Assembly: GCA_947632515.1 (NCBI GenBank)
Contig: CANRPO010000013.1
Location: 23,124 to 87,123, forward strand
DNA from: an uncultured Lachnospiraceae bacterium
Lineage (GTDB): Bacteria > Bacillota > Clostridia > Lachnospirales > Lachnospiraceae
Direction: 5' to 3'
DNA length: 64,000 nucleotides
A program made the position numbers and the translations under genes. Shown here piece after piece: positions 1 to 64,000 of the stretch; within the stretch, counting starts at the first letter, position 1; each line of letters opens with the position of its first letter. A model generated the notes under the pieces. The model made no database searches and had not been told where the DNA came from. It saw nothing but the letters and a program-made list of their open reading frames with translations.

Positions 1-1
1 G

Positions 2-1561
2 CTGAAAAACCAGCTCTGGTGGACGACGACGATCAGACCGGAATTTAAACGGTTAAAATACTATTTTGAGCTGCAGACGGACGACGAGAAGTGGTTTTAT
101 TTCGAGGACGGTTTCGTGTCGGAAGAGCAGCTGCAGCTGGCGGGGAGGAGCAGACAGTGTTTTGTGTTCCCGTGGATGAATCCGGCGGATATTCCCACGA
201 CGCCCGCGTGGGTGAACGAGACGATCTGGTATCAGATCTTCCCGGAGCGGTTCTGCAACGGCGATCCCTCCAACGATCCCGAGGGGACGCTGCCGTGGAG
301 AAACAGCGGCCCGGTGACAAACCAGGAGTTTTTCGGCGGGGATCTGCAGGGCATCATCGACAAGCTGGACTATATCAAAGGGCTGGGGGTATCGGGGCTG
401 TACCTGACGCCGGTCAACGAGGCGCCCTCCTCCCATAAGTACGATACCACCGACTACACGAAGATCGATCCGCATTTCGGCACGGAGGAGACGATGATCG
501 CGCTTGTACAGGGGGCGCATGACAGAGGGATCCGTGTGATGCTGGACGGTGTCTTCAACCACAGCGGGCCGGACTTCGCGCCGTGGCTGGATGTGAAGGA
601 GAAAGGGCCGCAGTCGGCATACTGGGACTGGTTCATGGTCAACGAGTGGCCTTTCAGGGAGGACGGCGGCTGCGCTTGGGCGAAACAGTACTATACATTT
701 GCGTTTTTCGACCGGATGCCGAAGCTGAACACGAACAATCCGAAGGTGCGGGAGTATCTGATCGGCGTGTGCGAAAACTGGGTGAAAAACTATGATGTGG
801 ACGGGATCAGGCTCGATGTGGCGAACGAGATCTCCCACGCTTTCTGCAAGGAATTGCGCGCGCGCTTAAAAGCGATCAAGCCGGACCTCTATATTCTGGG
901 CGAGATCTGGCATGACGCCATGCCGTGGCTGAGGGGCGACGAGTTCGACGCGGTCATGAACTATCCGCTGGGGGAGAGCATCAAGGACTTCTGGATCGAC
1001 AAGAGCCTGACCAACGAGGATTTCGAGTTTACGATCAACCGCTGCTACACGGGCTATATGCAGCAGACCAACGATGTGCTGTTCAATCTGCTCGACTCCC
1101 ACGACACCAAGAGGCTGCGCAGCGAAGTGAAGAATCTGGACGAATATTTTCAGCAGCTGGCGGTGTTGTTTACCATGCCGGGATCGCCGTGCATCTACTA
1201 CGGCACGGAGATCGCCATGGAGGGCGGGCACGATCCGGACTGCAGACGCTGTATGCCGTGGGAGGAGATCGAGGAAGGCGCCTTTGACGAGCGCATCCGG
1301 ATCGTCAGAAGTCTGCTGCAGCTCAGGCAGAGAGAGCCGCTCCTTCGCAGCAGGAACTTCCATTTCCCGAACAGGATCAACAGGCCGCGGGTGATCGAGT
1401 TCAACAAGATCGGCTGGCTGGACAACTATGTGGAGGTGATCATCAACTGCGAGGAGGAGGACGTGGAGATCCCGAGAGAGGGGGAGATCCTGTTCTCAAG
1501 GCATTATATTGACGCCACGCTTCTCAGAAACGGCATTCTGATCCGAAAGATCCACGGCTGA
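2..1561 (+). CDS. GH13 alpha-amylase family enzyme, neopullulanase/cyclomaltodextrinase-like (5' end outside window)
   Basis: Predicted cytoplasmic alpha-glucan hydrolase acting on maltodextrins, cyclodextrins or pullulan fragments. The frame is open from base 2, so the ORF-track GTG at 116 is not the real start and the N-terminus lies left of the window. The first ~60 visible residues (RLKYYFEL, WFYFEDGF) resemble the end of the CBM34-type N-terminal domain of neopullulanases. The (beta/alpha)8 barrel shows the four GH13 regions: DGVFNH, GIRLDVANE (nucleophile Asp), ILGEIWHD (acid/base Glu) and LLDSHD. The C-terminus is a short beta domain, and 519 residues are visible. No signal peptide can be judged. 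The exact specificity within GH13 subfamily 20 is inference. Confidence 0.88.
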   Translation: MKNQLWWTTTIRPEFKRLKYYFELQTDDEKWFYFEDGFVSEEQLQLAGRSRQCFVFPWMNPADIPTTPAWVNETIWYQIFPERFCNGDPSNDPEGTLPWRNSGPVTNQEFFGGDLQGIIDKLDYIKGLGVSGLYLTPVNEAPSSHKYDTTDYTKIDPHFGTEETMIALVQGAHDRGIRVMLDGVFNHSGPDFAPWLDVKEKGPQSAYWDWFMVNEWPFREDGGCAWAKQYYTFAFFDRMPKLNTNNPKVREYLIGVCENWVKNYDVDGIRLDVANEISHAFCKELRARLKAIKPDLYILGEIWHDAMPWLRGDEFDAVMNYPLGESIKDFWIDKSLTNEDFEFTINRCYTGYMQQTNDVLFNLLDSHDTKRLRSEVKNLDEYFQQLAVLFTMPGSPCIYYGTEIAMEGGHDPDCRRCMPWEEIEEGAFDERIRIVRSLLQLRQREPLLRSRNFHFPNRINRPRVIEFNKIGWLDNYVEVIINCEEEDVEIPREGEILFSRHYIDATLLRNGILIRKIHG

Positions 1562-1595
1562 TCTGCGGAGCGGATAGAATGGCAATAATTTTTCG

Positions 1596-1624
1596 TTGCA
1601 AAAATAAGGGATTGCTTTTATACT
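1596..1624 (+). promoter_or_regulatory. Predicted sigma-A promoter for the HPr-like gene
   Basis: TTGCAA, a 17-base spacer, then TATACT, in the 150-base gap between the amylase and the HPr-like gene. Confidence 0.55.
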
Positions 1625-1711
1625 AATGTGGGTGGAATTCCGGAGATGGAAGTGACTGCAGGATGGTCATTCCGGCTATGACTGAAAAAGAAGAGGGATG
1701 AGGTATGCGGA

Positions 1712-1948
1712 ATGAAAAGTTACTTATTGGATCTGCACTCCATTGAGAGGGTCAAGGGTTTTGTCACCGCGATCATAGGATTTGACGGATATTTCGATCT
1801 GGTGTCCGGCAGATATGTGATCGACGCAAAATCCATCATGGGCATTTTTTCCATGGATCTGTCCAAGAACGTGGAGTTCAGGATCTTGGAGACGAATGAC
1901 AGGATCGCGGAGGTGGAAGACGCGATCGCGCCGTATCTGGCACGATAG
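1712..1948 (+). CDS. HPr-family small protein lacking the phospho-histidine
   Basis: A 78-residue protein with the layout of the PTS phosphocarrier HPr. The C-terminal half, ending VIDAKSIMGIFSMDLS, matches the HPr helix-2 region carrying the regulatory Ser (canonical KSIMGVMSL). The active-site loop, normally GIHARPA around His15, reads SIERVKGFV with no His. It therefore cannot act as a normal PEP-PTS phosphocarrier. It might act as a regulatory HPr relative, like Crh, but even the region around the Ser is only partly conserved. It is monocistronic, with its own promoter and a strong terminator. The family assignment is by motif only. Confidence 0.65.
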   Translation: MKSYLLDLHSIERVKGFVTAIIGFDGYFDLVSGRYVIDAKSIMGIFSMDLSKNVEFRILETNDRIAEVEDAIAPYLAR

Positions 1949-1978
1949 AACGGAATCGCATAGGACACGGACAGAAGA

Positions 1979-2015
1979 CTGCCGGCATATGAGTAAATCG
2001 TATGCCGGCAGTTTT
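1979..2015 (+). terminator. Rho-independent terminator after the HPr-like gene
   Basis: Perfect 11-bp stem CTGCCGGCATA/TATGCCGGCAG with an 11-base loop, followed by TTTT. Confidence 0.8.
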
Positions 2016-2052
2016 GAAAACAGGCGGGACGCCGGAGACGTCAGCGCGGCAT

Positions 2053-2081
2053 TTGCGAACCGCGCGATTCTGTGGTATGAT
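2053..2081 (+). promoter_or_regulatory. Predicted promoter for cardiolipin synthase
   Basis: TTGCGA, 17 bases, TATGAT, just downstream of the preceding terminator and about 50 bases before the cls start. Confidence 0.5.
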
Positions 2082-2131
2082 ATGCTAATAGGTTTCCTGC
2101 GGGAAGGGACGTATGGAGACAGAGCATAGGA

Positions 2132-3673
2132 ATGAGGAAACTATTTCATATTGCGTTAAACAGAGTGGTGATCACAGGCCTGCTCGTGGTTTTGCAGATC
2201 GGCTTTTTTATGCTGGAGATATTTCGGTGGGGCAACTACTATGTGGCGATCGCGATCGCTCTGCGGCTGATCAGTTTCGGCGCGGTCATTGCGATCATTC
2301 TCAGAACGAGCGACCCCGCGATAAAGCTGGCGTGGATCGTCCCGATCCTGATGTTTCCGCTGTTCGGCGGGATCATGTATCTCGCGTTCGGACATGTCTT
2401 CCTGCCGGGCAGGCTGCGCAGGGCATGGGAGCGGACATCCTTTCAGATCAGGCAGAGTCTGCATCAGGAGCAGGCGGTCATGGACAGGCTGAGAGCGGAG
2501 TCGCCGGAGGTCGCCAACCAGTGCGGGTATCTGGCGCGCTACGCGGGAACGCCCGTGTGGGACAGGACGAAGGCCGTTTACTATGAGGACGGACTGCCCT
2601 ATTGGAAACAACTGCTCGAGGATCTGGAGCAGGCGCAGCATTTTATCTTTCTGGAATATTTTATTGTGGGCGAGGGCGTGATGTGGAACGCGGTCCTTGA
2701 GGTGCTTGAGCGCAAGGTCAGGGAGGGCGTGGAGGTGCGCCTGATCTATGACGATGTGGGAAGCGTCTTTGTCCTTCCGAAGAATTACAATGAGATCATG
2801 GAAAAAAAGGGGATCAAATGCGTTGCCTTCAACCGGATCATTCCGTTTATGGCGCTGATCCTGAACAACAGGGATCACCGGAAGATCGTCGTGATCGACG
2901 GCCGGATCGGCTATACCGGCGGCATCAATATGGCGGACGAGTATATCAATTATACGCATCCCCACGGCGACCACTGGAAAGACGCGGGGATCCGCATCGA
3001 GGGGGAGGCCGTGAAGAATTTTACGGTCATGTTTCTTCAGATGTGGAATATGTGCCGCTTTACGGAGGAGGATTACAGCCCGTACTTCTACCGTTTCGAC
3101 GACGCCCGGGAGCGGGAGACGGTTTCAGGGTATGTGCAGCCCTATATGGATTCCCCGCTGGACAGCGAGCTGATTGGCGAGAGCGTCTATCTGAATATGA
3201 TAGGACATGCCGGGAAGTATATCTATATCTACACGCCGTATTTTGTCACGGATAACGAGGTGGTCACGGCGCTCAAGCTGGCGGCAAAGCGGGGCGTGGA
3301 TGTGCGCATCGTGACGCCCGGCGTGCCGGATAAGAAGACGATCTACTGGCTGACGCAGTCCAACTACCGGACATTGATCGAGGCGGGAGTCAGGATCTAC
3401 CAGTATACGCCCGGATTCCTGCATTCCAAGTGCGTGCTCTGCGACGATGAGACGGCGGCGGTGGGCACGGTGAACTTCGACTACCGCAGTTTCTATCATC
3501 ATTTCGAGTGCGGGGTCTTCCTGTATCGCGTGGAGGCTTTGCGCGACATCAGGAAGGACATGGAAGAGGCGTTTGCCGTATCGGAACTGATCACCGTGGA
3601 GTGGTGCAGGAAGAAATTTGTGAAGAGCAACGTGATCGGTCCGATCTTGAAATTGTTTTCACCGCTGCTGTAG
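2132..3673 (+). CDS. cls: Cardiolipin synthase (phospholipase D family)
   Basis: Condenses phosphatidylglycerol to cardiolipin at the membrane. The 513 residues begin with two or three hydrophobic segments (about residues 10-90), as in bacterial ClsA-type enzymes. Two PLD catalytic HKD motifs follow: HRKIVVIDG near residue 249 with GYTGGINMADEY, and HSKCVLCDD near residue 431 with GTVNFDYRSF. Length and architecture are standard. It is followed after 29 bases by a PlsC-like acyltransferase, so the two probably form a phospholipid operon that runs on into the hybrid histidine kinase. Confidence 0.92.
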   Translation: MRKLFHIALNRVVITGLLVVLQIGFFMLEIFRWGNYYVAIAIALRLISFGAVIAIILRTSDPAIKLAWIVPILMFPLFGGIMYLAFGHVFLPGRLRRAWERTSFQIRQSLHQEQAVMDRLRAESPEVANQCGYLARYAGTPVWDRTKAVYYEDGLPYWKQLLEDLEQAQHFIFLEYFIVGEGVMWNAVLEVLERKVREGVEVRLIYDDVGSVFVLPKNYNEIMEKKGIKCVAFNRIIPFMALILNNRDHRKIVVIDGRIGYTGGINMADEYINYTHPHGDHWKDAGIRIEGEAVKNFTVMFLQMWNMCRFTEEDYSPYFYRFDDARERETVSGYVQPYMDSPLDSELIGESVYLNMIGHAGKYIYIYTPYFVTDNEVVTALKLAAKRGVDVRIVTPGVPDKKTIYWLTQSNYRTLIEAGVRIYQYTPGFLHSKCVLCDDETAAVGTVNFDYRSFYHHFECGVFLYRVEALRDIRKDMEEAFAVSELITVEWCRKKFVKSNVIGPILKLFSPLL

Positions 3674-3702
3674 CGGTGAGCGCAGAGGGAGAAGGAAACA
3701 GT

Positions 3703-4413
3703 ATGTTACGATTTATACAGGTGATCGTGTGTAATCTGCCGAGGATCTATATGATCCCGAAGATGCGGTACAAGGCGAACAGCAGCAGGTATACCGAAGA
3801 ACAGCGGTATGCGTACGCGAGACTGACGGTGGAGCGCATGAAACGTTCGGGGCATATCAGGACGCGCAGCTTTGGCACGGAAAATCTGCCGAAGGAAGGC
3901 GGTTACGTCATGTTCCCGAACCATCAGGGCAAATATGACGCGCTCGGCATCATAGCCACCCACGACAAGCCGTGCACCGTCGTGATCGACGATGCGAAAT
4001 CCCATATGATACTGACCACGCAGTTTGTAGACATGCTGCACGGCAAACGCCTGATGAAGGACGATATGAGGCAGTCGGTCCGCCTGATCTCGGAGGTGGC
4101 CGCGGAAGTCGCGCAGGGGCGGCGCTATATCATTTTTCCGGAGGGCGGTTATTTTCATAATCACAATGAGGTGCGGGAGTTTAAGCCGGGCTGTTTCAAG
4201 AGCGCGATGAAGGCGAAGGCGCCGATCGTCCCGGTGGTGTTGATCGACTCCTACAAGGTGTTCGAGGAGTGGTCGCTCAAACCGGTCGCCACACAGGTCC
4301 ATTACCTGCCGCCGCTCACCTACGAGCAGTACAAGGGCATGAGTACTCTGGAGGTGTCCGATCTGGTTCACGATCAGATTAAGAGCTATATCGCGAAAGT
4401 TACGAGACAGTGA
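3703..4413 (+). CDS. 1-acyl-sn-glycerol-3-phosphate acyltransferase (PlsC-like)
   Basis: Predicted to acylate lysophosphatidic acid to phosphatidic acid at the inner membrane face. The 236-residue protein has the LPLAT motifs NHQGKYDA (NHx4D form) and FPEGGYF, plus a later proline-containing stretch PIVPVVLID. The ORF track starts upstream at 3508 inside cls. The ATG at 3703 is preferred because an AGGGAGAAGG ribosome site precedes it and homology-like sequence begins there. A short hydrophobic N-terminus is present. Its position after cls supports a lipid role. The acyl donor (ACP or CoA) cannot be told. Confidence 0.85.
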   Translation: MLRFIQVIVCNLPRIYMIPKMRYKANSSRYTEEQRYAYARLTVERMKRSGHIRTRSFGTENLPKEGGYVMFPNHQGKYDALGIIATHDKPCTVVIDDAKSHMILTTQFVDMLHGKRLMKDDMRQSVRLISEVAAEVAQGRRYIIFPEGGYFHNHNEVREFKPGCFKSAMKAKAPIVPVVLIDSYKVFEEWSLKPVATQVHYLPPLTYEQYKGMSTLEVSDLVHDQIKSYIAKVTRQ

Positions 4414-4436
4414 CATGACGATGGGAGATAAGGGTT

Positions 4437-6629
4437 ATGCAGATAGTATGGCTATGGATTCATATATTTGGAGTGCTGGTGTCCTTCTTCCTTCTGGCCT
4501 CCATACTGAAACAGAAGGACTCGGCTTACAAGAACAGGCTGATCATGACGGTCAGCTGCTGTCTGATCGCGCTTGTCTCCCGCACGCTGTTTATCATGGC
4601 CGGGCCGGATATGCGGGAGCTTGTGGCGCTCGGCAAGACGGAATATCTGGGGAAATGTTTCGCCAATTTTCTGGCGCTGGCGTTCGTGCTTTCCTACTAT
4701 AAGATCCAGTGGCCGCGCAAGCTGATGCTCACGCTCTTCGGGATCAATCTGGCATTCTTCGGGATCATTATGACCTGCGATCATCACAGTCTTTACTACA
4801 CGTCCTATGAGATCGCCTCCACTTCCAACGGCAACATCCTTATCCTGGGCAAAGCGCCGCTCTATTATTTCTATATGCTGTTCTGTCTGGTGGAGATGAT
4901 ACTGTATCTGTATGTGTGCGTGAATCCCGCCTACCATCCGGTCAAGAAAGGGACGCGGACGATCCAGGGACTTCTGATCGCGGCGGGAGTCATACCGTTT
5001 TTTATGCTGCTGCTCTATCTGAGCGGCGTCACGGGCGGGTTTGACACGACGCCCCTCGGCATCTGGTGCTCTGTGCTCTGCCTCTTTACGGCGGTCAACC
5101 GGTACGGGCTGTTCGATCTGGTGCAGAACGCCAAGGAGGCGGTGATCGAGAGCATGGACGAGGGCATCATCGTGTCCGACAATCAGATGAAATTCCTCTA
5201 CGCGAACCCGGCCGCCTGCGAGCTGTTCCCGGATATGCGTCTGGGGGAGGGCAGAGTCAGCGAGTCCGAGATCCAGGCCATCTATGAGCAGACGGGCACG
5301 GTGATCGAGCTGAAAGACAAGAGTTATGAGATCAGAAACGCGGAGATCCGCGACGAGGTGCAGGTGCAGGGCTACATGCTGTCGGTCATCGACGTGACCG
5401 ACGTGATGGCGCAGGCGAGGCTTATGCGCGAGTTAAAGGAGAAGGCGGAGAACGCCTCCCGTGTCAAATCCGCGTTTCTGGCCAACATGAGCCACGAGAT
5501 CAGAACGCCGATGAACGCGATCTTAGGCATGACGGAGATCGCGCTCAGGGGGAAACTGGACGAGCAGCAGAGGGATGCCATCGAGCAGATCAAGTCCGCC
5601 AGCACGACGTTACTCACGATCATCAACGACATATTGGATTTCTCCAAGATGGAGTCGGGCAAACTGGAGATCGTGGAGGCGGACTATGACGTGAAAACGC
5701 TGGTGCAGGATGTGTACCATATCTTCTCGGGCAAGGTGGAGGAGAAGAATCTGCGGCTGGAGATCGGGCTGGATCAGACCATGCCCAAGGGACTGCACGG
5801 CGACGAGATCCGGCTGAAACAGGTGCTGATCAATCTGGTAAACAATGCGGTGAAATTTACGGAGACAGGCAGCATACAGCTGAACGTCGGCTATGAGAGA
5901 GCGGAGGACGGGATACTGCTCAAAGCGTCGGTACAGGATACGGGCATCGGCATCAAGCCGGAGGATCTGGAGCGCATCTTTAACTCCTTTGAACAGTCCG
6001 ACACATTCAGGAACCGCAAAAAGGAGGGGAGCGGTCTGGGTCTGGCGATCTCCCGGCAGCTCATCAGCCTGATGGGCGGCGACATCCATGTGGAGAGCGT
6101 CTATGGGCAGGGCAGCCGTTTCTTCTTCGAGGTGCCGCAGCGTGTCGTTGACGAAACGCCGTGCGGCGCCCTGGAGCTGAGCGAGAAACTGCAGCGCACG
6201 CAGCAGGCGGTCAGATATGAGGATTTCCGCGCGCCGGGGGCGAAGGTGCTTATCGTGGACGACAATCTTGTCAACAGGAAGGTGGCGGTGGGCCTGATGC
6301 GGCCCTTCGCCATGCAGGTGGACACCGCCAAGAGCGGTAAGGAGGCTCTCGAGATGATCCGGGAAAAAGAGTATCATCTGATCTTCATGGATCACATGAT
6401 GCCGGACATGGACGGCGTGGAGACGACCCATCTTATCCGGCAGATGGAGGGGGATTACTATCGGAACGTGCCGATCATCGCGCTGACGGCGAACGCGATC
6501 AACGGCGTCAAGGAGATCTTTTTGAAGGAGGGCATGAACGATTTTATCCCGAAACCCATCAACATGAAGGAGCTGAGCGAGAAGATCCTCCGGTGGCTGC
6601 CCTTTGAATTGTTGGAAAATGCGGAATGA
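4437..6629 (+). CDS. Hybrid sensor histidine kinase / response regulator with 7TM-type sensor
   Basis: A 730-residue membrane kinase with all catalytic parts. The N-terminal ~220 residues hold about seven hydrophobic helices of the histidine-kinase N-terminal 7TM type. A PAS-like segment (ESMDEGIIVSDNQMKFLYANPAA) follows. HisKA has SHEIRTPMNAIL with the phospho-acceptor at His353. The ATPase domain has an N box (INLVNNAVKF), G1 (DTGIGI) and G2 (GSGLGLAIS). The C-terminal REC domain has VDDNLVN, the phospho-acceptor Asp652 in MDHMMPDMDG, and a conserved KPI. No DNA-binding output is present. It is 23 bases after plsC and probably co-transcribed. The ligand is unknown. Confidence 0.9.
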   Translation: MQIVWLWIHIFGVLVSFFLLASILKQKDSAYKNRLIMTVSCCLIALVSRTLFIMAGPDMRELVALGKTEYLGKCFANFLALAFVLSYYKIQWPRKLMLTLFGINLAFFGIIMTCDHHSLYYTSYEIASTSNGNILILGKAPLYYFYMLFCLVEMILYLYVCVNPAYHPVKKGTRTIQGLLIAAGVIPFFMLLLYLSGVTGGFDTTPLGIWCSVLCLFTAVNRYGLFDLVQNAKEAVIESMDEGIIVSDNQMKFLYANPAACELFPDMRLGEGRVSESEIQAIYEQTGTVIELKDKSYEIRNAEIRDEVQVQGYMLSVIDVTDVMAQARLMRELKEKAENASRVKSAFLANMSHEIRTPMNAILGMTEIALRGKLDEQQRDAIEQIKSASTTLLTIINDILDFSKMESGKLEIVEADYDVKTLVQDVYHIFSGKVEEKNLRLEIGLDQTMPKGLHGDEIRLKQVLINLVNNAVKFTETGSIQLNVGYERAEDGILLKASVQDTGIGIKPEDLERIFNSFEQSDTFRNRKKEGSGLGLAISRQLISLMGGDIHVESVYGQGSRFFFEVPQRVVDETPCGALELSEKLQRTQQAVRYEDFRAPGAKVLIVDDNLVNRKVAVGLMRPFAMQVDTAKSGKEALEMIREKEYHLIFMDHMMPDMDGVETTHLIRQMEGDYYRNVPIIALTANAINGVKEIFLKEGMNDFIPKPINMKELSEKILRWLPFELLENAE

Positions 6630-6632
6630 TCC

Positions 6633-7871
6633 TTACATAACAACGATCTGTCTGCTGTATTCGCAAGGCGGAGCGCCGCCGAATTTCTGCTGTATCGGAA
6701 GAGAATAGATCTGTGCCGCGCGAATGTCGGCGGCGAGCATTTTTCTGCCGTCTGCGGAGACGATCAGGCGGTCGGCGTCCGCGAGCTTGGAGAGAAGCGG
6801 GACCTCTGAATGCTCTTTGACAGAGCTTAAGAGAGGTTCCTTTTCTTTTTTGAAACCCAGCATTCTGGCGTAGTATATGTAGTCTTCCCGGCGGTAAGTG
6901 TCCACGTCCCGCCGGTAGATGTTCAGCAGGATGTGCAGGAGGTTTCTGGACACTCTGGTGTAAGTCATATTCTTCGTCTTGAGTCTGTCGCAGAAAGCGG
7001 AAAAGCTCTCGCAGGAGGACAGCATGCCGAGCAGCCTGTCGGAGAAGGCCTGATCCACGTCCAGGTATGCCCGGTAGCCCTGTTCCTGCTCCAAGAGCAG
7101 CTTGTAGGACAGGAGCGCGGAGAAGTCGTCGGGAAAGATGGGGAATGTGCGCCCGAAGGACGCCTCCATCGCAGCGTAGACGGAGGAAGGGATCTGCTCT
7201 TTCACATGGCGGATGTGGCCGCACTCCCGGATAGATTCTCTGATGGCGAGAGCGGAGCTGTAGGATGGCTCCAGATCTGCCGCGTGATAGCCGGAACCGC
7301 GCCGGCGCAGCGTGTACGGTTGTATGCGGCTATGGCGTCTCATGAGCGCCTTGAGGTATTCCAGACCGAGAATGTTGTTCGGGGACTGCAGCACGCTGAG
7401 CGCGCCTGTCAGGTGGGGCGCGGTCGCACAGAGCGCCTGGTTGCGCGCCTGCGGATAGGTGAGCCCCTCTTTCATCCGCTGCCGCAGAGCGCTCTTGAAC
7501 GCAGGAGTCTCGGCAAGCAGTTCTCGCGCAAGCAGGGACAGCGTCTCGATGTCTCCGCACTCGCTGCCAAAGCAGAGCGCGTCTACCACGCCCAGCTTGT
7601 CGAGCAGGGCTACTGCGCCGGAGGCGAAATATTCCGCGCTGCCGACAGCATAGCAGACAGGCAGCTCCAGCACCAGATCGGCGCCGTTCTCCAGGGCGGA
7701 CTGCGCGCGCAGATACTTGTCCATGACGGCGGGAATACCCCGCTGCACGAAGTCGCCGCTCATGACGACCACGCAGCGGTCCGCGCCGGTGATCCTCTTC
7801 GCCTCGGCGATCTGATAGGCATGTCCGTTGTGAAACGGGTTGTATTCTGCGATGATTCCCACTGTTCTCAT
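6633..7871 (-). CDS. tmcAL: tRNA(Met) cytidine acetate ligase TmcAL (YlbM family)
   Basis: Acetylates C34 of elongator tRNA-Met using ATP and acetate. The protein starts MRTVGIIAEYNPFHNGH, the nucleotidyltransferase fold signature with its HxGH motif, followed by VVMSGDFVQRG. The ORF track extends 35 residues upstream to 7976, but that extension does not look like the family, so the ATG at 7871 is chosen. This gives 412 residues, the usual length. It faces the hybrid kinase with only 3 bases between stop codons and no visible terminator. The upstream gap toward pta holds a divergent promoter region. Confidence 0.9.
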   Translation of the reverse strand: MRTVGIIAEYNPFHNGHAYQIAEAKRITGADRCVVVMSGDFVQRGIPAVMDKYLRAQSALENGADLVLELPVCYAVGSAEYFASGAVALLDKLGVVDALCFGSECGDIETLSLLARELLAETPAFKSALRQRMKEGLTYPQARNQALCATAPHLTGALSVLQSPNNILGLEYLKALMRRHSRIQPYTLRRRGSGYHAADLEPSYSSALAIRESIRECGHIRHVKEQIPSSVYAAMEASFGRTFPIFPDDFSALLSYKLLLEQEQGYRAYLDVDQAFSDRLLGMLSSCESFSAFCDRLKTKNMTYTRVSRNLLHILLNIYRRDVDTYRREDYIYYARMLGFKKEKEPLLSSVKEHSEVPLLSKLADADRLIVSADGRKMLAADIRAAQIYSLPIQQKFGGAPPCEYSRQIVVM

Positions 7872-7990
7872 AGTGTATTCCCTTTCCCATAAGCGGCACG
7901 CCGTTTTTCCCAGTGTATCACAAAAAAGGAGTCTTGTGTGCGCGACGGTGAAAATTATGGAAAAATCTTTTGCCAAAAGAGGAATATATC

Positions 7991-8019
7991 TTGTACAAAA
8001 TCAATAAATTCTGTATAAT
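7991..8019 (+). promoter_or_regulatory. Predicted sigma-A promoter for pta
   Basis: TTGTAC, 17 bases, TATAAT, about 60 bases before the pta start. A GGAGGG ribosome site lies just ahead of the ATG. Confidence 0.7.
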
Positions 8020-8080
8020 TTTACATGTATGGAAAACTGCCATATGATCAGTCACAATGATGTATTAGGAGGGAAAGAAT

Positions 8081-9082
8081 ATGAGTTATATCGATGTGAT
8101 CAAAGAGAAGGCAAAAAGTGACAAAAAGAGCATCGTTCTGCCGGAGACGAACGACAAGAGAACGCTGATCGCGGCCTCGAACATTCTGAAGGACGGCATC
8201 GCGGACATCATCATGATCGGCAACGAGGAGAAGATCATGGACGGCGCGGGCTGGCTGGAGGTAGAGCTGGACGGCGTCAAGATCGTGGATCCCGAGCGGA
8301 CGGACAAATTTGACGAGTACGCGGATCTCTTGTACGAGACAAGAAAAAATAAAGGGATGACGCCGGAGATGGCGAGAGACATCCTTCTGAAAGATTACCT
8401 CACCTTCGGCGTTGTCATGGTAAAGGCCAACGATGCGGACGGCATGGTGGCCGGCGCGTGCCACGCCACGGCGGACACGTTAAGGCCTGCGCTGCAGATC
8501 TTAAAGACCGCGCCCGGCGTCAAGCTGGTCTCCGGTTTCTTCATCATGGATGTGCCGGACTGCGAGTTTGGAGAGCACGGCACGTTCCTCTTCGCGGACT
8601 GCGGTCTGAATCAGGATCCCACCGCGGAGGAGCTGGCGGCGATCGCCGATACTTCCGCCAAGAGTTTCAAGAGTCTGGTGGGCGCGAAACCGATCATCGC
8701 CATGCTGTCCCACTCCACCAAGGGGAGCGCGAAACATCCTCTCGTGGACAAGGTCGTGGAGGCCACGAGGATCGCTCACGAGCAGTACCCGCATCTGTGT
8801 CTCGACGGCGAACTGCAGACCGACGCTGCGCTGGTTCCGCAGGTGGCGAAGTCCAAGGCGCCGGGCAGCGAGGTGGCAGGCAAGGCGAACGTGCTCATCT
8901 TCCCCAATCTGGACTGCGGCAATATCGGCTACAAGCTCGTGCAGAGACTCGGCAAGGCGGAGGCCTACGGTCCCATGCTGCAGGGGATCGCGAAACCCGT
9001 CAACGATCTCTCCAGAGGCTGTTCCTGGGAGGACATTGTGGGCGTCGTAGCGCTCACGGCGGTGCAGGCGCAGCTGTCATAG
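8081..9082 (+). CDS. pta: Phosphate acetyltransferase
   Basis: Interconverts acetyl-CoA and acetyl phosphate in the acetate and energy pathway; cytoplasmic. At 333 residues it is the short, single-domain form. It starts MSYIDVIKEKAKSDKKSIVLPE and shows the family stretches GACHATADTLRPALQ, KLVSGFFIMD and LDGELQTDAALVP, ending near PNLDCGNIGYKLVQRLG. Its own promoter and ribosome site precede it. In many related genomes ackA follows directly. Here the next gene is the YceD-family gene, so the acetate kinase must be elsewhere or absent. Confidence 0.95.
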   Translation: MSYIDVIKEKAKSDKKSIVLPETNDKRTLIAASNILKDGIADIIMIGNEEKIMDGAGWLEVELDGVKIVDPERTDKFDEYADLLYETRKNKGMTPEMARDILLKDYLTFGVVMVKANDADGMVAGACHATADTLRPALQILKTAPGVKLVSGFFIMDVPDCEFGEHGTFLFADCGLNQDPTAEELAAIADTSAKSFKSLVGAKPIIAMLSHSTKGSAKHPLVDKVVEATRIAHEQYPHLCLDGELQTDAALVPQVAKSKAPGSEVAGKANVLIFPNLDCGNIGYKLVQRLGKAEAYGPMLQGIAKPVNDLSRGCSWEDIVGVVALTAVQAQLS

Positions 9083-9204
9083 TCTTATGGCAGCTGACGG
9101 CATACATACGCGGAGAAAGATAAGATCCGAATGCCGGAGAGAGGCGGGATGCCGGAAACGAGAGGCAAGGCAGGAGATCAGAGGATAAAATGTGAATTTA
9201 GTGG

Positions 9205-9233
9205 TTGACAAACCATATACGCATCAGTATAAT
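9205..9233 (+). promoter_or_regulatory. Consensus sigma-A promoter for the YceD-rpmF unit
   Basis: TTGACA, exactly 17 bases, TATAAT. The upstream context TTAGTGGTTGACAAA recurs at the T-box promoter near 63527. Confidence 0.85.
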
Positions 9234-9259
9234 AGTTTGAGTGTGGATAGGAGTCGGTT

Positions 9260-9778
9260 ATGTTCGTGAACTTGACTGATGTGTTTACAAGCGAGGGCAA
9301 GACAGTTGCGGTCGAGGCGGAGACAGAACTTCGGCAGATCGAAGTTGCCGATGAGGTGATTCCGTTTACGGATGTATCGCCGGTCAGTCTGACGTTTACC
9401 AATATCGGTAAGGGGCGGGCGCGTATCGTCGGTCACGCGAAAGTTACGCTCGCCATGCGCTGCGACAGATGCCTGAGACCCGTGGAAGAGACGCTGGATC
9501 TCTCGTTCGACAGAGAAGTGTTCGCACCTGACATATCGGGTGTGCCGCAGGACGATCAGGAGTTTATGAACGGCTATGAGATGGATGTGGACGACTTTTT
9601 GCACATTGAGATCGTGATCAACTTGCCTATGAAGGTTCTGTGCAAGCCTGACTGCAGAGGGATCTGCCGTCAGTGCGGCAGGGATCTGAATACGGGAACA
9701 TGTGACTGTGACACCTTTGTTCCTGATCCAAGGATGGCGGCAATAAAGGATATTTTTAACGGGAATAAGGAGGTGTAA
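9260..9778 (+). CDS. DUF177 / YceD family protein
   Basis: A 172-residue member of the family encoded just upstream of rpmF in most bacteria and linked to 23S rRNA accumulation in E. coli. The central CDRCLRPVEE and the C-terminal CKPDCRGICRQCGRDLNTGTCDC provide Cys pairs typical of the Gram-positive version, probably a zinc knuckle. It is followed after 2 bases by rpmF and has a consensus promoter ahead. The molecular role in Firmicutes is not established. Confidence 0.9.
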   Translation: MFVNLTDVFTSEGKTVAVEAETELRQIEVADEVIPFTDVSPVSLTFTNIGKGRARIVGHAKVTLAMRCDRCLRPVEETLDLSFDREVFAPDISGVPQDDQEFMNGYEMDVDDFLHIEIVINLPMKVLCKPDCRGICRQCGRDLNTGTCDCDTFVPDPRMAAIKDIFNGNKEV

Positions 9779-9780
9779 CG

Positions 9781-9960
9781 ATGTCTATTTGTCCTAAGAA
9801 CAAATCTTCTAAAGCCAGAAGAGACAAGAGAAGAGCAAACTGGAAAATGTCTGCTCCCACATTGGTAAAATGCAGCAAGTGCGGCGCTTTGATGGTACCT
9901 CACAGAGTTTGTAAGAAATGTGGAACATACAACAAAAAAGAGATTATCTCTGTGGATTGA
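9781..9960 (+). CDS. rpmF: 50S ribosomal protein L32
   Basis: Component of the large ribosomal subunit. The 59-codon gene is too short for the ORF track. The translation starts MSICPKNKSSKARRDKRRAN and contains a zinc-ribbon CSKCG...CKKCG, so this is the zinc-binding (C+) form. A GGAGGTG ribosome site overlaps the end of the YceD gene. A strong terminator follows 14 bases after the stop. Confidence 0.95.
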   Translation: MSICPKNKSSKARRDKRRANWKMSAPTLVKCSKCGALMVPHRVCKKCGTYNKKEIISVD

Positions 9961-9974
9961 TTGTTGTGAAAACG

Positions 9975-10009
9975 GGCTTTTCGGGATATTCCGAAAAGCC
10001 TTCTTTTTT
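9975..10009 (+). terminator. Rho-independent terminator after rpmF
   Basis: Stem GGCTTTTCGG/CCGAAAAGCC with a 6-base loop, then TTCTTTTTT. Confidence 0.9.
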
Positions 10010-10042
10010 GTTGCAAAAACTGTTTCCCCGTTCTTTTAGAAC

Positions 10043-10071
10043 TTGATTTTTGCAGGTATATTTAGTATAGT
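10043..10071 (+). promoter_or_regulatory. Predicted promoter for plsX
   Basis: TTGATT, 17 bases, TATAGT, just after the rpmF terminator and about 40 bases before plsX. Confidence 0.6.
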
Positions 10072-10113
10072 AGAGATGATATTTTAGCAGCGGCGGGAGG
10101 GTGCGGTATCATC

Positions 10114-11145
10114 ATGAGCGAATGGATCAAAGTAGCGGTAGATGGGATGGGCGGAGACAACGCGCCGGGAGAGATCGTGAAGGGCGCGGTGGAGGCCGTC
10201 AATGAAAGTGAGAAGGTAAAGGTTTATCTGACAGGCCCGCAGGACGTTTTGGAGAGGGAGCTTGCCGGTTATACCTATCAGAAAGACAGGATCGAGATCG
10301 TTCAGGCATCGGAGATCATCGAGACGGCGGAACCGCCTGTCATGGCGATCCGCAAGAAGAAGGATTCCTCTCTGGTGAGGGCGTTGAATTTGGTGAAGGA
10401 CGGCATCTGCGATGCGTTCGTGTCCGCCGGGAGCACCGGGGCGACTCTGGTGGGCGGACAAGTCATCGTCGGGCGCATCAAGGGCGTGGAGCGGCCCCCT
10501 CTCGCCCCGCTTATCCCGACGGAGAGAGGCTGTTCGCTGCTCATAGACTGCGGCGCCAACGTGGACGCAAGACCGTCCCACCTCGTACAGTTTGCCAAGA
10601 TGGGTTCCGTGTATATGGAGCATGTCATGGGCGTGAAGAATCCCAAAGTCGGCATCGTGAACATCGGAGCGGAGGAGGAGAAGGGAAACGCGCTTGTGAA
10701 GGAGACGTTTCCGCTCCTTAAGAACTGTCCTGACATCAACTTCATCGGCAGCGTGGAGGCGCGGGATATTCCGGCGGGCGCGGCGGATGTGGTCGTGTGC
10801 GAGGCGTTTGTGGGCAACGTGGTGTTGAAGACTTATGAGGGCGTGGGCAGCACGCTCATTAAGAAAGTCAAGGAGGGCATGATGACGAGCCTGCGCAGCA
10901 AGATCGGGGCGCTGCTTGTGAAACCGGCCCTGAAACAGACATTGAAGGCGTTTGACTTAGAGCAGTACGGCGGCGCGCCTTTGCTTGGCCTGAAAGGTCT
11001 GGTCGTCAAGACGCACGGAAGTTCCAAGTCCGTCGAGATCAAGAATTCGATATTGCAGTGCATCACCTTTACGGAACAGAAGATCAACGAGAAGATCAGA
11101 GAGATGCTCTTGACGGAAGAGATCGTATCCGAAGAGGATCAGTAG
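10114..11145 (+). CDS. plsX: Phosphate acyltransferase PlsX
   Basis: Converts acyl-ACP to acyl phosphate, the donor for PlsY in phosphatidic acid synthesis; a peripheral membrane enzyme. At 343 residues it has the family start VAVDGMGGDNAPGEIVKGAVEA, then SAGSTGATLVGG and LIDCGANVDARPSHL, and ends with the usual acidic tail. The acp gene follows 33 bases later, as usual. Its partner plsY is also in this window (49396). Confidence 0.95.
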   Translation: MSEWIKVAVDGMGGDNAPGEIVKGAVEAVNESEKVKVYLTGPQDVLERELAGYTYQKDRIEIVQASEIIETAEPPVMAIRKKKDSSLVRALNLVKDGICDAFVSAGSTGATLVGGQVIVGRIKGVERPPLAPLIPTERGCSLLIDCGANVDARPSHLVQFAKMGSVYMEHVMGVKNPKVGIVNIGAEEEKGNALVKETFPLLKNCPDINFIGSVEARDIPAGAADVVVCEAFVGNVVLKTYEGVGSTLIKKVKEGMMTSLRSKIGALLVKPALKQTLKAFDLEQYGGAPLLGLKGLVVKTHGSSKSVEIKNSILQCITFTEQKINEKIREMLLTEEIVSEEDQ

Positions 11146-11178
11146 ACGATAGAGAAGAGGAAGGGAGAAACTGCAGGC

Positions 11179-11409
11179 ATGGAGTTTGATAAATTAAAGG
11201 AAGTCATTGCGGACGTGTTGAGCGTAGACCCGAATGAGATAACGCCTGAGACAACTTTTACGGAAGACTTGGGAGCGGATTCGCTTGACGTATTCCAGAT
11301 CATTATGGGGATCGAGGAGGCTTTTGAGATAGAAATTCCGGCCGACAAGGCGGAACATATTACGACGGTAGGGGAAGCGGTGGCCTTGATCCAAAATTCT
11401 ATGTCATAA
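11179..11409 (+). CDS. acpP: Acyl carrier protein
   Basis: A 76-residue acidic carrier of growing acyl chains. The 4'-phosphopantetheine attachment Ser lies in GADSLDVFQ. It sits between plsX and rnc in the conserved order. A terminator directly after it implies partial separation of downstream rnc-smc-ftsY transcription. Confidence 0.96.
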   Translation: MEFDKLKEVIADVLSVDPNEITPETTFTEDLGADSLDVFQIIMGIEEAFEIEIPADKAEHITTVGEAVALIQNSMS

Positions 11410-11420
11410 TAAAGCAGGGA

Positions 11421-11446
11421 AACCCTTTCTGCAGGAAAGGGTTTTT
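11421..11446 (+). terminator. Hairpin terminator/attenuator between acpP and rnc
   Basis: Stem AACCCTTTC/GAAAGGGTT followed by TTTC. It ends only 16 bases before the rnc ATG, so some read-through is expected. Confidence 0.75.
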
Positions 11447-11462
11447 CTATGTGGAGGGTTTC

Positions 11463-12164
11463 ATGTTGGGGGATCGGATAGAGGAACTGGAACAAAAGAT
11501 ACGGTATTCCTTTCGTGATAAGCGGCTTTTGGAGCGTGCGCTGACCCACAGCTCCAGCGCTAACGAGCGTAAGATCAATAAGACCGAAGATTATGAGCGG
11601 CTGGAATTTCTGGGCGACGCCGTGCTGGAGCTGGTCAGCAGCGAGCATATATACAGGGAACACCCGGAGATGCCGGAGGGGAAGATGACCAAATTCCGCT
11701 CGTCGATCGTCTGTGAGCCTGCGTTGGCGTTCTGCGCCAGAGAGATCGGGGTGGAACGGTATATTCTGCTCGGCAGGGGCGAGGAGGCTACCGGGGGAAG
11801 GACGCGGGATTCCATCATCTCCGACGTCATGGAGGCCATCATAGGGGCGGTCTATCTGGACAGCGGTCTCGAGGAGGCACGGGATTTTATTCATCGCTTT
11901 ATCCTGTCCGATCTGGAGAACAAACAGCTTTTCTATGACGCCAAGACGATCCTGCAGGAGCTGGTGCAGAAGGAGAACATGGGAGCGCTGCGCTACGAGC
12001 TCGTGCGCGAGGACGGGCCGGAGCATGACAAGACCTTTGTGGTGGAGGCGTTTATCGGGGAGAAAAAGGCCGGGGACGGGACCGGACACTCTAAGAAAGC
12101 GGCGGAGCAGAAAGCCGCCTATGAGGCGCTTGTGCGCATGGACAGAGGCAGACAGCCGCACTGA
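11463..12164 (+). CDS. rnc: Ribonuclease III
   Basis: Double-strand-specific endoribonuclease for rRNA and mRNA processing. The catalytic signature ERLEFLGDAVLEL is near residue 40. The C-terminal dsRBD ends GTGHSKKAAEQKAAYEAL. The ORF track uses a GTG at 11451. The ATG at 11463 is preferred because GGAGGG lies 6 bases upstream and the protein then starts like the family (MLGDRIEELEQ). This gives 233 residues. smc follows after 22 bases. Confidence 0.95.
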   Translation: MLGDRIEELEQKIRYSFRDKRLLERALTHSSSANERKINKTEDYERLEFLGDAVLELVSSEHIYREHPEMPEGKMTKFRSSIVCEPALAFCAREIGVERYILLGRGEEATGGRTRDSIISDVMEAIIGAVYLDSGLEEARDFIHRFILSDLENKQLFYDAKTILQELVQKENMGALRYELVREDGPEHDKTFVVEAFIGEKKAGDGTGHSKKAAEQKAAYEALVRMDRGRQPH

Positions 12165-12186
12165 GGCTGCGAGACGAGAGGTACGT

Positions 12187-15100
12187 ATGTATTTAAAAAG
12201 CATTGAAGTGCACGGATTTAAATCCTTTGCAAATAAGATCACCTTTAAATTCCACAACGGCATCACGGGCATCGTGGGGCCAAACGGTTCCGGAAAGAGC
12301 AATGTGGCGGACGCCGTCAGATGGGTCCTGGGGGAACAGCGCATCAAGCAGCTGCGCGGCGCGAGCATGCAGGACGTCATCTTTTCGGGGACGGAGCTGC
12401 GCAAGCCTCTGGGCTATGCCTACGTGGCGATCACCCTCGACAACACCGACCATCAGTTGGCCATCGACTACGACGAAGTGACCGTCTCCAGAAGACTGTA
12501 CCGCTCCGGCGAGAGCGAGTACATGATCAACGGCACGGTCTGCCGCCTGAAGGATGTCAACGAACTGTTCTACGACACGGGTATCGGCAAGGAAGGCTAC
12601 TCCATCATCGGGCAGGGACAGATCGACAAGATCCTGAGCGGCAAGCCGGAGGAGAGGAGAGAACTGTTCGACGAGGCCGCCGGCATCGTGAAGTTTAAGC
12701 GCAGGAAGTATGCGGCGCAGAAGAAACTGGAGGACGAGAAACAAAATCTGGTCCGCGTCAACGATATTCTGGCTGAGCTGGAGAATCAGATCGGGCCGTT
12801 GGAAAAACAGTCCGAGAAGGCGAGAGTCTACCTGAAAAAGAAGGAGGAACTAAAGACCCTCGACGTCAATGTGTTCCTGCTGGAGAATATACGTGTGAGA
12901 CAACAGCTTGACGAGGTGGACGGCAAGTTAAATATCGCCGGCACAGACTTGGAGGAGACGACGAAGAAGTACGAGCAGATCAAGGACGAGTACGAGCAGA
13001 TCGCCGGCCGTATCGAACTGCTGGATCAGGAGATCGAGGCGGCCCGCGCTACGCTGACGGACACGGGCGTGACGCGCTCCAAGCTGGAAGGGGAGATCAA
13101 TGTCTTAAAAGAGCAGATCCGCTCCGCGGAAGGCAACGAGGAACATCTGCAGACCCGCATTCGGAACATTCAGGAGCAGATCGACGGGCGCACCGCAGAG
13201 AGAGAGCAGATCCTCTCGGAGAAGGCGGGGACCGATGAGAAACTGGAACAGCTCGAACAGGCGAGAAGCGAGGCCCGCAGACTCTTGGAGGAGACGCAGG
13301 GTAGGATCGAGGAACTGAACAACAACATTGAGAGCGGCAAGAATACGATCATCGACGCCCTCAACAACCGGGCTACGATCAAGTCCAAGCTGGGACGCTG
13401 CGACACGATGTTAGAGCAGATCAATATCCGCAAGGCGGAGCTGAATTCCAGGCTGCTGCGCGTCAAGTCAGACGAGGCTGAACAGGCCGAGAATATCAGG
13501 AAACTGGAAGAGGAATTCGAGGCTGTCAACGCGGTGATACGCGAACTGAGCGACAGACAGGCGACCATGGAGGAACAGCTTGTGGCGATCAGGGAAGAGC
13601 TGTCCGGCAGGGATCAGAAACTGCGCGACACGCAGGTGCTCTACCATCAGGAGAAGTCCAAGCTGGAGGCGTTGTCCAACCTGACGGAGCGCTATGAGGG
13701 CTATGGCGGCAGCGTCAAGGCGGTCATGGAGCAGAAGGGGCAGGAGAAGGGGATCATCGGCGTCGTGGCCGACATCATTCAGGCGGAGGCCAAGTACGAG
13801 ACGGCCATCGAGACGGCTCTGGGCGGCAACATCCAGAATATCGTCACCGAGGATGAGGAGACGGCCAAGCGCATGATCGGCTATCTGAAGAAGACGCGGG
13901 CGGGGCGGGCCACGTTCCTGCCGCTCACAAGCATCACGCACCCGCAGGAGTTCAAGACCCCGGAGGTTCTGGACGAGGAGGGCGTCATCGGCATGGCGGA
14001 CGAGCTGGTGAAGATCGAGAAGAAGTACCGGAACGTGGCGAAAGCGATGCTGGGGCGCATCGTGGTCGTCGATCATGTGGATCATGCCGTAAAGATCGCC
14101 AGAAAATACGATTACGGTATCCGCATGGTCACATTGGAGGGAGAGCTTCTCGTGCCCGGCGGCGCCATCAGCGGCGGCGCGTTCAAGAACAACTCCAATC
14201 TGCTCGGCAGACGCCGCGAGATGGAGGAACTGGAGAAAAAAGTAAAGCAGTACGTCGTCGAGATCGACAAGCTGCTCAACGACATAGAAGATACGAAGAA
14301 GAGAAGAAACAAGCTGCGCCTCGACGTGGAGGATGTGAAGGGACAACTGCAGCGCAGGTTCATCGAGCAGAACACCGCCCGGATCAACGTGATGCAGGCC
14401 AGAGACAAGAAGAGCGAGACGGAGGAAGGTTTCGGCGAGCTGAAGAGCGAGGAGCAGGAGATCGAGCTGCAGATCAGGGAGATCCAGGTGGGGAAGGACG
14501 AGATCGCCAGGGAGCTGGAGGATTCCGAGACGCTGGAGAAAAACGTGGGACTGCAGATCGAAGAATTCCGGAAACAGTTGGAAGAGCGGCGCGCGGAGGA
14601 GTCCGGGCAGGCGGCGAAGGTCTCCGAGTGGGATGTGGAAGTCGAGAAGATGCGTCAGAGCGAGGAGTTCCAGAGACAGAATCTGGAGCGTGTGGAGGGC
14701 GAGATCGCCAGACATACGGAGGAGCTCGACGAGGTGCGGGAGGGCCTGCATCTGGGCAAGGAGGAAGTGGAGCGCAAGAGGGAGAGCATCGTCGAGATCG
14801 AGAAGACCATCGCCTCCTCCTACACGGCGCAGAGCGATGCCGCGAGGAAACTGCAGGAAGACACCGCGGCGAAGGAGGAATTATCCGGCAGACAGAAGAA
14901 TTTTTTCAATTCCAGAGAAGAACTGTCGGAGCGCATGGCGGCGCTGGATAAGGAAGTGTATCGTCTGGAGAGCCAGAAGGAGCGCATGCAGGAATCCATA
15001 GAGTCCCAGATCAACTACATGTGGGACGAGTACGAAATCACGCTGTCCGACGCGGAATCGCTCAAGGATGAGTCCATGACCGATCTTCCCGCCATGAAGA

Positions 15101-15747
15101 GGGAGATCGCGGCCCTCAAGGATGCCATCAGGAAACTGGGCGACGTCAACGTCAACGCGATCGAAGACTACAGAAATCTGATGGAGCGCTATACGTTCCT
15201 AAAGACGCAGCACGACGATCTGGTGGAGGCGGAGAAGACGCTGCTTGGCATTATAGACGAGTTGGACGCCTCCATGCGAAAGCAGTTTAACGAGAAGTTT
15301 GCCGAGATCAACAGAGAGTTTGACAAGGTGTTCAAGGAGCTGTTCGGCGGAGGCAAGGGAACGCTGGAACTGATAGAGGACGAGGACATACTGGAGGCGG
15401 GCATCCGCATCATTGCCCAGCCCCCGGGCAAGAAACTGGTCAACATGATGCAGATGTCGGGAGGCGAGAAGTCGCTGACGGCGATCTGTCTGCTGTTTGC
15501 CATCCAGAATCTGAAACCGTCCCCCTTCTGTCTTCTGGATGAGATCGAGGCGGCTTTGGATGAGAACAATGTGGGAAGATTTGCAAAGTATCTGCATAAA
15601 CTGACCAAGAATACACAGTTTATTGTTATCACCCACAGGCGCGGAACCATGGAGAAGGCCGACCGTCTGTACGGTATCACCATGCAGGAGAAGGGCGTTT
15701 CGACGCTGGTGAGCGTCAATTTGATCGATAAGGAATTGGATGACTGA
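12187..15747 (+). CDS. smc: Chromosome segregation protein SMC
   Basis: Condensin ATPase organising the chromosome with ScpA and ScpB. The true start is the ATG at 12187 (MYLKSIEVHGFKSFANK); the ORF track extends 84 codons backward through rnc in another frame. At 1186 residues it has Walker A GPNGSGKSN near residue 35 and long coiled coils. A hinge (GYGGSVKAVMEQ to GRIVVVDHV) lies in the middle. The signature motif MSGGEKSLTA is near 1090 and Walker B CLLDEIEAALDE near 1117. Its stop overlaps the ftsY start by one base. Confidence 0.97.
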   Translation: MYLKSIEVHGFKSFANKITFKFHNGITGIVGPNGSGKSNVADAVRWVLGEQRIKQLRGASMQDVIFSGTELRKPLGYAYVAITLDNTDHQLAIDYDEVTVSRRLYRSGESEYMINGTVCRLKDVNELFYDTGIGKEGYSIIGQGQIDKILSGKPEERRELFDEAAGIVKFKRRKYAAQKKLEDEKQNLVRVNDILAELENQIGPLEKQSEKARVYLKKKEELKTLDVNVFLLENIRVRQQLDEVDGKLNIAGTDLEETTKKYEQIKDEYEQIAGRIELLDQEIEAARATLTDTGVTRSKLEGEINVLKEQIRSAEGNEEHLQTRIRNIQEQIDGRTAEREQILSEKAGTDEKLEQLEQARSEARRLLEETQGRIEELNNNIESGKNTIIDALNNRATIKSKLGRCDTMLEQINIRKAELNSRLLRVKSDEAEQAENIRKLEEEFEAVNAVIRELSDRQATMEEQLVAIREELSGRDQKLRDTQVLYHQEKSKLEALSNLTERYEGYGGSVKAVMEQKGQEKGIIGVVADIIQAEAKYETAIETALGGNIQNIVTEDEETAKRMIGYLKKTRAGRATFLPLTSITHPQEFKTPEVLDEEGVIGMADELVKIEKKYRNVAKAMLGRIVVVDHVDHAVKIARKYDYGIRMVTLEGELLVPGGAISGGAFKNNSNLLGRRREMEELEKKVKQYVVEIDKLLNDIEDTKKRRNKLRLDVEDVKGQLQRRFIEQNTARINVMQARDKKSETEEGFGELKSEEQEIELQIREIQVGKDEIARELEDSETLEKNVGLQIEEFRKQLEERRAEESGQAAKVSEWDVEVEKMRQSEEFQRQNLERVEGEIARHTEELDEVREGLHLGKEEVERKRESIVEIEKTIASSYTAQSDAARKLQEDTAAKEELSGRQKNFFNSREELSERMAALDKEVYRLESQKERMQESIESQINYMWDEYEITLSDAESLKDESMTDLPAMKREIAALKDAIRKLGDVNVNAIEDYRNLMERYTFLKTQHDDLVEAEKTLLGIIDELDASMRKQFNEKFAEINREFDKVFKELFGGGKGTLELIEDEDILEAGIRIIAQPPGKKLVNMMQMSGGEKSLTAICLLFAIQNLKPSPFCLLDEIEAALDENNVGRFAKYLHKLTKNTQFIVITHRRGTMEKADRLYGITMQEKGVSTLVSVNLIDKELDD

Positions 15748-16733
15748 TGAGTGAAGAGAAGAAAGGTTTTTTCAGCAGGCTGAAAGACGGCCTGACTAAG
15801 ACGCGGGACAACATCGTACACGGGATCGACGCCGTGTTCGGCGGTTTTTCCGGGATCGACGAGGATTTCTATGAGGAGCTGGAAGAAGTTCTGATCATGG
15901 GCGACATCGGCGTGCAGGCCACAGAGGCGATCCTTGAGAAACTGCGGGCACAGGTGAAGGAGAACCACATCAAAGAACCGGCGGACTGCAAGCAGTTTCT
16001 GATCCGGAATATCGTCGAACAGATGCAGGTAGGCGAGACGGCGTACGAATTTGAGCACAGGCAGTCGGTGGTGCTTGTGATCGGCGTCAACGGCGTCGGC
16101 AAGACGACTACGGTGGGGAAACTCGCAGCCAAACTGAAGGCGCAGGGACGCAGGGTGATCCTGGCGGCGGCCGACACTTTCCGCGCGGCGGCGGGAGAAC
16201 AGCTTGGCGAGTGGGCGCACCGCGCGGGCGTGGACGTGATCGGCGGCAGCGAGGGCTCTGATCCCGCCAGCGTGATCTATGACGCGTTGAGCGCGGCCAA
16301 AGCGCGGGGCGCGGACGTGCTGCTGTGCGATACGGCGGGCAGGCTGCACAACAAGAAAAACCTGATGGAAGAGCTGAAGAAGATCGACCGCATCATCGAC
16401 AGGGAGTTCCCGGACGCACACAGGGAAAATCTGGTGGTGCTGGATGCGACGACGGGGCAAAACGCGCTGCAGCAGGCGAAAGAGTTCGGCGAGGCCGCGG
16501 ATCTGACAGGCATCATACTCACCAAGATGGACGGCACGGCCAAGGGCGGCATCGCGGTGGCGATCCAGTCGCAGCTGCAGATCCCCGTAAAGTATATCGG
16601 GGTCGGCGAGTCCATAGACGATCTGCAGAAATTTGATGCGGAGCAGTTTGTGAACGCGCTGTTCGATGTGCCTAAGGGCGAAGGAGAATCGGAGGAGGAG
16701 ACTGAGGAAGAGGTATGGAGAGGGATAGAATAG
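15747..16733 (+). CDS. ftsY: Signal recognition particle receptor FtsY
   Basis: SRP-receptor GTPase docking ribosome-SRP complexes at the membrane. The 328 residues comprise a short N domain and an NG GTPase with G1 [30 protein letters not shown] and TKMDGTAKGG. The acidic A domain of E. coli FtsY is lacking, as is usual in Firmicutes. The C-terminus carries a Glu-rich tail (ESEEETEEE). It is translationally coupled to smc. Its partner ffh is at 31293. Confidence 0.96.
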   Translation: MSEEKKGFFSRLKDGLTKTRDNIVHGIDAVFGGFSGIDEDFYEELEEVLIMGDIGVQATEAILEKLRAQVKENHIKEPADCKQFLIRNIVEQMQVGETAYEFEHRQSVVLVIGVNGVGKTTTVGKLAAKLKAQGRRVILAAADTFRAAAGEQLGEWAHRAGVDVIGGSEGSDPASVIYDALSAAKARGADVLLCDTAGRLHNKKNLMEELKKIDRIIDREFPDAHRENLVVLDATTGQNALQQAKEFGEAADLTGIILTKMDGTAKGGIAVAIQSQLQIPVKYIGVGESIDDLQKFDAEQFVNALFDVPKGEGESEEETEEEVWRGIE

Positions 16734-16744
16734 AGGAGGAAACC

Positions 16745-17962
16745 ATGAAGGAGTTGACATTGGATAAGTTTGAGGAGGCATACGAGGTAGTCAGGGAGGT
16801 CGCCTCGGAGACAAAACTGGTGTACAGCGATTACTTCAGTGCACAGACAGAGAACAAAGTGTATCTGAAACCGGAAAATATGCAGCTGACGGGCGCGTAC
16901 AAGCTGCGCGGCGCATACTATAAGATCAGTACGCTGACAGAGGAAGAGCGGAAGAAAGGGCTGATCACGGCGTCGGCGGGCAACCATGCGCAGGGCGTCG
17001 CCTACGCCGCGAAGTGCTATGGCGTGAAGGCGGTCATCGTGATGCCTACGACCACGCCGCTCATCAAGGTAAACCGCACGAAGAGCTATGGGGCCGAGGT
17101 GATCCTGAGCGGGGATGTGTATGATGAGGCGTGCGCGTACGCATACCGGCTTGCGGAGGAGAAGGGATATACCTTCGTGCATCCCTTCGACGATCTGGAC
17201 GTGGCCACGGGACAGGGCACGATCGCCATGGAGATCATCAAGGAACTGCCGCTCGTGGATTACATACTCGTGCCCATCGGCGGCGGCGGGCTTGCCACGG
17301 GCGTGTCCACGCTGGCGAAACTGCTGAATCCCAAGATCAAGGTGATCGGTGTGGAGCCGGCGGGCGCAAACTGTATGCAGGAGTCTATCCGCGCGGGCAA
17401 GGTGACGACGATGGAGCATGTGAGCACCATCGCGGACGGCACGGCGGTGAAGACGCCCGGAACGAAGATTTTCCCTTATGTCAGCAGGAATCTGGACGAC
17501 ATCATCACTGTGGAGGACGAGGAGCTGGTGGTGGCGTTCCTTGATATGGTGGAGAATCACAAGATGATCGTGGAGAACTCGGGACTTCTCACGGTGGCGG
17601 CGTTAAAGCACCTCCCTGTGAAGAACAAAAAGATCGTCTCCATCCTGAGCGGAGGAAACATGGACGTGATCACCATGTCCTCGGTGGTACAGCAGGGGCT
17701 TGTGCTGCGGGACAGGATCTTTACGGTGTCGGTGCTGCTGCCGGATAAGCCGGGAGAGCTGACCAGAGTGAGCGGCATCATCGCCAAACAGAACGGCAAT
17801 GTCATCAAGCTGGAGCACAACCAGTTCGTGTCCATCAACCGCAGCGCGGCGGTGGAGCTGCGCATCACGCTGGAGGCGTACGGCACGGAGCACAAGGAGC
17901 AGATCATAGAGGCGCTTCATGAGAATGGGTACCAGCCGAAGGTCGTGCGCGCAAGCATCTGA
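16745..17962 (+). CDS. ilvA: Threonine ammonia-lyase
   Basis: PLP enzyme deaminating threonine (and serine) to 2-oxobutyrate, for isoleucine synthesis or threonine catabolism. It has 405 residues from the ATG at 16745. That start has AGAGGAGG upstream and is preferred over the in-frame 16715 ATG inside ftsY. The PLP lysine is K53 in TGAYKLRGAYYK. The phosphate-binding loop GGGGLATG and SAGNHAQGVAYAA are present. A single ACT domain at the C-terminus (SVLLPDKPGELTRVSGIIAKQNGNV) suggests allosteric control. The one-ACT short form fits the clostridial/TdcB-like type, so the biosynthetic or catabolic role is undecided. Confidence 0.93.
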   Translation: MKELTLDKFEEAYEVVREVASETKLVYSDYFSAQTENKVYLKPENMQLTGAYKLRGAYYKISTLTEEERKKGLITASAGNHAQGVAYAAKCYGVKAVIVMPTTTPLIKVNRTKSYGAEVILSGDVYDEACAYAYRLAEEKGYTFVHPFDDLDVATGQGTIAMEIIKELPLVDYILVPIGGGGLATGVSTLAKLLNPKIKVIGVEPAGANCMQESIRAGKVTTMEHVSTIADGTAVKTPGTKIFPYVSRNLDDIITVEDEELVVAFLDMVENHKMIVENSGLLTVAALKHLPVKNKKIVSILSGGNMDVITMSSVVQQGLVLRDRIFTVSVLLPDKPGELTRVSGIIAKQNGNVIKLEHNQFVSINRSAAVELRITLEAYGTEHKEQIIEALHENGYQPKVVRASI

Positions 17963-18009
17963 TGAGGCGTGTGCAGATACCGATGTGACGTAAAACAGGA
18001 GAGACGGCT

Positions 18010-19308
18010 ATGGAAGGGCAGTTAAAAAGCGGGACGGCGCTCACTTCCGAGAGCGGCTGCAAATACAGAGTGACAAAGCTCTTGGGCTCGGGCGGACAGG
18101 GCGAAGTGTACGAGGTGGAGTCGCGCGGCAAGACTTACGCGATGAAGTGGTACTACAGGAACACCGCCACGGAGAATCAGAAAGAGATCTTGGACAATCT
18201 GATCCGGAAAGGACAGCCGGACGTGTCGTTTTTGTGGCCGCAGGATATGATCTTCCGCGCTTACGGGGAGTCCTTCGGCTACGTTATGCCGCTCAGGCCG
18301 AAGAATTATAAAAGTATCGTAGATATGATGAAGAGAAGGGCGGAGCCTTCTTTTTACTGCCTGTGCAGGGCTGCCTACAATCTGACAAAAGGGTACAACG
18401 CGCTGCACGCCAAGGGGTACAGCTACCGGGATATCTCCTTCGGCAATGTGTTTTTCGATCCTGATACGGGGGACGTCCTGATCTGTGACAACGACAATGT
18501 CTCCTACAACGGCGACAAGAGCGGCGTCTATGGAACGCCCCGTTTCATGGCCCCCGAGATCGTTCTCGGCAAGGCGAAACCGTCGAGAAACACGGATTTG
18601 TTTTCCCTCGCGGTGCTGCTCTTCTATATGTTTATGCTGAACCATCCGCTGGAGGGCAAGAGAGAGGCGCAGATCAAGTGCATGGATATTCACGCGATGA
18701 ACAGGCTGTACGGGACGGACCCGCTTTTTATCTTCGACCCGGACAACAGGGACAACAGGCCGCTTGCAGGCTATCAGGACAATGCCCTCGTCTTCTGGGA
18801 TCTGTACCCGCAGCAGCTGAGGGATCTGTTCATCACGTCGTTTACGGTGGGGTTGAGAGAGCCGAACCGCAGGATCACGGAGACGAAGTGGCTGGAGACT
18901 TTCGCGAACCTGATGTCGGGCATCATCCTCTGCCCGCACTGCGGCTCGGAAGTGTTCTACGACGCGAAGAAAGAGGAGAACGGCGTGGCCCACACATGCT
19001 GGAACTGTCAGAAACCTGTGACGGTTCCCGCAAAGATCGTCATCGGCAGGAGTACGGTGCTTTTGCATGCGGCGACGAAACTCTACAGGCACCACACGGA
19101 CGGCGGTTACGATATGGAGACTGTGGTCGGCGAGGTCGTGCAGAATCCCAACAATCCGAATATCTGGGGCATCAAAAACCTCACGAAGGAGAACTGGACT
19201 TACAGCAAGCCGGACGGAACGCAGATCCCCGTCGGGGAGGGCCGCTCCGCTGCCATCGCCAAAGATGTAAAGATCGATTTTGGCCAGTTGAAAGGAGAAT
19301 TCTGTTAA
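18010..19308 (+). CDS. Ser/Thr protein kinase with C-terminal zinc ribbon (TerY-P type)
   Basis: A 432-residue soluble kinase. The Gly loop is LGSGGQGEVYEV and the VAIK-like Lys is in YAMKWYY. The catalytic loop reads YRDISFGNV instead of HRDxKxxN and the metal motif reads DND instead of DFG; key Asp and Asn are retained. The activation segment ends GTPRFMAPEI. A zinc ribbon (CPHCG...CWNC) lies near residues 308-335. The last ~90 residues look like a small beta-sandwich, possibly FHA-like (GIKNLTKENWTY). It is first of a four-gene unit with TpLRR, VWA and PP2C genes. Such kinase/VWA/PP2C triads are known as TerY-P modules. No transmembrane segment is seen. Confidence 0.85.
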   Translation: MEGQLKSGTALTSESGCKYRVTKLLGSGGQGEVYEVESRGKTYAMKWYYRNTATENQKEILDNLIRKGQPDVSFLWPQDMIFRAYGESFGYVMPLRPKNYKSIVDMMKRRAEPSFYCLCRAAYNLTKGYNALHAKGYSYRDISFGNVFFDPDTGDVLICDNDNVSYNGDKSGVYGTPRFMAPEIVLGKAKPSRNTDLFSLAVLLFYMFMLNHPLEGKREAQIKCMDIHAMNRLYGTDPLFIFDPDNRDNRPLAGYQDNALVFWDLYPQQLRDLFITSFTVGLREPNRRITETKWLETFANLMSGIILCPHCGSEVFYDAKKEENGVAHTCWNCQKPVTVPAKIVIGRSTVLLHAATKLYRHHTDGGYDMETVVGEVVQNPNNPNIWGIKNLTKENWTYSKPDGTQIPVGEGRSAAIAKDVKIDFGQLKGEFC

Positions 19309-19309
19309 A

Positions 19310-20485
19310 GTGGTTTTGATGGAAGATCACAGGATCCTGGCAAGGATCATAAAAGATTATCCTGACGCCCTTTCAGACCGAAAGAAACTGCAGGCGCTGT
19401 TCGCTGATTTTTTCCCGGAGGACAGACTGAAAAGAAATATCCTGCTGATGGTCTTCGACGACGGCGCGGTCGAGAAGATGAGGGAGCTGACAAGGCTTGA
19501 CAGAATGGAATTGCACCGTTTCGTCAGGTCCATAGGACAGGGGTACGGCGTCGCGGACGAGAAGGCGGAGACGGCGGTCCTCACGTGGGCGAGGGCGCTT
19601 GGCGTTTCCCTCGACACGGGGGACAGAACGGCGGCGGAAGAAGAAGGGAGCGGCCTTTTGGAGGAGCCGTTCGCACCTGTGAATGGCGACGGCGCTTACG
19701 AGTATGAAGATACGCCGCGCGGCGTCAAACTTTTGCGGTATATCGATTTCGATGATGAGGTCGTGACGGTCCCGAACAGGATCGGCGGCAAGCGGGTCGT
19801 GGAGGTAGGAAACCACGCGTTTAAGGGCTGTGTCGGTATCGGGAAGATCATTGTGTCGGAAGGGATCGAGATATTGGGAAACGGCGTATTCTTGAATTGC
19901 AGGGAGCTGCGGGAAGTTGTTTTGCCGGGCACGCTGAAGCGTATCGGCACATCGGATCCGACGGGCTGCCCGAAGATTCTGGGGACCATGACGAAGCTGG
20001 AGGGGACCTTCGAGTACACCGGGCTGGAGAGCATCACCGTGCCGGACAGTGTGAAGTACATCGGCGAATACGCCTTTTCTGGATGCGCCAAGCTGAGAGA
20101 GGCGGTCCTTCCGGCGGAGTTAAAAGAGATCAGAGAGTATGCGTTCTGCTGGTGTAAAAATCTGCGGGAGGTGACGTTCCCGCAAGCGTTAGAATCGATC
20201 AGGACGGAGGCGTTCGAGGGCTGCGAGTCGTTAGAGACGGTGATCCTGCCCGAGGGTGTGGAGCGCATCGAGCAGGGAGCCTTCGCAGGCTGCAGAAACA
20301 TGCGGAGCATCTATCTGCCAGATTCCGTCAGTGAGATCGACGGCGGGCGGGGAAGCGGCTTTCTTCGGACGTTCGGACAGCCGGAGGACAGGCATCAAGA
20401 TTTTACCATACTGTGCAACGCCGGCTCTTACGCTATGAGCTATGCGAGAAAACAGCAGATCAAATGTGCGAAGGCACAATTTTAA
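19310..20485 (+). CDS. Cytoplasmic TpLRR (BspA-type LRR_5) repeat protein
   Basis: 391 residues starting with GTG one base after the kinase stop; AGGAG lies 12 bases upstream. A later ATG at 19319 is possible but more distant from it. The first ~110 residues form a helical domain (DALSDRKKLQALFADFFPE...) of a kind I recall from other clostridial signalling proteins but cannot name. From about residue 125 there are at least six TpLRR repeats of the type AFxGCxxLxxVxLPxxLxxI. There is no signal peptide or anchor, unlike surface BspA proteins. Wedged between kinase and VWA genes, it is a likely scaffold or substrate of the kinase/phosphatase pair (inference). Confidence 0.8.
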   Translation: MVLMEDHRILARIIKDYPDALSDRKKLQALFADFFPEDRLKRNILLMVFDDGAVEKMRELTRLDRMELHRFVRSIGQGYGVADEKAETAVLTWARALGVSLDTGDRTAAEEEGSGLLEEPFAPVNGDGAYEYEDTPRGVKLLRYIDFDDEVVTVPNRIGGKRVVEVGNHAFKGCVGIGKIIVSEGIEILGNGVFLNCRELREVVLPGTLKRIGTSDPTGCPKILGTMTKLEGTFEYTGLESITVPDSVKYIGEYAFSGCAKLREAVLPAELKEIREYAFCWCKNLREVTFPQALESIRTEAFEGCESLETVILPEGVERIEQGAFAGCRNMRSIYLPDSVSEIDGGRGSGFLRTFGQPEDRHQDFTILCNAGSYAMSYARKQQIKCAKAQF

Positions 20486-20496
20486 GGAGGGATATT

Positions 20497-21219
20497 ATGG
20501 CAGCAATGAAAAGACCGGGCGGGGAACTGGCGAGCAGACCGCTGCATTTCTTCTGGATCGTGGACTGCTCCGGCTCCATGCACGGGGAGAAGATCGGCAC
20601 CGTAAACCACGCGATCCAGTCCACGATCCCCGAGATGGCGGCGGCGGCGGAGAACAATCCCAACGCGCAGCTTATGATCCGCACGCTGAAGTTCTCCACG
20701 GGCGCGTCATGGGTGACGGGCAATCCCGTGAATGTGGAAGATTTCGCGTGGGACGATCTGGAGGCGGAGGGCGTGACCGATCTAGGCAAGGCGTTTGAGC
20801 TTCTGGCGGCGCAGCTCACCATACCGCCCATGTCCGACAGGGCGCTGCCGCCCGTGCTCGTCCTTCTGTCGGACGGACAGCCCACGGACGATTACAAGAA
20901 GTCTTTGGCCGAGCTGAAGAAACTGCCCTGGGGTAAGAAGGCGGTCAAGATCGCCATCTCCATCGGACAGGACGCAGACGACGCGGTTTTGGAAGAGTTT
21001 ACGGGAAATAAGGAGCTTGTATTGCAGGCGAACAACGCGGCGGCTCTCACGAAGATGATCAAGTGGGCCTCCACTGCGGCCTCTCTGGTGTCCGCTCCCG
21101 CCAGCGTCGCGGCGGATACCTCAGACGGCGGAACGGGCGGTGCGAACGCGCCGATCATTGTGGATATGGGAGGCAGACTGCCCGATCCGGACGATATTCA
21201 GGAAGGAGACGTTTGGTAG
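20497..21219 (+). CDS. VWA-domain protein, TerY-like
   Basis: 240 residues from the ATG at 20497, which has an AAGGAGG ribosome site; the ORF track starts 28 codons earlier inside the LRR gene. The von Willebrand A fold begins FFWIVDCSGSMHG. A full MIDAS is visible: DxSxS (DCSGS), the threonine in VTDLGKA, and the acidic LSDGQPTDD. The Gly/Ala-rich tail ends in acidic PDPDDIQEGDVW. It resembles TerY of tellurite-type operons, but no TerB/C/D/Z genes are nearby. It is co-directional, 11 bases after the LRR gene and 14 before the phosphatase gene. The likely role is metal-dependent protein binding within the kinase/phosphatase module. Confidence 0.88.
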   Translation: MAAMKRPGGELASRPLHFFWIVDCSGSMHGEKIGTVNHAIQSTIPEMAAAAENNPNAQLMIRTLKFSTGASWVTGNPVNVEDFAWDDLEAEGVTDLGKAFELLAAQLTIPPMSDRALPPVLVLLSDGQPTDDYKKSLAELKKLPWGKKAVKIAISIGQDADDAVLEEFTGNKELVLQANNAAALTKMIKWASTAASLVSAPASVAADTSDGGTGGANAPIIVDMGGRLPDPDDIQEGDVW

Positions 21220-21233
21220 AGAGGGTGTTATCT

Positions 21234-22052
21234 ATGGCGCGAAGTATATTCGGGGAGTCCGTGCGGGGAGCATCACATATCAGAAACGGCAGGGAATGTC
21301 AGGATAGTCTGAAAAAGGTCGAGAAGGACGATGACACGGTCATCCTGTCGGTAGCCGACGGTCACGGGAGCGAGGCGTGTCCCTACAGCAGGACCGGGGC
21401 GGATGTGGCGGTGAACGTGTTCTGTAAGATCATGGAAGATTATCTGGACACCTACGCCGGGCAGCGGGAGTTGCTGCTGACTTTCCTGAAACGTGAGGGC
21501 GACACAAAGGTGGCGCAGGCGATCGATGCGGAGTGGAAACGCAGAATACTGAAGATCCATGCGAACAATAAGCGCGAAGTCACAGCGGACGCGGAGGGCA
21601 ATAAGGACAAAACGGCCGTCTACGGACTGTATGGGAGCACGCTGTTAGGGCTTGTTCTCACGAGAGGATTCCTCTTCGCATTCCAACTTGGAGACGGAGA
21701 CATTGTGGAGGTGTCCAAGAAAGGCGTGCAGAGCGTGATCGAGGCTGACAGGATCCTCGGGACAGAGACGCACTCGCTCAGCAAGCCGGAGTCCTGGAGG
21801 AAAGCCGTCACCTGCGCCGCAAGGACAGAGGAGGCGCGGGAGAGGCCCGTACTTTATATGCTCTCCACGGATGGTATGGCAAACAGCTACAAGAATGAAG
21901 AAGAATTTCAGAGGACCTGTAAAGACTACTATGAGCTGCTCAAAAAGCACGGAGCAAAGGCCGTGTCCGACAGTCTGAAAGGCTGGCTGGAGGAGACCAG
22001 CGAGCTCGGCTGCGGGGACGACGTCACGGCGCTCTTTGCCTATCTCGACTAA
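21234..22052 (+). CDS. PP2C-family serine/threonine phosphatase
   Basis: 272 residues from the ATG at 21234; the ORF track frame extends back into the VWA gene. PPM-family metal-binding motifs are present: VADGHGSEACPYS, a GSTLLGLVLTRG core, FQLGDGD, STDGMANSY and the C-terminal CGDDVTALF. It is cytoplasmic and would reverse phosphorylation by the kinase three genes upstream. It is the last gene of the unit, but no terminator is evident after it. A YitT-family gene follows after ~110 bases. Confidence 0.88.
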   Translation: MARSIFGESVRGASHIRNGRECQDSLKKVEKDDDTVILSVADGHGSEACPYSRTGADVAVNVFCKIMEDYLDTYAGQRELLLTFLKREGDTKVAQAIDAEWKRRILKIHANNKREVTADAEGNKDKTAVYGLYGSTLLGLVLTRGFLFAFQLGDGDIVEVSKKGVQSVIEADRILGTETHSLSKPESWRKAVTCAARTEEARERPVLYMLSTDGMANSYKNEEEFQRTCKDYYELLKKHGAKAVSDSLKGWLEETSELGCGDDVTALFAYLD

Positions 22053-22161
22053 AAAGAAACGGTCGCATATCATGACATGAATTGCCGGAAACGGGACATG
22101 CTAATCATTGACCCGTAACCATATCGGCAGGGAAAATGCCACAGCGAGGAGCGAACAGGAT

Positions 22162-23055
22162 ATGTCGATCATAAAAAAGAAAAAAGAAAAGACAGGGACA
22201 GGAAAAACAGACAACCTAAAGAAATATATTGTTATAACGGCAGCCTCCTTCGTCTACGCGGCGGGAGTCAGTCTGTTCATCGATCCGAACAGCATCGCGC
22301 CCGGCGGGGTCACGGGCATATCGATCATTTTGAGCAGACTGGTTCCGGTGAATACGGGAACGCTGATCCTTCTTCTGAACATACCGATCCTGCTTTACGC
22401 TGTGTGGAAATTCGGCCTCAAGCTGGCAGTATCGACGGTCTATGCCACGGCGCTCATATCGGTCTTTACCAATCTGCTGGCGGTTTTCCCCAAAGCTACG
22501 GGCGACAGGCTGCTGGCGGCTGTAGCGGGCGGCATCCTGTCGGCGGTGTCCATCGGCGTGATCTTTAAGGAAGGAGCCACCACGGGCGGCATGGATATTG
22601 TGGTGAAAGCGCTGCGCCTGAGGCTGCCGCATCTGCGGACAGGGAATCTGTTCTTTCTTGCGGACGCCGTGGTCGTGACCCTGTCCGGCATTGTCTTCCG
22701 GGATGTGGACGCGGCGCTGTATGCGGCGATCACGGCCACCTGTACCTCGGTGGCCCTGGATGTGGTACTCTACGGAAGGGACGAGGCAAAACTTCTGTAT
22801 ATCATAAGCGGCAGGCCGGAGGAGATCACAGCGCGCATACTGAAGGAACTGGACATCGGGCTGACTCTGATCGACGGCCGCGGGGCTTACAGCGGGGACA
22901 GGAAACAAGTGCTCATGTGCGCCATGAAGAAGACGGTGTTTCCCCGCGTGGAGCGCATCGTGCGGGAGGAGGACGCGGATTCCTTCATGATCGTGACGAG
23001 CGCCTCTGAAATCTTCGGGGAAGGCTACAAAAGTTATTTCAGCGAAAGAATATAA
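22162..23055 (+). CDS. YitT family membrane protein (DUF161/DUF2179)
   Basis: A 297-residue integral membrane protein with about five hydrophobic segments in the first 200 residues. It carries the YitT signature NSIAPGGVTGISIIL and a second copy-like stretch EGATTGGMDIVVK. The C-terminal soluble DUF2179 domain (YIISGRPEEITARILKEL...DRKQVLMCAMKK) is typical. The start at the ATG 22162 follows GAGGAG; the ORF-track TTG at 22108 is less likely. The transport substrate is unknown for the family. Confidence 0.88.
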   Translation: MSIIKKKKEKTGTGKTDNLKKYIVITAASFVYAAGVSLFIDPNSIAPGGVTGISIILSRLVPVNTGTLILLLNIPILLYAVWKFGLKLAVSTVYATALISVFTNLLAVFPKATGDRLLAAVAGGILSAVSIGVIFKEGATTGGMDIVVKALRLRLPHLRTGNLFFLADAVVVTLSGIVFRDVDAALYAAITATCTSVALDVVLYGRDEAKLLYIISGRPEEITARILKELDIGLTLIDGRGAYSGDRKQVLMCAMKKTVFPRVERIVREEDADSFMIVTSASEIFGEGYKSYFSERI

Positions 23056-23103
23056 AGGCAGAGTACATGGGAATGACGCAGAAAAGAAATATGGGGAGCG
23101 GCT

Positions 23104-24228
23104 ATGCGGGAATATCATTTGCAGAGTAAGAGACATAAGAAAAAGCGAAAAAGAAGTGAGAACGGCATCCTGTTAGGATCGATCATCCTGTGCGTGGTCA
23201 CGCTGTTCGCGATCACCATCTGTCTGATGATGGTGTTTAAATACCGTGCCGTACAGATGGAGAATGCGGTCGTCATGGATGAGCTGGAGGCCATCCGCAT
23301 GGACGAGACGGTCACCTACACGCAGAGCGAGGTGGACGCCATGCTCGCCCGGACAACAGAGGAAGTCTCGCAGCGCACGGCGGAGGAAACGCAGCGGGAA
23401 TTTCTGAATAAAATGAAAGAGTTCGCGCTGTCCGACGAGAGCACCACGGCCATGTTCCGCTATTTCTATCCGGACGAGATCGTGCTGGCGGATGCGGGGG
23501 AATACTATTTCTTTCCGATTTCGGATGAGCTGAGACACAATACATACAGCCAGGAGCAGTTCGTCCTGGACGAAGACCGGATCATGGCCTACTATGACGG
23601 GGACGGCCGGCGGATCTCCCACAAGGGGATCGACGTGTCCAGATACCAGGGAGAGATCGACTGGGAGAAGGTGGCGCAGGACGAGGTGGAGTACGCTTTT
23701 ATCAGACTTGGCATCAGAGGGTACACGGAGGGCGCGATCCAGGAAGACGAACAGTTTGAAAAAAATATCAGGGGCGCGCGCAATAACGATATTGCCGTGG
23801 GCGTGTATTTCTTCACCCAGGCCACCAGCGTGGAGGAGGCCGAGGAGGAGGCGCAGTATGTGCTGGATAAGATAGCGCCGTACAAGGTGGACTATCCTGT
23901 GGTGATCGACGTGGAGGCGGTGGCCAACAGGCGCGCGCGGACAAGGGAGCTTACGAAGGAGGAGCGCACGCAGTACTGCATCGCCTTCTGCGAGAAGATC
24001 AGGGCCGCCGGATATACGCCGATGATCTACGGCAATCTGAAGACCTTCATGCTGATGCTCGACCTGGAACAGCTTGAGGACTACGACAAGTGGTTTGCCA
24101 ACTATGACGACCGGTTCTATTATCCCTATGATTTCAAGATATGGCAGTACACGGACGAGGGCAGCGTGGACGGGATCGACGCGGCTGTGGACCTGAATAT
24201 CAGTTTCGAGGATCCGACGGATGAGTGA
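23104..24228 (+). CDS. Membrane-anchored GH25 lysozyme-like peptidoglycan hydrolase
   Basis: 374 residues. A basic N-terminus (KRHKKKRKR) is followed by one transmembrane helix at about 23-47, so the catalytic part is outside. A charged, coiled-coil-prone stalk of ~100 residues follows. The GH25 domain starts HKGIDVSRYQGEIDWEKV (catalytic-face Asp) and has YPVVIDVEAV (DxE), GYTPMIYGNL and the terminal FKIWQYTDEGSVDGIDAAVDLN. These are the muramidase family motifs. The last 8 bases overlap the start of the AraC-type regulator gene. Confidence 0.9.
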   Translation: MREYHLQSKRHKKKRKRSENGILLGSIILCVVTLFAITICLMMVFKYRAVQMENAVVMDELEAIRMDETVTYTQSEVDAMLARTTEEVSQRTAEETQREFLNKMKEFALSDESTTAMFRYFYPDEIVLADAGEYYFFPISDELRHNTYSQEQFVLDEDRIMAYYDGDGRRISHKGIDVSRYQGEIDWEKVAQDEVEYAFIRLGIRGYTEGAIQEDEQFEKNIRGARNNDIAVGVYFFTQATSVEEAEEEAQYVLDKIAPYKVDYPVVIDVEAVANRRARTRELTKEERTQYCIAFCEKIRAAGYTPMIYGNLKTFMLMLDLEQLEDYDKWFANYDDRFYYPYDFKIWQYTDEGSVDGIDAAVDLNISFEDPTDE

Positions 24229-25096
24229 GACACTGGGAAAAGAGAGCGGAGCGGCAGAGTTTGAGCGCTATGAGAAGACGGGTTATCTGGTGGAACCGTT
24301 CAAAATTTTTCATTTGAGAGACTGCACGGATCGGGAATTTGACTTCCACTATCACGAATTCTACAAGATCATTTATTTCGTAGATGGCAAGGTGGACTAC
24401 AAGGTCGAGGGAAAGACCTATCACCTGAAACCGCATGACTTCGTGCTGGTGGGCGCCAACGTCATTCACAGGCCGGAGATCGACAGATCCACGCCCTATG
24501 AGCGCTACATCGTCTATCTGTCGGAGGCGTTTGTGGCGGAGGAGAACGAGCGCGGCGAGAGCCTGAGATTCTGTTTCGAGGAGGCAGGGCGGCTGCAGAA
24601 CCGCGTCGTCCATTTCGCGCCTGAGAGCTGCGAACAGATCGTGGGCTGTCTGATGCGCATGGAACAGATCGAGGGGCAGAAGGACGCCTATATGGGAGAT
24701 CTGCTCTTGAAGAGCGCCTTTCTGGAATTTATGGTGCTGTTCAACAGGAACGTCGTCGAGCAGCCGCAGTCGTTTATCACCACAGCCGCGTACAATGAGA
24801 AAGTGATCGACGTGATCGCATATATCCGCGAGCATCTTTCGGAGGAGCTCAGTGTGGATATTCTGGCAAAGCAGTGTTATCTCAGCAAGTACCATCTGAT
24901 GCGGCAGTTTAAGGAGGCGACGGGTTATTCGATCCACCGGTACATCAACGAGAAACGGATCCAGGCGGCGCGCAGGATGATCCTGTCGGGCATGCCGGCG
25001 TCAAAGGCGTGTTACGAGTGTGGGTTTCGGGATTACTCCACTTTCGCAAGACGTTTTAAGATGATCGTCGGCAGAGCGCCGTCGAAACCGGAGTAA
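24221..25096 (+). CDS. AraC-family transcriptional regulator with cupin sensor domain
   Basis: 291 residues. The N-terminal half is a cupin-like sugar- or ligand-binding domain (FDFHYHEFYKIIYFVDGKVDYKVEGKTYHLKPHDFVLV). The C-terminal ~100 residues are two helix-turn-helix motifs of the AraC type, LSVDILAKQCYLSKYHLMRQFKEATG and ACYECGFRDYSTFARRFK. It overlaps the lysozyme gene by 8 bases in another frame, so translation is probably coupled. Target genes and ligand are not deducible. Confidence 0.92.
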   Translation: MSETLGKESGAAEFERYEKTGYLVEPFKIFHLRDCTDREFDFHYHEFYKIIYFVDGKVDYKVEGKTYHLKPHDFVLVGANVIHRPEIDRSTPYERYIVYLSEAFVAEENERGESLRFCFEEAGRLQNRVVHFAPESCEQIVGCLMRMEQIEGQKDAYMGDLLLKSAFLEFMVLFNRNVVEQPQSFITTAAYNEKVIDVIAYIREHLSEELSVDILAKQCYLSKYHLMRQFKEATGYSIHRYINEKRIQAARRMILSGMPASKACYECGFRDYSTFARRFKMIVGRAPSKPE

Positions 25097-25225
25097 GGCG
25101 GTAATTTTCTCTTTCCTGTGCCATGGATCTGTGTTATAATATGCACGGAAACGATGAGCTGCGCGAAGACGATGGACGGAGCGACGGCGGCTTACAGATG
25201 ATTTATAAAGAAAGGCGGGGTTACA

Positions 25226-25897
25226 ATGAAATACGAGTTTGAAGGTACGGTGGAATTTCGAGAGAACGAGAACACGATCGCTGTGCCGTTTAACGTGTGG
25301 GAGGTGTGCGAGAAGGTAGGAGACGCGCCGGTCAGGGTCTGCTTTGACGACGTCTGCTTTATCTGCGATCTGGTGCCTAAGGGACAGGGCTACTATGATA
25401 TTCCCATCAACCAGGAGACGCTGTCGAAGGTGGAGCTTGGCAAGAGGTACACCATATCCATCGAGATCGTGGGCAATGTGACGGCGCTGAGCGGGAACAG
25501 CCCCTACAGCACGGAGAATCCGATCCGTAAGATCGACGGCATCGATCTGGTGACACAGCCGTGGGACGGCCTGTGCGGGCAGTCCTGTATCGCCATGATC
25601 GCGGGCACTACGCTGGATGAGGCCTGCGATATCATGAAATGCCGCGAGTGGCAGGCGAACATGAGCAAGATGATCGCCACCCTGGAATATCTCGGCATCC
25701 GCCATGCGGACAAGATCGTATATACGTTAGGCAAGACCGTGGAGTTGCCAAAGTGCTGCATCATCATGGAGAAGATGGGGAGATACAGCCACTATCTGGT
25801 AGGGTATGACGGACAGTATTACGATCCGAATCTCGGCGTGCTCAAGGAGTTTGACCACGAGAAGATGGTGGGTTATCTGGAGGTTGTCGCGCAGTAG
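25226..25897 (+). CDS. DUF1905 domain fused to a C39-like cysteine peptidase-fold domain
   Basis: 223 residues. Residues ~1-90 (YEFEGTVEFRENENTIAVPFNV...YYDIPINQETLSKV...YTISIEIVG) match the small beta-barrel DUF1905 pattern. The rest resembles papain-like C39 peptidases: QPWDGLCGQSCIAMIAG (Gln oxyanion hole, nucleophile Cys), SHYLVGYDG (His) and YYDPNLG (Asp). The triad therefore looks intact. There is no signal peptide or ABC transporter, so it is not a bacteriocin exporter. It stands alone, after a TATAAT-containing intergenic region and before a bidirectional terminator. The function is unknown. Confidence 0.7.
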   Translation: MKYEFEGTVEFRENENTIAVPFNVWEVCEKVGDAPVRVCFDDVCFICDLVPKGQGYYDIPINQETLSKVELGKRYTISIEIVGNVTALSGNSPYSTENPIRKIDGIDLVTQPWDGLCGQSCIAMIAGTTLDEACDIMKCREWQANMSKMIATLEYLGIRHADKIVYTLGKTVELPKCCIIMEKMGRYSHYLVGYDGQYYDPNLGVLKEFDHEKMVGYLEVVAQ

Positions 25898-25918
25898 AAC
25901 AAGAGTTGCGTTAAATGG

Positions 25919-25948
25919 AAAAGAGCTTGCCGATCGGCAGGCTCTTTT
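25919..25948. terminator. Bidirectional terminator between the C39-like gene and tspO
   Basis: AAAAGAGC-TT-GCCGATCGGC-AG-GCTCTTTT, symmetrical, with A- and T-runs on either side serving both convergent genes. Confidence 0.85.
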
Positions 25949-25967
25949 GTCTGACGTTTTGCGATGT

Positions 25968-26432
25968 TCAGTTCAATCTGAATATCATAAAATTCAGATA
26001 CGCCGCGAACAGGCACCACAGCAGATACGGGATCTGCAGATAGGCGGCTTTCGGGCTGATCCGGTAGAACTCGCGGATCATTTTGACGATCAGGAAGATC
26101 AGAGCCAAAAGCCACACGAAGGATGTAAAAAACAGATTCAGCCGAAAGAAGAGAATGCTCCAGAAAAAATTGAAGAAAAGCTGGAGCGCGTAAGTTCTCA
26201 GCGCCTCTTCGCTGTTGGGGTCGCCGGACGTATAGATGATGTAGGAGGAGACGCCCATGAGTATGTACAGGACCGTCCAGACGATCGGAAAGAGAACGCC
26301 CGGCGGGCTGAGCGGAGGCTTTGTGATCTCCGAGTAGATCGCCGTATTTCCGGCAAAGAATGCCGAAAGTGTGCCCACGGCGATCGGAATAAGAATGGCT
26401 AGGATCAGGGTGCTTTTATCTTTTATTTTCAT
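25968..26432 (-). CDS. tspO: TspO/MBR family tryptophan-rich sensory protein
   Basis: A 154-residue integral membrane protein with five transmembrane helices. Family motifs: AIYSEITKPPLSPPGVLFPIVWTVLYILMGVSSYIIY and a C-terminal LWCLFAAYLNFMIFRLN. It binds porphyrins or related ligands in characterised members; the role in anaerobes is not settled. It is convergent with the upstream C39-like gene across a shared terminator. Confidence 0.93.
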   Translation of the reverse strand: MKIKDKSTLILAILIPIAVGTLSAFFAGNTAIYSEITKPPLSPPGVLFPIVWTVLYILMGVSSYIIYTSGDPNSEEALRTYALQLFFNFFWSILFFRLNLFFTSFVWLLALIFLIVKMIREFYRISPKAAYLQIPYLLWCLFAAYLNFMIFRLN

Positions 26433-26547
26433 GCTGACGTCCTATAGGTTCTTTATGCTATGATATGCAGGCGGAAATCAAAATATGGCTGATATTATTC
26501 ATGACAGGCTGTGTACCACACAACTGTCCGGAGGAAGGGAGAATACG

Positions 26548-26586
26548 ATGATACTCTGTATTGCAAAGGCTCCATGCAGAGCGTGA
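26548..26586 (+). CDS. Possible 12-residue leader peptide upstream of the MFS exporter
   Basis: ATG preceded by GGAGGAAGGGAG encodes MILCIAKAPCRA then TGA. Its 3' part contains GCTCCATGC, which pairs perfectly with GCATGGAGC at 26594-26602. The 16-base loop contains a GAGGAG. This is the architecture of translation or transcription attenuators of drug-resistance genes, but it is inferred from layout alone. Confidence 0.4.
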   Translation: MILCIAKAPCRA

Positions 26587-26602
26587 GGAGAATGCATGGA
26601 GC
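26569..26602 (+). promoter_or_regulatory. Leader hairpin overlapping the candidate leader peptide
   Basis: Perfect 9-bp inverted repeat GCTCCATGC/GCATGGAGC, 75 bases before the MFS start. It is followed by a smaller GCGC-TGTG-GCGC hairpin. Confidence 0.5.
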
Positions 26603-26677
26603 GACGGCGCTGTGGCGCATTCCTCGGGCTTTGCTCTCGATTGTATCAAAGAGAAGAAGACAAAAGGAGCAAAGACA

Positions 26678-27967
26678 ATGAAAAATATGGAAAAAAACAA
26701 AACCTCTGCGCTGCGGGATTTCCTGATCCTGTGGAGCACCCAGAGTATCTCCCAACTCGGGAGCAGTATCACGGCGTTTGCGCTGACCCTGTGGCTGTAT
26801 GAGAGGACAGGGTCGTCGCTCAGTACGGCGGCGCTCGCCATATGTTTTTACGGGCCGTACGTGCTTATGAGCATCTTTGCCGGCGCATTGGCGGACCGAT
26901 GGGACAAGAAACGCACGATGCTCGTCTGCGACCTGATCGCAGCCTTGTGTACGGTTCTCGTGTACGTGCTGTTTCGGGCCGATCGTCTGGCGGCGTGGCA
27001 TCTGTATATTATGAACGGTATCTATGGGTTGATGAATACGGTGCAGCAGCCCGCGTCCGAGGTTGCCATGACGCTTATCGTCCCCGAGAAGGATTACCAG
27101 AAGACGAGCGGACTCAGATCTCTGTCAAGGTCGCTGATCGACATATTGAATCCGCTGATCGCGACGGCGCTGTACTCTCTGGCGGGGCTTACCGCCGTCA
27201 TAGCGGTCGATCTTGGCAGTTTTGCGGTGGCGTTTGCCGCGCTGTTTCTTTTTATCAGGATCCCGGAAAAGCAGTGTGAACAAGAGGAACCGCTGCTTGA
27301 TCTTGCGCGGGAAGGACTTGTATTTTTAAGGGATAATCCGCTGATTATGACATTGATCCTGTTTATGGCGGGCGTCAACCTGACGGCGTCGGCTTTCGAC
27401 GCGGCGCTGCCGGGTTATGTGATTCCCAATCCGAGAGGCGGCACATCCATGCTGGGTATCGTTACGTCCTGTGCGGGGGCTGCGATGGTCATTGGCAGTC
27501 TGCTGGTTTCCGTCCTGCCGAAACCGAAGGACAGAGTGCGCGTCATTTACCTCACGATGCTGTTTTCCCTCGGCAGTGAGAATTTCCTGCTGGCTTTTGC
27601 CAGAGAGCCTGCGCTGTGGTGTGTGGGGCAGATCATCGGCTGGATCCTGGTGCCGATCATGGACGCCAATCTGGACGTGACGCTCAGAACGAACATTCCC
27701 ATAGAACTGCAGGGACGGGTCTACGCGTGCCGCAATACGCTGCAGTTTTTTACCATACCGATCGGGCTGTTTCTGGGCGGTTTCATGGTGGACCGGGTGT
27801 GCGAGCCGTTCATGGCGGCTTACGGAGACTTGGCGGCCTTTAAGCTGTGTTTTGGGACGGGCAAGGGTTCCGGGGCGGCGCTGGCGATGTTTCTGCTCGG
27901 CGCAGGCGGCAGCCTTCTGTGCGTCGTCACGGGCAGAAGACTGCGGAAATACCGGCAGCAGAAATAG
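26678..27967 (+). CDS. MFS transporter, MFS_3 / macrolide-efflux-like
   Basis: 429 residues with about twelve hydrophobic segments. The N-terminal LRDFLILWSTQSISQLGSSITAFALTLWLYERTGSS is typical of the MefA/EntS-like branch, and the loop-2 motif appears as GALADRWDKKRTML. The ATG at 26678 has AAAGGAGC upstream with good spacing and is chosen over the ORF-track start at 26561. It is probably a proton-driven exporter of a drug or small natural product. The long 5' leader with a hairpin and possible leader peptide suggests inducible expression. Confidence 0.85.
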   Translation: MKNMEKNKTSALRDFLILWSTQSISQLGSSITAFALTLWLYERTGSSLSTAALAICFYGPYVLMSIFAGALADRWDKKRTMLVCDLIAALCTVLVYVLFRADRLAAWHLYIMNGIYGLMNTVQQPASEVAMTLIVPEKDYQKTSGLRSLSRSLIDILNPLIATALYSLAGLTAVIAVDLGSFAVAFAALFLFIRIPEKQCEQEEPLLDLAREGLVFLRDNPLIMTLILFMAGVNLTASAFDAALPGYVIPNPRGGTSMLGIVTSCAGAAMVIGSLLVSVLPKPKDRVRVIYLTMLFSLGSENFLLAFAREPALWCVGQIIGWILVPIMDANLDVTLRTNIPIELQGRVYACRNTLQFFTIPIGLFLGGFMVDRVCEPFMAAYGDLAAFKLCFGTGKGSGAALAMFLLGAGGSLLCVVTGRRLRKYRQQK

Positions 27968-28054
27968 ATGGAAATTGGCGGGCATTGCCGCTATAATATC
28001 ACAAGCGGAAAAAATCAATTCCGCAGACTTTGTAAATGTAAAGGAGAGATTGCC

Positions 28055-28627
28055 ATGAAGAAAGATTTAGGAGTAAAACCGTATCTGTTTCCTATGCCGA
28101 CTTATATGATAGGAACTTACAATGAGGACGACACTGTTGACGTCATGATGATGGCGTGGGGCGGTATCTGTGCTGAAGATATGGTCGCGCTCAACCTCGA
28201 GGCGGAGCATAAAACGGTTGCCAATCTTGAAACGCGAAAAGCGTTTACCCTTGCCGTGCCGGGAACGGATACCCTGAAAGAATCCGACTTTTTTGGGATT
28301 GCAACGGCGAACAAAATGGCGGACAAATTTGAGCGCACCGGACTTCACGCCGTTAAGAGCGGGCGCGTCGACGCGCCGGTTATCACAGAATATCCCCTGA
28401 CCCTTGAATGCGAGGTGGCGGAGATCCAGAGACAGCCTTACGGCCTGCGTGTTCTCGGCAGGATTGTCAATGTGATCGCGGACGAAAAGGTCCTGGATGA
28501 TGCGGGAAAGATCGATGCCGCTAAATTAAACGCTTTTGTGTTTGACCAGATGCAGAACGGGTATTATGCGCTCGGGGAAAAAGTCGGGCAGGCATGGCAC
28601 AGCGGCGCAGAGCTGATGAATAAATAA
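28055..28627 (+). CDS. Flavin reductase-like (FMN-binding split barrel) protein
   Basis: 190 residues starting MKKDLGVKPYLFPMPTYMIGTYNEDDTVDVMMMAWGGICAEDMVALNL, the usual pattern of the flavin reductase-like family. The start ATG at 28055 follows AAGGAGAG; upstream codons in the ORF track are non-coding. It probably binds FMN; substrate unknown. A perfect TATAAT at 27992 lies 58 bases upstream without a good -35 box. Confidence 0.88.
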   Translation: MKKDLGVKPYLFPMPTYMIGTYNEDDTVDVMMMAWGGICAEDMVALNLEAEHKTVANLETRKAFTLAVPGTDTLKESDFFGIATANKMADKFERTGLHAVKSGRVDAPVITEYPLTLECEVAEIQRQPYGLRVLGRIVNVIADEKVLDDAGKIDAAKLNAFVFDQMQNGYYALGEKVGQAWHSGAELMNK

Positions 28628-28762
28628 TGTGCCTGTTGCAGTTCTTATAGGGACCGGATTGTTTTACTCTTTCCCGGTACAAGCCATTTTGGATCAGAGC
28701 CAAACAGAAGTGATAAGCTGTCAGTGTGAGGCGTGGAAAGCACCCCGGAAGAAAGGAGTAAG

Positions 28763-28912
28763 TTGATAGATCAGACAAGCATAGACAAGACCTATTCCAT
28801 GCCGAAATCATACGTTACTTACCGTAAGCCGAGAAAGATAAGCGATGAGCAGAGGGAGCAGGCAAGGCAGATGATGATTGCAGAGAATAAGGGAAGATTA
28901 AGCAAAATTTAA
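28763..28912 (+). CDS. Possible small basic protein (49 aa)
   Basis: Open frame from TTG at 28763 with GAAAGGAG just upstream, or from ATG at 28799 (37 aa: MPKSYVTYRKPRKISDEQREQ...). It is rich in Lys, Arg and Gln and too short for the track. It sits at the left edge of the AT-rich patch with transposon-like remnants, so it may be a fragment. Not recognised. Confidence 0.3.
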   Translation: MIDQTSIDKTYSMPKSYVTYRKPRKISDEQREQARQMMIAENKGRLSKI

Positions 28913-28983
28913 TGGAATTGTGTGTGCGGTTGTGATAAAATATCAGCGTTGAACAATTAAGAATCGGGATTGGAGTTGGAAAT

Positions 28984-29304
28984 ATGGCATCAAGCAAGGA
29001 ATACTTAGAATTTATTTTAGGGCAATTATCCGAATTGGATGAAATCACATATCGGACTATGATGGGAGAATTTATCATCTATTACCGTGGCAAAATCGTA
29101 GGCGGTATCTATGACGACAGGTTGCTTGTAAAACCGGTAAAAGCAGCAATCAGCTATATGCCAACAGCTCAGTATGAAAACCCTTATGAGGGAGCAAAAG
29201 AGATGTTGTTGGTAGACGAAGTTGACAACAGAGCGTTTTTGACAGGCTTATTCAACGCCATGTATGAGGAACTGCCGGCGCCAAAACCGAAAAAGAAGAA
29301 ATAG
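28984..29304 (+). CDS. TfoX N-terminal domain protein
   Basis: 106 residues matching the TfoX/Sxy N-terminal domain: LSELDEITYRTMMGEFIIYYRGKIVGGIYDDRLLVKPV. There is no TfoX C-terminal domain and the tail is a Lys stretch. Stand-alone N domains are common in Firmicutes and need not relate to competence. Codon usage is AT-richer than in the flanking housekeeping genes, in line with a laterally acquired patch. Confidence 0.85.
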   Translation: MASSKEYLEFILGQLSELDEITYRTMMGEFIIYYRGKIVGGIYDDRLLVKPVKAAISYMPTAQYENPYEGAKEMLLVDEVDNRAFLTGLFNAMYEELPAPKPKKKK

Positions 29305-29314
29305 GCAGCTTCTT

Positions 29315-29566
29315 GTGGCAGAAACCCAAAATGAGCAACAGCCCCACAGTTTCAAAAGGAAGTTGGGGAATACCACTTACAACGTCAAAGTGCATTTCAG
29401 TAAAGACACTGACAAAACCTTTAAGGGCAGAGTGCAAAAGCTGATTATCAATGAGTGTCTTGAAAAAAATCAGAAATCATCCACGTCAACACTTTACAAC
29501 TCTTATCAGAGATTAGCAGACCGGGAGTTATCGGAAGGGAATTATAAAATTGGATATAGAATTTAG
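29315..29566 (+). CDS. TnpW-like transposon-encoded protein, probably a remnant
   Basis: The frame from GTG 29315 reads VAETQNEQQPHSFKRKLGNTTYNVKVHFSKDTDKTFKGRVQKLIINECLEK. This resembles the small TnpW proteins of clostridial mobilizable transposons (Tn4451/conjugative type). There is no clear ribosome site. The C-terminus runs on for ~30 residues into the GNAT gene, suggesting a broken copy. No recombinase, relaxase or inverted ends are nearby. Confidence 0.5.
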   Translation: MAETQNEQQPHSFKRKLGNTTYNVKVHFSKDTDKTFKGRVQKLIINECLEKNQKSSTSTLYNSYQRLADRELSEGNYKIGYRI

Positions 29567-30062
29567 GAAAATAACGGAATTTCCCCGCGGAACACTTGCG
29601 GCGCTCCTCCAAGACGGGTATTCATTTGAGCCGAGATTTGAGTCATATTGGAAAAATCAATGGACAGAGTTTGACAACTTTTTTTATGATAATCCCCATA
29701 TCGCCGATTTCAGCGGTTTCATGACTGTGTTGGATGGCGAACCCATCGGTTTTGTTTCATGGAATCCGACCCATCTGCCCGAATTCACGGAAGTCGGGCA
29801 TAATTGTATCGCAACGAAATATAAGGGGAACGGCTATGGAAAGACGCAGATGAGGGAGGCGGTTCGGCGCATCAAAAAGCAAGGGGCGAAGAAGATTATC
29901 GTTTGGACGAATGAACGTTTGGCGGCTGCCCGTCACACTTATGAAAGCGCGGGCTTTCATTTTGTGAAGAAGAGCGAAGAGACCGTTTGTCCGGAATGCG
30001 CGGGATCAAGAATACACTATGAGATGACGGTTAAAGCAAACGAGGTCCCGGGAGGTGATTGA
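29550..30062 (+). CDS. GNAT family N-acetyltransferase
   Basis: 170 residues, TTG start overlapping the TnpW-like frame by 17 bases. The acetyl-CoA site is seen as CIATKYKGNGYGKTQMREAVRRIKKQGAKKI, followed by AAARHTYESAGFHFV. The acceptor substrate is unknown. It is part of the AT-rich patch. Confidence 0.82.
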   Translation: MDIEFRKITEFPRGTLAALLQDGYSFEPRFESYWKNQWTEFDNFFYDNPHIADFSGFMTVLDGEPIGFVSWNPTHLPEFTEVGHNCIATKYKGNGYGKTQMREAVRRIKKQGAKKIIVWTNERLAAARHTYESAGFHFVKKSEETVCPECAGSRIHYEMTVKANEVPGGD

Positions 30063-30064
30063 TT

Positions 30065-30220
30065 ATGAATAAGAAATGGTCCGAGCTTAATAAAAGGATA
30101 CAAATACAAAGCAAATCGAAGACATTGTTGCGCATACGTTGATAAACGGTGATGATCAGGTATTCTTTGCGGGCAATTATCAGAAACGTATGGAGGGAAA
30201 ATGTGCGATACATACTTTCT
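30065..30220 (+). pseudogene. Probable remnant of a broken gene
   Basis: A strong GGGAGGTGATTG ribosome site precedes ATG 30065, yet the frame (MNKKWSELNKRIQIQSKSKTLLRIR) stops after 25 codons. A different frame then continues protein-like (IEDIVAHTLINGDDQVFFAGNYQKRMEG) to a stop near 30220. A frameshift or partial deletion is the simplest reading. The original family was not identified. Confidence 0.35.
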
Positions 30221-30805
30221 AAAATGAGTGTTTTCGGCTGTTTTCTTTTTATTGTTGGCGCTGTCTTTACAATACAAGGTATTATAGTCAGATACAATGT
30301 GACGAATATCAAAGAATCCTACCGTAAGTCCGAAATAAGCAAGGGACGATATATCGAATATGATATATCAAAGGAAGATCTGATAGGAAGCTATTATACG
30401 AATCCCGGCGGATCGATCGGCTATGGGCCTTATTGTACTGAGTTTGGCTATATGGCGGCTCAGACATATATCGTTTCTATCAATGAGGATTCAGATTATT
30501 ACGTGCCACTGGTTGTTACGGATAAATATATTAAAAAATTTAGTAAAACAAGCTACGGCGACGAAAGTTACCATGTATTTGGCAAATTTGAAAAATTAGC
30601 GTATGCATTGGATTATGACAGGATCGCTGAATGCTTAGGGACAGATAATCAATCTGAGATTGATGCATTGATATCTTCTGATTATCAAATCAGGATTGTC
30701 GATTTAGAAGACGAGAAAAAGCTATTGTACAAAGGTCTTTCCTTTTTCATAATAGGGATGCTTATTTTTCTCGTTACATTGGAGAGAAAAAAGATGAAGG
30801 CATAG
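30149..30805 (+). CDS. Hypothetical membrane protein with two transmembrane helices
   Basis: Up to 218 residues (GTG 30149 or ATG 30152); a later ATG at 30224 just before the first helix is also possible. Helix 1 is MSVFGCFLFIVGAVFTIQGIIV and helix 2 is GLSFFIIGMLIFLVTLERKK near the C-terminus. Between them lies an external or internal domain of ~140 residues rich in Tyr, Asp and Ser. The gene is AT-rich. The N-terminal coding region overlaps the remnant of the preceding broken gene. The family was not recognised. Confidence 0.6.
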   Translation: MMIRYSLRAIIRNVWRENVRYILSKMSVFGCFLFIVGAVFTIQGIIVRYNVTNIKESYRKSEISKGRYIEYDISKEDLIGSYYTNPGGSIGYGPYCTEFGYMAAQTYIVSINEDSDYYVPLVVTDKYIKKFSKTSYGDESYHVFGKFEKLAYALDYDRIAECLGTDNQSEIDALISSDYQIRIVDLEDEKKLLYKGLSFFIIGMLIFLVTLERKKMKA

Positions 30806-30836
30806 CACGTCTCTCATATCTGTCAAGAAAAAATAC

Positions 30837-30865
30837 TTGACACCCATCTTATTTTATTATAGAAT
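30837..30865 (+). promoter_or_regulatory. Predicted sigma-A promoter for ylxM-ffh
   Basis: TTGACA, 17 bases, TAGAAT, about 45 bases before ylxM. It marks the return to the housekeeping block after the AT-rich patch. Confidence 0.7.
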
Positions 30866-30906
30866 GCATAAGTCGGGATGCGGGGAATATCCCATTGGGG
30901 TTTATC

Positions 30907-31260
30907 ATGGAGTGGATCGTAGAACAGGGCTTATTATATGATTTCTATGGAGAACTGCTGACAAAGCATCAACGGCAGATCTACGAGAGCGTTGTGTACG
31001 ACAATCTCTCTCTGGGCGAGATCGCGCAGGAGGAGGGCATCAGCCGTCAGGCGGTGCACGACATCGTGAAACGCTGTGACAAGGCGCTGCAGGAATACGA
31101 AGAAAAGCTCAGGCTTGTGGCAAAGTTCACCCATATCAAGGACAAGGTGTCCCGCATCAATCGGCTGTCAGAGCAGTATGAAAAAGGTGAATTGGCGGAT
31201 CAGGCGGCATACAGTAGACAGATGAGACAACTGTCTGCGGAGATTCTGCAGGAGTTGTAG
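30907..31260 (+). CDS. ylxM: YlxM/p13-like DNA-binding protein
   Basis: 117 residues; sigma-70 region 4-like helix-turn-helix (LTKHQRQIYESVVYDNLSLGEIAQEEGISRQAVHDIVKRCDKAL) followed by a charged helix. It lies directly upstream of ffh, as in streptococci and bacilli, where it modulates SRP. The ATG at 30907 is chosen over TTG 30895. Confidence 0.92.
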   Translation: MEWIVEQGLLYDFYGELLTKHQRQIYESVVYDNLSLGEIAQEEGISRQAVHDIVKRCDKALQEYEEKLRLVAKFTHIKDKVSRINRLSEQYEKGELADQAAYSRQMRQLSAEILQEL

Positions 31261-31292
31261 AGACTTAATCGCTTTGAAAGGGCAGAATGCAT

Positions 31293-32669
31293 ATGGCATT
31301 TGAGAGTCTTACAGATAAATTGCAGAATGTGTTTAAGAATCTGCGGAGCAAGGGCCGTCTCACGGAGGAGGACGTCAGGACCGCTTTGAAGGAAGTGAAG
31401 ATGGCGCTCCTGGAGGCAGACGTCAACTTTAAGGTCGTCAAGCAGTTCGTCAAGTCCGTGGAAGAGCGCGCCATCGGCGCGGACGTTCTGAACGGGCTGA
31501 ATCCCGGACAGATGGTGATCAAGATCGTCAACGAGGAGATGATCGCCCTGATGGGTTCCGAGACGACGGAGATCACGCTGCAGCCGGGCAAGTCGGTCAC
31601 GGTCATCATGATGTGCGGTCTGCAGGGCGCCGGCAAGACGACCACCACGGCGAAGATCGCGGGCAAGCTGAAACTGAAGGGGAAGAAACCCCTGCTTGTG
31701 GCCTGCGACGTCTACAGGCCGGCGGCGATCAGGCAGCTGCAGATCAACGGGGAGAAACAGCAGGTGGATGTGTTCTCCATGGGAGAGAATCACAGGCCTG
31801 TGGATATAGCGAAGGCGGCCATGGAGCACGCGGAGAAAAACGGGCACAACGTTGTGATCCTGGATACGGCGGGACGCCTCCACATCGACGAGGAGATGAT
31901 GGAGGAGTTAAAAGAGATCAAGGATAATGTGACGGTGCACCAGACGCTCCTCGTGGTGGACGCCATGACGGGACAGGACGCCGTCAATGTGGCCAAGGAT
32001 TTCGACGACAAGATCGGGATAGACGGGGTAGTCCTCTCCAAGATGGACGGCGATTCCAGAGGCGGCGCGGCGCTCTCGGTGAAGGCCGTGACGGGCAGGC
32101 CGATCCTCTACATCGGTATGGGCGAGAAACTGTCCGATCTGGAACAGTTCTATCCGGAGCGCATGGCGAGCCGCATCCTCGGCATGGGCGACGTGCTGAC
32201 GCTGATCGAGAAGGCGCAGCAGAATATAGACATCGACGAAGAGAAAGAAAAGCAGATGGCTGCCCGCATGAAGAAGGGCAAGTTCGACTTTGAGGACTAT
32301 CTGGAGAGCATGAAACAGATGCGCAACATGGGCGGTCTGTCGAGCCTGATGGGGATGCTGCCGGGCATGGGAAAGCAGATGGGCGACATCGACTCCATGG
32401 TGGATGAGAGACAGCTCGCGCGGATGGAGGCCATCGTGCTGAGCATGACGCCCGCAGAGCGGCAGAATCCCAAACTCCTGAATCCAAGCCGCAAGGCGCG
32501 CATCGCGCGGGGGTCCGGTGTGGACATCTCTGTTGTCAACCGCTTTATCAAGCAGTTTGAACAGTCCCAGAAGATGATGAAACAGATCCCGGGCATGATG
32601 GGCGGCAAAAAAGGGCGCGGTCTGTTCGGCGGCATGGGCGGTTTAGGCGGTATGAAGTTCCCGTTTTAG
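31293..32669 (+). CDS. ffh: Signal recognition particle protein Ffh (SRP54)
   Basis: Binds signal sequences on ribosomes and 4.5S/6S RNA and delivers them to FtsY. From the ATG at 31293 ([23 protein letters not shown]) it has 458 residues; an ATG two codons earlier is also possible. G1 is [19 protein letters not shown]3 [14 protein letters not shown]4 [13 protein letters not shown]. The Met-rich M domain ([12 protein letters not shown]) has the RNA-binding [18 protein letters not shown]. The order ylxM-ffh-rpsP is conserved. Confidence 0.97.
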
Positions 32670-32716
32670 GGTTTCATCATAAATCTTTTAATTATTTTAC
32701 ATGGAGGCAAAGAAAA

Positions 32717-32962
32717 ATGGCAGTTAAGATCAGATTGAGAAGAATGGGACAGAAGAAATCTCCTTTCTACAGAATTGTAGTAGCGGATTCCAGAGCGCCG
32801 AGAGACGGCAGATTCATCGAGGAGATCGGCACATACGATCCGAACACGGATCCCAGCACCTACAAGGTTGACGAGGAGGCCGCTAAGAAGTGGCTCAACA
32901 ACGGCGCGCAGCCGACAGAGATCGTCAGCAAAATTTTCAAGAGCGTAGGCATAACAAAATAG
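32717..32962 (+). CDS. rpsP: 30S ribosomal protein S16
   Basis: 81 residues, [49 protein letters not shown] ribosome site. Classical rpsP-khpA-rimM-trmD-rplS context. Confidence 0.97.
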
Positions 32963-33015
32963 TGACTTGCCGGTACGGATAAGTACGCAGGCAGCAAGGC
33001 TTTTGGAGGTGGACT

Positions 33016-33243
33016 ATGAAAGAATTGGTTGAAGTGATCGCAAAAGCTCTTGTCGAAAATCCCGATGAAGTGGTTGTGACCGAGAAAGAGGAAGGCAGGC
33101 ATATTGTTGTGGAGCTTCATGTCGCGGCCTCGGATATGGGGAAGGTGATCGGCAAGCAGGGACGTATTGCCAAGGCAATCCGCTCCGTGGTAAAAGCGGC
33201 GTCGTCGAAAGACAACAAGAGAGTGGATGTGGAAATCGTCTAG
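33016..33243 (+). CDS. khpA: KH-domain RNA-binding protein KhpA
   Basis: 75 residues consisting of one KH domain with the GxxG loop in VIGKQGRIAKAIRSVVKAA. In Gram-positive bacteria KhpA pairs with KhpB and binds many small RNAs and mRNAs. It has its usual place between rpsP and rimM. Confidence 0.94.
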   Translation: MKELVEVIAKALVENPDEVVVTEKEEGRHIVVELHVAASDMGKVIGKQGRIAKAIRSVVKAASSKDNKRVDVEIV

Positions 33244-33250
33244 TCTGGCG

Positions 33251-33280
33251 GCCTCATGGAATATCCCGTGAGGCTGTTTT
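33251..33280 (+). terminator. Weak hairpin terminator/attenuator between khpA and rimM
   Basis: GCCTCA...TGAGGC stem with an internal GG/CC pair, followed by TGTTTTAT. Confidence 0.5.
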
Positions 33281-33319
33281 ATATCTGCCGTAGAGCCGGA
33301 ACAATGCGCGGAGGAGAGT

Positions 33320-33826
33320 ATGGTATCTGAAATGCAGGTGGGCGTCATCACGCAGACGCACGGAATCAGAGGGGAAGTCAAGGTGTTTCCCACGACGGAC
33401 GACGCGGGCCGTTTCAAAAAACTGAAGGAAGTCATCTTGGACAACGGCAGGGAACGCCTGACGCTTGAGATCGAGGGAGTCAAGTTTTTCAAGCAGTATG
33501 CCATTCTCAAATTCAAGGGATACGACTCCATCAACGACGTCGAGAAGTACAAGGGCGCGAAACTCTGTATCAGGAGAGAGCAGGCGGTAAAGTTACAGAA
33601 AGACGAATATTTTATCGCGGATCTGATCGACATGGAAGTGGCGACGGAGGACGGCGCGCATTTCGGCAGGATCAGGGATGTGCTTGTCACGGGGGCGAAC
33701 GATGTCTACGTGGTGGCGAGAGAGGACGGGACGGAAGTCCTGCTGCCAGCGATACGGGAGTGCGTGAAAGCGATCGATGTTGAGGAAGGCAGAGTGACCG
33801 TCCACATCATGGACGGGCTGCTGTAG
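33320..33826 (+). CDS. rimM: 16S rRNA processing protein RimM
   Basis: 168 residues; assists maturation of the 30S head. N-terminal RimM barrel VGVITQTHGIRGEVKVFPTTDD, C-terminal PRC-like barrel DEYFIADLIDMEV...DVYVVARED...LLPAIRECVKAID. Standard length and context. Confidence 0.95.
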   Translation: MVSEMQVGVITQTHGIRGEVKVFPTTDDAGRFKKLKEVILDNGRERLTLEIEGVKFFKQYAILKFKGYDSINDVEKYKGAKLCIRREQAVKLQKDEYFIADLIDMEVATEDGAHFGRIRDVLVTGANDVYVVAREDGTEVLLPAIRECVKAIDVEEGRVTVHIMDGLL

Positions 33827-33873
33827 CGGGAGGCTATGGCGGGCGGATAGCGTGTTAGGGAGCAGACGGCAGG

Positions 33874-34605
33874 ATGCATTTTTATATTTTGACACTTTTT
33901 CCCGAGATGGTCATGCAGGGGCTTGGCACGAGCATTCTGGGAAGGGCTGCGGAGAGGGGACATATCTCCATAGAGGCGGTGAATATCAGGGATCACACGT
34001 TGGACAGGCACGGCAAGGTGGACGATTACACCTACGGTGGAGGCGCGGGTATGCTCATGCAGGCGCAGCCTGTCTACGACGCGTGCATGGCGGTGCAGGA
34101 GAAGATCGCCGCTGCGGACGGAGAGAAAAAGGCGAGGGTCGTCTATGTGACGCCGCAGGGAGAAATTTTTCGGCAGGAGATGGCGAGGGAGTTCGCGAAG
34201 GAGGAAAATCTGATCTTCCTGTGCGGTCATTACGAGGGGATTGACGAGCGGGTCTTGGAGGAGGTCGTCACAGACTATGTCTCCATCGGCGACTATGTGC
34301 TGACAGGCGGCGAACTGCCCGCCATGGTGATGGTAGACGCCATCGCCAGACTGGTCCCCGGGGTGCTGCACAACGCCGACTCCGCGGTGACGGAGACATT
34401 TCACGACGGACTGCTGGAGTATCCGCAGTATTCCCGCCCGGAAGTGTGGCGCGGCAGGAAGGTGCCTGAGATCCTTCTCTCCGGCGACCACGCGAAGGTG
34501 GACCGGTGGAGGCGCGATCAGTCCCTGGAGCGCACGAAGAGGCTGCGCCCGGATCTGTATGCGGCGTATGTCGAGACGCATCCGGATGCGGCCGAAGATA
34601 AATAA
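33874..34605 (+). CDS. trmD: tRNA (guanine37-N1)-methyltransferase
   Basis: SPOUT methyltransferase making m1G37 in tRNAs. 243 residues, start MHFYILTLFPEM, YGGGAGMLMQAQPVYDA, and the SAM-binding trefoil knot LCGHYEGIDERV...SIGDYVLTGGELPAMVMVDA. Normal length. Confidence 0.97.
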   Translation: MHFYILTLFPEMVMQGLGTSILGRAAERGHISIEAVNIRDHTLDRHGKVDDYTYGGGAGMLMQAQPVYDACMAVQEKIAAADGEKKARVVYVTPQGEIFRQEMAREFAKEENLIFLCGHYEGIDERVLEEVVTDYVSIGDYVLTGGELPAMVMVDAIARLVPGVLHNADSAVTETFHDGLLEYPQYSRPEVWRGRKVPEILLSGDHAKVDRWRRDQSLERTKRLRPDLYAAYVETHPDAAEDK

Positions 34606-34617
34606 AGGAACAGATGC

Positions 34618-34646
34618 TTGCAATTTGCTCGGATCTATGCTAAATT
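34618..34646 (+). promoter_or_regulatory. Predicted promoter for rplS
   Basis: TTGCAA, 17 bases, TAAATT in the 115-base gap between trmD and rplS. The remainder of the gap is an unremarkable leader. Confidence 0.45.
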
Positions 34647-34720
34647 ATTAATGTTGCGAAAAAAGATGGTCCTCTGTTACAGAAGGTATTAAGAACATCC
34701 GAATCAATAGGAGGCAGATT

Positions 34721-35068
34721 ATGAACGATATTATCAGAGAAATCGAAGCAGAGCAGTTGAAAGAGAACGTCAGCGACTTCCGTGTCGGCGATACCGTTAA
34801 GGTGTACGGCAAGATCAAGGAGGGTAACCGCGAGAGGATCCAGGTGTTTGAGGGCACCGTATTGAAGATCCAGGGCGGCAGCAACAGGGCTACTTTCACT
34901 GTGAGAAAAGTATCTAACGGCGTCGGCGTCGAGAAGACATGGCCTATGCATTCCCCCAACGTGGAAAAGGTGGAAGTGGTGAGAAGAGGTAAGGTGAGAC
35001 GCGCGAAACTGAATTACTTAAGACAGCGTGTCGGCAAGAAGGCTAAGGTCAAAGAGGTCGTAAGATAA
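34721..35068 (+). CDS. rplS: 50S ribosomal protein L19
   Basis: 115 residues with [34 protein letters not shown] and [26 protein letters not shown] ribosome site. A terminator follows ~60 bases later. Confidence 0.97.
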
Positions 35069-35127
35069 TGCCGGTGGACGCGGAAGGAAAATAAGTGACA
35101 CGGCAGCGGCATTGAGAGCGCGTAAGA

Positions 35128-35162
35128 CAGATACCCTGAAGGGATTTGGGGTATCTGTTTTT
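35128..35162 (+). terminator. Rho-independent terminator after rplS
   Basis: CAGATACCC/GGGTATCTG stem with 12-base loop, followed by TTTTT. Confidence 0.85.
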
Positions 35163-35170
35163 GTGTGTAA

Positions 35171-35199
35171 TTGCTTTTGCGCCCGTTTATTGGTATAAT
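35171..35199 (+). promoter_or_regulatory. Predicted promoter for the first lepB
   Basis: TTGCTT, 17 bases, TATAAT, 23 bases before the GTG start; GGAGG ribosome site between. Confidence 0.65.
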
Positions 35200-35221
35200 G
35201 TAAATTCGGAGGAAATATTCC

Positions 35222-35806
35222 GTGCCAAGAAGAAAAGGATTGACTTTCTATCAGAAGAAAAATAAATTGAATCCTGCGCTGATCAAAGACGTTTTCGAGA
35301 TGCTGATCGGCTCTGTTATCGTCATCTTTCTGGCGTTTGTGATTGTGTTTTCGGTGGGAATGAAAACCAGCGTCGTGGGCGATTCTATGGAGCCGGGCCT
35401 GAGTAACGGGCAGGAGGTCTTAGTGAACAGAGTCACGTACAGGCTGTCTGTGCCTAAGCGCGGGGATGTGATCGTATTCCTGCCAAACGGCAACCGGAAT
35501 TCGCATTATTATGTAAAAAGGGTAGTGGGACTGCCGGGGGAGACGATACAGATCGTGGACGGCAGCGTGTATGTGGACGGCGTTCTGCTGAATGAGGGAG
35601 ACTCTTTCGACAGGATGGCGGATGCGGGGATCGCGGAGAACGAGTTGCCTCTCGCGGCCGACGAGTACTTTGTGCTGGGAGATAACCGCAACAGCAGCGA
35701 GGACAGCAGATCGGGCAATATCGGCGCGGTCAGGCGTGATAACATTGTAGGGAAGGCGTGGTTTCGATTGTCTGAGGACTGGGAGAATATCGGACTGATC
35801 GAGTAG
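35222..35806 (+). CDS. lepB: Signal peptidase I (first of two)
   Basis: 194 residues from GTG. One N-terminal membrane helix (MLIGSVIVIFLAFVIVFSVGM) anchors the protein. The catalytic Ser is in VVGDSMEPGL and the general-base Lys in YYVKRVVGLPGE. Box E GDNRNSSEDSR is present. It removes signal peptides on the outer face of the membrane. A second, shorter paralogue lies on the other side of ylqF (36727). Confidence 0.95.
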   Translation: MPRRKGLTFYQKKNKLNPALIKDVFEMLIGSVIVIFLAFVIVFSVGMKTSVVGDSMEPGLSNGQEVLVNRVTYRLSVPKRGDVIVFLPNGNRNSHYYVKRVVGLPGETIQIVDGSVYVDGVLLNEGDSFDRMADAGIAENELPLAADEYFVLGDNRNSSEDSRSGNIGAVRRDNIVGKAWFRLSEDWENIGLIE

Positions 35807-35827
35807 ACGTGAAGGGGTTTGGTACAT

Positions 35828-36730
35828 ATGAGTCATTATCAGTGGTATCCGGGTCACATGACCAAGGCGAAACGAATGATGCAGGAGAACATGGGGCTGA
35901 TCGATCTTGTGATCGAGCTGGTCGATGCGCGGGTCCCGTTCAGCAGCCGCAATCCTGATATAGATGAGCTGGGCAAAAATAAAGCCAGACTGATCCTGCT
36001 CAACAAAGCAGATCTGGCGGACGCGGAGGCGAACCGCATCTGGATGGAACACTTTCGGGGAAAGGGGTATCATGTGCTGGAAACGAATGCCAAGAGCGGG
36101 CAGGGATTGAAGGCGATCCACGGCGTTGTCAGGGAGGCGTGCAGGGAGAAGATCGAGCGCGACAGAAAGCGCGGGATCAAAAACAGGCCGATCCGGGCGA
36201 TCGTGGTGGGGATCCCGAACGTGGGAAAGTCCACTTTTATCAATTCCTTTGCGGGCAAGGCATGCACTAAGACCGGAAATAAGCCGGGCGTCACGAAGGG
36301 CAAGCAGTGGATCCGCATGGACAGGGAGCTTGAACTTTTGGATACGCCGGGCATCCTGTGGCCGAAATTCGAGAGCGAAGAAGTGGGGAAAAACCTTGCG
36401 CTGATCGGCTCCATAAACGACGAGATCCTGGAGATGACGCAGCTTGCCTCGGATCTGATCGTCTATCTTTTGGAGCATTACAGAGAGCAGCTTGCGTGTC
36501 GGTATCAGATCGACGATCCTGACGATGGGATGACGCCCCTTGCGGTGCTCACGCATATCTGCGGGGTACGGGGGTGCTATAAGAAGGGGCAGGAGCCTGA
36601 CTATGAGAAGGCTGCCTCGGTCCTGATGGACGATTTCAGGAGCGGCAGGATGGGCAGGATCACGCTGGAGCTGCCACCGGACGTCGGTGGAAGTGCAGAC
36701 TATGATGAAATCGAGGAAACAGAGCCATGA
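35828..36730 (+). CDS. ylqF: Ribosome biogenesis GTPase YlqF/RbgA
   Basis: Circularly permuted GTPase for late 50S assembly. 300 residues from the ATG at 35828 (MSHYQWYPGHMTKAKRMM, the family start). G4 NKADLAD comes before G1 GIPNVGKSTFINSF and G3 DTPGILWP, confirming the permuted order. Its stop overlaps the second signal peptidase start by 4 bases. Confidence 0.95.
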   Translation: MSHYQWYPGHMTKAKRMMQENMGLIDLVIELVDARVPFSSRNPDIDELGKNKARLILLNKADLADAEANRIWMEHFRGKGYHVLETNAKSGQGLKAIHGVVREACREKIERDRKRGIKNRPIRAIVVGIPNVGKSTFINSFAGKACTKTGNKPGVTKGKQWIRMDRELELLDTPGILWPKFESEEVGKNLALIGSINDEILEMTQLASDLIVYLLEHYREQLACRYQIDDPDDGMTPLAVLTHICGVRGCYKKGQEPDYEKAASVLMDDFRSGRMGRITLELPPDVGGSADYDEIEETEP

Positions 36731-37266
36731 AAAAGGTGTTGAAAGAGGTGCTGAGCACCAGTATCTATATATTGTTTGTCCTGTGCGCAGTCTATCTTGT
36801 CATTCACTTTGTGGGACAGCGGACGCAGGTGCTCGGCAGTTCCATGGAGCCGAAACTGAGCAGCGAGGACAATCTGATCGTCGATAAGATCAGCTATCGG
36901 TTCCATGATCCGGAACGGTTCGACATCATCGTATTTCCCTTTCGGTATGAGGACAATACTTACTATATCAAGCGCATTATCGGGCTTCCGGGCGAGACGG
37001 TCCGCATCGACGAGGAAGGGAATATCCTGATCAATGGCGAAGTGCTTTCGGAGAACTACGGCAAGGAGGTCATTGAGAGCCCGGGGCGGGCTTACGAGGA
37101 GATCAAGCTTGGCGACGACGAATATTTCGTGATGGGGGACAACAGAAACAACAGCACAGACAGCAGGGACCCGTCGGTGGGGAACATCAGGCGGGAGGAG
37201 ATCATCGGCCGGGCGTGGCTGCGCATCTGGCCGCTCGACAAGTTCGGATTGATCAGACACAGATGA
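36727..37266 (+). CDS. lepB: Signal peptidase I (second copy)
   Basis: 179 residues; N-terminal helix STSIYILFVLCAVYLVIHFVG, catalytic Ser in VLGSSMEPKL, Lys in YYIKRIIGLPGE, and GDNRNNSTDSRDPSVG. The paralogue at 35222 is clearly diverged, so this is not a recent duplication. ATGA overlap with ylqF indicates coupled translation; rnhB follows after 12 bases. Confidence 0.95.
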   Translation: MKKVLKEVLSTSIYILFVLCAVYLVIHFVGQRTQVLGSSMEPKLSSEDNLIVDKISYRFHDPERFDIIVFPFRYEDNTYYIKRIIGLPGETVRIDEEGNILINGEVLSENYGKEVIESPGRAYEEIKLGDDEYFVMGDNRNNSTDSRDPSVGNIRREEIIGRAWLRIWPLDKFGLIRHR

Positions 37267-37278
37267 GGAAAGAGTATT

Positions 37279-38037
37279 ATGGCAGAGGCGATCGGAGTCA
37301 TCAAAGCAAAGCTACAGGCAGCCGGGATCAAAGAGCTGCCTGCGCTTTTTTCAGAGTATGAGCAGGACGGGCGCGCGGGGGTGAGAGCCGCCGTGGAGCA
37401 GGCGAAAAAACGGATTCTCGCCTATGAGAAGGAGGTGGCGCGCACTGAAACCCTCTGGAAGTATGAGCGGGAGTACGCCGCCTGCGCGCACATATGCGGC
37501 ATCGACGAAGTGGGGAGAGGCCCGTTAGCGGGGCCTGTGGTGGCGGGAGCGGTCATACTGCCGAAAGATTGTGATATTTTATATATCAACGATTCCAAGA
37601 AACTGTCCGAAAAAAAGAGAGAAGAGCTCTACGACGTGATTATGGAGCGCGCCGTCGCTGTCGGGCTCGGATACAGCGCGCCGGAACGGATCGACGAGAT
37701 CAATATCTTGCAGGCGACCTACGAGGCCATGCGGGAGGCGATCTCGCAGCTTGCGGTGGAGCCCGATCTTCTCCTGAACGACGCGGTCACCATACCGCAG
37801 GTGACGATCAGACAGGTGCCGATCGTCAAGGGGGACGCCAAGAGCATCTCCATCGGCGCGGCGAGCATCGTGGCGAAGGTCACCAGGGACCGTCTCATGG
37901 TGCGGTATGACGAGATCTATCCGGAATACGGGTTCGCGTCGAACAAAGGCTACGGCGCGCAGGCGCACATCGACGCGCTGAAAAAGTATGGGCCCTGTCC
38001 GATCCACAGGAGATCGTTCATCACACATTTTTGCTGA
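37279..38037 (+). CDS. rnhB: Ribonuclease HII
   Basis: Removes ribonucleotides from DNA and RNA-DNA hybrids. 252 residues, with the N-terminal ~70-residue extension usual in Firmicutes and then CGIDEVGRGPLAGPVVAGAVIL, LLNDAV and SIAAS-like IGAASIVAKVTRDRLM. Catalytic Asp and Glu in DEVGRG are present. Confidence 0.96.
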   Translation: MAEAIGVIKAKLQAAGIKELPALFSEYEQDGRAGVRAAVEQAKKRILAYEKEVARTETLWKYEREYAACAHICGIDEVGRGPLAGPVVAGAVILPKDCDILYINDSKKLSEKKREELYDVIMERAVAVGLGYSAPERIDEINILQATYEAMREAISQLAVEPDLLLNDAVTIPQVTIRQVPIVKGDAKSISIGAASIVAKVTRDRLMVRYDEIYPEYGFASNKGYGAQAHIDALKKYGPCPIHRRSFITHFC

Positions 38038-38064
38038 CCATAGATGTGAGTAAGAGGGAAAAAA

Positions 38065-39834
38065 TTGAATCTGGGGAATATTTTAAAAAAGGATAACCAA
38101 AATATCAGATCTGCGGAAACGGCCAAAGCGCCGGAATCCATGTCAAGAGGGGAACTGGCCTATCGGATCCGGAACGGGATCCGCAATCTTGTGCCGGGGC
38201 AGACGATACAGGGCTCCGTTGTCAGCCGCGACGGCAATTCCGTACAGATCGCTCTCAGACAGAATATGCTGATCAATGCGCGGATCGATCAGAGTATCAG
38301 TCTGGCGCTGGGGCAGAATATGAGTTTTGAGGTGAAGGCGAACAACGGCTCCGTCCTCTCCCTGTCGCCCCTGTACGCCAACATGGCAGGCGAGGCCACG
38401 GTCATGCGGGCATTGAATGCGGCGGGTCTGCCCGAGACGGCCAACAACATAGAGATGGTGGCTGTCATGATGGAGGAGGGAATGCCGATCGACAGGGAAT
38501 CCCTGGCCAACATCAGCAGGCTTATGATGGAATTTCCCACGCAGGATCCCGCGACGCTCGTGCAGATGACGAGACTGGGGATCCCGGTCACTGAGGCCGG
38601 CATCGAGCAGTTTGAACAGTACATGAACGCAAACCATCAGCTGCTGGGGAGCGCGGAGACGATCATGAGCGAGCTGCCGCAGGTCTTTCAGGAATTGATG
38701 GGCGAGGGAAAGATCGACCGGGCATTTGCCTTTTATGGGAAGGTGCTGGATATTTTTTTGGACAATGCGGAAGGGAATGCGGAAGGGACAGTGTCGGTGA
38801 AAGGCGGGGCGCAGACCGCTGACGGCGCCGCCCCCACTGTGATCGCGGAGGACGCCGGAAAGGGCGCGGCGCTCTCTCAGACGGCGCAGGAGGCGGAGAC
38901 AGAGAATGGGGCTGTCCGGATGAAGGGCGACGCGGCGCAGACGGTGATCGACATGGCGAGGCCGGAGGAGGGGAACGCCCCACAGGAAGAAGGGACGGCG
39001 GCCGGCAGAGAGACGGTGCTCACCCACAGGCAGTGGAGTGCGCTGGGCGATCTGATGAGGGAGCTGGGTGTTGACGAGCATACGGCGGAGCAGATCAAAA
39101 ACGGAGAGCTGCCGCCAAAGGAGGCGCTCTCGCTGGTGCGGGAGTTTATGCCGAGGGCAGACACCGACGATCCCCGCGCCCCAATTATGGCCAGACTGCT
39201 TGGCAGCAGGGAGTTTGAATCGCTCCTGAAGGAAGAGATGGGAAAACAGTGGCTGATCGAGCCGAAGGACGTGGCCGACCCCCACAAGGTGGAACAGCTC
39301 TATGAGAGAGTGCGGGAGCAGACGATGCGTCTGCACGAGGCGATGCAGGACGTCGGCAAGGGCGATCTGCCCGTGGCGCGCAGCGTGCAGAACATGCAGA
39401 GCAACGTGGATTTTATGAACCAGCTCAACCATGTATTCACCTATATCCAGCTTCCTCTCAAACTGGCGGGAAACAATGCGCACGGCGATCTGTATGTATA
39501 CACGAACAAGAAAAATCTGGCGGCAAAGGACGGCAGTGTGAGCGCTCTGCTGCATTTGGATATGGAGCATCTGGGCGCGCTCGACGTCTATGTGACAATG
39601 CAGCAGGAGAGGGTAAACACCAGCTTTACCCTGCAGGACGAGAGCGCGCTGGATCTGATCGAAGAGCATATCCATCTGCTCGACGAGCGTCTTGCAAAGA
39701 GAGGCTACAGCCTGAAGGCTCAGTTCTCCGTGAAAGAGGAAGATGCGCAGGAGAGCGGCATCATGCAGACGATCTTGAATCAGGAGAAAAATATCTCTGT
39801 GCTCAGCAGAACGTCTTTTGACATGCGGGCATAA
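38065..39834 (+). CDS. FliK-like (hook-length control C-domain) protein, YlqG-type
   Basis: 589 residues from TTG. The middle is Ala/Glu/Gly-rich and low in complexity (NAEGNAEGTVSVKGGAQ). The C-terminal ~140 residues (YVYTNKKNLAAKDGSVSALLHLDMEHLGALDVYVTMQQERVNTSFTLQDE) match the Flg_hook/FliK C-terminal pattern. In bacilli ylqG and ylqH, a FliK-like/FlhB-like pair, occupy the same spot after rnhB. No flagellar genes are in this window. The function outside flagella is not known. A substrate-switching role with the next gene is inference. Confidence 0.65.
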   Translation: MNLGNILKKDNQNIRSAETAKAPESMSRGELAYRIRNGIRNLVPGQTIQGSVVSRDGNSVQIALRQNMLINARIDQSISLALGQNMSFEVKANNGSVLSLSPLYANMAGEATVMRALNAAGLPETANNIEMVAVMMEEGMPIDRESLANISRLMMEFPTQDPATLVQMTRLGIPVTEAGIEQFEQYMNANHQLLGSAETIMSELPQVFQELMGEGKIDRAFAFYGKVLDIFLDNAEGNAEGTVSVKGGAQTADGAAPTVIAEDAGKGAALSQTAQEAETENGAVRMKGDAAQTVIDMARPEEGNAPQEEGTAAGRETVLTHRQWSALGDLMRELGVDEHTAEQIKNGELPPKEALSLVREFMPRADTDDPRAPIMARLLGSREFESLLKEEMGKQWLIEPKDVADPHKVEQLYERVREQTMRLHEAMQDVGKGDLPVARSVQNMQSNVDFMNQLNHVFTYIQLPLKLAGNNAHGDLYVYTNKKNLAAKDGSVSALLHLDMEHLGALDVYVTMQQERVNTSFTLQDESALDLIEEHIHLLDERLAKRGYSLKAQFSVKEEDAQESGIMQTILNQEKNISVLSRTSFDMRA

Positions 39835-39854
39835 AAATATGAGGGGTGACTGAC

Positions 39855-40151
39855 GTGGCGAAAGAAGAGCATACAAAACCGAAACAGGCGATTGCGCTGG
39901 AGTACGATCCGTCGGATGAGGCGCCCCGCGTCATCGCCTCCGGGCGGGGCGCGCTGGCGGAGCGGATCATCGAGAAGGCGAAGGAGGCGGACGTGCCGAT
40001 CCACCGCGACGACAAGCTGGCGGATACGCTGTCCCGCCTGGAGATCGGAGATATGATCCCGCCGGAACTGTACGAGGTCGTGGCGGAGATTCTCGTCTTC
40101 GTGGATTCCATGGACAAGATCAAGGCGAAGATGGCCAAGGCGAATCAATGA
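39855..40151 (+). CDS. FlhB/EscU C-terminal-like export switch protein (soluble, truncated), YlqH-type
   Basis: 98 residues. The sequence QAIALEYDPSDEAPRVIASGRGALAERIIEKAKEADVPIHRDDKLADTLSRLEIGDMIPPELYEVVAEILVFV aligns with the cytoplasmic domain of FlhB. The membrane part is missing. It begins right after where the NPTH autocleavage motif would be, so cleavage is not possible. GAGGGG is placed 8 bases before GTG 39855, favouring this over GTG 39846. It pairs with the FliK-like gene upstream. Confidence 0.82.
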   Translation: MAKEEHTKPKQAIALEYDPSDEAPRVIASGRGALAERIIEKAKEADVPIHRDDKLADTLSRLEIGDMIPPELYEVVAEILVFVDSMDKIKAKMAKANQ

Positions 40152-40169
40152 GAGGGCCGGGGATAAGAG

Positions 40170-40526
40170 ATGAATACACGCAGGATAGGGGCACAGAAGG
40201 AGGAAGAGGTCTGTGCCTATTTGTTGTCTGAGGGCGTCAGGATCACAGAGCGGAATTATCGGTGCAGACAGGGAGAGATCGACATTGTCGGGTACGACGG
40301 CGCTTTTCTCGTGTTCTTTGAAGTCAAGTACAGGAGCGGCGGGCGTTCCGGGAGCGCGGCGGAGGCGGTCGGGTCTGCGAAACAGAGAAGGATCTGCCGC
40401 GTGGCGGACTATTACCGCATGATGCATCACTGCGCGGAGGATGTGCCGATACGTTTCGACGTGGTGGCGGTCGACGGGCAGAGGATCCGGTGGATCAGGG
40501 ACGCTTTCTATTATATCCCCCGCTGA
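40170..40526 (+). CDS. YraN family (UPF0102) putative endonuclease-fold protein
   Basis: 118 residues; YraN pattern GAQKEEEVCAYLLSEGVRITERNYRCRQGEIDIVGYDGAFLVFFEVKYRSG with the Glu/Asp/ExK residues of a PD-(D/E)XK fold. It commonly follows rnhB. Function unproven. Confidence 0.92.
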   Translation: MNTRRIGAQKEEEVCAYLLSEGVRITERNYRCRQGEIDIVGYDGAFLVFFEVKYRSGGRSGSAAEAVGSAKQRRICRVADYYRMMHHCAEDVPIRFDVVAVDGQRIRWIRDAFYYIPR

Positions 40527-40609
40527 GCGTCCCGCCGCGGCAAAGTCGAAGCGCGGGAGAAGGCGTCGGCGGGTTGGGCGGAGGATGCGTGTGAAAGGGA
40601 AAACGGCTT

Positions 40610-41461
40610 ATGGAATTATACAGGCATGAAAACAGAATGAAAGTGCAGGTCAACAGAGCGGGCGAGGTGGAGTATCTCACGTTTCCGCTGCTCGAACAGA
40701 CAGGGATCGTGCGGCATCTTTTCTCCACAAGGGCAGGCGGCGTGAGCGAGGGGATCTACAGCTCCATGAACTTAAGCTATACCCGCGGCGACAGGAAGGA
40801 GGCCGTGGATGAGAATTTCAGACGGATCGCGGCCGTGCTGGGCTGCCGGGTGGAGGACATAGTCTGTTCCGACCAGACCCACACCGTGAATCTCAGGGTG
40901 GCGTCGAGGGCGGACGGCGGCAAAGGGATCGTCAGGCCGCGGGATTACACGGACGTCGACGGCCTTCTGACAGACGAGCCGGGGCTCGTCCTGGCGACCT
41001 TCTACGCCGACTGCGTGCCCCTCTACTTCGTGGATACGAGGAGGCGGGCGGTGGCGCTGGCCCATTCCGGCTGGCGGGGCACGGTGGCCCGCATGGGAAG
41101 ATGTGTGACAGAGAAGATGCGGGAGGTGTACGGTACTGATCCCGCGGACATTGTGGCGGCGATAGGCCCCTCCATCTGTCAGGAATGCTACGAGGTGGGC
41201 GAGGACGTGGCGGAGGCCTTCGCGGCGGAATTTCGCGGGGACGGACAGGCGGATGAGATACTGTCCGGCAAGGGAAAGGGCAAGTATCAGCTCGATCTGT
41301 GGCGCGCCAACGAGATCGTGCTTGCGGAGGCAGGGATCCCCGCAGAGCAGATTCAGGTGACGGATCTGTGCACATGTCACAACAGTTCCTATCTGTTCTC
41401 CCACAGGGCCAGTCATGGGAAACGGGGGAATCTGGGCGCATTCCTGGGACTGCTATCTTAA
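40610..41461 (+). CDS. pgeF: Laccase-domain / purine nucleoside phosphorylase family protein PgeF (YfiH)
   Basis: 283 residues. Metal-site motifs: SDQTHTVNLR, FYADCVPLYFVD (Cys) and AHSGWRGTVARM (His). In E. coli the family edits a wrong amino acid in peptidoglycan precursors; several homologues act as adenosine/inosine phosphorylases. Starts with ATG 40610; a later ATG at 40637 is possible. Confidence 0.92.
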   Translation: MELYRHENRMKVQVNRAGEVEYLTFPLLEQTGIVRHLFSTRAGGVSEGIYSSMNLSYTRGDRKEAVDENFRRIAAVLGCRVEDIVCSDQTHTVNLRVASRADGGKGIVRPRDYTDVDGLLTDEPGLVLATFYADCVPLYFVDTRRRAVALAHSGWRGTVARMGRCVTEKMREVYGTDPADIVAAIGPSICQECYEVGEDVAEAFAAEFRGDGQADEILSGKGKGKYQLDLWRANEIVLAEAGIPAEQIQVTDLCTCHNSSYLFSHRASHGKRGNLGAFLGLLS

Positions 41462-41574
41462 GAAAACATTAAAAATTTTCCCGGCTTTTCCTTTCGGATT
41501 TCATGTTTTAATAGAATCAGCACAGAAGAAGACAAACGCGCTGCGGGCGGCAGAGTGACGAGAGAGGTGAGGAC

Positions 41575-42267
41575 ATGGCGAATATACTGATATGCGACGA
41601 CGACAGGGAGATCGTGGACGCGATCGAGATCTATCTGCTGCAGGAGGGGTACACCATCTTTAAGGCCTATGACGGGGAGCAGGCGATCAAGGTTTTGAAG
41701 GAACAGCAGATCCATCTGCTGATCATCGACGTCATGATGCCGAAACTGGACGGCATACATGCGACGTTAAAGATCAGAGAGTACTCCAGCATTCCGATCA
41801 TTATCCTGTCGGCAAAGTCGGAGGACAATGACAAGATACTCGGTCTTAATATCGGGGCGGACGACTATGTGACGAAACCTTTTAATCCGCTGGAGCTGGT
41901 GGCGAGGGTGAAGTCGAATCTGAGAAGGTACACCACGCTCGGGAATCTGAACGTCGACAATAACGCGCTCTTTCAGGTGGGCGGCTTGTGCATTGACGAC
42001 GAGACGAAGGAAGTCACTGTGGATGGGGAGACCGTCAGACTGACGCCCATCGAATACAACATTTTACTTCTCCTCGTCAAGAACTGCGGCAGGGTGTTCT
42101 CCATCAATCAGATCTACGAGAGTATCTGGAACGAGGAGGCCATCGGCGCGGACAATACCGTGGCGGTACATATCAGACATATCCGGGAAAAGATCGAGAT
42201 CAATCCGAAGGAACCCAGATACCTGAAAGTGGTGTGGGGCGTGGGATACAAGATCGAGAAACAGTAG
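41575..42267 (+). CDS. OmpR/VanR-family response regulator
   Basis: 230 residues: REC domain (ICDDDREIVDAIE, phospho-Asp in LLIIDVMMPKLDG, KPFNPLELVARVK) and a winged-helix trans_reg_C DNA-binding domain (RLTPIEYNILLLLVKNCGRVFSINQIYESIWNEEAIGADNTVAVHIRHIREKIE). It is paired with the sensor kinase that starts 43 bases downstream. The upstream 110-base gap is AT-rich with a TAGAAT but no clear -35. Confidence 0.95.
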   Translation: MANILICDDDREIVDAIEIYLLQEGYTIFKAYDGEQAIKVLKEQQIHLLIIDVMMPKLDGIHATLKIREYSSIPIIILSAKSEDNDKILGLNIGADDYVTKPFNPLELVARVKSNLRRYTTLGNLNVDNNALFQVGGLCIDDETKEVTVDGETVRLTPIEYNILLLLVKNCGRVFSINQIYESIWNEEAIGADNTVAVHIRHIREKIEINPKEPRYLKVVWGVGYKIEKQ

Positions 42268-42310
42268 GCGGCATGAGGAAGAGCACGGGGATGCTTGGAT
42301 GGGAGTAAAG

Positions 42311-45235
42311 ATGGGAAAAGACCACAGAGAGAACAGAGAGACGGCCGCAGCGGAGAATCTGCAGGCAGAGGAAACGCGGCGGCATGAGGCGGCAGAGACG
42401 GCAGAGAGGACGCAGGGCGCAGAGAGCGCCGACCGGGCGGAGGCCGAAGGGCGGACGGCAGACGAGGAGCAGACGGCAAGGAAAAAGGGAAAAAAGCGGG
42501 CGGGGAAAAGAAATGGAAGAGCCTTACAGAAATTCCTCGGTCTGATGCAGCACGTCGCGCTTGCGGTTTTGGTCATCGCAGTCTGTGTCGTGGCGGGCTA
42601 TTCCCGCATTCGCATTGATATGTTCCAATCGACCTTCACGACCGGACTGTACATGTATGAGCACGACCGCGAAGACCGCTATGAGGATTCCAATATGTTC
42701 AGGAATCTGTTTGGATATGTGTTGGCGGACGTGGTGCGCCATGGCGTGGTGAGCGGGCAGCTGGAGACGGACGGGCGGTTTGACGGATCTAAGGCGATCG
42801 ATGTGACAGCCTACAACTACCGTCAGACGGAGCTGCCGGCACAGTACGTGACCGCAGAATACTATCTGGAGGATCTGTTAAAGTGGCAGAGCTACGGATT
42901 CGAGACCAAGAGCGAGACGATGACGGCGGAGCAGGCGGCCGCGTTTCTGGCGCCGAGGACCAGATTGACCTTTGCCGGCTCAGACAACATCACGGACTCC
43001 GAAATGGCAGAGTATATATATGGAACGGCGCAGGATGACAGCGATGGGTTTCAGGCGGATGTGTCGGGCAATCAGCTGTGGGTCTATATGGGCGACGGCA
43101 AAGAGGCTCCGGGAGGCGAAGGGACAGAGGAGACGACGGATGCGACTGCTGTTGCGACGGATGCGATCGCTGTTGCGGACGAACCCTTGGCGGGGGTTGC
43201 GTATGAGGCGCTCGGGTACGACGGGGAATTGGAGAGGAATAACATTCTCGTCAACCGCTATCAGACAACAGAGGGCAAAAATCTGGAGGATTACGTATCA
43301 AATTGGGATCTGTACTATGAACTGTGCAACCAGGTGAAGACAGCGGCCAACGGTCTGGCATACAACTACAGGGAATATCTGAACTTCAACGATTTCTATG
43401 CGGCGAACAAAACAAATATGCGCTATATGATCGTGCAGGAGACGGGCGCGCAGCGGCAGATCTTTACGAATCTGACGGCGGCGGACGCCGATAATCCGGC
43501 CTTTGCGTATGCGGCAGAGCTGGCGGAGACAGGCGTCCTGCGCACGGAGGCTGCGAAGAATGCCCGGTATATCTATTACGATCCGTCGGATATGATCTAT
43601 GAAACCAACACGAGAATTGACGAAGAGATAGTAAGACAGACCGTTCAGGAATATGACTACGCTTATCCGGAGACGACGAAGATCTGGGTCGGCGTGGACA
43701 CGGCCTATCCGGTCTCGGACGGTTTCAGACAGGGATATGACGTTTTCAGCAACTATTCGCCGCATCTGTGGCAGAGCCTCGCCTTGGCGCTCGTGGCAGG
43801 GATCCTGTATCTGCTCATCTGGTTTTACCTGACCTGCGTCACGGGCCGGGACAGAGACGGGGAAGGACATAAATGCATCAGACTGCAGCCCTTTGACAAG
43901 GCGGTTCCCACGGAGGGCGCGCTGGTTCTGGCCTGCGGCGCTGTGGCGGTGGGGATCGGCGTGCTGGTCATGCTGACAGAATTTATGGGCGTAGACCCCA
44001 CCAGTCTCTTGTCTTTGTCGAACGCGCTGTTGGAATGGCCGCGGCTGTTTATCGGCCTGCTGGCGGTCTATGTGTTCGCAGCCGACTGCATCGCCATGTT
44101 CTTCTATTACAGTCTGGTCAGGAGGATCAAGGCGCGGACGCTCTGGAAAAACAGCTATCTCAACAGACTGTTCGGGTATGCGGCGCGGTTTGGATGGAAG
44201 GTGTACGACAACAGCGACATCGTGCTGCGCACCTGGCTGCCGTATGCGGCGTTCGTGCTGTTTAACATAGCCCTGCTGATGTTTGCCTTTGCGCATGACA
44301 ACAACGGCTTTCTGTGCCTGGTTACGCTGTTTGCGCTGCTGGCGGTGGATCTCTTCGTGGGGATCGTACTTTTCCGCAATGCGAAGGAGCAGCAGAAGAT
44401 CGTGGAGGGGATCGAGACAATCGCGGGCGGACAGCTGGAGCATCAGGTAGATACCTCCGGTCTGCACGGAGATAACCTGACGCTGGCCAACTCCGTCAAC
44501 AGCATCGGCAAGGGCATCCAGGAGGCGGTGGAGATCAGCATGAAGGACGAGCGCATGAAAGCGGATCTGATCACCAACGTGTCCCACGACATCAAGACGC
44601 CGCTCACTTCGATCATCAACTATGTGGATCTCATCAAGAGAGAGCAGGTGGACAATGAAAAGATCCGAAGCTACATCAACGTGCTGGACGAGAAATCACA
44701 GCGGCTGAAACAGCTCACCGACGATCTGGTGGAGGCGAGCAAGATCTCCTCCGGCAACATCAGCCTTCAATTTGAGAAGATCGATCTGACGGAGCTGATG
44801 AACCAGACCTTGGGAGAGTTTTCGGAGAAGTTTGAGAGAAGGAGACTCACCGTCGTCATGAACATCAATGTGAAGGGCGCTGTGATCGAGGCGGACAGTC
44901 GGAGAATATGGCGCGTGATCGAGAATCTCTTCAACAATATCTTCAAGTATGCGATGGAGGGGACGAGAGTCTATCTGGCGATAGACAGAGTGCCCGACAA
45001 GGCCGGATATATCGCGCTGTCCGTGAAGAATATCTCGGAGACGGCGCTGAACTGCGACCCCGATGAACTGACGGAGCGGTTTATCCGGGGAGACGAGTCG
45101 AGAACCACGGAGGGGAGCGGTCTGGGATTGTCCATCGCCAAGAATCTGACGGAGGCGCAGAAGGGCACCTTTGAGATAAAACTTGACGGGGATCTGTTCA
45201 AAGTGATCCTGACCTTCCCGCTGGCGGAGCCGTAG
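42311..45235 (+). CDS. Large multi-TM sensor histidine kinase
   Basis: 974 residues from ATG 42311 (GGGAG 5 bases upstream; ATG 42299 is an alternative). A charged cytoplasmic N-terminus is followed by one membrane helix near 80 and an extracytoplasmic region of ~380 residues. Five or so further helices (about 480-710) and a HAMP-like linker come next. HisKA has SHDIKTPLTSIINYVDLIKRE with His759. The N box is IENLFNNIFKYA and G2 GSGLGLSIAKNLTEAQKG. It forms a VanRS-like pair with the preceding regulator. The extracellular loop carries an Ala/Thr-rich stretch. The ligand is unknown. It is convergent with prs, with only one base between stops. Confidence 0.92.
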   Translation: MGKDHRENRETAAAENLQAEETRRHEAAETAERTQGAESADRAEAEGRTADEEQTARKKGKKRAGKRNGRALQKFLGLMQHVALAVLVIAVCVVAGYSRIRIDMFQSTFTTGLYMYEHDREDRYEDSNMFRNLFGYVLADVVRHGVVSGQLETDGRFDGSKAIDVTAYNYRQTELPAQYVTAEYYLEDLLKWQSYGFETKSETMTAEQAAAFLAPRTRLTFAGSDNITDSEMAEYIYGTAQDDSDGFQADVSGNQLWVYMGDGKEAPGGEGTEETTDATAVATDAIAVADEPLAGVAYEALGYDGELERNNILVNRYQTTEGKNLEDYVSNWDLYYELCNQVKTAANGLAYNYREYLNFNDFYAANKTNMRYMIVQETGAQRQIFTNLTAADADNPAFAYAAELAETGVLRTEAAKNARYIYYDPSDMIYETNTRIDEEIVRQTVQEYDYAYPETTKIWVGVDTAYPVSDGFRQGYDVFSNYSPHLWQSLALALVAGILYLLIWFYLTCVTGRDRDGEGHKCIRLQPFDKAVPTEGALVLACGAVAVGIGVLVMLTEFMGVDPTSLLSLSNALLEWPRLFIGLLAVYVFAADCIAMFFYYSLVRRIKARTLWKNSYLNRLFGYAARFGWKVYDNSDIVLRTWLPYAAFVLFNIALLMFAFAHDNNGFLCLVTLFALLAVDLFVGIVLFRNAKEQQKIVEGIETIAGGQLEHQVDTSGLHGDNLTLANSVNSIGKGIQEAVEISMKDERMKADLITNVSHDIKTPLTSIINYVDLIKREQVDNEKIRSYINVLDEKSQRLKQLTDDLVEASKISSGNISLQFEKIDLTELMNQTLGEFSEKFERRRLTVVMNINVKGAVIEADSRRIWRVIENLFNNIFKYAMEGTRVYLAIDRVPDKAGYIALSVKNISETALNCDPDELTERFIRGDESRTTEGSGLGLSIAKNLTEAQKGTFEIKLDGDLFKVILTFPLAEP

Positions 45236-45236
45236 A

Positions 45237-46430
45237 TCACAGATCGAAGGCGCTCACCTCACGGTTGTTGTACTTGTTCAAAATCTGATGGATCTTGTCT
45301 GTCGGCGTATAGATGTTCGCCATGGACGCGTCGTGATTCATGAAGTCGATGATGGACGCGATGAACTTACTCATATCAGCCTCCACATAGTAGGGCTTTT
45401 CCTTGAGCTCCGGAGGCTGATAGCAGAGGTTCGTCGAGATGATCCTGTCAAAATAGCATTTCTCGTAAGCCTCGTCGAAGGCCTTCAGACCATCCGTAAA
45501 AAGGCCGAAAGTGCAGCAGACAAAGACGCGTTTCGCATTCATTCTCTTCAAGTGCATGGCGGTGTCGATCATGCTGCCGCCGGAGGAGATCATATCGTCG
45601 ATGATGATGGCGTCCTTGCCGTCCACGTTGTCCCCCAGAAATTCATGCGCCACGATCGGGTTCTTGCCGTTCACGATCACGGAGTAATCGCGGCGCTTAT
45701 AGAACATGCCCACGTCCACGCCGAGCACGTCCGCGAAGTAGACCGCCCTGTCCAACGCTCCCTCGTCGGGGCTGATGACCAGCGTGTGTTCCTTGTCGAT
45801 GATCAGATCGTTCTCCGTGCGCAGGAGCGAGCGGATGAACTGATAGGGCGGCGTGAAGTTGTCGAACCCCTTGATGGGAACGGAGTTCTGCACGCGGGGA
45901 TCGTGGGCGTCGAAGGTGATGAAATTGGACACGCCCATGTCCATCAGCTCCTTGATCGCGTAGGCGCAGTCCAGAGACTCTCTGCCGTTTCTCTTGTGCT
46001 GTCTGCCCTCGTAGAGAAAGGGCATGATCACGGTGACGCGGTGCGCCTTGCCGTTGATGGCTGAGAGGATCCTTTTCAGATCCTGATAGTGGTCGTCGGG
46101 GGACATGTGGTTCTCGAAACCGTTCATCCTGTAAGTGATGCTGTGGTTGCACACGTCCACAAGGATATAGATGTCCTTGCCGCGGACGGAGGAGGGGAGG
46201 ATCCCTTTCGCCTCGCCGGTCCCGAAACGGGGACATTCCACTTCTACCAGATAATTGTCTTCCATATAGCCGTGAAAGGCCGGGTCGTTCTTAAAGCTGT
46301 TGTCAAGGCTCTTGCGAAAATCCACCAGATAGCTGTTTACCTTGGCCGCAAGGGGCAGGGCGGACTTCGTCGTGAGGAGCTTGACCGGCGCGACCGGCAT
46401 GGCGGTTTTGAGCTGTTCTGTGTTAGGCAT
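45237..46430 (-). CDS. prs: Ribose-phosphate pyrophosphokinase, long form
   Basis: Makes PRPP from ribose 5-phosphate and ATP. At 397 residues it is ~80 longer than the classical enzyme, with a ~60-residue different N-terminus; long forms are found in clostridia. The PRPP loop is AIIIDDMISSGGSMIDTA, a catalytic flexible-loop region appears as YKRRDYS, and FDAHDPRVQN is the ATP-side motif. Start ATG with AGGAGGGAACC upstream. The 5' leader of ~190 bases is unusual (see separate entry). Confidence 0.92.
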   Translation of the reverse strand: MPNTEQLKTAMPVAPVKLLTTKSALPLAAKVNSYLVDFRKSLDNSFKNDPAFHGYMEDNYLVEVECPRFGTGEAKGILPSSVRGKDIYILVDVCNHSITYRMNGFENHMSPDDHYQDLKRILSAINGKAHRVTVIMPFLYEGRQHKRNGRESLDCAYAIKELMDMGVSNFITFDAHDPRVQNSVPIKGFDNFTPPYQFIRSLLRTENDLIIDKEHTLVISPDEGALDRAVYFADVLGVDVGMFYKRRDYSVIVNGKNPIVAHEFLGDNVDGKDAIIIDDMISSGGSMIDTAMHLKRMNAKRVFVCCTFGLFTDGLKAFDEAYEKCYFDRIISTNLCYQPPELKEKPYYVEADMSKFIASIIDFMNHDASMANIYTPTDKIHQILNKYNNREVSAFDL

Positions 46431-46461
46431 GGTTCCCTCCTGTGAACTGTGGACATAGTAC

Positions 46462-46615
46462 GTTCACCCCCGCGCCATTCGCAAAACCGCCCCTCCGGGG
46501 CTCTTCGCCGCGCTGCGGCTGTTTTTGCTCATAAGCGGGCGCTCTCCTCGTCAATCTGCCGTTCGCCGGGCCTTCATGCAAGCATGGGTCTGTCTCCGTG
46601 GATCGACGGGTGAAC
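46462..46615 (-). promoter_or_regulatory. Candidate structured leader RNA or small repeat element upstream of prs
   Basis: On the + strand GTTCACCC (46462-46469) and GGGTGAAC (46608-46615) would close a large multi-branch structure. Inside it GCAAAA/TTTTGC (46481/46523) encloses two hairpins, GCCCC-TCC-GGGGC and GCCGC-GCT-GCGGC. A further hairpin CATGC-AA-GCATG lies at 46575. A 9-bp direct repeat GTGAACTGT flanks it at 46442 and 46610. Either a cis-regulatory RNA of prs or an inserted repeat. No known riboswitch was recognised. Confidence 0.45.
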
Positions 46616-46630
46616 TGTAATGACATTTAT

Positions 46631-46659
46631 TTTATAACATTACGCTAGTGACACGTCAA
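46631..46659 (-). promoter_or_regulatory. Predicted promoter for prs
   Basis: Read on the minus strand: TTGACG, 17 bases, TATAAA. It would give a transcript with a ~190-base 5' leader. Confidence 0.6.
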
Positions 46660-46714
46660 GAAATTTCTAGTAGAATGTAGATAGCGGTCAGACCGTGTGC
46701 GGGAGACAGGGATC

Positions 46715-48052
46715 ATGCAGAATCGAAAAGAAAAACAGCATGTTGTGCGGAGGGTGGAGCCGGATTCCGTGGCGCAGGAGATGGGGATCGAGGCAGGGGA
46801 CGTCCTGCTTGCCATAAACGGCGAGAAGATCACGGATATTTTTGATTACCAATACCTGACGCAGGACGAGTATGTGGAGGTACTGATCCGCAAAAAGAGC
46901 GGAGAGGAGTGGCTCTTAGAGATCGACAAGGAGTACGACGAGGACTTGGGGATCGTCTTCGAGAACGGGCTGATGGACGAGTACCGCTCCTGCCGCAACA
47001 AGTGTATTTTCTGCTTTATCGACCAGATGCCGAAGGGCATGAGAAAGACGCTCTACTTTAAGGACGACGACTCCCGACTGTCCTTCCTGCAGGGCAATTA
47101 CGTGACGCTGACGAACATGTCCGACGAGGACATAGAGCGCGTGATAAAGTACAGGCTGTCGCCCATCAACATCTCTTTTCAGACCACCAACCCCGAGCTG
47201 CGCTGCAAGATGTTAGGTAACCGTTTCGCCGGACAGGCGCTCGGTCAGGTCGGCAAGCTCTACGAGGCGGGGATCACCATGAACGGGCAGATCGTTCTGT
47301 GCAAGGGGATCAACGACGGGGCGGAGCTGGAGCGCAGTATAGCGGACTTGACAGCCTATCTGCCCCATCTTATGAGCGTGTCGGTGGTCCCCGTGGGGCT
47401 TTCCAGGTTTCGGGAGGGGCTGTACCCGCTGGAGCCGTTTGACAGGGAGGACGCGCGGGAAGTCCTTCGCTGCATCCACAGATGGCAGGACAAACTCTAT
47501 CCGGAGTACGGACTGCACTTTGTACACGCCTCGGACGAGTGGTATGCGCTGGCGGGGGAAGAACTGCCAGAGGCGGAGCGCTATGACGGCTATCTGCAGC
47601 TTGAGAACGGCGTGGGTATGCTGCGCCTGCAGATGGAGGAGTTCGACGAGGCCATGGCGCAGCTTGAGGAGGAGCCGGAGAAATACGAAAACTGCGGCGG
47701 GGAGCTGTCGGTTGCGACCGGCAAAATGGCCTATCCCTATCTGTCAGTTATGGCGGAGCGCATGACGGCGCGTTTTCCGCGCCTCACGATCCATGTCTAC
47801 GCCGTCAGCAACGACTTCTTCGGGGAGCAGATCACGGTGTCGGGACTGCTGACGGGGCAGGACGTCATACGCCAGCTTTCCGATAAGCGTCTGGGGGACA
47901 GACTGCTTTTGCCGCAGAATGTACTGCGCAGCGGAGAAGATTACTTCCTGGACGACGTCACCGTCGCACAGATGGAAAAGGCTTTACAAGTAAAGATAGA
48001 TATTGTAAAATCAAGCGGACATGATTTTGTACATACGGTGTTAGAGGTGTGA
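46715..48052 (+). CDS. DUF512 protein with PDZ-like and radical-SAM-like Fe-S motif
   Basis: 445 residues from ATG 46715. An N-terminal PDZ-like segment (VVRRVEPDSVAQEMGIEAGDVLLAINGEKITDIFDYQYL) comes first. The Cys cluster CRNKCIFCFIDQMPKGMRKTLYFKDDD follows, a CxxxCxxC radical-SAM-like motif. The DUF512 C-terminal domain (GGELSVATGKMAYPYL...VSGLLTGQDVI...LLPQNVLRSGEDYFLDD) ends the protein. It is conserved directly upstream of der in clostridia. The reaction is unknown; a role in tRNA or ribosome modification is a guess from context. Confidence 0.88.
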   Translation: MQNRKEKQHVVRRVEPDSVAQEMGIEAGDVLLAINGEKITDIFDYQYLTQDEYVEVLIRKKSGEEWLLEIDKEYDEDLGIVFENGLMDEYRSCRNKCIFCFIDQMPKGMRKTLYFKDDDSRLSFLQGNYVTLTNMSDEDIERVIKYRLSPINISFQTTNPELRCKMLGNRFAGQALGQVGKLYEAGITMNGQIVLCKGINDGAELERSIADLTAYLPHLMSVSVVPVGLSRFREGLYPLEPFDREDAREVLRCIHRWQDKLYPEYGLHFVHASDEWYALAGEELPEAERYDGYLQLENGVGMLRLQMEEFDEAMAQLEEEPEKYENCGGELSVATGKMAYPYLSVMAERMTARFPRLTIHVYAVSNDFFGEQITVSGLLTGQDVIRQLSDKRLGDRLLLPQNVLRSGEDYFLDDVTVAQMEKALQVKIDIVKSSGHDFVHTVLEV

Positions 48053-48055
48053 TAT

Positions 48056-49393
48056 ATGAGTAAGAAGAGAGCCAAACCGATCGTGGCGGTGGTGGGGAGG
48101 CCGAATGTAGGCAAATCCACGCTGTTCAACGCTCTGGCGGGGGGAAATATATCGATCGTCAAGGACACTCCGGGGATCACGAGAGACCGCATCTATGCCG
48201 ACGTCTCTTGGCTTGATATGAATTTTACGCTGATCGACACGGGCGGTATCGAGCCGGACAGCAGCGACGTCATTCTCTCGCAGATGCGCGAGCAGGCTCA
48301 GATCGCCATAGACACGGCGGACGTGATCATCTTTATGGTGGATGTGAGACAGGGGCTGGTGGACGCGGACTCCAAGGTGGCGGATATGCTGCGGCGTTCC
48401 CGCAAACCGATCGTGCTCGCCGTCAACAAGGTGGACAATTTCGACAAATATATGGCGGACGTCTACGAGTTCTACAATCTGGGCATCGGGGAGCCTTATC
48501 CGATCTGCTCCGTCAACAAGCTGGGATTTGGCGAATTATTGGACGAAGTCGCCTCCTACTTTGACAGGGAGGCGGCCGGAGAGGAGGAGGACGACCGCGT
48601 CAAGGTGGCTGTCGTCGGCAAACCCAACGTGGGCAAATCCTCTATCGTCAATAAACTGATCGGTGAGAACCGCGTGATCGTGTCGGATATCGCGGGTACC
48701 ACGCGGGACGCCATCGATACGGAGGTGACGCACAACGGCAGGGAGTACGTTTTTATCGACACGGCGGGACTTCGCAGGAAGAACAAGATCAAGGAAGAGC
48801 TGGAGCGTTACATGATCATTCGTACCGTAGCGGCGGTGGAGAGGGCGGACATCGTTGTGCTCGTCATTGACGCCACAGAGGGCGTGACGGAGCAGGATGC
48901 GAAGATCGCGGGTATCGCGCATGACAGGGGCAAGGCGACGATCATTGCGGTCAACAAGTGGGACGCTGTCGAGAAGGACAATAAGACGGTGAACGAATAC
49001 ACGCAGAGGATCAGACAGATACTGTCCTTCATGGCGTATGCGGAGATCCTCTTCATTTCGGCCAAGACAGGGCAGCGGCTGACGAAACTGTATGATGTGA
49101 TCGATATTGTCAACGAGAACCACTCCATGAGGGTGGCGACCGGCGTGCTCAATGAGATCATGGCCGAGGCGGTGGCGATGCAGCAGCCGCCCACGGACAA
49201 GGGCAAGCGGCTGCGCCTGTACTATATCACCCAGGCGGCGGTGCGCCCGCCCACCTTTGTCATCTTTGTCAACGACAGGGAACTGATGCATTTTTCCTAT
49301 ACCAGATACCTGGAGAACCGGATCAGGGAGACCTTCGGTTTTCGCGGAACGCCGTTTAAGTTTATCATACGGGAGAGAAAGGAAAACAAGTAA
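48056..49393 (+). CDS. der: Ribosome biogenesis GTPase Der (EngA)
   Basis: 445 residues with two tandem GTPase domains: GRPNVGKSTLFNAL/DTGGIEPDS and GKPNVGKSSIVNKL/DTAGLRRKNKI, then a KH-like C-terminal domain (YTRYLENRIRETFGFRGTPFKFIIRERKENK). Required for 50S assembly. Starts 3 bases after the DUF512 gene; GTG of plsY follows after 2 bases. Confidence 0.97.
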   Translation: MSKKRAKPIVAVVGRPNVGKSTLFNALAGGNISIVKDTPGITRDRIYADVSWLDMNFTLIDTGGIEPDSSDVILSQMREQAQIAIDTADVIIFMVDVRQGLVDADSKVADMLRRSRKPIVLAVNKVDNFDKYMADVYEFYNLGIGEPYPICSVNKLGFGELLDEVASYFDREAAGEEEDDRVKVAVVGKPNVGKSSIVNKLIGENRVIVSDIAGTTRDAIDTEVTHNGREYVFIDTAGLRRKNKIKEELERYMIIRTVAAVERADIVVLVIDATEGVTEQDAKIAGIAHDRGKATIIAVNKWDAVEKDNKTVNEYTQRIRQILSFMAYAEILFISAKTGQRLTKLYDVIDIVNENHSMRVATGVLNEIMAEAVAMQQPPTDKGKRLRLYYITQAAVRPPTFVIFVNDRELMHFSYTRYLENRIRETFGFRGTPFKFIIRERKENK

Positions 49394-49395
49394 AA

Positions 49396-50094
49396 GTGGA
49401 ACGTATCATATGTTTGTTGATCGGCTATGTGTTTGGACTGTTCCAGACCGCCTACATTTACGGAGAACTTCACGGCATTGACATCAGAAACTACGGCAGC
49501 GGGAACGCCGGAACGACGAACACCCTGCGGGTGCTCGGGAGAAAGGCCGGTGTGCTCGTGCTGTTCGGCGACATTGCCAAATGTATGCTGGCGGTCGGGG
49601 TGGCAAGTCTGCTCTTTGGCAGGACGCATCAGGACATGATCTATCTGCTGAAGATCTACGCGGCGGCCGGCGCTATTCTGGGACATAATTTTCCGTTCTA
49701 TCTGCACTTTAAGGGCGGCAAGGGCATCGCGGCCACGGCGGGGATGATCCTCTCTTTTCACCCGTACTTTATCCCTGTGGCGATTGTGCTGTTCTTCGGG
49801 GTGTTCTTTACGACCCACTATGTGTCTCTGGGATCGCTGTTTCTGTATGCGGGCTTTTTTGTGGAGATGATCGTGTTGGGGCAGGCGGGCGTGTTCGGCA
49901 TGTCGCAGCCGCATCTGATCGAATTGTATATCGTGACAGGGTTTCTCACGGTCATGGCATACTGGAAACACCGGGAGAATATCAGGCGGCTGCTTGGCGG
50001 CACGGAGCGGAAGACCTATCTGAGCCGCAAAAATAGAGAGGAAAACGCCGCGGGAGACAGCTCCGGCAGGAGAGAGGGAGGAGAAAATGGCTGA
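49396..50094 (+). CDS. plsY: Glycerol-3-phosphate acyltransferase PlsY
   Basis: 232-residue membrane acyltransferase using acyl phosphate from PlsX. Motifs: YGSGNAGTTNTLRVLG, FKGGKGIAATAGM; about five membrane helices and a hydrophilic C-tail. GTG start. Overlaps gpsA by 8 bases, so the step making glycerol 3-phosphate and its acylation are co-transcribed. Confidence 0.95.
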   Translation: MERIICLLIGYVFGLFQTAYIYGELHGIDIRNYGSGNAGTTNTLRVLGRKAGVLVLFGDIAKCMLAVGVASLLFGRTHQDMIYLLKIYAAAGAILGHNFPFYLHFKGGKGIAATAGMILSFHPYFIPVAIVLFFGVFFTTHYVSLGSLFLYAGFFVEMIVLGQAGVFGMSQPHLIELYIVTGFLTVMAYWKHRENIRRLLGGTERKTYLSRKNREENAAGDSSGRREGGENG

Positions 50095-51106
50095 GATCGG
50101 TATCATAGGCGCCGGGAGCTGGGGAACTGCGCTGGCGGTGAATCTGCACAGGAACGGGCACCACATCACGGTGTGGTCCATCGTGGAGGCGGAGATCGAA
50201 ATGCTCCAAAAAGAGCATGAGCACAAGGATAAGCTGCCGGGAGTCAGACTGCCGGAAGACATAGAGTTTACGACGGATCTTGAGGCGGCGGCCACGGGGC
50301 GGGACGTGCTGGTTCTGGCGGCGCCGTCCCCCCACACGCGGAGCGCGGCGCACAGCCTTGCGCCCTATGTGGGCCGGGGACAACTGATCGTCAACGCCTC
50401 CAAGGGGATCGAGGAGAAAACGCTGATGACCATGTCGGCGGTAATCGAGGAGGAACTGCCCCAGGCCGAGGTGGCGGTGCTGTCCGGCCCGTCCCACGCG
50501 GAGGAGGTGGGGCGCGGTCTTCCCACGACCATTGTTGTGGGCGCGAAGAGAAAGGCTGCGGCGGAATATCTGCAGAATATCTTTATGAACGAAGTCTTTC
50601 GGGTGTATATCAGCCCCGATGTGCTGGGGATAGAGCTGGGCGCGGCGCTGAAGAACGTGGTGGCGCTGGCGGCCGGGATCGCCGACGGGCTGGGCTACGG
50701 AGACAATACCAAGGCCGCGCTGATCACGAGGGGGATCACGGAGATCGGCAGGCTGGGCGTGGCCATGGGCGGCAAGCTGGAGACTTTTTACGGGCTGACC
50801 GGGATCGGCGATCTGATCGTCACCTGCGCTTCCATGCACTCCCGCAACAGGCGCGCGGGCATTCTGATCGGGCAGGGCTATACGATGGAGCAGGCCATGG
50901 ACGAGGTCAAGATGGTGGTGGAGGGCGTGTATTCCGCCAAGGCGGCCATCGGGCTGGCGCGCAAGTACGACGTGCAGCTCCCCATCATTGAGGAGGTCAA
51001 CGCGATCCTGTTCGAGGGACAGCCCGCAGATGAGGCGGTGAAGAATCTGATGCTGCGCGACAAGAAAATAGAGAATCCCCTTCTCCCGTGGGGAGAAGAG
51101 GACTGA
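50087..51106 (+). CDS. gpsA: NAD(P)-dependent glycerol-3-phosphate dehydrogenase
   Basis: 339 residues, reduces DHAP to sn-glycerol 3-phosphate for phospholipids. NAD site IGAGSWGTALAVNL; LSGPSHAEEVGRGLPT; catalytic Lys in GAALKNVVALAAGIADGLGYGDNTKAALITRG. GGAGGAG ribosome site inside plsY. It converges on metF with 16 bases between and no visible terminator. Confidence 0.97.
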   Translation: MAEIGIIGAGSWGTALAVNLHRNGHHITVWSIVEAEIEMLQKEHEHKDKLPGVRLPEDIEFTTDLEAAATGRDVLVLAAPSPHTRSAAHSLAPYVGRGQLIVNASKGIEEKTLMTMSAVIEEELPQAEVAVLSGPSHAEEVGRGLPTTIVVGAKRKAAAEYLQNIFMNEVFRVYISPDVLGIELGAALKNVVALAAGIADGLGYGDNTKAALITRGITEIGRLGVAMGGKLETFYGLTGIGDLIVTCASMHSRNRRAGILIGQGYTMEQAMDEVKMVVEGVYSAKAAIGLARKYDVQLPIIEEVNAILFEGQPADEAVKNLMLRDKKIENPLLPWGEED

Positions 51107-51122
51107 TCCGACGGTTTCGGGT

Positions 51123-51989
51123 TTAGAAGGACGACTGCAGAGCACGACAGATCTCTGTGGTCGTCTTTACTTTGTTCATGGAATAGATGTGGACGCCGTC
51201 GACGCCGTGCTTTAACAGATCGCGGATCTGGTTTACGGCATAGTCGATTCCCGCCTTGCGCATATCCTCCCTGTCGTCCCCGTAGGTGGCGATGAGGTCC
51301 GCCAGTTTCTTGGGCACCGAGGAGCCGGAGAGGGACACGGTAGTGCCAAGCTGTCCGGCCGTCGTGATGGGCATGATGCCCGCGTGGATCGGCACCCGGA
51401 TCCCCATGGCGTCCGTCTTTTCGAGAAAACGGTAGAAATAGTCGTTGTCAAAGAACATCTGGGAGATCAGCGAACTCACGCCGGCGTCGACCTTCTCTTT
51501 CAGGCGGCGCAGATCCTCCTCGAAACTCGGCGACTCGAAATGTTTCTCGGGGTAGCATGCGCCGGAGATGGTGAGATCCGTGTGCCCTTTCAGATAGCGC
51601 ACGAGGTCGGCGGCGTAGTGGAATTCCCGCCTGTCGTACTGCTCGTCCGTCATGGTCTGCGGCCTGTCTCCGCGAAGGGCCAGCACATGATTGACGCCGG
51701 CTTTCTGCAGGGCCTCGCAATTCCTGTCGAGATCTTCCCGCGTGAATCCGACGCAGGTGATGTGCGCGACGGCGTCGATCTTAAGCTCCTTTTGGATAAA
51801 AGATGTGATCTCTATCGTCTTGCCGGCTCGGGAGCCGCCCGCGCCGTAGGTACAGCTGATAAAATCGGGGTGCAGCGAGCCAAGCTCCCGCAGGATTGGG
51901 TATACGTTCTCAAATTCCTCGTCCTTTTTCGGGGGAAATACCTCGAAGGAAATGCCGGTCTTTTTGTGGTTTGTCCGATTCTCTGACAT
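51123..51989 (-). CDS. metF: Methylenetetrahydrofolate reductase [NAD(P)H]
   Basis: 288 residues; flavoprotein making 5-methyl-THF for methionine synthesis or the Wood-Ljungdahl branch. Family patterns: SFEVFPPKKDEEFENVY, FISCTYGAGGSRAGKTIEI, HITCVGFTREDL, LALRGDRPQ, and C-terminal GVDGVHIYSMNKVKTTTEICRALQ. It is transcribed alone, divergent from the MoxR gene across a 130-base region. Confidence 0.95.
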   Translation of the reverse strand: MSENRTNHKKTGISFEVFPPKKDEEFENVYPILRELGSLHPDFISCTYGAGGSRAGKTIEITSFIQKELKIDAVAHITCVGFTREDLDRNCEALQKAGVNHVLALRGDRPQTMTDEQYDRREFHYAADLVRYLKGHTDLTISGACYPEKHFESPSFEEDLRRLKEKVDAGVSSLISQMFFDNDYFYRFLEKTDAMGIRVPIHAGIMPITTAGQLGTTVSLSGSSVPKKLADLIATYGDDREDMRKAGIDYAVNQIRDLLKHGVDGVHIYSMNKVKTTTEICRALQSSF

Positions 51990-52119
51990 GCTTTTATGCC
52001 TCCGTGATTCTTACAACAAGTTCTTGCTTTTGCACTTGAAATATCGTAACATACATTTATAGGTAAGGCAAGAAATGAAATTTCCAAAACGACTATAAAG
52101 CACCGAAAGGATCAGAGAA

Positions 52120-52944
52120 ATGGGCGAACAGAATCAGAGTTTCAACAGCACCCCGGACTACGTTGCATCCGAGCAGCTTTTGGCGAGCGTCAATGTGGCC
52201 ATCGCATTGCAGAAACCGCTTCTCGTGAAGGGGGAACCCGGAACGGGCAAGACCATGCTGGCGCAGGCGGTGGCCAATTCCCTCGGGAAGAAACTGATCA
52301 TATGGAACATTAAATCCACGACGAAGGCACAGGACGGCCTGTATATGTACGATACGATCCAGCGTCTCTACGACGGACAGTTCGGTGAGGAAGGCGTGGA
52401 CGACATCGCGCACTATATCAAGCTGGGCAAGCTGGGAGAGGCTTTCGAGTCCGAGGAGCAGGTGATCCTGCTGATCGACGAGATCGACAAGGCCGATCTG
52501 GAGTTCCCAAACGACCTTCTATGGGAACTCGATCAGATGGAGTTCTATATCCATGAGACGAAGAGGACGGTCAAGGCGAAACACCGCCCCATCGTGATCA
52601 TCACTTCCAATGCGGAGAAAGAACTGCCGGACGCCTTTCTCAGAAGGTGCATATTCCACTATATCGACTTTCCGGATCAGGAGCTGATGGAGGAGATCGT
52701 GAGGACGCACTATCCCAATGTGGAGGAAAAGCTGCTGCACGACGCGATGGAGGTGTTCTACTGGATTCGGTCGATGAAGGATATTCGCAAGAAACCGAGC
52801 ACTTCGGAGCTGATCGACTGGATCAACGCCCTGCAGATCGGCGGCATCCCCACCGACAGGCTGCGGCAGGAACTTCCCTTTATCGGCGTGGTGGTCAAGA
52901 AGGACGAGGATCTGGAGACGGTAAGGAGCAAAAGGAATCTGTAA
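52120..52944 (+). CDS. MoxR-like AAA+ ATPase
   Basis: 274 residues. Walker A GEPGTGKTMLAQAVA, Walker B VILLIDEIDKADLEF, sensor 1 IVIITSNAEKELPDAFLRRC and a sensor-2/arginine region LRRCIFHYIDFPD. MoxR ATPases work with VWA proteins to remodel or activate client complexes. The VWA partner starts 9 bases downstream. First gene of a five-gene run that ends in two hybrid sensor proteins. A possible promoter TTGAAA-16-TATAGG lies about 60 bases upstream. Confidence 0.93.
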   Translation: MGEQNQSFNSTPDYVASEQLLASVNVAIALQKPLLVKGEPGTGKTMLAQAVANSLGKKLIIWNIKSTTKAQDGLYMYDTIQRLYDGQFGEEGVDDIAHYIKLGKLGEAFESEEQVILLIDEIDKADLEFPNDLLWELDQMEFYIHETKRTVKAKHRPIVIITSNAEKELPDAFLRRCIFHYIDFPDQELMEEIVRTHYPNVEEKLLHDAMEVFYWIRSMKDIRKKPSTSELIDWINALQIGGIPTDRLRQELPFIGVVVKKDEDLETVRSKRNL

Positions 52945-52953
52945 GAGGGCGCT

Positions 52954-54150
52954 ATGTTCAGTAAATTTTTTTATACCTTAAAGGAAAAGGGGCTCGACGT
53001 CTCGCTCAGCGAGTGGCTGACATTGCAGGACGCTCTGGACCGGGGGCTGTGCCACAGCAGCCTGACGGAGTTTTACTATGTGTCCCGCATGATCCTCGTG
53101 AAGTCGGAGACGGAGTACGACAAGTTCGACATGGCGTTCGACGAGGTGTTCAAGGGAATACAGTCGGAGAACGAGATCACGAAGAACATGATGCGGTGGC
53201 TGGATAAGCCGGAGATGCAGGAGGTCTTCGAGGAGCTGCGCCATGAGATGAATCAGGAAGTGATCAACATGGACAGCGAGGACGTGGAGAACAAGTTTAA
53301 GGACAGACTGCGGGACCAGGACGAGGAACACAACGGCGGCAGCTACTGGATCGGCACGATGGGGAAGACTTCTTTTGGCAACATGGGCGGCAATATGGGC
53401 GGCATCCGGGTGGGCGGCACGACGGGGTATCAGTCGGCCTTCCAGGTTGTCGGCGCGAGGAAGTACCGCGATTTCCGCAATGACAAGGTGCTGGACAACA
53501 GACAGTTCCAGGTGGCGCTCAGAAAGCTGCGCCAGTTCTCCGCAAGGCTCGACATCCCCAAGACGGAGCTTGACATAGACGGCACCATCGACGCCACCTG
53601 CAACAACGGAGGCTGTCTGCAGATCGTGATGGAGAAACCGCGCAAGAACGCGGTGAAACTTCTTTTGCTGATGGATTCCGGAGGCACGATGATCCCGTAC
53701 ACCACGCTTTTGAACGAGCTGTTCCACTCCGTACACAAATCCAATCACTACAAGGACGTCAAGACCTATTTCTTCCATAATTGTATTTACTCTAATCTGT
53801 ACAATACGCCGGAGTGCGAGAACGGGGACTGGATCGAGACGGAATGGATGTTCCGCAATCTGGACAGCGATTACAAGGTGATCATCGTGGGGGACGCGGC
53901 GATGGCGCCGGAGGAGCTGTACTCCACCACGGGCAATTACAGAGGGCCTAACGGCGGTCTGTCCGGCATGGACTGGCTGTTATTGATGAAACGCCACTAT
54001 AAGAAGATCGTGTGGCTGAATCCGAAGATGGCGCCCGGACATGCGCCGTGGCGGGAGGCGGAGACGGCGATCAAGGGGTTGTTTCCCATGTATAAGCTGA
54101 CGGTGGACGGATTGAACCAGGCGATGAACAAGCTGATGACGAACCGATGA
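52954..54150 (+). CDS. CoxE-like VWA protein, partner of MoxR
   Basis: 398 residues. N-terminal helical part (FFYTLKEKGLDVSLSEWLTLQDAL) and a VWA-like C-terminal domain of the CoxE type. The MIDAS motif reads DSGGTM in place of DxSxS, so metal binding is doubtful. Gly/Met-rich linker GNMGGNMGGIRVGG. Later motifs IVGDAAMAPEEL and LNPKMAPGHAPW are typical of these clostridial MoxR partners. It is translationally close to the MoxR gene (9 bases) and followed by the REC-HD-GYP gene after 46 bases. Confidence 0.87.
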   Translation: MFSKFFYTLKEKGLDVSLSEWLTLQDALDRGLCHSSLTEFYYVSRMILVKSETEYDKFDMAFDEVFKGIQSENEITKNMMRWLDKPEMQEVFEELRHEMNQEVINMDSEDVENKFKDRLRDQDEEHNGGSYWIGTMGKTSFGNMGGNMGGIRVGGTTGYQSAFQVVGARKYRDFRNDKVLDNRQFQVALRKLRQFSARLDIPKTELDIDGTIDATCNNGGCLQIVMEKPRKNAVKLLLLMDSGGTMIPYTTLLNELFHSVHKSNHYKDVKTYFFHNCIYSNLYNTPECENGDWIETEWMFRNLDSDYKVIIVGDAAMAPEELYSTTGNYRGPNGGLSGMDWLLLMKRHYKKIVWLNPKMAPGHAPWREAETAIKGLFPMYKLTVDGLNQAMNKLMTNR

Positions 54151-54196
54151 ACGCGGACGTTTGCAGACAAACACAGAGTAAGAGAGGGAGAAGAGT

Positions 54197-55261
54197 ATGT
54201 ATCGAGTGATGATCGTAGACGACAACATGGCCAATTTGATCATGGCGAGAAAGACACTGGAGGAGGAGTACGAAGTGATCCCGGTCTCTTCCGGCATCTC
54301 GGCGTTAGAGTGCTTAAACGATATGCCGGAGCTGCCGGATCTGGTGCTGCTTGACGTGGATATGCCTAATGTCAACGGCTTTCAGGTGATCTCGGAGATG
54401 AAGAATATTCCCAAACTGATGAATATTCCGATCATTTTTCTGACCGCACAGGACGACGACACCACGGAGCTTGAGAGTTATAATCTGGGCGCCATGGATT
54501 ATATCAGAAAGCCCTACACCGCCAATCTTTTGAAGAAACGGGTGGATATTCAGATCCAGCTCTTGACGCAGAGGAGAAAGCTGGCGGAGATGAACCATTC
54601 CCTGAACAACCTTGTGCAGGAGAAAAACAAGAAGAATCTGGAATTGCAATATTCCATTGTGGCGATGTTTGTGGACCTGATGACCAAGCGCGACGGTTTC
54701 AGCGGGGATCACGCGCGGCGCGTGGAACAGTACATGGATGTGCTCGTCAGCGCGCTGGTGAGGAGCGGCAAGTGCGGTTTGAGTGCGGACGACGGCTCCA
54801 CGATCTGTTTCGCGTCCAAGATCCACGACATCGGCAAGCTGTGTATCGCCGACCAGTATATCAATGATGCGCGCAAGGGAGGAGAAAGCGAATTTGAGCA
54901 CGAGGCATTGAAAACCCACACAACGCTGGGCGCCGACATGCTCTCCAAGGTGACGCAGCTGAGCGCGGGCGAGAACAATTTCATGAACTATGCCTACAAT
55001 ATGTGCCGCAGCCATCATGAGAGGTGGGACGGCAAGGGCTATCCCGACAGGCTGGAGGGGGAGAAGATTCCGCTGGAGGCCAGGATACTGGCGGTGGTCA
55101 ACACCTATGACAATCTGCGCAGCATCGGACAGGGAGGCAAGCAGTTCAGCCACCAGGAGGCGATGATGAAGATCAAATTTATGAAGTTTACCTGTTTTGA
55201 CCCGAACGTGGTGGACGTCTTTCTCTCTGTGGAGAATGACGTCAGAAATGTGGCGGGTTGA
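54197..55261 (+). CDS. Response regulator with HD-GYP-type output domain
   Basis: 354 residues. REC domain: IVDDNMANL, phospho-Asp in VLLDVDMPNVNGF, FLTAQDDD, RKPYTANLLKKRV. A coiled linker is followed by an HD domain with KIHDIGKLCIAD and SHHERWDGKGYPDRLEGEKIPLEARIL, which carries the HD and GYP signatures of cyclic-di-GMP phosphodiesterases. The downstream DALTSxRPYR stretch is degenerate (NTYDNLRSIGQGG). It probably hydrolyses a cyclic dinucleotide on phosphorylation; the ligand is unproven. It lies directly before two hybrid sensor genes. Confidence 0.9.
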   Translation: MYRVMIVDDNMANLIMARKTLEEEYEVIPVSSGISALECLNDMPELPDLVLLDVDMPNVNGFQVISEMKNIPKLMNIPIIFLTAQDDDTTELESYNLGAMDYIRKPYTANLLKKRVDIQIQLLTQRRKLAEMNHSLNNLVQEKNKKNLELQYSIVAMFVDLMTKRDGFSGDHARRVEQYMDVLVSALVRSGKCGLSADDGSTICFASKIHDIGKLCIADQYINDARKGGESEFEHEALKTHTTLGADMLSKVTQLSAGENNFMNYAYNMCRSHHERWDGKGYPDRLEGEKIPLEARILAVVNTYDNLRSIGQGGKQFSHQEAMMKIKFMKFTCFDPNVVDVFLSVENDVRNVAG

Positions 55262-55285
55262 GGAAAAGAGAAGGGATAACCGAGT

Positions 55286-57400
55286 ATGACGGCTAAACAG
55301 CGACTGGATAAATATTTGGATATTGAACTGCCGGAGCAGCAGCTGTTGTTCCGCGTGTCGATGGTGCTCAGCCTGATCGCGTGTTTTTTTATGATGCTTT
55401 TTACCCTGATCCTGCGTATGCGCGTCTATGTGCCGCTCATGCTGTTTGGCGGCATCGTTCTGACGGTCGCGGGGATGTGGGCGGAGCGCCGGTTCGATCA
55501 TGTGGAGATCATGGCGGCGGGCTATCTCTTTGTGATGTTCTTTGTCCTGATCCCGATCATGTCCACCTTTGTCCCCTATGCGCTGTATGATTTTCCGATC
55601 TATTTTCTGACGGGGATCATCTTTGTGGCGGTACTGTTCAAGGGACAGTGGGCGGCGCTTTTTATTCTGGCCGACTCCCTGCTCGCCATCGGCTGCATGT
55701 ATGGGATGAGGGTGCGGGTCAACCGTTTTTCGCCCATGAGCAATGATTACAGCGCCATACTTTTAGCCAGAATCCTGGCGGCGCTTATCCTGTTAGGCCT
55801 TGTCAGCGGCGTGTTGACATCTTTCAGGACGAGGATTCTTCGCCGGGAGATCGCGAAGAGAGTCGAGATGGAAAAGCAGGCGGAACAGCTTAACTATGCG
55901 CAAAATATGTTCCTCGTCAACATGTCCCATGAGATCAGGACGCCGTTAAACGCGATTCTGGGCGTGTCGGAGCTTTTGCTCGAACAGACCGCGGACGAAC
56001 GCATCAAGGACAGCGCCTTTCATATCACCAATTCCAGCAAGGCTCTTCTGTCAATTACCAACGAGATCATGGATTTCTCAAAGTTTGACAATGTGGATCC
56101 TGTGATTCAGAACAAACCGTACTATGTGGGCGACATCGCCGACGAGCTGATCAATCTGATCTCCGTGCGGTTCGCGGATTATAATTTGGAGTTCTTTACG
56201 GATATTGCGCCGGATCTGCCGGAACAGATGATCGGCGATACGGCGCTGGTGCGCCAAGTCATGCTCAATATCATCACGGGCGTTGTGAAATCCATGCAGA
56301 GCGGACAGATGCATCTGCGGCTGTGCAGGGAGGAAACCGACGAGAGGCAGATCTGCCTGTTGGCCGAGATCAGGGCCATGGGCATGTTCCACTATTCCTA
56401 CGAGGAAATGCTGAAAAAAAAGGATAGTGCGGAGATGGAAGAGGAGGACGGCAACGGCGCGGTTTCGCCGATCCTGCACCGCCTCGTGCAGTTTTTGGGC
56501 GGCAGTATGCACATGGAGGAGACGGAGCATGAGCGCGTCTACTCTTTCGATCTGCGCCAAGGGTATGTGTCGCAGAAGAATCTGACCGATCTGACAGCTG
56601 CTAAGCATGCCAACGTGCTTTTCTATGAGAATACGACGATGCAGAGCAGCATGTTCGCCAAGGCGCTCCATGACATGTCGGTGTCTTTCTGTCAGGCGAT
56701 GTCGGATGAGATCTTCCTGGAGGAGTGCGCGAAGAAGAGCTATACGCATATCATGATCGCGGCCGAGCGCTATGTGTCGCTTAAGGAGCGGCTCGAAGAC
56801 ATTCTGCCTCCGCAGTCGCTGGTGTTAGTCGGGTCGGACATTATCACTTTTGACGATCCGCTGGTCAAAATGACTTTTGCAAGGCCTGTCAACTGTCTGA
56901 ATCTGGACGCGTTGTTTGAAGGCAGACAGAACAGTATGATCAGACGGCGGGAGTATACGGGCAGATTCCTCTGTCCCGACGCGCGCATTATGGTGGTGGA
57001 CGACAACATTGTGAATCTGGAGGTCGCCACCAGTATGCTGCAGCGGTATCAGGCGCAGGTCACGGTGGCGACCGGCGGCCGGGAGTGTCTCAGACTCTTG
57101 GGAGAGACGCCGGCAGACCTGATCCTGTTAGATTATATGATGCCGGAGATGGACGGTATCGACACGCTGAAGAACATTCGGGCGACGGGCGATCCGAAAT
57201 TGGAGACTGTGCCTGTAGTCGCGCTCACCGCCAACGCGGTCAGCGGGGCGCGGGAAATGTTTCTGGGCGCGGGATTCGACGAGTACATATCCAAGCCGAT
57301 CGAGCGCGATAAATTCGAGAAGGTGCTGAAACTTTGCCTGCCGGAAGAGTTGATCGTCTATGTCTCGGACAAGGAGGATCAGCCCGCGCAGACTGCCTGA
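55286..57400 (+). CDS. Hybrid sensor histidine kinase with degenerate ATPase domain
   Basis: 704 residues. About six membrane helices in residues 20-180. HisKA is intact: MSHEIRTPLNAILGVSELL, His215. The following ATPase region is eroded. The N box reads LNIITGVVKS, no DxGxG G1 motif (EIRAMGMFHYS) and no GxGLG G2 motif are seen, and 30 acidic/charged residues are inserted. A receiver-like pseudo-domain lacking the Asp follows. The C-terminal REC is complete, with VVDDNIVNLEV, LLDYMMPEMDGID and EYISKPIERD. It probably cannot autophosphorylate alone but could accept and pass phosphate. Confidence 0.85.
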   Translation: MTAKQRLDKYLDIELPEQQLLFRVSMVLSLIACFFMMLFTLILRMRVYVPLMLFGGIVLTVAGMWAERRFDHVEIMAAGYLFVMFFVLIPIMSTFVPYALYDFPIYFLTGIIFVAVLFKGQWAALFILADSLLAIGCMYGMRVRVNRFSPMSNDYSAILLARILAALILLGLVSGVLTSFRTRILRREIAKRVEMEKQAEQLNYAQNMFLVNMSHEIRTPLNAILGVSELLLEQTADERIKDSAFHITNSSKALLSITNEIMDFSKFDNVDPVIQNKPYYVGDIADELINLISVRFADYNLEFFTDIAPDLPEQMIGDTALVRQVMLNIITGVVKSMQSGQMHLRLCREETDERQICLLAEIRAMGMFHYSYEEMLKKKDSAEMEEEDGNGAVSPILHRLVQFLGGSMHMEETEHERVYSFDLRQGYVSQKNLTDLTAAKHANVLFYENTTMQSSMFAKALHDMSVSFCQAMSDEIFLEECAKKSYTHIMIAAERYVSLKERLEDILPPQSLVLVGSDIITFDDPLVKMTFARPVNCLNLDALFEGRQNSMIRRREYTGRFLCPDARIMVVDDNIVNLEVATSMLQRYQAQVTVATGGRECLRLLGETPADLILLDYMMPEMDGIDTLKNIRATGDPKLETVPVVALTANAVSGAREMFLGAGFDEYISKPIERDKFEKVLKLCLPEELIVYVSDKEDQPAQTA

Positions 57401-57425
57401 CGCAAATGATGGGGACGGAGAGATT

Positions 57426-60188
57426 ATGGCGTATAAACCGGGTAATTTGTTTGAAAAAAGACAGAGTGAGATGGAGCTTGGCGAGTTTAATCTGATCGTC
57501 CTGCTCACCGCCATTGTCATTGAAAATATTGTATTGCTGCCGATCGCTGTCTTCGCGGGGGATGCGGGTAAGCAGGGCATCTCTATGGCGATCGTCGCGC
57601 TGAGCGCCGCGCTGCTTCTGCTCTTGGATCTGCGCACGGGCAGGGCTAAGCTGACGGCGGTCCTCGCGCTGGTCATACTGAATGGCATCGCGATCCCGGT
57701 GGTGCTGCGGCCGGGCTATGTGATGTACGGTATGGCGGTCATGTGGTTTGTCTTAAGCATGCTCATCATCTACTGCGTTCTGGACGGGGCGCTGTTCGGC
57801 GTCGCCTTGGCTTTGTTCCTGTTCGAGCAGTGCTGTCTGTACAGTTATATTTTCTATCCGGCAAACGGCGGGAAATTCCGCGCGGAGCAGGTGTTTCATT
57901 TCACAGATCTGACGATCTGTTTTGTGAGTACCACGCTCCTTCTTGTGGCGCTTATCTTTTCACAGAAACAATTCTATTGCCAGCAGCAGCGCAAGATCGC
58001 CAAGAGCAGCCGCAAGATCGAAAATGTCGGCGCGGCGAAACGACAATTCCTGGAGAATATCTCCTACGAGATCAGGACGCCGATGAATTCGATCATCAGC
58101 CTGTCGGAGATCATGATGAAGGGAGATCAGGAAGGCGGGACGAAGAGCGCGGTGAACACCGTCAGGCAGGCGGCCTACGACCTTCTGACGATCATCGACG
58201 ACGTGCTTACCTACGCGAAACTTGACGCGGGAGATATGCGCCTGATCGAAGAGACGTACAGCTCCGGGGAGCTGCTGCAGGGGATCCTGCGCACGATCTC
58301 TGAGGAGATCCGGAAGAAACGCTTGTATCTGGACGTCAAATTCGACGGCAATATCCCCGGCCGGCTGTACGGGGACAGTGTGACGGTCAGACAGATCTTT
58401 CTCTATCTGCTCTTTATCTCCATCGACTTTACGACGAGAGGGCGCGTGATACTGGAGATAGACTGCGACAGGGACGAGGAGACGGGGGAGGCGGTCTTTC
58501 GCTGCACCGTTGCGGACACGGGGCGCGGACTGTCGCAGATCGATATACAGTCGCTTTTTGGCATGTATGACACCTACGATTCCAGACAGTCCAGCAATTT
58601 AAAAGGCATCGGCCTTAAATTCACGATCTGCAAAGAGCTGTTAGCCATGATGCAGGGCAGTATCAAAGTAGAAAGTATTGAGAATGTGGGACTCTCCACG
58701 ACTTTTACATTCCGGCAGAAGATCGTGGACGGTTCGCCGATGGTGTGTCTGGAGGAAGAACAAAAACCGAGCGTGCTCATCTATGCGGAGGATGATTTCA
58801 GCGTGGCCAAGTGGCAGGACATCATGGATGTATTCGGCGTGCGTCCAAGGTTCTGTTCCACCTACTACGGCTTTGACAAGGAGATACAGGATAAGCAGTT
58901 TGACTTTATTTTCCTGACGGACGCCGTCTACGAAAATCTGTCGAACATCATCTCGCTCTATCAGTGCGAAGAGTACACCTATGTCCTGTCTGACTTTGAC
59001 GCGGTATATGGGAATTTTGACAAATGCCGCCCGATCCACAGGCCCCTGTCCTGTCTGACCGTGGCGGAGGTGCTGAACCACCGTTGGAAGAAGGAGGATT
59101 ACAGGCAGAGGGCGGAGGAGACATTCACGGCAAAGAACGCCCGTGTTTTGGTTGTGGACGATAATGCGGTGAACCTGAAAGTGGCCGCCGGCATTTTCAG
59201 CAAGTACGGCATCGACATTGCCGTGGCAACCTGCGGCGAGGACGGTATCAGGAAGATCGAGGAGGAAGAGTACGATCTGGTACTGATGGATATGGTCATG
59301 CCGGACATGGACGGCGGCGAGGTGCTGCAGGCAATTCGCGCCAAGGAGGACAAATACTACAAAAAATTGCCGTTCGTGGCACTGACGGCGCAGAACGGCG
59401 CCACCGTGCGCGAGGAGATGTTGAAACTCGGATTTCAGGAATATCTGGCGAAACCGATCAAACGGCGTTATCTGGAGAAGTGCCTGTTAGAGTTTTTGCC
59501 GGAGGAGCTGATCGAGCACGTTAATGCCAAGGAGGGCGATGGCGCAAAGGGCGGCGATCAGGCGTCTGCGGGAACGGCTCAGAGTGTGCAGAGCGGCCTG
59601 AATACCGACAAGGGACTTCTGAATATCGGTTTCAATCAGGACGCCTATGCCGCGATCCTGAATACCTACTACACGGAGGGCGTCAAGTATCTGGATCTTC
59701 TGCCGAATCTTCTGGAGGCGGGGGACATTCAGCTCTTCACCACCGACGTCCACGGCATCAAGAGCTCCAGCGCGAGCATCGGCGCGATGGAAGTCTCCGC
59801 GCTGTTTAAGGAGCTGGAGTTTGACGGCAAGGCGGGGGATGTGGAGGCCATCAACCGGAAGTTTAACGGCTATCTGGAAAAGTTCAAGGATATTCTGGCG
59901 GAGGTTAAGAACTATCTGACCGGTATCGGCAAATTCAGCGAGGAGGAAGTACAGGACGACCTCGCGGACAAGGAAGTCGAGACGCTGACCGCTGAAATGC
60001 TGCAGAATCTCAAGACCGAACTCGACAAGATGAACATGAAGGTGACGGACGAGCTCGTGCCCGATCTCGCGGCCAGGAATTTCGGCGCGGAGATGAACGC
60101 GTCCATGAAGAAGTTAAAGGAGGCGTACGACATGTTCGACTTCCATCAGGTGAAGGCGATTTTGGGCGAGATGATGGAGAAGATGTGA
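57426..60188 (+). CDS. Hybrid sensor with Tyr in place of phospho-His, plus REC and Hpt domains
   Basis: 920 residues from ATG 57426; the ORF-track start lies inside the previous gene. Six or so membrane helices occupy residues 18-180. HisKA reads ISYEIRTPMNSIISLSE, with Tyr214 where the phospho-His should be. The ATPase domain keeps DTGRGLS (G1) and LKGIGLKFTICKEL (G2), but the N box (LYLLFISIDFT) lost its Asn. A pseudo-receiver, an intact REC (VVDDNAVNLKVA, Asp622 in LVLMDMVMPDMDGG, LAKPIKR) and an Hpt domain (VHGIKSSSASIGA, His776) follow. It starts 25 bases after the sister gene. Probably a phosphorelay scaffold rather than a kinase. Confidence 0.85.
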   Translation: MAYKPGNLFEKRQSEMELGEFNLIVLLTAIVIENIVLLPIAVFAGDAGKQGISMAIVALSAALLLLLDLRTGRAKLTAVLALVILNGIAIPVVLRPGYVMYGMAVMWFVLSMLIIYCVLDGALFGVALALFLFEQCCLYSYIFYPANGGKFRAEQVFHFTDLTICFVSTTLLLVALIFSQKQFYCQQQRKIAKSSRKIENVGAAKRQFLENISYEIRTPMNSIISLSEIMMKGDQEGGTKSAVNTVRQAAYDLLTIIDDVLTYAKLDAGDMRLIEETYSSGELLQGILRTISEEIRKKRLYLDVKFDGNIPGRLYGDSVTVRQIFLYLLFISIDFTTRGRVILEIDCDRDEETGEAVFRCTVADTGRGLSQIDIQSLFGMYDTYDSRQSSNLKGIGLKFTICKELLAMMQGSIKVESIENVGLSTTFTFRQKIVDGSPMVCLEEEQKPSVLIYAEDDFSVAKWQDIMDVFGVRPRFCSTYYGFDKEIQDKQFDFIFLTDAVYENLSNIISLYQCEEYTYVLSDFDAVYGNFDKCRPIHRPLSCLTVAEVLNHRWKKEDYRQRAEETFTAKNARVLVVDDNAVNLKVAAGIFSKYGIDIAVATCGEDGIRKIEEEEYDLVLMDMVMPDMDGGEVLQAIRAKEDKYYKKLPFVALTAQNGATVREEMLKLGFQEYLAKPIKRRYLEKCLLEFLPEELIEHVNAKEGDGAKGGDQASAGTAQSVQSGLNTDKGLLNIGFNQDAYAAILNTYYTEGVKYLDLLPNLLEAGDIQLFTTDVHGIKSSSASIGAMEVSALFKELEFDGKAGDVEAINRKFNGYLEKFKDILAEVKNYLTGIGKFSEEEVQDDLADKEVETLTAEMLQNLKTELDKMNMKVTDELVPDLAARNFGAEMNASMKKLKEAYDMFDFHQVKAILGEMMEKM

Positions 60189-60270
60189 GGGTCGTTGTTT
60201 GACTCCGGGTATCGAAGAAGAAAGAAATGCCGCATTGGTGCAGTGACTTACAAATAACGGATAAATTTAA

Positions 60271-60308
60271 AAAATGACCGACAGCTTCACGGCAGCCGGT
60301 CATTTTTT
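60271..60308 (+). terminator. Rho-independent terminator after the hybrid-sensor cluster (repeat copy 1)
   Basis: AAATGACCG...CGGTCATTT stem with inner GC pairs, then a T6 run. Nearly the same sequence recurs at 62033 beyond hipA. Confidence 0.88.
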
Positions 60309-60358
60309 GCGCGGGCAGTGAGCTAGGCTGGCACGAAAATATTTAATGTAAATAAAAA

Positions 60359-60399
60359 TTGACAAAACATGATTTTATGTCTAATATAATAGACATAAA
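60359..60399 (+). promoter_or_regulatory. hipBA promoter with overlapping palindromic operator
   Basis: TTGACA at 60359 with TAATAT 17 bases on (or TATAAT 20 bases on). A perfect 10-bp inverted repeat TTTATGTCTA/TAGACATAAA (60374-60383, 60390-60399) covers the -10 region. Repressor binding there would block RNA polymerase, as expected for HipB autoregulation. Confidence 0.75.
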
Positions 60400-60411
60400 G
60401 GAGAGCATAGG

Positions 60412-60744
60412 ATGCCTAAAAAATCAGTTGTGTTATTGCCGGAAACAATGGAAATACTTGAACAGATGGGAATGCAGATCAAATACGCCAGACTTAGGAG
60501 AAAAATTTCTTCTGCGCTTGCAGCCGAAAGAGCAGGGATCAGCAGAGCGACACTGGTTGCCATTGAAAAGGGAGCGCCGTCTGTCGCCATGGGATGTTAT
60601 GCCGCGGTGTTGCATGCGCTGAACTATATGGACAGGGATCTGCTGCTTGTGGCTAAGGATGACGAGCTGGGACGCAAATTACAGGATTTGGATCTGCCGA
60701 TCAGAAAACGGGTGGCCGGGAAAGGAAAAGCGCGTGGGAACTGA
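60412..60744 (+). CDS. HipB-like XRE-family antitoxin/repressor
   Basis: 110 residues. Helix-turn-helix MQIKYARLRRKISSALAAERAGISRATLVAIEKGAPSVAMGCYAAVLHAL, then a basic tail (KRVAGKGKARGN). Overlaps the hipA-like gene by 11 bases, the normal antitoxin-first order. It probably binds the palindrome in its own promoter. Confidence 0.88.
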   Translation: MPKKSVVLLPETMEILEQMGMQIKYARLRRKISSALAAERAGISRATLVAIEKGAPSVAMGCYAAVLHALNYMDRDLLLVAKDDELGRKLQDLDLPIRKRVAGKGKARGN

Positions 60745-61999
60745 AAAGAAAATATATGTGTTTGCAGATTTTCTGCCTTTTCATAATGAATTGGTGGGTA
60801 TCGTTTATGTGACGCAGACAAAGGGCAGAGAATTGTATGCTTTTGCATATGACGAGGGCTGGCTTGGGAAGACAGATATGATACTGGATCCTGATCTGCG
60901 GCTGTACGGGGGAAGACAGTATACAGACAGTGACAGGGATATTTTCGGCGTCTTTGCAGATTCCTGCCCGGATCGATGGGGACGGCGACTGATGAATCGC
61001 AGAGAAGAGTTTCGGGCAAAGGAATTGGGAGAAAAGCCGAAGAAACTTTTGGAGAGCGACTATCTTTTGGGCGTATATGACGAGGCGCGCATGGGAGGAC
61101 TTCGCTTTAAGACGGAACCGGAAGGCGCGTTTTTATCGAATGACAGTGAATTTTCCGTTCCGCCATGGGCGTCTCTGCGGGAGTTGGAGCAGGCGGTGGT
61201 TTCCTTTGAAAATGATGATGGCAGGCTGGATGAAAAGTGGCTGAGACAGCTGCTGGCCCCCGGTTCTTCTCTGGGCGGAGCAAGACCGAAAGCATCGGTG
61301 ATGGCTCCGGACGGTACACTTTGGATTGCAAAATTTCCGTCCAAATACGATGATTTTAATTCGGGAGCCTGGGAGATGACAGTGCATGATCTGGCTGTAA
61401 GGTGCGGACTCAATGTGCCCGAAGCAAAGGCGGAGAGGCTTTCCAAGCTGGGAACGACATTTCTGGTTAAGAGATTTGATCGGGCTGGAAAGCAGCGGAT
61501 TCATTTTGCCTCAGCCATGACGATGCTCGGCAAAAAAGATGGAGCGAACGCCTCGGATGGGAGCAGTTATCTTGAAATCGCATCATTTTTAAAAGCAAAC
61601 GGAGCGAGACCGAAACGTGATCTGGCTGAATTGTGGAAACGGATCGTATTCAGCATGGCAGTATCCAATACAGACGATCATTTCAGAAATCATGGTTTTA
61701 TTTTATCTGATCAAGGTTGGGAATTAGCGCCGCTTTATGATGTGAATCCGGACATATACGGAGAGTATCTGTCGTTGAATGTGGATGCTAAAGAGGCTGG
61801 GATCGATTTTGCATTAGCGATAAACGCCGCGCCGTATTATGGGGTGTGCAGGGAAGAAGCGGCGAAGGCTGTGGATGCGGTTAAGAATATTGTGAAAAAT
61901 AACTGGAAAAGCCTGGCCCAAAAGTATGGCATCAGCCGTGGCGAGATAGACAGAATGGCGCCTGCGTTTATGATTTGCGAAGACTCGTCCCGTAAATAG
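60734..61999 (+). CDS. HipA-family serine/threonine kinase toxin
   Basis: 421 residues from GTG 60734, which has AAAGGAAAAG upstream; the ORF-track frame runs back into the antitoxin gene. HipA motifs: APGSSLGGARPKASV (P-loop-like), LWIAKFPSKYDDFN (Lys), FLVKRFDRAG, catalytic SNTDDHFRNHGFIL and metal-binding APLYDVNPDIYG. All catalytic residues seem present, so the toxin is probably active. Characterised HipA proteins phosphorylate aminoacyl-tRNA synthetases; the target here is unknown. The module is flanked by two near-identical terminator repeats. Confidence 0.9.
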   Translation: MGTEKKIYVFADFLPFHNELVGIVYVTQTKGRELYAFAYDEGWLGKTDMILDPDLRLYGGRQYTDSDRDIFGVFADSCPDRWGRRLMNRREEFRAKELGEKPKKLLESDYLLGVYDEARMGGLRFKTEPEGAFLSNDSEFSVPPWASLRELEQAVVSFENDDGRLDEKWLRQLLAPGSSLGGARPKASVMAPDGTLWIAKFPSKYDDFNSGAWEMTVHDLAVRCGLNVPEAKAERLSKLGTTFLVKRFDRAGKQRIHFASAMTMLGKKDGANASDGSSYLEIASFLKANGARPKRDLAELWKRIVFSMAVSNTDDHFRNHGFILSDQGWELAPLYDVNPDIYGEYLSLNVDAKEAGIDFALAINAAPYYGVCREEAAKAVDAVKNIVKNNWKSLAQKYGISRGEIDRMAPAFMICEDSSRK

Positions 62000-62032
62000 C
62001 GGATGGGTTTTATAAAAGAAAGATGACTGTTT

Positions 62033-62070
62033 AAAAATGACCGACAGCTTTGGGCCGCTGGTCATTTATT
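62033..62070 (+). terminator. Terminator after hipA (repeat copy 2)
   Basis: AAATGACC...GGTCATTT stem followed by ATT. It shares AAAAATGACCGACAGCTT exactly with the copy at 60271. Confidence 0.75.
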
Positions 62071-62193
62071 GTTGTTCAGTTTCCTCGGTCTGTTCAAATC
62101 CAATATTTCACTGATTCGTAGCCGGATACCCATGCGATTTCTCCTCTGCCTAAGATTACAGATGGCTTAGTGCATCACGGACAGAGATTTTTG

Positions 62194-62222
62194 TTGCAAT
62201 TCAGGCTCGATTGTGCTATCAT
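62194..62222 (+). promoter_or_regulatory. Predicted promoter for the Rpn-family gene
   Basis: TTGCAA, 17 bases, TATCAT. It precedes a ~200-base leader that contains a long nested hairpin. Confidence 0.6.
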
Positions 62223-62239
62223 CAATTCATCAAAATCAG

Positions 62240-62311
62240 TTCGGAATTTGCGTTTATGGAGCAGTCTGCGGCGTATGGGAAAACGCAGCGCCCCATAGAT
62301 GTGATTCCGAA
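62240..62311 (+). repeat. Nested imperfect hairpin in the leader of the Rpn-family gene
   Basis: Three successive pairings: TTCGGAAT/ATTCCGAA (62240/62304), TATGG/CCATA (62255/62293), CTGCG/CGCAG (62266/62284). Either a structured 5' UTR or a small palindromic repeat. The remaining leader up to 62424 shows nothing further. Confidence 0.5.
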
Positions 62312-62423
62312 TTGACGCAAACGCATATCTGGGAAGTCTGGCAGTTCTGGTCGCATATCTTGCATTTCTGTTCTGAGAGAATCCCTTATATGTACACAAA
62401 ACCAAATAAGGGAGGACGAGAGA

Positions 62424-63491
62424 ATGGGAAGAAAGGACCTGCGGAAGAAAGGCTATCTGTACGATCCGGCGCGTTTCGCCGATCTGGTCAACGGCGTGGT
62501 GTGCGCGGGCAGACAAGTGCTTGCGGCGTCGGATCTGACGGATATGGACACCCAGACGGGGCAGTTTGGTATCGCCGGATATGACGGAGGCGGGACTGGC
62601 GGCAGTCAGGCCGGTAGAAACGAAAATTGCAGCCAAAGTAAAAATGATAGCCTGAAGGACAGGCGCCGCGATTTGGTGCGGCGGGCGGCGTTTGGGGTGA
62701 ACTTTATGGTGATCGGGATCGAGAACCAGGAGGAGACGGACTACCTGATGCCTCTGCGGTGTATGTCTTACGACACTGCGGAGTATGAGAGACAGGCGGC
62801 ACAGATCGGGAGAGAGATCAGGAAGGCGGACAGAGATAAGAACGGAAGAAAAATCATGAGAGCCGAGTTTCTGTCGGGCTTTGCGAAGGACAGCAGATTG
62901 TCGCCCTGCGTGACGATTGTGCTTTACTATGGCGAGGATTGGGACGGAGCTACAGCGCTGCGGGAAATCCTGAATCTGGAAAATGTGCCATCGGAGCTGA
63001 GAGACAAAGTCAATGATTATAAAATTCAGCTGTGCGAAGTGCGGAAGTTCAGGAATACGGAAGTATTTAAAACAGATGTAAAACAGGTATTCGACTGCCT
63101 GCGGTATGCGGAGGAGCCGGACAAGCTGCAGGAGCTGATGGCAAATGATCCCGCATACCGTCGGATGGAGCCTGACACTTATGATGTGATAGCAGAGTAT
63201 ACAAAGACAAGCGAACTGATGAAGGTGAAGGAGTACAGCGAGAAGGAGGGCAAGGTAGATATGTGCAAGGCGATAACAGAACTGATAGAGAGAGGCCGCA
63301 GGGACGGACTGGAACAGGGCATGATGAAGGCCATCACCGAGCTCCTCGAAGACTTTGGGCAGGTTCCGCAGCGGGTGCTGGATCTGATTCAGCATCAGAA
63401 AGATCCGGCGACTTTAAGCCGTTGGCATAAGTTGGCCGCCAGAGCGGGCAGCATTGCGGAATTTGAACAGAATATCCAAATGGAGTTTTGA
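62424..63491 (+). CDS. Rpn-family recombination-promoting nuclease / transposase_31-like protein
   Basis: 355 residues. Typical lachnospiral Rpn layout: RFADLVNGVVCAGRQVL near the N-terminus, a long variable insert, then RAEFLSGFAKDSRLSPCVTIVLYYGEDWDGATALREILNL and a helical, charged C-terminus (EKEGKVDMCKAITELIERGRRDGLEQG). PD-(D/E)XK nuclease fold inferred from the family. The insert SLKDRRRDLVRRAAFGVNFMVIGIENQ carries the catalytic-like Glu/Asp region. Not associated with an IS element here. Usually multi-copy in these genomes. Confidence 0.85.
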   Translation: MGRKDLRKKGYLYDPARFADLVNGVVCAGRQVLAASDLTDMDTQTGQFGIAGYDGGGTGGSQAGRNENCSQSKNDSLKDRRRDLVRRAAFGVNFMVIGIENQEETDYLMPLRCMSYDTAEYERQAAQIGREIRKADRDKNGRKIMRAEFLSGFAKDSRLSPCVTIVLYYGEDWDGATALREILNLENVPSELRDKVNDYKIQLCEVRKFRNTEVFKTDVKQVFDCLRYAEEPDKLQELMANDPAYRRMEPDTYDVIAEYTKTSELMKVKEYSEKEGKVDMCKAITELIERGRRDGLEQGMMKAITELLEDFGQVPQRVLDLIQHQKDPATLSRWHKLAARAGSIAEFEQNIQMEF

Positions 63492-63500
63492 GAGCAAGTA

Positions 63501-63520
63501 TAGTAATGTATAGTAATGTA
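63501..63520 (+). repeat. 10-bp tandem duplication
   Basis: TAGTAATGTA occurs twice in direct succession, just downstream of the Rpn-family gene. Confidence 0.8.
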
Positions 63521-63533
63521 AAAGAATTAGTGG

Positions 63534-63562
63534 TTGACAAAACGCCGGGATTCCGCTACATT
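63534..63562 (+). promoter_or_regulatory. Predicted promoter for the T-box transcript
   Basis: TTGACA, 17 bases, TACATT. The context TTAGTGGTTGACAAA is shared with the promoter at 9205. Confidence 0.6.
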
Positions 63563-63583
63563 AGAATACAGTTAAGAGCATAA

Positions 63584-63869
63584 AGGCGATGAAGAGAACA
63601 AGTAGCGGATCACGGAACGCACAGAAAGCAGCCGGCTGATGAGAGGCGCGCGGGAAGTCCTCTGTGAATACATCTTGGAGCCGCGCGGAAGAACGGGTCT
63701 CCCCAAGTAGGCCGCGACGCGGAATGCGCGTTACAGCAGGAGAGTATGCGGGCGTATATACCGACAGGGTGGAGCGTACTCAGCGAGGCAGACAGTGTGA
63801 GCTGTCTGTGAAATTAGGTGGTACCACGAGACTATGGCCTCGTCCTATGGATATAGGACGGGGCTTTTT
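63584..63869 (+). promoter_or_regulatory. T-box leader, probable tyrosine specifier, controlling an off-window synthetase gene
   Basis: Contains the T-box sequence AGGTGGTACCACG at 63816-63828. A stem-I region has the specifier-loop pattern GTGAA-TAC-ATCTTGGAG (TAC at 63669-63671). The pattern implies tRNA-Tyr. TGGT in the bulge would pair with an ACCA 3' end, fitting tRNA-Tyr with discriminator A. The antiterminator is followed by a terminator. Downstream gene expected to be tyrS; ATA (Ile) or ACA (Thr) readings of the loop are less likely. Confidence 0.85.
63837..63869 (+). terminator. T-box conditional terminator
   Basis: GCCTCGTCCTAT/ATAGGACGGGGC stem with 4-base loop and a T5 run. Part of the stem overlaps the antiterminator alternative. 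Confidence 0.9.
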
Positions 63870-63872
63870 GCG

Positions 63873-63991
63873 CGCATAAGCAGAGTCGGAAAGCCTGCGA
63901 AAAGCGCGCCGTGCGGAGCACGAGCGAGCAGAGAGCAGGATTTACGACGAGCAACGCGAACGAGGGATGAAATCCCGAGTCTGCTTATGCG
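63873..63991. repeat. 119-bp inverted-repeat element downstream of the T-box terminator
   Basis: CGCATAAGCAGAGTCGG (63873) and CCGAGTCTGCTTATGCG (63975) are inverted copies with one mismatch. The interior is GC-rich (GCGCGCC, GAGCACGAGCGAGCAG) with no ORF. Looks like a small palindromic intergenic element placed between leader and structural gene. Confidence 0.6.
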
Positions 63992-64000
63992 ATAGCGATA

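Follow-up and report, generated by a model that had tools for sequence, protein, structure and literature searches.

The PRPP synthetase gene prs of an uncultured Lachnospiraceae bacterium is separated from its predicted promoter by a leader of about 190 bases that contains several stems and hairpins. This leader raises the question of whether it is a regulatory RNA of prs or a mobile repeat inserted upstream of the gene; an initial annotation of the stretch analysed here (64,000 nucleotides, hereafter the window) had proposed both. We consider it about 93% probable that a non-autonomous mobile element (MITE), presumably moved by IS66, left a copy, now old and decayed, at window positions 46458-46621.

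Layout of the prs leader

The stems, hairpins, 9-bp repeat and promoter that were first described in the leader were all found in the sequence, and the features of the locus are listed in Table 1. The promoter comprises, on the minus strand, TTGACG (46659-46654), a 17-nt spacer and TATAAA (46636-46631). An 8-bp closing stem is formed by GTTCACCC (46462-46469) and GGGTGAAC (46608-46615), and an inner stem by GCAAAA (46528-46523) and TTTTGC (46486-46481); the two GC hairpins and the ATGCTTGCAT hairpin lie between the arms of the closing stem. The folding energy of the leader was -66.1 kcal/mol versus a shuffled mean of -64.1 kcal/mol (z = -0.44), and neither strand folded above chance against shuffles. 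Energy alone would therefore not support a claim of structure, which becomes significant only via covariation in relatives.

Table 1 Features of the prs leader and the MITE copy in the window
Feature	Position	Strand	Basis or remark
prs, PRPP synthetase, 397 aa	45237..46430	-	NF005299, 559.5 bits; PF13793/PF00156/PF14572
Shine-Dalgarno AGGAGGG of prs	46435..46441	-	Sequence; immediately downstream of the stub
ACAGTTCAC, putative left-end stub of a second, almost wholly deleted tandem copy	46442..46450	-	Comparison with G087
TATGTC, probable right remnant of the target-site duplication	46452..46457	-	6 of 8 bases
Right terminal inverted repeat, eroded, GGGTGAACGTAC	46458..46469	-	Sequence; stem with 46608-46615
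Entire MITE copy of the prs leader, with degenerate ends ATTACAGTTCACCC ... GGGGTGAACGTAC	46458..46621	-	R1 match; ends extended by comparison with intact copies
3' domain: GCGCC/GGCGC stem, GCAAAA/TTTTGC stem, GC hairpins 46519-46507 and 46501-46489	46472..46542	-	
5' hairpin arm, apex ATGCTTGCAT (46585-46576)	46549..46608	-	Richest in compensatory changes across the family
Left terminal inverted repeat ATTACAGTTCACCC	46608..46621	-	3 mismatches to the family consensus GTAACAGTTCAGCC
Left copy of the degraded target-site duplication, TAAATGTC	46622..46629	-	TATATGTC in G087; TAAATGTC also in element-free G061 at this position
Sigma-70 type prs promoter, TTGACG-17-TATAAA	46631..46659	-	Lies in a block that is conserved in many species of the genus

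The 9-bp direct repeat GTGAACTGT (46442-46450 and 46610-46618) had been thought to bracket the structure. Both copies exist, but they are not symmetric brackets because the real unit is 46458-46621: the copy at 46610-46618 lies inside its left end, and that at 46442-46450 lies outside it. Nor is the 9-bp repeat a target duplication; the degraded duplication is TAAATGTC / TATGTC. Its outer copy is best interpreted as an end stub left by a second tandem copy, because at that position the related species G087 carries another, partly deleted copy that begins CACAGCTCCCGTCAATC (L411). The right terminal inverted repeat (TIR) of the orthologous copy in G087 is GTGTGAACTGTAAG.

In the intergenic region between prs and a divergent radical SAM/DUF512 gene (window 46622-46680), the block TTGACGTGTCACTA is letter-identical in many species of the genus. 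It covers the prs -35 element and the spacer and contains the inverted repeat TGAC-GT-GTCA, for which reason it may be an operator for both genes.

Distribution, ends and target duplications of the family

A covariance model (R1) was built from 14 full copies from elsewhere, with the prs copy excluded, and it matched the held-out window copy at 46618-46460 on the minus strand with 95.8 bits (E = 7e-23). Seven dispersed copies were detected in the bacterium's own genome, a result that favours the mobile-repeat reading, and the genome search returned a second partial copy with 77% identity. R1 matches occurred in 55 of the 77 genomes of the genus (up to 32 copies each), in 68 of the 299 family genomes sampled and in 39 of 392 genomes of the order, eight of the latter being outside the family. 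Element-bearing records in the public collection are named as Lachnospiraceae, Acetatifactor, Roseburia and Coprococcus MAGs. The element core was found at unrelated sites in the genus, whereas the outer leader resembled prs leaders only. The copies adjoin many unrelated genes in both orientations; in L002 and L018, for example, the copy follows a type IV pilus ATPase-like gene. One own-genome copy (L002:1360-1700), which comes after a gene resembling a pilus retraction ATPase, seems to be nested among repeats of a 186-bp family.

Rfam searches of the window and canonical copies, at gathering and relaxed thresholds, gave chance-level matches only and none above the cut-off. Clostridiales-1 RNA (RF01699), likewise a clostridial structured RNA, aligned weakly over its full length to the prs leader; it scored 12.5 bits, where the cut-off is 48, and did not match the own genome, so the leader is not a member. 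The element core was absent from the viral contigs scanned and the element from the plasmids scanned, and ten 'phage' records from human faeces, unannotated and perhaps consisting of host DNA, contained partial copies. These results show a large MITE family across gut Lachnospirales that is undescribed as far as the Rfam and literature searches made here extend, with related families sharing its ends.

Young copies, which are near-identical and occur in other genera, are about 164 bp long, carry 14-bp perfect TIRs (GTAACAGTTCAGCC...GGCTGAACTGTTAC) and 8-bp target duplications, and contain no gene. Nine near-identical copies in genome G322 have the exact ends GTAACAGTTCAGCC ... GGCTGAACTGTTAC followed by 8-bp duplications, including acattttt, tatttcat, tttaataa, aatttctg, ataagaaa and attttaga. 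Flanks duplicated at 8/8 positions were observed in 10 of 144 distinct copies, versus 0.03 expected, and in 8 of the 20 copies with intact ends. The family is therefore short, non-coding and dispersed in many copies with TIRs and target-site duplication, as is characteristic of MITEs, and the element in the prs leader is assigned to this class because of this anatomy of the young copies. The degenerate ends of the window copy and its target duplication remnant of only 6 of 8 bases count against this reading. The proposal of a small mobile repeat with target duplication is supported by the multicopy relatives, the exact TIRs and 8-bp duplications of young copies and the existence of element-free prs leaders.

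The same TIR and 8-bp duplications bound several unrelated MITE families, whose lengths range from 72 to about 395 bp, and some of these occur in genome G022, which has no R1 copy; the ends are thus what matters for movement. At least four further families (72-162, 186, 188 and 221 bp, and composites to 395 bp; L345, L347, L348, L351, L352 and L353) share the TIR GTAACAGTTCAGCC and 8-bp duplications. The 6.1-Mb genome G022 holds 123 ends of the shared GTAACAGTTCAGCC type. Head-to-tail arrays of four and three copies, 3 nt apart, were present at L199:3001-3638 and L200:2001-2476, which shows that tandem amplification occurs. Upstream genes often take their stop codon from the element: of 120 copies, 32 had this codon within the left TIR, 17 of them precisely as the TAA of GTAAC, and 10 had it at the right end.

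Insertion history at prs and the likely mover

Seventy prs leaders from the genus were searched, and the element or its remnants were found in four, which belong to one clade of four species with different later deletions in each. R1 matched strongly in G000 and G087 and weakly in G005, whose leader retains the 5' hairpin; G018 keeps the left end only, as a left arm. The G087 leader contains a full copy and a second, internally deleted tandem copy. In the leader alignment, the insertion point after ...ATGTC was common to all four species, and element-free relatives such as G061 run from ...TAAATGTCA directly into a short leader. In G005 and G018, sister species that have lost most or all of the element, prs is 94-95% identical. 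Weak R1 matches (about 27 bits) on the opposite strand, beyond the prs promoter, were observed in two further species (L444:487-614 and L445:487-613).

The many dispersed copies, the near-identical young copies, their exact ends and the 8-bp duplications indicate that the gene-free element of about 164 bp was moved by a DDE transposase, acting in trans and duplicating 8 bp of target. To judge from the shared flanks, the four species probably inherited the insertion, at the prs transcription start or directly behind it, from a common ancestor; tandem duplication and trimming through different deletions in each species apparently came later. Since the promoter lies upstream of it, the element presumably forms the 5' leader of the prs transcript. 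The leader copy folds into a two-arm structure and is probably a tolerated spacer, and across the family compensatory mutation keeps the fold, with a bias to one strand as RNA.

The IS66 family is characterised by GTAA-type ends and 8-bp repeats (PMC11946415; PMC12888890), and the 5'-GTAA-type ends and 8-bp duplications of IS66 derivatives are present in the MITE family. The closest partner found, a decayed IS66-family element of 1,984 bp in L304 (genome G386, of the same taxonomic family), has the 16-bp TIR GTTACAGTTCACACCC at both ends, an 8/8 duplication (GTATTAGA) and a transposase fragment matching PF03050 (E = 2.9e-11). Its ends agree with the MITE consensus at 10 of the first 11 bases and with the G087 prs copy, at the right end, at 13 of 14; the left TIR of the window copy agrees with the IS66 end GTTACAGTTCACAC at 12 of 14 positions. 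Other IS66 elements in element-bearing genomes also show GTAA ends and 8/8 duplications (L278 and L382). IS66 transposases therefore likely move the MITE in trans, a reading based on the near-identical ends and 8/8 duplication of the L304 element. An autonomous element with exactly GTAACAGTTCAGCC ends was found neither by PF03050 searches in 63 genomes nor by TIR-pair scans of loci, and several copy-holding genomes have no detectable IS66 gene in these assemblies; for both reasons we infer the mover only. The MITE resembles the IS66 family in ends starting GTAA/GTTA and in 8-bp target duplications, but it lacks a transposase, its interior is not visibly related to the IS, and most IS66 ends are GTAAGCG or GTAAACG, unlike those of the MITE. 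A 1.4-kb TIR pair in G074:C4 was considered as a transposon and rejected, as ordinary-looking genes lie inside it and its flanks do not match.

Conservation of the fold and competing explanations

In the fold derived from 14 copies, the ends pair as a closing stem, the 5' hairpin (apex TGCTTGCA) is variable, and two GC hairpins belong to the 3' domain. Compensatory change, with both sides altered and pairing kept, was found in 24 of 55 pairs. None of 500 shuffles reached any of five covariation measures, and slid controls were 30-39% paired. In pairs found independently on both strands, the G-U:A-C ratios were 67:22 and 73:22, approximately 3:1 with kinship ignored, and the sense strand was more stable in 49 of 54 and 44 of 50 copies. 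The ratio was 92:23 in sense insertions versus 54:28 in antisense insertions, statistics that likewise ignore kinship. Orientation preference between co-directional genes was absent (45 sense versus 39 antisense, p = 0.59), so the family gives no sign of a general leader-regulator role. The one-strand G-U excess hints at selection on RNA, and strand-asymmetric structural covariation, which a cut-and-paste MITE does not require, suggests some RNA-level role. Most simply, this is a selfish element with transcripts that fold on themselves and are tolerated for that reason. That the MITE family bears a selected strand-specific RNA, with the transcript of one strand having to fold into the two-arm structure, for example as an insulated 3'/5' UTR module tolerated within host operons or as an RNA for its own spread, and perhaps a switch at prs, is a tentative idea that we consider rather doubtful.

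A prs-specific riboswitch or attenuator sensing PRPP, ATP or ppGpp would suit a structured element that lies in the 5' leader in sense orientation. It would also suit the mutually exclusive pairings of GUGAAC (46467-46462) with GUUCAC at 46615-46610 or at 46447-46442 near the Shine-Dalgarno sequence, two leader pairings of about -62.7 versus -66.6 kcal/mol. We find this explanation hardly credible: copies lie beside many unrelated genes in both orientations, 66 of the 70 genus prs leaders lack the element, the four related leaders differ by large deletions, the alternative pairing needs a stub whose form is seen in this species only, and no Rfam match exceeded the cut-off. Conservation in orthologous leaders and restriction to prs or related genes, both expected of a cis-regulatory RNA for prs, were absent, and this part of the initial annotation is contradicted by the many unrelated genomic copies and by the presence of the element or its remnants in only one four-species clade of the 70 leaders. 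A later co-option, by which the MITE would control the translation of prs or the stability of its mRNA, in this species alone or in its clade, could explain why it is full-length in G000 and G087 despite long decay, fills almost the whole 5' UTR and offers exclusive pairings close to the Shine-Dalgarno sequence. It is nonetheless unlikely, because G005 and G018 lost most or all of the element while their prs genes remain 94-95% identical.

The covariation, the G-U:A-C ratios of 67:22 and 73:22 and the greater stability of the sense strand (49/54 and 44/50) are also what a dispersed functional RNA family, an sRNA or cis element in its own right and not derived from a transposon, would display. 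Such a family would not account for exact TIRs, 8-bp target duplications, young multicopy bursts and the same TIR on unrelated MITEs, nor for the even orientation (45 versus 39, p = 0.59), and we judge it very improbable. A REP-type palindrome moved by a RAYT / Y1 (IS200-like) transposase would share the intergenic position and the palindromic, strand-biased fold. Y1 transposition is not known to make target duplications, and the long perfect TIRs and 8-bp duplications present here do not fit it. REPs are moreover given as 20-40 bp (PMC3733652), and this origin is the least plausible of all.

The MITE reading agrees with what is known of prokaryotic MITEs, which are short, gene-free and intergenic, with TIRs and target duplications, form stable folded transcripts and are moved in trans by an IS (PMC10969869). 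In the text of that review, Lachnospiraceae, Clostridia and IS66 are all absent and the present family is unmentioned, and no relevant account of a Lachnospiraceae MITE with such ends came up in a literature search. The bcr1-bcr3 repeats of Bacillus cereus are similar in being MITE-like, intergenic and often located in UTRs or intra-operon intergenic regions (PMC3446304); they differ in sequence, host and presumably mover, and homology is not claimed. The family is new, although MITEs as a kind are known, and its conserved structure is unusually clear. What looked like a PRPP riboswitch is now mapped as a MITE copy, and any structured leader of these genomes should be compared with the family before a riboswitch is called. 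The strand-biased covariation also makes it testable whether bacterial MITEs are selected for RNA folding and hence tolerated in operons.

Two further observations concern the gene and the window. A second PRPP synthetase, about 56% identical to that of the window, occurs in nearly every species of the genus (G000:C3:74881-76032), and a T-box leader is located at window 63580-63850 (RF00230, 97.6 bits).
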